DNA of 17,143 nucleotides from a bacterium (lineage in GTDB: Bacteria; Spirochaetota; Spirochaetia; Treponematales; Rectinemataceae). The first letter of the stretch is position 1, and each line of letters begins with the position of its first letter. Position numbers and translations under genes: made by a program. Below the pieces are notes generated by a model. The model saw only the letters and a program-made list of their open reading frames with translations, was not told the DNA's origin and searched no databases. Shown in pieces: positions 1 to 17,143 of this stretch. Location: positions 1-17,143 of the forward strand of contig JAKALZ010000007.1 of NCBI GenBank assembly GCA_021813065.1, written 5' to 3'.

Positions 1-543
1 CGCGGCATCATAGGCATCAATCTCGATGAGGGCGACAGGCTCGTCTCCGCGATTCTGACCAACGGCAACGACGAAGTGGTGCTCCTTTCGCGCAAGGGCC
101 AGGCGCTCCGCATTGAAGAGTCGCAAGTTCGCGAGATGGGCAGAACCGCGCGCGGCGTACGAGGCATTACCCTGCGCGAAGATGACGAACTCGCGGCAAT
201 GTTGCGCGGCGCGTCCGAAGAATCGATGCTTATCATTACCCAGAACGGGTCGGGCAAGCGCGTAAAGTATGATCTCTTCAATTCACACGCGCGCGGCACC
301 CACGGCCAAACGATTTACGATCCAGACGAAGTCTCTGGCGAGGTCATCAAGGCTGTGTCGGTATGTGAAGAAGATGAGGTGATGGTCATAACCTCAGCGG
401 GAAAGACGATAAAACTGAGCGTTTCTTCGGTGCGTGAGATGGGAAAGGCAGCAAAAGGCGTACGAATTGTGAATATTGAGGCGCCCGACTGCGTGATCGG
501 CATGGATAAGATCATCCAACAGCAAGAAGAGGAAGAAGTGTAA
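1..543 (+). CDS. gyrA: DNA gyrase subunit A, C-terminal part (5' end outside window)
   Basis: The reading frame is open from base 1, so only the last 180 residues are present. They form part of the C-terminal DNA-wrapping beta-pinwheel of GyrA. Repeated blades are visible: each has a hydrophobic strand pair, then a KGQALRI or GKTIKLS turn, then an R/S-x-V-R-E-M-G-[RK]-x-A-[RK]-G-V-R motif. Two clear copies occur, around residues 40-55 and 144-157. GyrA with GyrB introduces negative supercoils. The protein ends in an acidic tail (QQQEEEEV), as many GyrA proteins do. The gyrase-versus-topoisomerase IV choice rests on blade number, the acidic tail and the neighbouring parS; the diagnostic GyrA box and catalytic tyrosine lie upstream of the window. 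A strong terminator follows 38 bases after the stop. Confidence 0.93.
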   Translation, partial: RGIIGINLDEGDRLVSAILTNGNDEVVLLSRKGQALRIEESQVREMGRTARGVRGITLREDDELAAMLRGASEESMLIITQNGSGKRVKYDLFNSHARGTHGQTIYDPDEVSGEVIKAVSVCEEDEVMVITSAGKTIKLSVSSVREMGKAAKGVRIVNIEAPDCVIGMDKIIQQQEEEEV

Positions 544-581
544 CACTCAAGGGCACATAAGAGGCCCGCACGAAAGATTTG

Positions 582-610
582 AAGGCCGCCCCGCGAGGGT
601 GGCCTTTTTT
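582..610 (+). terminator. Intrinsic terminator of gyrA
   Basis: A 9-bp stem (582-590 with 598-606, one G-T pair) encloses a 7-base loop, and a run of six T closes the element. It is placed directly after the gyrA stop and before the convergent minus-strand gene, so it should end gyrA transcription. Confidence 0.88.
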
Positions 611-675
611 ATATATAGTTGGTTTTTCGAATAGTTCGCGGTTCACACGGCGCAATCAAACCGAAGTGCTGAAAA

Positions 676-691
676 TGTTTCACGTGAAACA
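676..691. other. parS: parS centromere site (ParB-binding palindrome)
   Basis: The sequence TGTTTCACGTGAAACA is a perfect 16-bp palindrome and agrees with the widely conserved bacterial parS consensus (TGTTNCACGTGAAACA). ParB dimers load here and spread as a CTP-dependent clamp, with ParA and SMC organising origin segregation. The site is intergenic, between the gyrA terminator and the stop codon of the convergent polyprenyl synthase gene. Chromosomal parS sites cluster around oriC, and gyrA is commonly origin-proximal, so both facts agree. No second perfect copy was found in the window. Confidence 0.93.
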
Positions 692-704
692 GCGCAGGGC
701 GCGG

Positions 705-1838
705 TTAGCGGTTGCGGGCGTTCGAGTAGGCGACGAAATCCTTGAGCACCTCGATCGCGGTGGTATCTACTTCGGGAATCGAGTAAAGGAGCTGGAGCGA
801 CGAAAGGGCCTGCGCGGTATAGCCCTCGGTGAGCACATGTATCTCTTCGTCGATGCCATAGGCGATCATCATTGATCGCAGCCACTCGATGTCGCTAGTC
901 TTGATTGAAGGGGTTCCAAAGAACGAGAAGAGCGAAACGCGTTCGTCCGTACTGAGTTTTGGAAGCAGAGAGAGGATATAGGGGGTCTTCTTCCCCTCTT
1001 TTATATCTGAACCCACCGGTTTGCCAACCTTGCTTTCGTCCCCGAATAGACCTAGCCTGTCATCCTGCAGTTGAAAGACAAGCCCCATGGCCTCACCATA
1101 GTAATCTAGCACAGCTTTTAGCTCATTGAAGGCGGTGAGATCTTCATGATTGGCGTGATTGCCCGAATATGAGAGTAGCGCGCCTGCGGTGAGAGGAAGC
1201 GCGACTGTGTAGCGAGCTGTTTTGAGCCTGTACATCTCGAGAACATCATCGAGTGTGGGGGGCGCCGCGTCATACCCGAATTCAACATCGCGCATCTGCG
1301 CAAGCGTTACCAGGGCATGCTCGTGCGCGATAAGCGAGGACACTGAGGCGGGCAGGGCAGATAGCGCTTTCCATGCGAGAAAGAAGAATAGATCGCCGAC
1401 GCAGATGCCCTCAGCTTCAGCAGCTCGGAGCCTATCGATCGCTCCTATTTTCGGCCTCTGCGCGTGTATGCGGTGTCCAACGCGCACATGAAGCGTCGGT
1501 TTCCCTCTCCGAAGCTCGTCGTGATCCATAATATCGTCGTGGACAAGCAATCCTGCTTGAAGAAGCTCAAGACCCGCCGCAAGCAGAGTAGCCTGATCCT
1601 GTGTGTCGGTGGAGTTTGAACTGAAGAGTTCCGTTCCAAGCAGGGAGAGCGCACCTCGTAGCATCTTGCCGGTAGAAGAAAAATCTTCCATCTCCTTTGC
1701 AAGCCATTCGCCAACACTTGGGACAGAAGACAATATGTCTTTATTGTTTATAAATATATTATGTATTTTTTTCGTAATGGAAGTTCTGCTGCGAAGTAAA
1801 AAGGCTACAAACTCAGAAGGCGTAAGCGATGAATCCAT
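705..1838 (-). CDS. Trans-polyprenyl diphosphate synthase (IspA/GGPPS family)
   Basis: 377 residues. The enzyme condenses isopentenyl diphosphate onto an allylic primer, giving C15-C40 isoprenoid chains for undecaprenyl precursors, quinones or related lipids. The first aspartate-rich motif is HDDIMD (Asp101, Asp102, Asp105), followed by the ELRRGKPTLH signature at 108-117. The second is FQLQDDRLGLFGD (Asp259, Asp260), where the usual third Asp is Gly, followed by GKPVGSDIKEGKKT at 272-285. This DDxLG form is typical of IdsA-type geranylgeranyl synthases. Chain length cannot be read with certainty. The start ATG lies between a TATACT box and no Shine-Dalgarno; a leaderless transcript is possible. 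The gene stands alone, converging on gyrA and starting about 30 bases after the sigma-factor terminator. Confidence 0.92.
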   Translation of the reverse strand: MDSSLTPSEFVAFLLRSRTSITKKIHNIFINNKDILSSVPSVGEWLAKEMEDFSSTGKMLRGALSLLGTELFSSNSTDTQDQATLLAAGLELLQAGLLVHDDIMDHDELRRGKPTLHVRVGHRIHAQRPKIGAIDRLRAAEAEGICVGDLFFFLAWKALSALPASVSSLIAHEHALVTLAQMRDVEFGYDAAPPTLDDVLEMYRLKTARYTVALPLTAGALLSYSGNHANHEDLTAFNELKAVLDYYGEAMGLVFQLQDDRLGLFGDESKVGKPVGSDIKEGKKTPYILSLLPKLSTDERVSLFSFFGTPSIKTSDIEWLRSMMIAYGIDEEIHVLTEGYTAQALSSLQLLYSIPEVDTTAIEVLKDFVAYSNARNR

Positions 1839-1845
1839 GCGCTGA

Positions 1846-1851
1846 AGTATA
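1846..1851 (-). promoter_or_regulatory. -10 element of polyprenyl synthase gene
   Basis: On the minus strand the hexamer TATACT (5/6 match to TATAAT) ends seven bases before the ATG at 1838. No convincing -35 exists: the position 17 bases upstream falls in the T-run of the preceding terminator. No Shine-Dalgarno lies between, so transcription would begin at or next to the start codon. Confidence 0.4.
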
Positions 1852-1867
1852 TTCTAAGCCGCCGCAT

Positions 1868-1897
1868 AAAAAAAGCCTTGGCGGAGTCCGCCAAGGC
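1868..1897 (-). terminator. Intrinsic terminator of the sigma-factor gene
   Basis: A perfect 10-bp GC-rich inverted repeat (1875-1884 with 1888-1897) has a 3-base loop and, read on the minus strand, is followed by seven T (1868-1874). It sits 26 bases after the sigma-factor stop codon. Confidence 0.9.
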
Positions 1898-1922
1898 CGT
1901 AGAATCAGAAGAAAGAAGGCCT

Positions 1923-2801
1923 TCAGGCTACGTACGCCTGAAGAACTTCCATGGTTTCAGGAACGGATACCTTCTTTAAGGCCGCTTTCTCGATCTGTCG
2001 AATCCGCTCTTTTGTCAGATGCATTCGATCGCCAATCTCCTTAAGGCTCATTGGGCGTTTTCCGTTTAACCCGAATCGGTACTCTACAATCTCGCGCTCT
2101 TTTGCGGTGAGAGCTGAGAGCACCTTATTGATATCGTCGCGCAGGCTCGACTGAATCGCGTTCTGTTCAGGGCTTTCAAGATGCTCATTCTCAATGAGCT
2201 CGCCCACAGAGGCCGAATTCTTTTCGTCGTACACAGGCGCATCGAGTGAAATTAAATCGCGTGAAATTGAAATAATGTCCTTTACGTGATCCGGCTCCAT
2301 TTCGAGGAACTCCGCGACTTGGCGTATTTCCGCGTCTTCGGAGAGCTCGCCTTCGAAAAGCGCGCGGGCCTTCTCAATCTGCACAAGTTCGTTCGCTCGG
2401 TTGAGAGGAAGGCGGATCATACGGCTTTTCTCGCAAATCGCTTTGAGAATCGCTTGACGAATCCACCACACCGCATAGGAAATGAAGTGATATCCTTTGG
2501 TCACATCGTAGTGATCTATCGCATTCAGAAGGCCAATGTTTCCCTCGGCGATAAGGTCCGCGAGAGGAAGTCCTTGGTTCTGATATTTTTTTGCGACGTT
2601 GACGACAAACCTGAGGTTGCTCTTAGCGAGCACAGCCTTTGCGGAAGAGTCGCCAGTGGCTGCCTTGGTTGCATAGTCGTTTTCATCTTCGCGAGAAAGA
2701 AGAGGAATCCGGTTGATCTCGCGGAGATACATGGACAACACGTTCTCGTCGTCGTAATCCGCACTGGATCGTGTTTCCTTTACTCTCATCTGCTCTAACA
2801 T
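1923..2801 (-). CDS. RNA polymerase sigma factor, sigma-70 family, short group-2-like
   Basis: 292 residues from the chosen start. It directs RNA polymerase to promoters. Region 1.2 is at about 20-50 (MYLREINRIPLLSREDE). Region 2 runs from about 58 to 128, with NLRFVVNVAKKY, GLPLADLIAEGNIGLLNAI and the -10-binding GYHFISYAVWWIRQAI. Region 3 covers about 137-213. Region 4, with the -35-binding helix-turn-helix, covers about 226-279 (LTAKEREIVEYRFGL, LKEIGDRMHLTKERIRQIE). Region 1.1 is absent, and the protein ends in PETMEVLQAYVA rather than the usual RpoD tail. It therefore looks like an RpoS/group-2 factor rather than the principal RpoD, though a compact primary sigma is possible. The frame extends 14 codons upstream, but AAGGAG six bases before 2801 fixes the start. 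The gene has its own terminator and is probably monocistronic. Confidence 0.88.
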   Translation of the reverse strand: MLEQMRVKETRSSADYDDENVLSMYLREINRIPLLSREDENDYATKAATGDSSAKAVLAKSNLRFVVNVAKKYQNQGLPLADLIAEGNIGLLNAIDHYDVTKGYHFISYAVWWIRQAILKAICEKSRMIRLPLNRANELVQIEKARALFEGELSEDAEIRQVAEFLEMEPDHVKDIISISRDLISLDAPVYDEKNSASVGELIENEHLESPEQNAIQSSLRDDINKVLSALTAKEREIVEYRFGLNGKRPMSLKEIGDRMHLTKERIRQIEKAALKKVSVPETMEVLQAYVA

Positions 2802-2807
2802 TTGGAT

Positions 2808-2813
2808 CTCCTT
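2808..2813 (-). promoter_or_regulatory. Shine-Dalgarno site fixing the sigma-factor start
   Basis: AAGGAG on the minus strand, six bases before the ATG at 2801. It lies inside the possible 14-codon upstream extension and so argues against that longer start. Confidence 0.8.
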
Positions 2814-2861
2814 GCATCTAAAGTGATGCAAGCCGTGTGCCAAATAAATATGAATATGCTT

Positions 2862-2867
2862 ATTATA
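2862..2867 (-). promoter_or_regulatory. Candidate -10 for the sigma-factor gene in an AT-only tract
   Basis: A perfect TATAAT lies on the minus strand within a nearly pure A/T stretch (about 2841-2888), giving a leader of roughly 50-55 bases. Several overlapping TATAAC/TATATT boxes make the exact choice uncertain, and no good -35 is seen. The rest of the 2802-3054 gap holds no gene that I can support. Confidence 0.35.
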
Positions 2868-3054
2868 TATAATATAATATGTTATAATGATGTGCGCCTT
2901 GAGGTTTACATAAAAACACCCGTGGTTATCGAGCTATAAGCGCCAATGTGTGTCATTTTGAAATAGTGATTGAGAAAAGAGCCAAGATTGTGTAATAATG
3001 AAACACACTTCAAACGTACTGGTCGAGATGAGTGTCAAGACGACTGATTACAGT

Positions 3055-3723
3055 TTAGAGTTCAGATATGCTTCGTACGCGACCACAACACTGCGTGTAG
3101 CTTAGGCCAGAACCGCAAGAACACGCTGAAACGCTATTGCGGGAGTATGCCATATCTTGCCGATCTCGGAATCGGAGCGTAGTCGAATAGGCTCCAAATA
3201 TTGGAAAATCGATTTTTATCTTTTTAAAGAGCAGCAACTTTTCCCCGCATTCGAGCGACGAGAACTCCTCGCTTTTGGAGAGCTGTTTCCAAGCCTCGAG
3301 TATGAGCTTCAGTACGGTCGAGTGTTCAACTTCAGAACCAAAGCGGTGCGATAGTCGCTTTATAAGATACGAGGAGAGTTGAATGCTGGTGAACGCGTAG
3401 AGATCATCGAGTTCAGCGGTAGGGCGTTTGATCATTCCATATTGATTTACATGACGAACATAGAATTTTCTGGCGAAGCTTTGGTGACGCAATTTCTGTG
3501 CGTTGGCCAAGCTTTTTACGGCGAGATCGCGCTGATCTAATCGCAACAGCGCAATTGAGAGCCAATAGAGGGCTTTTGAGAGTTCTTGTTCACAGGATGG
3601 TGGAATTTGTTCCACGGCTTGACGAATAAACGCGAGGGCCCGCGAAGGATTGTGCCGCGAAAGCTCACGAAGACCTTTTCGCAGATAGAACGCGGATTTA
3701 CCACCAGATGCCATCTTTTTCAC
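3055..3723 (-). CDS. SEC-C motif protein with helical TPR-like N-terminus
   Basis: 222 residues from GTG at 3723; ATG at 3714 would give 219. The C-terminus carries CSCGSGLSYTQCCGR, i.e. Cys201-x-Cys203-x8-Cys212-Cys213, the zinc-binding SEC-C pattern known from the tail of SecA and from many small uncharacterised proteins. The N-terminal part, about residues 12-80, looks like paired amphipathic helices (GLRELSRHNPSRALAFIRQA, LSKALYWLSIALLRLDQRDLAVKSLANAQ) resembling TPR repeats. The middle is helical and unassigned. The role is unknown; a protein- or ribosome-contacting adaptor is a guess from the motifs. It follows glgX by 40 bases but has its own promoter-like sequence, and no Shine-Dalgarno precedes either start. 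Confidence 0.75.
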   Translation of the reverse strand: MKKMASGGKSAFYLRKGLRELSRHNPSRALAFIRQAVEQIPPSCEQELSKALYWLSIALLRLDQRDLAVKSLANAQKLRHQSFARKFYVRHVNQYGMIKRPTAELDDLYAFTSIQLSSYLIKRLSHRFGSEVEHSTVLKLILEAWKQLSKSEEFSSLECGEKLLLFKKIKIDFPIFGAYSTTLRFRDRQDMAYSRNSVSACSCGSGLSYTQCCGRVRSISEL

Positions 3724-3730
3724 ATGTTAT

Positions 3731-3759
3731 AAAATATTCATGAATTTTTATATTGGCAA
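3731..3759 (-). promoter_or_regulatory. Promoter of the SEC-C gene (TTGCCA-17-TATTTT)
   Basis: On the minus strand TTGCCA (3754-3759, 5/6 match) is followed after 17 bases by TATTTT (3731-3736, 4/6). Seven bases separate the -10 from the GTG at 3723, which would give a leaderless message. It lies in the 40-base gap after glgX, so the gene need not depend on the fab-glgX transcript. Confidence 0.45.
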
Positions 3760-3763
3760 GGCA

Positions 3764-5962
3764 CTAGTGGGTGTTCGATGTTGAAATGAGCAACGCGAAT
3801 GAGCGCGGGGCCATAAGATATTTTTTTAAATCGTCGAGGTTAGGATACTCGCTCTCCTCTATATCGTGAGGAGATTCGAGTGAAGTATCAATAACTCGTC
3901 GCCATGGATCGAATATCCTTTCCCATGGAAGCATGATCTGCACAGCTTCCGGCGACGCATTGAACGCAAGAAGATATAGGTAGGCTGGCGTGGAGTCGCT
4001 AGTATGCTCATTGATACGCGCGATGAGCACTTTGCCAAGTTTATCCCACTGTGGATCCGCGCCGTTTTCGTCATACCAGCTGATGTCTGGCTGGGGTTCT
4101 TCGCCGTGCACTTCTTGCTTGGAAGCCTCGCCAGTAAAAAAATTTTCTCGACGGAAAGCGCGGTGCTCCTTTCTAAAGGCGATAAGCATTTTGACATAGT
4201 GGAAGATATCCTTGTGATCCTTTACAAGAGACCAATTGAACCACGAGAGCTCGCTGTCGTGGCAGTACGCGTTGTTGTTGCCCTCCTGAGTTCTGCGAAA
4301 TTCATCGCCGCCAAGAATCATAGGGGTTCCTATTGAGAGCAGAAGTGTTGAGAGAAAATTTTTTATCTGGCGATTGCGGGTTTCTTCGATAAAGGATGAA
4401 TTTGAAGGCCCTTCAAAACCATAGTTTGATGAGAAGTTTTCGCCGATTCCATCGCGATTCTCCTCTCCATTTGCCTCGTTGTGCTTCTGATGATATGAGA
4501 CGAGGTCGTTGAGGGTAAAACCGTCGTGCGAAGTAATAAAGTTGATGGAGTGGAAAGGCCGCTTTCCATTCTGCAGATAGAGATCGCTTGAACCGGTGAT
4601 TCGCGTGGCGAGGTGCGGCGCGAACCCATCGTCGCCACGCCAGAAACGCCGCACTTCATCGCGGAAACGGTCATTCCATTCAGCCCAGCGTTCGCCGGGG
4701 AAGGAGCCGACCTGATACGCGCCGCCCGCATCCCACGCTTCGGCGATGATCTTGGTATTTCTCAGAATCGGGTCTTCGGCGATGAGCTCAATAACCGGGG
4801 GATTTGGAAGGAGATTGCCCTGCGAGTCGCGGCCCAGGATCGATCCAAGATCAAACCGGAAGCCATCCACGTGCATGCTTACCACCCAGTAACGCAGGCA
4901 CTCGTGGATGAAAGAGCGCATGACGGGGTGGTTGCAGTTGAGGGTGTTGCCGCAGCCCGAATAGTTGCGGTAATAGCGTTTGTCCTCGGCGAGCATGTAA
5001 TAGATTGAGTTGTCGAAGCCGCGAAAACTGATGGTTGGACCGAGTTCGTTACCCTCGGCAGTATGATTGAACACCACATCGAGAATAACTTCGATACCTG
5101 CTCTGTGGAGCTCGCGGATCATGTACTTGAACTCTTTAACAGGGAATTCGGGGTCGAATGTGTCGTGATCAGAACCCTCAGGGAAAGCGTACATCGACTT
5201 TGGAGCAAAAAAGGCGATGGGCGAGTAGCCCCAGTAGTTAGAGAGTTTTTCGCCGGTAAGCGAGTTCTTTCTGAATCGCTCTGAAGAGTCGAACTCTTGC
5301 ACGGGGAGGAGTTCGAGACTGGTGATACCCAGGTCCTTGAAATAGGGAATCATCTCGACTACGCCTCGGTAGGTGCCGCGGTGTTTCACTTTCGATGAAG
5401 GCGACTGTGTCAGGCCGCGTACGTGGGCCTCATAGATGACACACTCTTTTAGCGGGTAATTGAGTGGGGTATCGCTTTCCCAATCGAAATCGTCCTCCAC
5501 GACGATACATTTCGGCATGCAGCCATCGTTGGGAGCGGGCGAAAACGTGAGGTCTTTATCTGGTTTTGAATCGTCGTAGGCCAGTGCGGAGCAGAGATCG
5601 AGCGACCCATCGGTGAGCGCTTTGGCATAGGGATCGATGAGGACCTTGTTCGGATTGAATCGGTGCCCATTGTGGGGATCGAAGGGGCCTTCCGCTCGCC
5701 AGAGGTAAAGCGCGCCAGGTTTCAGATTGTGTACATAGCAGTGCCAGATGTCTCCTGTGCGGTTTCTGACAGGATCAAGGCGCAACGATGCCGTTGGCGC
5801 CTCATCGTGCGGATGCTGATACAGACAGAGAATCATTCCTGTGGCGTGGCGGGAAAAGACAGAAAAATAGACTCCCTGGGGGTGGGCCACCGCTCCTGTA
5901 AGGAGAGGATTTCCTGGCGATACTTGCAGTTCCTTCGGTAGCGGTCTCCAGCGGTCGCTCAT
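3764..5962 (-). CDS. glgX: Glycogen debranching enzyme, isoamylase type (GH13_11)
   Basis: 732 residues, close to the usual GlgX/TreX length. It hydrolyses alpha-1,6 branches of glycogen or limit dextrins in the cytoplasm. An N-terminal CBM48-like domain (about 12-115, ending RFNPNKVLIDPYAKAL) precedes the GH13 barrel. Barrel motifs are YEAHVRGLT (178-185), ILDVVFNHT (293-301), HVDGFRFDLGS (364-374) with nucleophile Asp371, IIAEAWDAGG (405-414) with acid/base Glu408, and ITSHDGFTL (476-484) with Asp480. A C-terminal beta domain follows. The frame is open a further 37 codons into fabF. I chose the ATG at 5962 because it overlaps the fabF stop as ATGA, the N-terminus then fits the family, and the extension lacks similarity. 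The ATGA overlap implies translational coupling to fatty acid synthesis genes, an unusual partnership. Confidence 0.93.
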   Translation of the reverse strand: MSDRWRPLPKELQVSPGNPLLTGAVAHPQGVYFSVFSRHATGMILCLYQHPHDEAPTASLRLDPVRNRTGDIWHCYVHNLKPGALYLWRAEGPFDPHNGHRFNPNKVLIDPYAKALTDGSLDLCSALAYDDSKPDKDLTFSPAPNDGCMPKCIVVEDDFDWESDTPLNYPLKECVIYEAHVRGLTQSPSSKVKHRGTYRGVVEMIPYFKDLGITSLELLPVQEFDSSERFRKNSLTGEKLSNYWGYSPIAFFAPKSMYAFPEGSDHDTFDPEFPVKEFKYMIRELHRAGIEVILDVVFNHTAEGNELGPTISFRGFDNSIYYMLAEDKRYYRNYSGCGNTLNCNHPVMRSFIHECLRYWVVSMHVDGFRFDLGSILGRDSQGNLLPNPPVIELIAEDPILRNTKIIAEAWDAGGAYQVGSFPGERWAEWNDRFRDEVRRFWRGDDGFAPHLATRITGSSDLYLQNGKRPFHSINFITSHDGFTLNDLVSYHQKHNEANGEENRDGIGENFSSNYGFEGPSNSSFIEETRNRQIKNFLSTLLLSIGTPMILGGDEFRRTQEGNNNAYCHDSELSWFNWSLVKDHKDIFHYVKMLIAFRKEHRAFRRENFFTGEASKQEVHGEEPQPDISWYDENGADPQWDKLGKVLIARINEHTSDSTPAYLYLLAFNASPEAVQIMLPWERIFDPWRRVIDTSLESPHDIEESEYPNLDDLKKYLMAPRSFALLISTSNTH

Positions 5963-7197
5963 GAATGTTTTACGACAAGAACAGCGTTCTGGCCGCCAAA
6001 TCCCATGGATTCTTTTACAAAGGCACGGACGGGCATGCTGATGCCCCTGTTCGGAACGTAGTCGAGATCGCACTCGGGGTCGGGATTGTCGAGATTGATG
6101 GTTGGATGGATATAATTTTCGGTCATTCCGAGGATCGCGGCAATTGTCTCGATGGCACCCGCGGCGCCAATGCAGTGTCCAATCATAGACTTTAAGCTGG
6201 AAATTTTAAGGTTCTTGGCATGGTCGCCAAACGCGTGCTTGATAGATTTCGTTTCAATGGGGTCATTGAGCGGTGTAGCAGTGCCATGAGCGCTCACATA
6301 ATCTATATCTGTGGGACGCATGCCAGCATCCGCGAGGGCGAGCTCAATGGCTTTGGCGACCCACATTCCCTCGGGGTCTGGCGCGGTGAGATGGTGCGCG
6401 TCGCAGGTCGCGCCGAAACCAGCGATTTCCGCGTAAATAGTCGCGCCACGTGCCAAAGCGTGCTCGTACTCTTCGAGCACGAGAATACCCGCACCTTCAG
6501 ACATGACAAATCCATCGCGGTCGCGGTCGAAGGGGCGGGAGGCCTTTTCTGGCGCGTCGTTTCTGGAAGAGAGCGCTTGAATGTTGATGAAGCTCGCTAA
6601 GCAAAGGCGAACGATGCTCGCCTCAGATCCGCCGGTGAACATGATCTCCGCGTGGTTATCGCGGATGAGGTGCATGGCCTGGCCAATCGCGTCGGTGGCG
6701 GCGGCGCAGGCAGTGACGACTGTCATGTTTGGGCCATGGACTCCGAGCGAGAGCGCGATCTGCGCCGCGCCAAAATTAGCAAGGCCCTTCGCGACAGTCA
6801 TGGGAGGAACACGGCTTGGGCCGCGCTCGGTGAGGCGGATGACAGCCTCTTCAATGGTGTTGGATCCTCCCTGGCCTGTACCAAGGCACACACCTGTGCG
6901 GATTGGGTCGAGAGACTCTTTGTCGAGGCGCGCGTTTTCAAGTGCTTCGAGCGCCGCATACACCGCGAATTGAGTGTAGCGGTCCATTTTTTTCGAGTCT
7001 TTTGAGTCGATACGTAGCGAAGGGTCGAAATTTTTAACTTCGCCGGCGATTTTCACCGCGAGGTCAGACGAATCGGTGAGCGTGATTGGCCCAATACCCG
7101 ATTTATTCTCCTTCACGTTTGCCCAAAACGCGGGGACATCGTTGCCAAGCGGACATACCACACCAAACCCAGTGACCACCACTCTGCGTTTACTCAT
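5959..7197 (-). CDS. fabF: 3-oxoacyl-[acyl-carrier-protein] synthase II
   Basis: 412 residues, the normal length. It performs the decarboxylating Claisen condensation of malonyl-ACP with acyl-ACP in each elongation round of type II fatty acid synthesis. The thiolase-fold catalytic set is complete: Cys164 in VTACAAATDAI, His304 in SAHGTATPLNDP, Lys336 and His341 in SLKSMIGHCIGAAGA. The N-terminal RRVVVTGFGVVCPLG signature and the C-terminal NSMGFGGQN-like motif (ESMGFGGQNAVLV) fit FabF rather than FabB or FabH. Only three bases separate it from the fabG stop, and a GGGGAT ribosome-binding sequence lies in the end of fabG. Its stop overlaps the glgX start. Confidence 0.96.
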   Translation of the reverse strand: MSKRRVVVTGFGVVCPLGNDVPAFWANVKENKSGIGPITLTDSSDLAVKIAGEVKNFDPSLRIDSKDSKKMDRYTQFAVYAALEALENARLDKESLDPIRTGVCLGTGQGGSNTIEEAVIRLTERGPSRVPPMTVAKGLANFGAAQIALSLGVHGPNMTVVTACAAATDAIGQAMHLIRDNHAEIMFTGGSEASIVRLCLASFINIQALSSRNDAPEKASRPFDRDRDGFVMSEGAGILVLEEYEHALARGATIYAEIAGFGATCDAHHLTAPDPEGMWVAKAIELALADAGMRPTDIDYVSAHGTATPLNDPIETKSIKHAFGDHAKNLKISSLKSMIGHCIGAAGAIETIAAILGMTENYIHPTINLDNPDPECDLDYVPNRGISMPVRAFVKESMGFGGQNAVLVVKHS

Positions 7198-7200
7198 AGG

Positions 7201-7911
7201 TTACATCCCCATACCACCATCGACATTGAGCACTACGCCAGTAATATATGATGCGCGGTTACTGCAGAGGAAGAGGGCGGCTTCCGCTACCTCGTGCGCG
7301 GTTCCTGGCCGCGCCAGGGGGATTGTTGTTTTCAGGCTCTCTTTCGCGGCATCGGGGAGGGTGTCGGTCATCGATGTTTCGATATAGCCTGGCGCGATTG
7401 CGTTGACGCGGATGTTTCGTGACGAGAGTTCTTTGGCAAGGCTCTTGGTGAAGCCAATGAGGCCTGCTTTGGATGCGGCATAATTTGTCTGTCCACCATT
7501 GCCGTGCAGCCCGACCACGCTGGACATGTTGAGAATGCAGCCAGAGCGCTGCTTGAGCATGATGCGCGAGACAGCCCGGCTTAGGATAAACGCGCTCCGC
7601 AGATTTGCGTTGAGCACGGAATCCCAATCTTCGGTCTTCATGCGCATGAGGAGTCCATCGCGCGTGATGCCAGCGTTGTTGACGACGATATCGATACGGC
7701 CTTCTCTCTGAAGAATCGCCGCGACCGCGGTTTCAATCGAAGCCTCGTCCACGACATCGCAGGGAATCCACTCGATGTCGGTGGAGGGAGCAGAGCGAGA
7801 GAGACCGTACACGTTCGCTCCCTCGTTTTTAAAGAGAGTCGCGATCGCCAGACCGATGCCTCGGGACGCTCCTGTTACGATACAAATCTGTCCAGAAAGA
7901 GTTTCACCCAT
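7201..7911 (-). CDS. fabG: 3-oxoacyl-[acyl-carrier-protein] reductase
   Basis: 236 residues. It reduces beta-ketoacyl-ACP to 3-hydroxyacyl-ACP with NADPH, the step after FabF. Short-chain dehydrogenase motifs are in order: the TGASRGIG dinucleotide loop at 13-20, NNAG at 78-81, Asn102, Ser131 in NMSSVVG, and Tyr144/Lys148 in YAASK, followed by IRVNAIAPGYIET and the GVVLNVDGGMGM tail. This full set, and the location between fabD and fabF, separates it from generic SDR enzymes. A GGAGG site seven bases before the ATG supports the start. The gap to the fabD stop is 51 bases. Confidence 0.95.
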   Translation of the reverse strand: MGETLSGQICIVTGASRGIGLAIATLFKNEGANVYGLSRSAPSTDIEWIPCDVVDEASIETAVAAILQREGRIDIVVNNAGITRDGLLMRMKTEDWDSVLNANLRSAFILSRAVSRIMLKQRSGCILNMSSVVGLHGNGGQTNYAASKAGLIGFTKSLAKELSSRNIRVNAIAPGYIETSMTDTLPDAAKESLKTTIPLARPGTAHEVAEAALFLCSNRASYITGVVLNVDGGMGM

Positions 7912-7962
7912 TGGATTCCTCCAGTTATTCAGCGCATGATTATGAAAGAGGCGGAGAACTCG

Positions 7963-8883
7963 TCAGAGCGAAAAAGAGACGAGCGCGTCGAGTGTTCCTG
8001 CGGGGATGGAGGGGATCTGAGAACCAGATGCCTTCCAGAGCCCGCAGAGCACGGTGCCGGGACCGGTTTCAAGGCACTGATCGAATCCATCAGCGGCGAT
8101 ATTCGCTTCCTCTTCGATCCAACGCACAGGAGAAATGATCTGCAGTGACGCGTATTTTTTTGCTTCAGCGCCACTCTTCATTTTTTTGCCGGTAAAATTG
8201 GAATAAATATCGATCTTTGGGTCTGAGAATTGTGTCGCGTCGACGAGTTCTTTGAAAGCTTCATACGCTTCCTGCATGATTGGTGAGTGGAAGGCGCCCG
8301 AGACCTTGAGCCGAATGACCCTTTTCGCTCCCGCTTGGCGGAGTTTCTCCTCCGCGATGGCGATATCGGCCTCTGTACCCGATATGACGCACTGGACTGG
8401 GCTATTATAATTCGCGATCCAGCACTGCTTCAGCCCTGCCTCCGCGATTGTCGCCTCGATCTTTTCGGGTGAAAGATACAGCACCGCGCTCATAGTCGAT
8501 CCGCCTGAGCGATTCCCGGCCTCATCCATAAGCCTTCCACGCTCCGCGACAAGGTGAAACATATCGAAGTTGCTGATGATGCCAGCTTCAGCCAGAGCCG
8601 GCCATTCGCCGACCGAGAATCCAGCGGTACCGGCGGGTACAACGCCATGTTCGCGCGCGGAGAGCGCCGCGGCGGCTTCTGCCACGACCATCGCGATCTG
8701 AGTATTTTTAGTCTGTTTGAGCGTCTCTTCGTCGGCTTCGAAGAGCAATTTTTTTAGATCCATAGACGCGGCATCGGACGCGACCTTAAAAAGCTCGCGC
8801 ACAGACTTGCTTGTCTCGAAAAAATCTTTTGCCATTCCGGGATATTGAGCGCCTTGGCCAGGGAAAAGAAAACACGCTTTCAT
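7963..8883 (-). CDS. fabD: Malonyl-CoA:acyl-carrier-protein transacylase
   Basis: 306 residues, the usual length. It moves malonyl groups from CoA to ACP to feed FabF. Visible motifs are FLFPGQGAQYPGM at 5-17, the nucleophile elbow GFSVGEW with Ser90, Arg115 in ERGRLMDEA for the malonyl carboxylate, NYNSPVQCVISG at 158-169, His199 in GAFHSPIM completing the Ser-His dyad, and ETGPGTVLCGL at 272-282. The elbow reads GFSVGEW instead of the common GHSLGEY, a change in non-catalytic positions. GAGGAGG five bases before the ATG is a strong ribosome-binding site. It is the first gene of the fab cluster; acpP, fabH and an enoyl reductase are not in this window. Confidence 0.95.
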   Translation of the reverse strand: MKACFLFPGQGAQYPGMAKDFFETSKSVRELFKVASDAASMDLKKLLFEADEETLKQTKNTQIAMVVAEAAAALSAREHGVVPAGTAGFSVGEWPALAEAGIISNFDMFHLVAERGRLMDEAGNRSGGSTMSAVLYLSPEKIEATIAEAGLKQCWIANYNSPVQCVISGTEADIAIAEEKLRQAGAKRVIRLKVSGAFHSPIMQEAYEAFKELVDATQFSDPKIDIYSNFTGKKMKSGAEAKKYASLQIISPVRWIEEEANIAADGFDQCLETGPGTVLCGLWKASGSQIPSIPAGTLDALVSFSL

Positions 8884-8914
8884 AGATCCTCCTCATTTTT
8901 CCATGCGGTTTTAC

Positions 8915-8943
8915 ATATTCGCAAATTTTGTCAATTTTGTCAA
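8915..8943 (-). promoter_or_regulatory. Candidate fab operon promoter with tandem TTGACAAAA repeat
   Basis: Two exact tandem copies of a 9-bp unit (8926-8934 and 8935-8943) read TTGACAAAA on the minus strand, each containing a perfect -35 hexamer. The first is 17 bases from GAATAT (8915-8920), a weak -10. The distal -35 overlaps the stop codon of the upstream gene. The repeat could be alternative -35 boxes or an operator for a fatty-acid regulator; it does not match the FapR site. Confidence 0.45.
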
Positions 8944-9848
8944 AGCGCTCGAAATAGGATGCTTCCAGCTCGTTTAAAACCATGCTCTTCAGCTTCCTGT
9001 GCGATGGATGCTGGAAAGAGTGGACCCTCCAGAACGAGCTGCGAAACCCCCATGTTCTGGGAATAGGCGGCTATGGTATCCAGTATCTGCCACTCAATAC
9101 CGAGCCCATCGTTGTCTTCTCTGCTCAGGATACCGTGAATTATACAGATCGGCAGCGCGCCAGGGGGCGTCTGTACCCTAAAAAACGCGATCATTAGCGG
9201 ATTCGTGCCATCCGCGGTGGCGAAGGCAAGAAAAAGAGGTGCTTCGCCGTGGTGTAGATCGTTCTCAAGATGCGCGAGAAACCATATTCGGAGAGAGAGT
9301 GGTACAGATTCATCTGAGCTGCTCGCATATTTAGAGATAAAAGTATCGACATCGAATGCGGCGGCCCGCGCTTGAACAATGTGCGTATCAATTTCAGATG
9401 CGATGAGGTCTCCAATATCTTCAGGTTCGTCTTTCAATGTCGCGAGTCTCCATCCTTCACGCTGCGCGTTCATCCACGCTTCGACAAAGGGCCTCATCGC
9501 GCGAAGTTTGAATTCTTGAAAGCGCTGGAATAGCGCGTCATCGGCGGATAGGGCGGCGCGAAAGGCTTTGAACACACCCTTGCCTCGCCGCAGCGCCGTG
9601 TTGAGGGCGACTTTAAGCTCTAACGGAAAGGTGACTGTCGCGGTGAATGCTTCAAGAACCGAGAATCCATGTCGTGAATCCCACAGAGGAGGAGACGCGT
9701 ATTTCCCGTCGATCGCATCGCGTTCATCGGGCGGAATGAGGTCCGCTTCAATCAAGTCGCCAGTTTCTAAATTGATAAGAGTTGTTTTTGACTGATCTTC
9801 CATCGCGAAAATAATCCGCTCGAGCGAGGCATCGGTCAATTGAAACAT
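8940..9848 (-). CDS. UPF0158-like protein with GNAT-like C-terminal domain
   Basis: 302 residues from the ATG at 9848. Residues about 1-130 resemble the UPF0158 family: LERIIFAMEDQSKTTLINLETGDLI at 9-33, then a GKGVFKAFRAAL...FQEFKLRAMRPFVEAWM segment at 89-126. The remaining part, about 185-302, has the alternating strand/helix pattern of a GCN5-type acetyltransferase: PLFLAFATADG, MIAFFRVQ, ICIIHGILSRED, a helix at 252-265, VSQLVLEG, then a HGFKRAGSILFRAL ending. The acetyl-CoA loop is degenerate (REDNDGLG), so activity is uncertain. Function is unknown. Two further in-frame ATGs exist upstream (9872, 9959); I prefer 9848 because UPF0158 proteins start just before this motif and a TACAAT box ends six bases upstream. 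It precedes fabD by 56 bases. Confidence 0.65.
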   Translation of the reverse strand: MFQLTDASLERIIFAMEDQSKTTLINLETGDLIEADLIPPDERDAIDGKYASPPLWDSRHGFSVLEAFTATVTFPLELKVALNTALRRGKGVFKAFRAALSADDALFQRFQEFKLRAMRPFVEAWMNAQREGWRLATLKDEPEDIGDLIASEIDTHIVQARAAAFDVDTFISKYASSSDESVPLSLRIWFLAHLENDLHHGEAPLFLAFATADGTNPLMIAFFRVQTPPGALPICIIHGILSREDNDGLGIEWQILDTIAAYSQNMGVSQLVLEGPLFPASIAQEAEEHGFKRAGSILFRAL

Positions 9849-9854
9849 GCAATT

Positions 9855-9860
9855 ATTGTA
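9855..9860 (-). promoter_or_regulatory. -10 element of the UPF0158/GNAT gene
   Basis: TACAAT on the minus strand (5/6 match) ends six bases before the ATG at 9848. There is no Shine-Dalgarno and no clear -35. Supports the 9848 start only if the message is leaderless. Confidence 0.35.
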
Positions 9861-9902
9861 ATCGATATCCATTTCAGTATGGAAGGGCACGGATTCGTAG
9901 TG

Positions 9903-9908
9903 TATACT
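9903..9908 (+). promoter_or_regulatory. -10 element of the PHP-pth pair
   Basis: TATACT ends seven bases before the ATG at 9916, the same hexamer and spacing seen before the polyprenyl synthase gene. No Shine-Dalgarno intervenes; the -35 region (about 9880-9885) is poor. Confidence 0.4.
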
Positions 9909-9915
9909 GAACGAA

Positions 9916-10836
9916 ATGATTTCGAACCTGCACCTGCACTCGCGCTTTTCCGATGGCACGTCGTGGCCGGAAGATATTGCGCTTGAAGCTGCGCGCGCGG
10001 GCCTCGATATGGTTGCGCTTACGGATCATGATACGATGGCGGGAGTGGAGCGTTTCGCCCAACAGTGCCAATCGCTCTCGCTCGTCGCGGTTCCGGCCTG
10101 CGAAATCGATGTGCTCGAACCTAAGATCGAATATAAAAGCGAATTGCTCGCGTACTTTCCCTACGATGATATCGAAACCTGCGCTCCCGCCACGAAGAGA
10201 CTGCTCCACGATTCGCTTACGCACCGTCGAGCGAGACTTGAGTTCTTTATCGACTCGGCGCAGGAGCTCTACCCTGAAACGCCGCTCTCGTTTGAAGATC
10301 TTTTTAAGGATAAAACAACATTTGAATTCGATGAACAACTCGCGAAGAGCATATCGTGGAGCAAAGTTGACTTATTTCTTTATTTGAAGGCTCGGCGCTG
10401 CATTCACCCAGAGATGAATTACAAAACCTTCAAAAAGCGATTTTTCGGAAACGGAATGCTGAAAAAATTTAAATTGGATAAGCCAGACGTTGCCACGATC
10501 GTGAGCGCGGTGCACGCGGATGGCGGCTTTGTGGTGGTACCGCATCTTGGCCATCTCTGGGATGATGATTACTCGCTTATCTACAAAGAAACCGAAAAAC
10601 TGCGCTCCCTTCTGGCCTGGTTCAGACGCGCTGGCGTGGACGGCATTGAGCTGTACTGGTATAACAGCGAGTACAAGAGCGCGAAAATCAACGAGCTTGT
10701 GCGGGAAATCGCCAGACCGCAAGGTTTTTTCTTTACCTATGGTTCTGACTGCCATGGAGCCGGCTCTGGCAAACACACGATCATGAAATTCAAGGGACAA
10801 TTTGAAGGATTTCCAGCGAGAAAGAGTATCGCATGA
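9916..10836 (+). CDS. PHP-domain metal-dependent phosphoesterase
   Basis: 306 residues. The four PHP motifs are visible: NLHLHSRFSDG at 4-14 (His6, His8, Asp13), LTDHDT at 35-40 (His38, Asp39), Glu63 in ACEID, VVPHLGH around His210, and YGSDCHG at 275-281 (Asp278, His280). These bind a two- or three-metal centre that hydrolyses phosphate esters. The spacing and the LTDHDT-MAGV sequence resemble the YciV/RnmA-like group, which removes nucleotides from short RNAs or acts on 3',5'-nucleotide bisphosphates; the substrate here is inference. A roughly 110-residue helical insertion (about 90-200) separates the motifs and may set specificity. The stop overlaps the pth start as ATGA, so the two are translationally coupled, which suits an RNA-recycling role. 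Confidence 0.82.
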   Translation: MISNLHLHSRFSDGTSWPEDIALEAARAGLDMVALTDHDTMAGVERFAQQCQSLSLVAVPACEIDVLEPKIEYKSELLAYFPYDDIETCAPATKRLLHDSLTHRRARLEFFIDSAQELYPETPLSFEDLFKDKTTFEFDEQLAKSISWSKVDLFLYLKARRCIHPEMNYKTFKKRFFGNGMLKKFKLDKPDVATIVSAVHADGGFVVVPHLGHLWDDDYSLIYKETEKLRSLLAWFRRAGVDGIELYWYNSEYKSAKINELVREIARPQGFFFTYGSDCHGAGSGKHTIMKFKGQFEGFPARKSIA

Positions 10837-11414
10837 TAAAGCTCTGCGCTTTTTTGGGCAATTTTGGAAAAGAATATACACTTCATCGACACAATGTCGC
10901 GTGGCTGTTTCTCGATTCGACACGCATCGCGCGCGGACTGCGGTGGAGCTCGAAATTCAAGGGGAGCATCGCGCTGGCCGATTTGGGCGCAGGAAAGGTG
11001 TGCTTTTTAAAACCGCACACCTTCATGAACTTGTCCGGTGAAAGTGTGGTAGAGGCGGCTCGTTTTTATAGGTGCGCCCCGGATGAGATTCTAGTTATCC
11101 ATGATGAGCTCGAGATGCCGTTTGGGACGTTCGGGTACAAGTTTTCTGGCGGGCTTGGCGGCCACAACGGTTTGCGGTCGCTTGAACAGCATTTGGGCAC
11201 TCGCGACTTCTGGAGGCTCCGATTCGGGATAGGGCGTCCGGATCATGATGATATCGCGGGATATGTCCTATCGCCCTTTGAGAGCGCGCAACTCGATGTT
11301 CTGAACTCGAGACTATTCCCTGAGGCAGAGAAGACGTTCACTGAGCTCTTTGTCGAGGGAGTTGAAGGATTCGACACTCGCTACAAAAAAGTGCGCGTTG
11401 AGCTCGGCGTCTGA
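10833..11414 (+). CDS. pth: Peptidyl-tRNA hydrolase
   Basis: 193 residues, matching the bacterial Pth family. It cleaves the ester bond of peptidyl-tRNAs dropped by stalled ribosomes and returns free tRNA. Active-site residues are present: Asn10 in FLGNFG, His20 in LHRHN, Asn66 in PHTFMNLSG, Asp91 in VIHDELEMPFG, His111 in GGHNGLRSL, then the FGIGRP signature at 131-136. The first motif reads FLGNFGKEY where GLGNPGxxY is usual; the catalytic Asn is retained. The start overlaps the upstream PHP stop by four bases, so translation is probably coupled; no separate Shine-Dalgarno is seen. Confidence 0.95.
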   Translation: MIKLCAFLGNFGKEYTLHRHNVAWLFLDSTRIARGLRWSSKFKGSIALADLGAGKVCFLKPHTFMNLSGESVVEAARFYRCAPDEILVIHDELEMPFGTFGYKFSGGLGGHNGLRSLEQHLGTRDFWRLRFGIGRPDHDDIAGYVLSPFESAQLDVLNSRLFPEAEKTFTELFVEGVEGFDTRYKKVRVELGV

Positions 11415-11421
11415 AGGTCTT

Positions 11422-11568
11422 GTGGTGCGCGATTTTGTGCGCGTCCCCCAGCTGGGCTCAAACGTGACCAAGTGGGGGGCTGTGTGGCCGTGGCGCGCCG
11501 TCACGGTGAGCATGCAGTTGGGCACCTACGCGGTGTGGCGCAGCGCGAATGGCCCGATCACCCGCTAA
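11422..11568 (+). CDS. Small ORF of unknown function, or non-coding structured spacer
   Basis: 48 codons between pth and the convergent era gene, overlapping the era stop by four bases. Two GTG codons (11422, 11425) could start it; GAAGG at 11413-11417 is seven bases before the second. 43 of 48 codons end in G or C (about 90%), whereas the first 30 codons of pth give about 43%. The predicted peptide contains four tryptophans, is rich in Val, Arg and Gly, and has no recognised motif, signal or membrane segment. The stretch also contains a strong hairpin (11445-11478), so it may act as RNA or as a convergent-transcription barrier instead. The clean codon phase argues for coding; the size and lack of similarity argue against. 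Confidence 0.35.
   Translation: MVRDFVRVPQLGSNVTKWGAVWPWRAVTVSMQLGTYAVWRSANGPITR
11445..11478. other. Strong inverted repeat in the pth-era spacer
   Basis: CCCCCA (11445-11450) pairs with TGGGGG (11473-11478), and the helix continues inward as CTGGG with CCAAG with one bulge and one mismatch; the loop is about 11 bases. Smaller stems follow at 11488-11506 and 11523-11535. No T-run follows on either strand, so it is not a standard intrinsic terminator. Confidence 0.5.
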
Positions 11569-12440
11569 AAAATCATTTTTGACAGAGAAGAGTCGTTCTT
11601 TCTCCAATCAGCGTCGACCGCGACTTGCAACTGCAGCTTGATAGGATACTCGAAGAGGTTCTTCAACTCGGCTTCGGCTTCTTCGCGTATGCGCTGGATC
11701 ACTGAACCCTGTCGGCCGATAACAATCGCTTTCTGCGAATCTCTCTCCACAATGATGTCGAATCGGGCAAAGAGGACGCCATCTCCTCGTCTACTCGATT
11801 CTCGGTACACCACGGCGATCGCGTGAGGTACCTCTTCGCGGGTATGGAGCATGGCTTTCTCTCGGATTATCTCGCCAATTCGGAAGGAGGGTTCTTGATC
11901 GGTGTAGATGTCTTCGGGATACCAGAGCGGCCCCTCGGGAGCGAGCTCGAACATGGCATCGACAAGGGCGTTGAGATTAGCATGCTGGAGCGCCGAGATC
12001 GTCACCCGTTGCGCTCTATTGAAGCGCGGAGCGAGGAATTCCTCCAAAGCGAGCGTCTTCGCCTCCGGGTGGTCGATCTTATTGATCGCGATGACCATGC
12101 GGTTCGCTTCTTTCGAGAGCATATCGATGATCGCCCCTTCTTCTTTTCCCGGCTCGCGGGTCGCGTCGACGACGTAAAGGATGATATCGACCTCGGAGAG
12201 CGACTGCAGCACAATGTCGCGGAGTTTGAGATTGAGTTTCTTATCCGACAAGTGAAAACCCGGCGTGTCTACAAAGATGAGTTGACCTTGAGGACGGGTC
12301 ACAATGCCGCGGATTGAATTGCGTGTCGTCTGAGGGACTGGGCTGACAATCGAGACCTTTGCTCCGCAGAGTGTGTTGAGCAGCGTCGATTTGCCTGAAG
12401 AGGGGCGTCCCACAATCGCGACAAAAGCGGATTTTGCCAT
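11565..12440 (-). CDS. era: GTPase Era
   Basis: 291 residues. Era is an essential GTPase that binds the 3' end of 16S rRNA and checks 30S subunit assembly. The GTPase domain shows G1 GRPSSGKS at 11-18, the G2 region QTTRNSIRG at 37-45, G3 DTPGFH at 58-63, G4 NKID at 120-123 and G5 ISAL at 148-151. The C-terminal KH domain contains AIVIGRQGSVIQRI (GRQG at 242-245). The closing VDADWRKND is typical of Era. AGGAG lies five to six bases before the ATG. The gene follows aroDE by 34 bases on the same strand and is probably cotranscribed with it. Confidence 0.96.
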   Translation of the reverse strand: MAKSAFVAIVGRPSSGKSTLLNTLCGAKVSIVSPVPQTTRNSIRGIVTRPQGQLIFVDTPGFHLSDKKLNLKLRDIVLQSLSEVDIILYVVDATREPGKEEGAIIDMLSKEANRMVIAINKIDHPEAKTLALEEFLAPRFNRAQRVTISALQHANLNALVDAMFELAPEGPLWYPEDIYTDQEPSFRIGEIIREKAMLHTREEVPHAIAVVYRESSRRGDGVLFARFDIIVERDSQKAIVIGRQGSVIQRIREEAEAELKNLFEYPIKLQLQVAVDADWRKNDSSLSKMIF

Positions 12441-12474
12441 GTATTCTCCTATGCTTTTTCTATACCGCGCAATT

Positions 12475-14004
12475 CTATTGAGATGTTGTCGGCTGCGCTA
12501 ACTGGGCATAAATCCCAGGAGGAGGCTCGTCCATCCAGAGTTTGTACTGACCGGCGGCTTGGTAGCAGAGCATCCTGTAGCCATTCATGATGCGGCACCC
12601 AGAGGCTTCGGCTCGTTCGAGCAACGGAGTCTTTGCGGGGTGATAGATGAGATCAAAAACTGACTCTGAGCCCTTGAATTCGTAAAAACTGATAGGGTCT
12701 CCTTCTCCCTTCATGCCCACGCTCGTTGCTTGCACAATGAGGTCGGAATATTCATAGATCGCGTCGATGGCTCTGTCGTCGAGGTGACTGTACTGGAAAT
12801 TGTATTTCCTGGCTAAATCCCGCCCGGCGCTATAGGTTCTGTTAACAATGAGCGCTCGCGCTCCCTTTCGGAAGAGCGAAAGAGCGATGGATTTCGCGGC
12901 TCCTCCAGCACCGATAATTGTAGCCTTGCAGCCTGAGAGGTCCTCTTTCCCAAGAAACTCGATCAGGCTTCGCTCGAATCCATCAGCATCGGTGTTGTAG
13001 CCAGCCCACGCGGAATCGCGCCAGACGAGCGTGTTGCAGGCTCCAATGCGCTTTACGTCCGTAGAGTGGAACGATAGATAGGGCAACACATCTTCTTTGA
13101 ACGGCACCGTGATGGCGGATCCCTTACCGCCGAGCAGCTCGAGAATTCTGAGGCCATCGGTGAAGGAATCCGCCGGAGTAGGAATGAGAAGCGCATCCTT
13201 ATTCATTTTTCGAAAAGCCGTATTGTGCAGGTAGGGCGACAGCGATTGAGCGATCGATTGCTGGCCCATGAGAGTGTAGAGCGGAGTATCGTGTTTGACG
13301 ATATCATAATTGTAGATATTCGCGAGATCGAAGGGGTCGAGCTGGCCAGGCGCGGCGCTCTCCATTCCGAAGCGCAGAGGACTCGCATACGTCCAAAGGG
13401 ATCCAAAGCGCCACTGGAGAATGCGAGAGGCGACACCGTAGGGGCCGCCAGCGATGAGAAGCTGTTCGCGCGGAGGGCGAGCCAATGACCACTCCAGAAA
13501 GCGAATAAACTCCCCAGAATTTTGTGGATGTACGACAAGATGGGGGATTTCATCCTCTTCGACGGTCAACTCGTCGTAGGCCTCATCCAAATTTTCTGGA
13601 AGACCATCGAGCATTATGCGAGAGCGCACTATCCTCGTTCCGAATGTACGGCACGCTTCTTCGACCACGGGCGCGTGAAAATCGCTCTCTAAATCGACAT
13701 AGGTATAATTTGCGCGCGGATCCGCCTTGGGGAACGAGAGTGCTTTCGCGAAGAGAACGAGTCGAACACCTTCTCCATCGTTGAATTTACCGCCCTCTTG
13801 CGTTCTTCGGATGGTAAGCATTGAGGGAAGGCCCGCTCTTTCTGGAAAAGATCGAATATAAAAGCGCTCGCTCGGATCGAGACAATCAGCCCTGAGTTCG
13901 ACATAATCGACGACAGATCTATACCGATCCAATATTCTGATATCTTCGTCGATTGTCTTTCCTGTTAAACAAATACAGATTTTCGGTTTTGTGGTCTCTT
14001 CCAT
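12475..14004 (-). CDS. aroE: Fused AroD-AroE protein: dehydroquinase-like domain plus shikimate dehydrogenase
   Basis: 509 residues. Residues about 6-225 form a type I dehydroquinase-like barrel; about 240-500 form shikimate dehydrogenase, as in plant and chlamydial fusions. The AroE half looks intact: QSLSPYLHN (Ser254, Ser256), ITVPFK (Lys303), ACNT (Asn324), NTDADGF (Asp339), the NADP loop GAGGAA at 365-370 with NRT at 388-390, and Gln482. The AroD half keeps ligand-binding residues (Glu36, Arg38, Arg66, Glu106, Arg194, and Ser217/Gln221 in ESAAPGQ). However, the position of the Schiff-base Lys is His155 (IPHLVVHPQ instead of IPKIAVMPQ), and that of the catalytic His is Ile130 (VRSRIMLDG for MSYHDF). 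By family knowledge this half should not catalyse dehydration, so another DHQ dehydratase would be needed. No clear Shine-Dalgarno precedes the start. Confidence 0.9.
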   Translation of the reverse strand: MEETTKPKICICLTGKTIDEDIRILDRYRSVVDYVELRADCLDPSERFYIRSFPERAGLPSMLTIRRTQEGGKFNDGEGVRLVLFAKALSFPKADPRANYTYVDLESDFHAPVVEEACRTFGTRIVRSRIMLDGLPENLDEAYDELTVEEDEIPHLVVHPQNSGEFIRFLEWSLARPPREQLLIAGGPYGVASRILQWRFGSLWTYASPLRFGMESAAPGQLDPFDLANIYNYDIVKHDTPLYTLMGQQSIAQSLSPYLHNTAFRKMNKDALLIPTPADSFTDGLRILELLGGKGSAITVPFKEDVLPYLSFHSTDVKRIGACNTLVWRDSAWAGYNTDADGFERSLIEFLGKEDLSGCKATIIGAGGAAKSIALSLFRKGARALIVNRTYSAGRDLARKYNFQYSHLDDRAIDAIYEYSDLIVQATSVGMKGEGDPISFYEFKGSESVFDLIYHPAKTPLLERAEASGCRIMNGYRMLCYQAAGQYKLWMDEPPPGIYAQLAQPTTSQ

Positions 14005-14098
14005 ACGCCGCGTTTATTCCTCTATGGCCTTTATGCTGAAATGACTGAAATATACAACAAGAACCGTGTCGATACTCTTTAACGGTTTCCATATATAG

Positions 14099-14128
14099 TT
14101 TACACATAAGAGCCAATTAAAGTATATT
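14099..14128 (+). promoter_or_regulatory. Promoter of the DbpA-domain operon
   Basis: TTTACA (14099-14104, 5/6) and TATATT (14123-14128, 5/6) are separated by 18 bases. The predicted leader of about 36 bases carries a Shine-Dalgarno site. The region 14005-14170 is the divergent control region shared with aroDE; the minus-strand promoter there is less clear. Confidence 0.55.
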
Positions 14129-14157
14129 ACCATATAAACCATCAATTTATCAGACAG

Positions 14158-14163
14158 CAGGAG
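14158..14163 (+). promoter_or_regulatory. Shine-Dalgarno site selecting a GTG start
   Basis: CAGGAG ends seven bases before GTG at 14171. An in-frame TTG at 14165 is only one base from it and is therefore an unlikely start. Confidence 0.75.
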
Positions 14164-14170
14164 TTTGCTT

Positions 14171-14731
14171 GTGCCGGACGATACCGCAGCCTCCAAATTC
14201 AACGAAAAGACTCTCGAAGCGTTTCTTGAAGGTTTGCTCGAGGAGTTGAAGAATCCTCAAGACGCGAAGCTTCTTGAGGAAGTCAGAAGGGCTTTTCGAA
14301 AGAAAGTACCCTTTCATCTTCGCTCGTATGCCTCAGCGCTTATGATTCTTCGCGCGGCTGGAGTTTCTCGCTCAAAACCGCCGCGGCGGACAGTTCCCGA
14401 AGTGTCCAGCCGCGCTCCAGCGCTCAGCGAGAAACCGCGCGTGGAACCCAAGCAGGAGCCAACGAACAAGAATGCCATTTCGCTCTTTGTTTCCATGGGG
14501 AAGCGCCATCACCTCAAGCCGCAGGAATTGAAACAGCATATTTCTGAACGCTCGGGTGTGGCTTTCGAAACCTTGGGCCGTGTGCATTTGCTCGAGAACT
14601 ACTCGTTCATCGAAGTGCCGAGCGAAACAGCCCAGCGCATCATAACCGCGATGGCGGGATTTGAGATGAATGGCCGCCCCCTCGAGATCAAGCCCGCGAA
14701 AAAACGCTCAGAATCCGCTCCCGAAGGATAA
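14171..14731 (+). CDS. Stand-alone DbpA-type RNA-binding domain protein
   Basis: 186 residues from GTG. Residues about 102-176 match the RNA-binding C-terminal domain of DEAD-box helicase DbpA, an RRM-like fold: ISLFVSMGKRHHLKPQELKQHI, GVAFETLGRVHLLENYSFIEVP and MNGRPLEIKPAKKR. No helicase core exists here. The N-terminal 65 residues are helical and charged (TLEAFLEGLLEELKNPQDAKLLEEVRRAF); a Pro/Arg/Lys-rich linker at 66-100 joins them. In full-length DbpA this domain recognises 23S rRNA hairpin 92, so an RNA-chaperone or ribosome-assembly role is plausible, but unproven without the helicase. It heads an operon, six bases before the metallo-hydrolase gene. Confidence 0.82.
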   Translation: MPDDTAASKFNEKTLEAFLEGLLEELKNPQDAKLLEEVRRAFRKKVPFHLRSYASALMILRAAGVSRSKPPRRTVPEVSSRAPALSEKPRVEPKQEPTNKNAISLFVSMGKRHHLKPQELKQHISERSGVAFETLGRVHLLENYSFIEVPSETAQRIITAMAGFEMNGRPLEIKPAKKRSESAPEG

Positions 14732-14737
14732 TCAAGC

Positions 14738-15448
14738 GTGGCTTCTAGAGTATGGCGACTCAAGGTGGGCCCAATCGGTGAGAATTGCTATGTTGTTACA
14801 TCTAGCAACACAAGCCTAATTATCGATCCCGGAGCTCAACCAGAGCTTATTTTCTCATTCTTGAAGGAGCATTCGCTCGCTCCCTCGCTCGTCGTGCTTA
14901 CGCATGGACACCTCGACCACAGCGCCGCGATCCCCGAACTCTTTGCGATGCTCAGGGTGGATTTGCCGATCGCGGTGCATTCCTTGGACGCGGTCTACCT
15001 CGGTAAATCCGGAGAAGCCACCAATCGGGCACTGTTCAACGCGATCAAAGCGCCTTCGTATTTTCACGCATATTGGAAACCTTTGCCCGCCGCGTCGGTT
15101 CTTTTAGAAGACGGGATGAATGTGATTGGCACCACATTGAGGGTAATTCACACACCGGGGCATAGCGCGGGATCGATATGTCTCTATGAACCAGAACTCG
15201 AAGTCGGCTCTTACGGATACGATGATGCCGAACGAGAAGACGGTGCGGGTGGTGTCTCTTGCTGCATCACGGGCGATACACTCTTCCGCGACGGTGTTGG
15301 TCGCACAGATACGCCCGACGCGGATCCTGTCGCGCTTGAGCGAAGCCTTGGAAAACTTGCGCACTTTTCGCCTGAGACACTGGTATTCCCGGGACATGGG
15401 CCTCGGACAACAATTGGAAGGGAACTTTCTGCCGCATTTCGCGATTAA
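14738..15448 (+). CDS. Metallo-beta-lactamase-fold hydrolase, glyoxalase II-like
   Basis: 236 residues from GTG, six bases after the DbpA-domain stop, with AAGGA nine bases upstream. The metal ligands are HGHLDH at 56-61 (His56, His58, Asp60, His61), His142 in TPGHSAG, Asp180 in ITGDTLF and His220 in PGHGP. The arrangement, with GDTLFRDGVGRTD and FPGHGPRTT, fits the YcbL/GloB-like group of thioesterases acting on thiol adducts such as S-lactoylglutathione-type substrates. The exact substrate is unknown. Residues 151-173 form an unusual acidic/glycine-rich insertion between the His142 and Asp180 strands. The protein is cytoplasmic, without a signal peptide. Confidence 0.88.
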   Translation: MASRVWRLKVGPIGENCYVVTSSNTSLIIDPGAQPELIFSFLKEHSLAPSLVVLTHGHLDHSAAIPELFAMLRVDLPIAVHSLDAVYLGKSGEATNRALFNAIKAPSYFHAYWKPLPAASVLLEDGMNVIGTTLRVIHTPGHSAGSICLYEPELEVGSYGYDDAEREDGAGGVSCCITGDTLFRDGVGRTDTPDADPVALERSLGKLAHFSPETLVFPGHGPRTTIGRELSAAFRD

Positions 15449-15456
15449 TATGTAGT

Positions 15457-15462
15457 AAAGGA
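15457..15462 (+). promoter_or_regulatory. Shine-Dalgarno site for apbE
   Basis: AAAGGA ends seven bases before the ATG at 15470. It favours that codon over the adjacent TTG at 15467. Confidence 0.7.
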
Positions 15463-15469
15463 TTTCTTG

Positions 15470-16513
15470 ATGAGCATTTTAAAGCATTTTTCTTCTAAGA
15501 TGATGATGTCGATCGCCGCATTCGCGGCACTCATCGCTGCTGCGCCCGCGCTCCACGCTGAGGAGCTGAGCAAAACTGATTTTGTGCTGGGTACGGTATG
15601 TGCCGTGCGATTGGTCGAAGGGGGAAACAGCGCCACCTTGACGGAGGCCTTCGAGCGCCTGCGCGTTATCGAAGCTCACATGAGCGCGAACAGAGAAGAC
15701 AGTGAACTCTCACATGTGAATGATATGGCGGGGAAAGAGCCCGTCAAAGTCTCAGACGATACCTTCTACGTCATTTCCAAGGCGCTCGAGTACGCGCGCT
15801 TGACCAATGGAGCTTTCGATCCGACAGTCGGACCTCTTGTGAAACTGTGGAATATCGGTAATGGCGGAGAGAAGGTCCCGCCAGAGAAGGAAATTCTCGC
15901 CGCTAAATCTCTCATCAATTGGCGAGACCTTATCGTAGATGAAAAGGCGCACACTGTATTTCTAAAAAAAGCGGGGATGCGCATCGATCTGGGAGCGATC
16001 GCGAAGGGATACGCCGCGGATGAGCTTGAGAAGATCATGCTGGCGGATAAAGTAAAGGCCGCAATTATCGATCTTGGCGGAAACATATTTGTATATGGCA
16101 CCAAGCGCGATAAGAGTCCTTGGAAAGTGGGCATTCAAAATCCTGACTCTCCGCGGGGAGATTATCTGGCCATTGTGACCGGCGCGCAGATGACCGTAGT
16201 GACGTCTGGAATCTACGAAAGGTTTTTCTTTGAAAATGGGAAAAGATACCACCATATTCTGAGCACCCAGACAGGATTCCCGGTCGATAATGGGCTTGTA
16301 TCTGTCTCAATTGTTTCAAAAAGCAGCATCGATGCGGATGCTCTCTCCACGTCGCTCTTTATTCTCGGTATTCAGAAGGGAATGGAGTTCTTGCGGCAGT
16401 TCCCCGACACCTACGCCGTGTTCATCGATAACCAAAGGAAAGTGTACCTCAGCCCAGGCGCGAGCAAAGTGTTCACACTCCTGGATAAAACCTACACGCT
16501 CGCTGAAAAGTGA
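15470..16513 (+). CDS. apbE: FAD:protein FMN transferase, exported
   Basis: 347 residues. ApbE/Ftp enzymes attach FMN covalently to Ser/Thr of periplasmic flavoproteins such as NqrB/C or RnfG, using FAD and Mg2+; some spirochaete forms also hydrolyse FAD. A signal peptide spans 1-30 (KH...K at the start, a hydrophobic core, and LHA before EELSK), cleaved by signal peptidase I; no lipobox Cys is seen. Family motifs are LGTVCAV at 40-46, ANREDSELSHVN at 73-84, NGAFDPTVGPL at 113-123, RIDLGAIAKGYAAD at 171-184, DLGGNIFVYG at 201-210, TSGIYERFF at 245-253 and SSIDADALST at 285-294. HILSTQTGFP at 262-271 replaces the common HIIDPRTG. The third gene of its operon, 21 bases after the hydrolase. No acceptor flavoprotein is in the window. 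Confidence 0.93.
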   Translation: MSILKHFSSKMMMSIAAFAALIAAAPALHAEELSKTDFVLGTVCAVRLVEGGNSATLTEAFERLRVIEAHMSANREDSELSHVNDMAGKEPVKVSDDTFYVISKALEYARLTNGAFDPTVGPLVKLWNIGNGGEKVPPEKEILAAKSLINWRDLIVDEKAHTVFLKKAGMRIDLGAIAKGYAADELEKIMLADKVKAAIIDLGGNIFVYGTKRDKSPWKVGIQNPDSPRGDYLAIVTGAQMTVVTSGIYERFFFENGKRYHHILSTQTGFPVDNGLVSVSIVSKSSIDADALSTSLFILGIQKGMEFLRQFPDTYAVFIDNQRKVYLSPGASKVFTLLDKTYTLAEK

Positions 16514-16582
16514 TTCGTACCCGCGCGATTGGCGAGAATCGAGGTTAGGCTTCGTTGGCTCGCCGTGTGCCTGGAGCGGCGC

Positions 16583-17143
16583 TCAGTTCCCCTGGCGAGC
16601 AAGCTTGAGTTTGAGGAAGAGGAAGGGGGCGCCTAAACTGATCCACCCTCCAATAATCGTATACCGAATAAATCGTATGAGCTGTTCTTGGCTGTGCGCT
16701 GATATCGCGTCGATTGGTCCGGCCGCGAGCTTGAGCGCAAGGTACATGATACCGGTACTGGCGAGGCCTGCCGCGTAGCGCAGCGCCTTTGTTCCGAGCG
16801 CATCGCTCTGACTGAAGGCCACGTTACGCGCGGCGAACGCGAATCCCACGGAAGCTCCGAGAAAGGCACCCGAGATCATTGTGTCATTAGGCAGAAGAAG
16901 ATTCATAACAAAAGAGAGCGCCGCTGCAAGTACGACGCGGATACGCCATTCGGAATTATGCAGCATACGTTCGATGTGAGGTGCGATCGCCTTAAAGAAC
17001 AAAAAGAATAGAATCCCGACGAGGTATCCGCCGAGGACATCGGTGATAAAGTGAACACCGAGATAGATCCTGGAGAATCCAATGATGAGCGGTACCGCAA
17101 TGAGCACAGGGACGCGCCATTTTTTTGGCAGAAATTGAATCAT
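16583..17143 (-). CDS. PAP2-family membrane phosphatase, C-terminal part (5' end probably outside window)
   Basis: 186 residues are visible, starting from an ATG at the very edge of the window. The third acid-phosphatase motif of the PAP2 superfamily is present: SRIYLGVHFITD, i.e. Ser24-Arg25, His31 and Asp35. The two preceding motifs (KxxxxxxRP and PSGH) are missing, so the true start must lie beyond 17143. Hydrophobic stretches around 12-22, 36-50, 68-85, 90-108, 124-140 and 160-175 indicate a membrane protein with several helices after the catalytic motif, more than in minimal PAP2 enzymes. Such proteins dephosphorylate lipid phosphates such as undecaprenyl diphosphate or phosphatidate. 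It converges on apbE; the 69 bases between hold no clear terminator. Confidence 0.8.
   Translation of the reverse strand: MIQFLPKKWRVPVLIAVPLIIGFSRIYLGVHFITDVLGGYLVGILFFLFFKAIAPHIERMLHNSEWRIRVVLAAALSFVMNLLLPNDTMISGAFLGASVGFAFAARNVAFSQSDALGTKALRYAAGLASTGIMYLALKLAAGPIDAISAHSQEQLIRFIRYTIIGGWISLGAPFLFLKLKLARQGN

Follow-up and report, generated by a model that had tools for sequence, protein, structure and literature searches.

The AroD half of the AroDE fusion protein encoded in the window (the whole stretch of 17,143 nucleotides that was analyzed) is very probably a pseudoenzyme: the dehydration step appears to have been taken over by a type II 3-dehydroquinate dehydratase (AroQ), the catalytic dyad of the type I domain was lost repeatedly, and the folded domain is most likely kept through its partner, shikimate dehydrogenase (AroE). 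The window is one contig of genome G000 (2.0 Mb, 325 contigs, 69.8%-complete). A pseudoenzyme had already been proposed in the first-pass annotation, and the loss of the dyad together with the presence of AroQ in the eight same-genus genomes carrying the fusion supports it well.

Domains and catalytic residues of the fusion protein

The fusion gene, its domains and the codons discussed below are listed in Table 1. Residues 9–502 of AroDE are matched by the Arabidopsis 3-dehydroquinate dehydratase/shikimate dehydrogenase (2gpt, E 1.7e-36 in a PDB sequence search). The AlphaFold2 model of AroDE (84 sequences in the alignment) has a pLDDT of 94.2, and since its best Foldseek match is again the Arabidopsis enzyme (2o7q, TM 0.81), the fold of the AroD barrel is predicted to be preserved. 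The two proteins share their domain composition, domain order and predicted fold; the plant protein is an active enzyme and has the usual dyad, which AroDE of the window lacks. The NCBIfam profile NF006802 (bifunctional, chlamydial) gives 151.6 bits for AroDE, below its cut-off of 598.

Table 1. Features of the aroDE locus in the window. Coordinates of the codons of retained residues were derived from residue numbers.
Feature	Coordinates	Strand	Description
aroDE fusion gene	12475..14004	(-)	509 aa, ATG start; type I 3-dehydroquinate dehydratase (AroD) half and shikimate dehydrogenase (AroE) half
DHquinase_I (AroD) domain, dyad broken	13312..13977	(-)	Residues 10-231; PF01487 profile 1-230, 85.5 bits vs cut-off 22.2 (87.8 bits for the match at 13312..13977)
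AroE half	12475..13290	(-)	Residues about 239-509; Lys303 and Asp339 present; looks intact
His155 codon CAT	13540..13542	(-)	Aligned to E. coli AroD K170, Schiff-base lysine
Ile130 codon ATA	13615..13617	(-)	Aligned to E. coli AroD H143, general acid/base histidine
Glu36 codon	13897..13899	(-)	E. coli E46, retained
Arg38 codon	13891..13893	(-)	E. coli R48, retained
Arg66 codon	13807..13809	(-)	E. coli R82, retained
Glu70 codon	13795..13797	(-)	E. coli E86, retained
Arg194 codon	13423..13425	(-)	E. coli R213, still present here but missing from some dead relatives
Gln221 codon	13342..13344	(-)	E. coli Q236, retained here

The AroD domain belongs to the PF01487 fold family by a whole-domain profile match above the cut-off. 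The aroD equivalog profile TIGR01093 gives 67.7 bits against a cut-off of 139.3, a shortfall that distance alone could cause. In the AroE half, PF08501 and PF01488 are above their cut-offs, PF18317 lies just below (24.1 vs 25.8), and TIGR00507 reaches 186.2 bits over residues 242–492, missing its cut-off of 200.2. Lys303 is invariant and Asp339 nearly invariant in the alignment of 84 homologues; these residues are taken here to be the catalytic pair of shikimate dehydrogenase. The substrate-binding and NADP domains with the Lys/Asp pair are thus present, and the earlier impression of an intact AroE half agrees with the Pfam domains and the conserved pair. A Lys/Asp pair is described in PMC9074039.

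The type I dehydroquinase reaction requires an imine formed by the catalytic lysine. When AroDE is aligned to E. coli AroD (from NC_000913.3, the reference for residue numbering), the segments compared around H143 and K170 are gap-free, and they confirm the first-pass assignment of His155 to the position of the Schiff-base lysine and of Ile130 to that of the catalytic histidine. Direct reading of the minus strand returned the same two codons. Neither residue expected of an active type I dehydroquinase is therefore present. The lysines among residues 1–238 are found at positions 6, 8, 16, 73, 87, 93 and 237; residues 94–236 contain none, and a migrated Schiff-base lysine was rejected on this sequence evidence. 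According to PMC9074039, E. coli AroD H143Q is inactive, and an alanine substitution leaves the enzyme severely impaired.

The likeness to E. coli AroD extends over the whole domain and includes 7 of 12 pocket columns (46, 48, 82, 86, 114, 213 and 236, corresponding to Glu36, Arg38, Arg66, Glu70, Asp104, Arg194 and Gln221), the difference being the absent Schiff-base lysine and catalytic histidine. These columns are taken here to line the ligand pocket. Besides 143 and 170, three columns differ: 203 (Ile), 205 (Gly) and 232 (Ala), the last being the commonest letter among relatives. The claim that the ligand-contacting residues look intact is largely but not entirely correct, since Met205 is kept in 94% of dyad-intact proteins. 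Glu106, formerly listed as a ligand contact, aligns with E. coli E116; the contacting glutamate is presumably E. coli E86, here Glu70.

The nearest named relatives of AroDE come from spirochaete assemblies and are 65–80% identical (Rectinema subterraneum, 77%). Among the 120 homologues listed (P0001 included), lysine is found in 107 and histidine in 99 at the dyad columns. The survey of relatives suggested by the first-pass annotation revealed both substitutions in P0002 (88% identical, on another contig), which has the same His/Ile pair, and other dyad breaks in all 11 proteins from P0003 to P0013 (variously K/I, R/H, M/H, R/I and K/Y).

Type II AroQ in the genus and the order

The fusion is found in eight of the nine same-genus genomes, and all eight combine a type II AroQ (PF01220 match) with a broken dyad; in the ninth (G004, 79% complete) the profile search gave neither AroQ nor AroD. 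In G000, 69.8%-complete, the PF01220 search for a type II AroQ gave no match. The proposed search for AroQ thus had a divided outcome, negative in G000 itself and positive in every other same-genus fusion genome.

The gap could be explained by gene order. In G001, G006, G007 and G009, aroQ is located 2.6–5.6 kb from a dehydrogenase-like gene. Contig C148 of G000 (4,650 bases) ends inside this gene, and contig C138 (4,852 bases) starts inside a gene sited beyond aroQ in G009; in G001, another gene of C138 is likewise placed beyond aroQ. When the approximately 5.5 kb between the flanks was searched against the DNA of G000, only short matches of 66–67% were obtained, in a sigma-54-activator-like gene. 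Because the contig ends flank the expected place of aroQ, its absence from G000 is most likely an assembly gap, and a true absence from the species was set aside. 3-Dehydroquinate synthase (AroB) and chorismate synthase (AroC) were found in G000, so the shikimate pathway probably runs there.

Across the order, the dyad was read in 240 of 259 genomes; the others were 7 without a PF01487 match and 12 AroQ-negative genomes with a match that were left out. AroQ-bearing genomes were defined by a PF01220 match. Of 30 AroQ-bearing genomes, 21 have a broken dyad, as compared with 8 of 210 AroQ-negative ones (Fisher p 6e-17, uncorrected for kinship), the controls being drawn from the intact-leaning top of the E-value list with part of its low end and most of the rest added. 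In the subset of tool-chosen relatives, the proportions are 13/17 and 6/39 (p 2e-5). For about 70% of the AroQ-bearing genomes surveyed (21/30), an annotation of AroDE as a bifunctional enzyme is therefore probably incorrect.

The eight broken AroQ-negative cases include G000. Four more (G027, G040, G048 and G052) each carry an additional, dyad-intact type I copy; in the G052 copy, columns 82 and 86 are Asn and Gln. The remaining three, G042 (L070), G124 (L143) and G149 (L153), retain AroDE at full length, its dyad broken, and neither AroB nor AroC was found in them, G149 being 86% complete; the search for AroB and AroC covered 32 genomes, all outside the dyad-intact AroQ-negative group. Among broken AroQ-bearing genomes, G005, G006, G008 and G077 gave no AroB match, and G006 and G077 no AroC match either; a reduced pathway may for this reason also play a part in these four.

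The dyad is kept in 9 of the 30 AroQ-bearing genomes (G011, G026, G043, G056, G062, G065, G068, G071 and G091); in G068 the only aroQ match is a partial copy of the altered second type described below, and in G071 there are two aroQ fragments. Of nine AroQ-negative genomes with two type I copies, five (G012, G019, G143, G181 and G195) have none broken. A second enzyme, therefore, does not force the loss. Within genus g13, the AroQ-negative G029 reads H/K at the dyad, and the AroQ-bearing G021 and G028 read N/K and Y/K.

Kinship was taken into account with a quick tree of 102 fusions, from which the two catalytic columns were removed; 8 of 171 rows had no full AroE half and were left out, and controls were thinned to every third. 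This tree requires at least 16 changes of dyad state. In comparisons of independent pairs, AroQ and a broken dyad go the same way in 8.1 of 12 and the other way in 1.3 (median p 0.04). When the trait is AroQ or a second type I copy, the figures are 8.4 of 14 vs 1.0 (median p 0.04). With pathway absence added ('step not needed'), they become 10.5 of 15 vs 0 (median p 0.001), this trait having been defined after the exceptions were seen. The test of AroQ against the dyad is weaker on a quick tree of the AroE half only (median p 0.125).

Retention of the dead half, its explanations and precedent

A PF01487 match is present in 30/30 AroQ-bearing genomes, split over contig ends in G056. For eight genomes of the window's genus, dN/dS is 0.074 in the AroD half and 0.052 in the AroE half; the closest four genomes give 0.108 and 0.069, and three broken g46 genomes 0.049 and 0.054. 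The AroD/AroE ratio of dN/dS is 1.30–1.57 in the window's genus, 1.22 in g13, where the dyad is broken in two genomes and intact in one, and 0.90 in g46, as compared with 0.55–1.28 in six intact clades with usable tree lengths; saturated values (the AroE half of 'f4 intact' and both halves of 'g25_intact', tree length about 15–32, ratios 2.91 and 0.36) were left out. Selection on the dead AroD halves is thus relaxed just modestly, and the terminal-branch rates given below agree with this. Such purifying selection suggests that the dead half is kept for something.

Over 54 columns conserved in intact proteins, mean retention is 86% in the broken rows of the genus and 92% in other broken rows, with proteins and genome open reading frames of differing N-terminal ends pooled and some proteins, P0001 included, counted twice. 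The lowest retention in the genus is observed at M205 (0), A172 (0.09), the Pro92 (0.18) and Tyr102 (0.32) columns and H143 (0.36), followed by the Val126 column (0.41), K170 (0.45), the Ile11 column (0.50), R213 (0.68) and G235 (0.73). Drift in the genus extends beyond the active site, because the Pro92, Tyr102, Val126 and Ile11 columns are among those poorly retained. E46, R48 and R82 are retained at 92–100% in both broken sets and are invariant in the 22 broken rows of the genus, where column 86 is Asp or Glu.

According to the preferred explanation, an AroD half devoid of the Schiff-base lysine and the acid/base histidine would not perform the type I reaction, judging from its sequence and the published mutants. 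3-Dehydroquinate would be converted to 3-dehydroshikimate by the separate type II AroQ, whose gene is present in the congeners and presumably in G000, and which would serve the pathway there; the intact-looking AroE would then reduce dehydroshikimate. With AroQ present, selection for catalysis in the fused domain would have lapsed, and loss of the dyad then recurred, in more than one form. Retention of the folded domain is most likely explained if AroE folds, dimerises or is positioned through the AroD half. Retention as a scaffold for AroE is the best guess that the analysis allows. A broader proposal, put forward tentatively, is that the order repeatedly made the AroD half a stable non-catalytic subunit needed by AroE or for flux control, i.e., an allosteric or assembly part, perhaps binding dehydroquinate or dehydroshikimate.

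The dead domain could instead be functionless and persist as a passenger, clean deletion from a fusion being rare or harmful to folding. In support of this, tips with a broken dyad show a higher rate of the AroD half relative to the AroE half (median log2 ratio on terminal branches 0.33, n=30) than intact tips do (-0.12, n=71; p 0.004, uncorrected for kinship, one short AroD row dropped), and otherwise conserved columns drift in the genus both at the catalytic floor and elsewhere. This is nevertheless a somewhat unlikely account, given dN/dS values of about 0.05–0.11 in the dead halves, far below 1, retention of the 54 columns at 86% and 92%, and the domain being kept in every AroQ-bearing genome. 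A module that only binds, holding dehydroquinate or dehydroshikimate and so feeding AroE or sensing flux, would fit the invariant E46, R48 and R82, the acidic column 86 and the seven pocket columns kept in the window. These three residues may be structural, however; Met205 is Gly in AroDE, and M205, R213, G235 and position 236 are altered in part of the broken set, which makes such a module rather improbable. R213 and position 236 are assumed here to form the carboxylate side of the pocket.

The first-pass annotation had also considered a different chemistry, in which the AroD half would remain an active dehydroquinase through His155 or His159. His155 is common to P0002, and histidine at the lysine position arises separately in G033, but position 159, His in the window, is Asn in P0002, the congeners (R/H, M/H, K/I, K/F and K/Y) share no common replacement, and AroQ removes the need for such activity; the proposal is highly improbable. 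An error of sequencing or assembly as the source of the His and Ile codons could be suspected from the fragmented, 70%-complete assembly of G000. Its probability is negligible: P0002 has the same pair, the P0001 cluster comprises six member sequences on two contigs, and the dyad is broken in all eight other same-genus fusions. Sequencing error was rejected because independent contigs carry the same change.

Displacement of a type I enzyme by a type II enzyme is already known from Candida albicans: in PMC9074039, assays demonstrate that Aro1 contains a dead type I domain and that the type II enzyme Dqd1 supplies the step. As in the window, where the dyad is likewise lost in a fused type I domain, the catalytic histidine is replaced (by Gln in Aro1), the site contains no suitable lysine and the adjoining shikimate dehydrogenase stays active in Candida, its counterpart here looking intact; in relatives of C. 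albicans that lack the type II gene, the dyad is intact (PMC9074039). The dead domain of Aro1 mediates dimer contacts, yet its replacement by a linker has no effect on growth (PMC9074039), which speaks against a vital scaffold role and leaves the scaffold guess with a counter-example. In contrast to the fungal five-domain protein, which was characterized biochemically, the bacterial protein is a two-domain AroDE characterized here from its sequence; its dyad loss recurs in an entire order, and dN/dS was determined as well.

A search of the open-licence literature found no report of a bacterial AroDE with a dead domain or of Rectinema with shikimate. The novelty lies in a bacterial pattern that recurs order-wide while selection still acts on the dead domain. 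The combination of an unrelated enzyme, lost catalytic residues and a domain that stays under purifying selection is a natural experiment performed many times over in one order. Why fused dead enzyme domains persist could be tested with close relatives that differ in aroQ.

Surroundings of aroQ and individual loci

Genes resembling those for a TRAP-type solute binding protein, an Ldh2-like dehydrogenase, a sigma-54 activator and an FAD oxidoreductase were recognized near aroQ by sequence reading (L073, L076 and L080; not all at each locus). This neighbourhood may indicate that quinate-like acids are taken up or broken down, and AroQ in the genus could be partly catabolic, given its transport- and dehydrogenase-like neighbours.

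Two aroQ genes stand in tandem in L075, L076, L079, L082, L083, L086 and L092 (G003, G005, G008, G021, G022, G028 and G077). One is ordinary; the other has VEVF for VEVH and S for D in the LRDA motif, and this altered copy is conserved across genera. The ordinary copies keep the type II motifs, and the changes in the altered copy are presumed to remove catalytic residues. The altered copy would be another pseudo-dehydroquinase, this one with the type II fold, and is possibly a partner in a mixed oligomer.

Several fusion loci have features of their own. G033 (L065) shows an independent change of lysine to histidine at the position also affected in AroDE of the window; its H143 is retained and followed by an insertion. 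G023 (L051 and L060) encodes AroDE twice, in similar Y/K copies on different contigs, which could be due to a strain mixture or to duplication. The AroD-domain match of G095 (C36:5565-6230) has one TAA in frame, and only the open piece was used; the AroD match of G094 is present in one profile search and absent from another. In G006, two identical aroQ copies (L077:8891-9388 and 18402-18899) are inverted, with mirrored neighbours, near a contig end, and the pair is possibly an assembly artefact.
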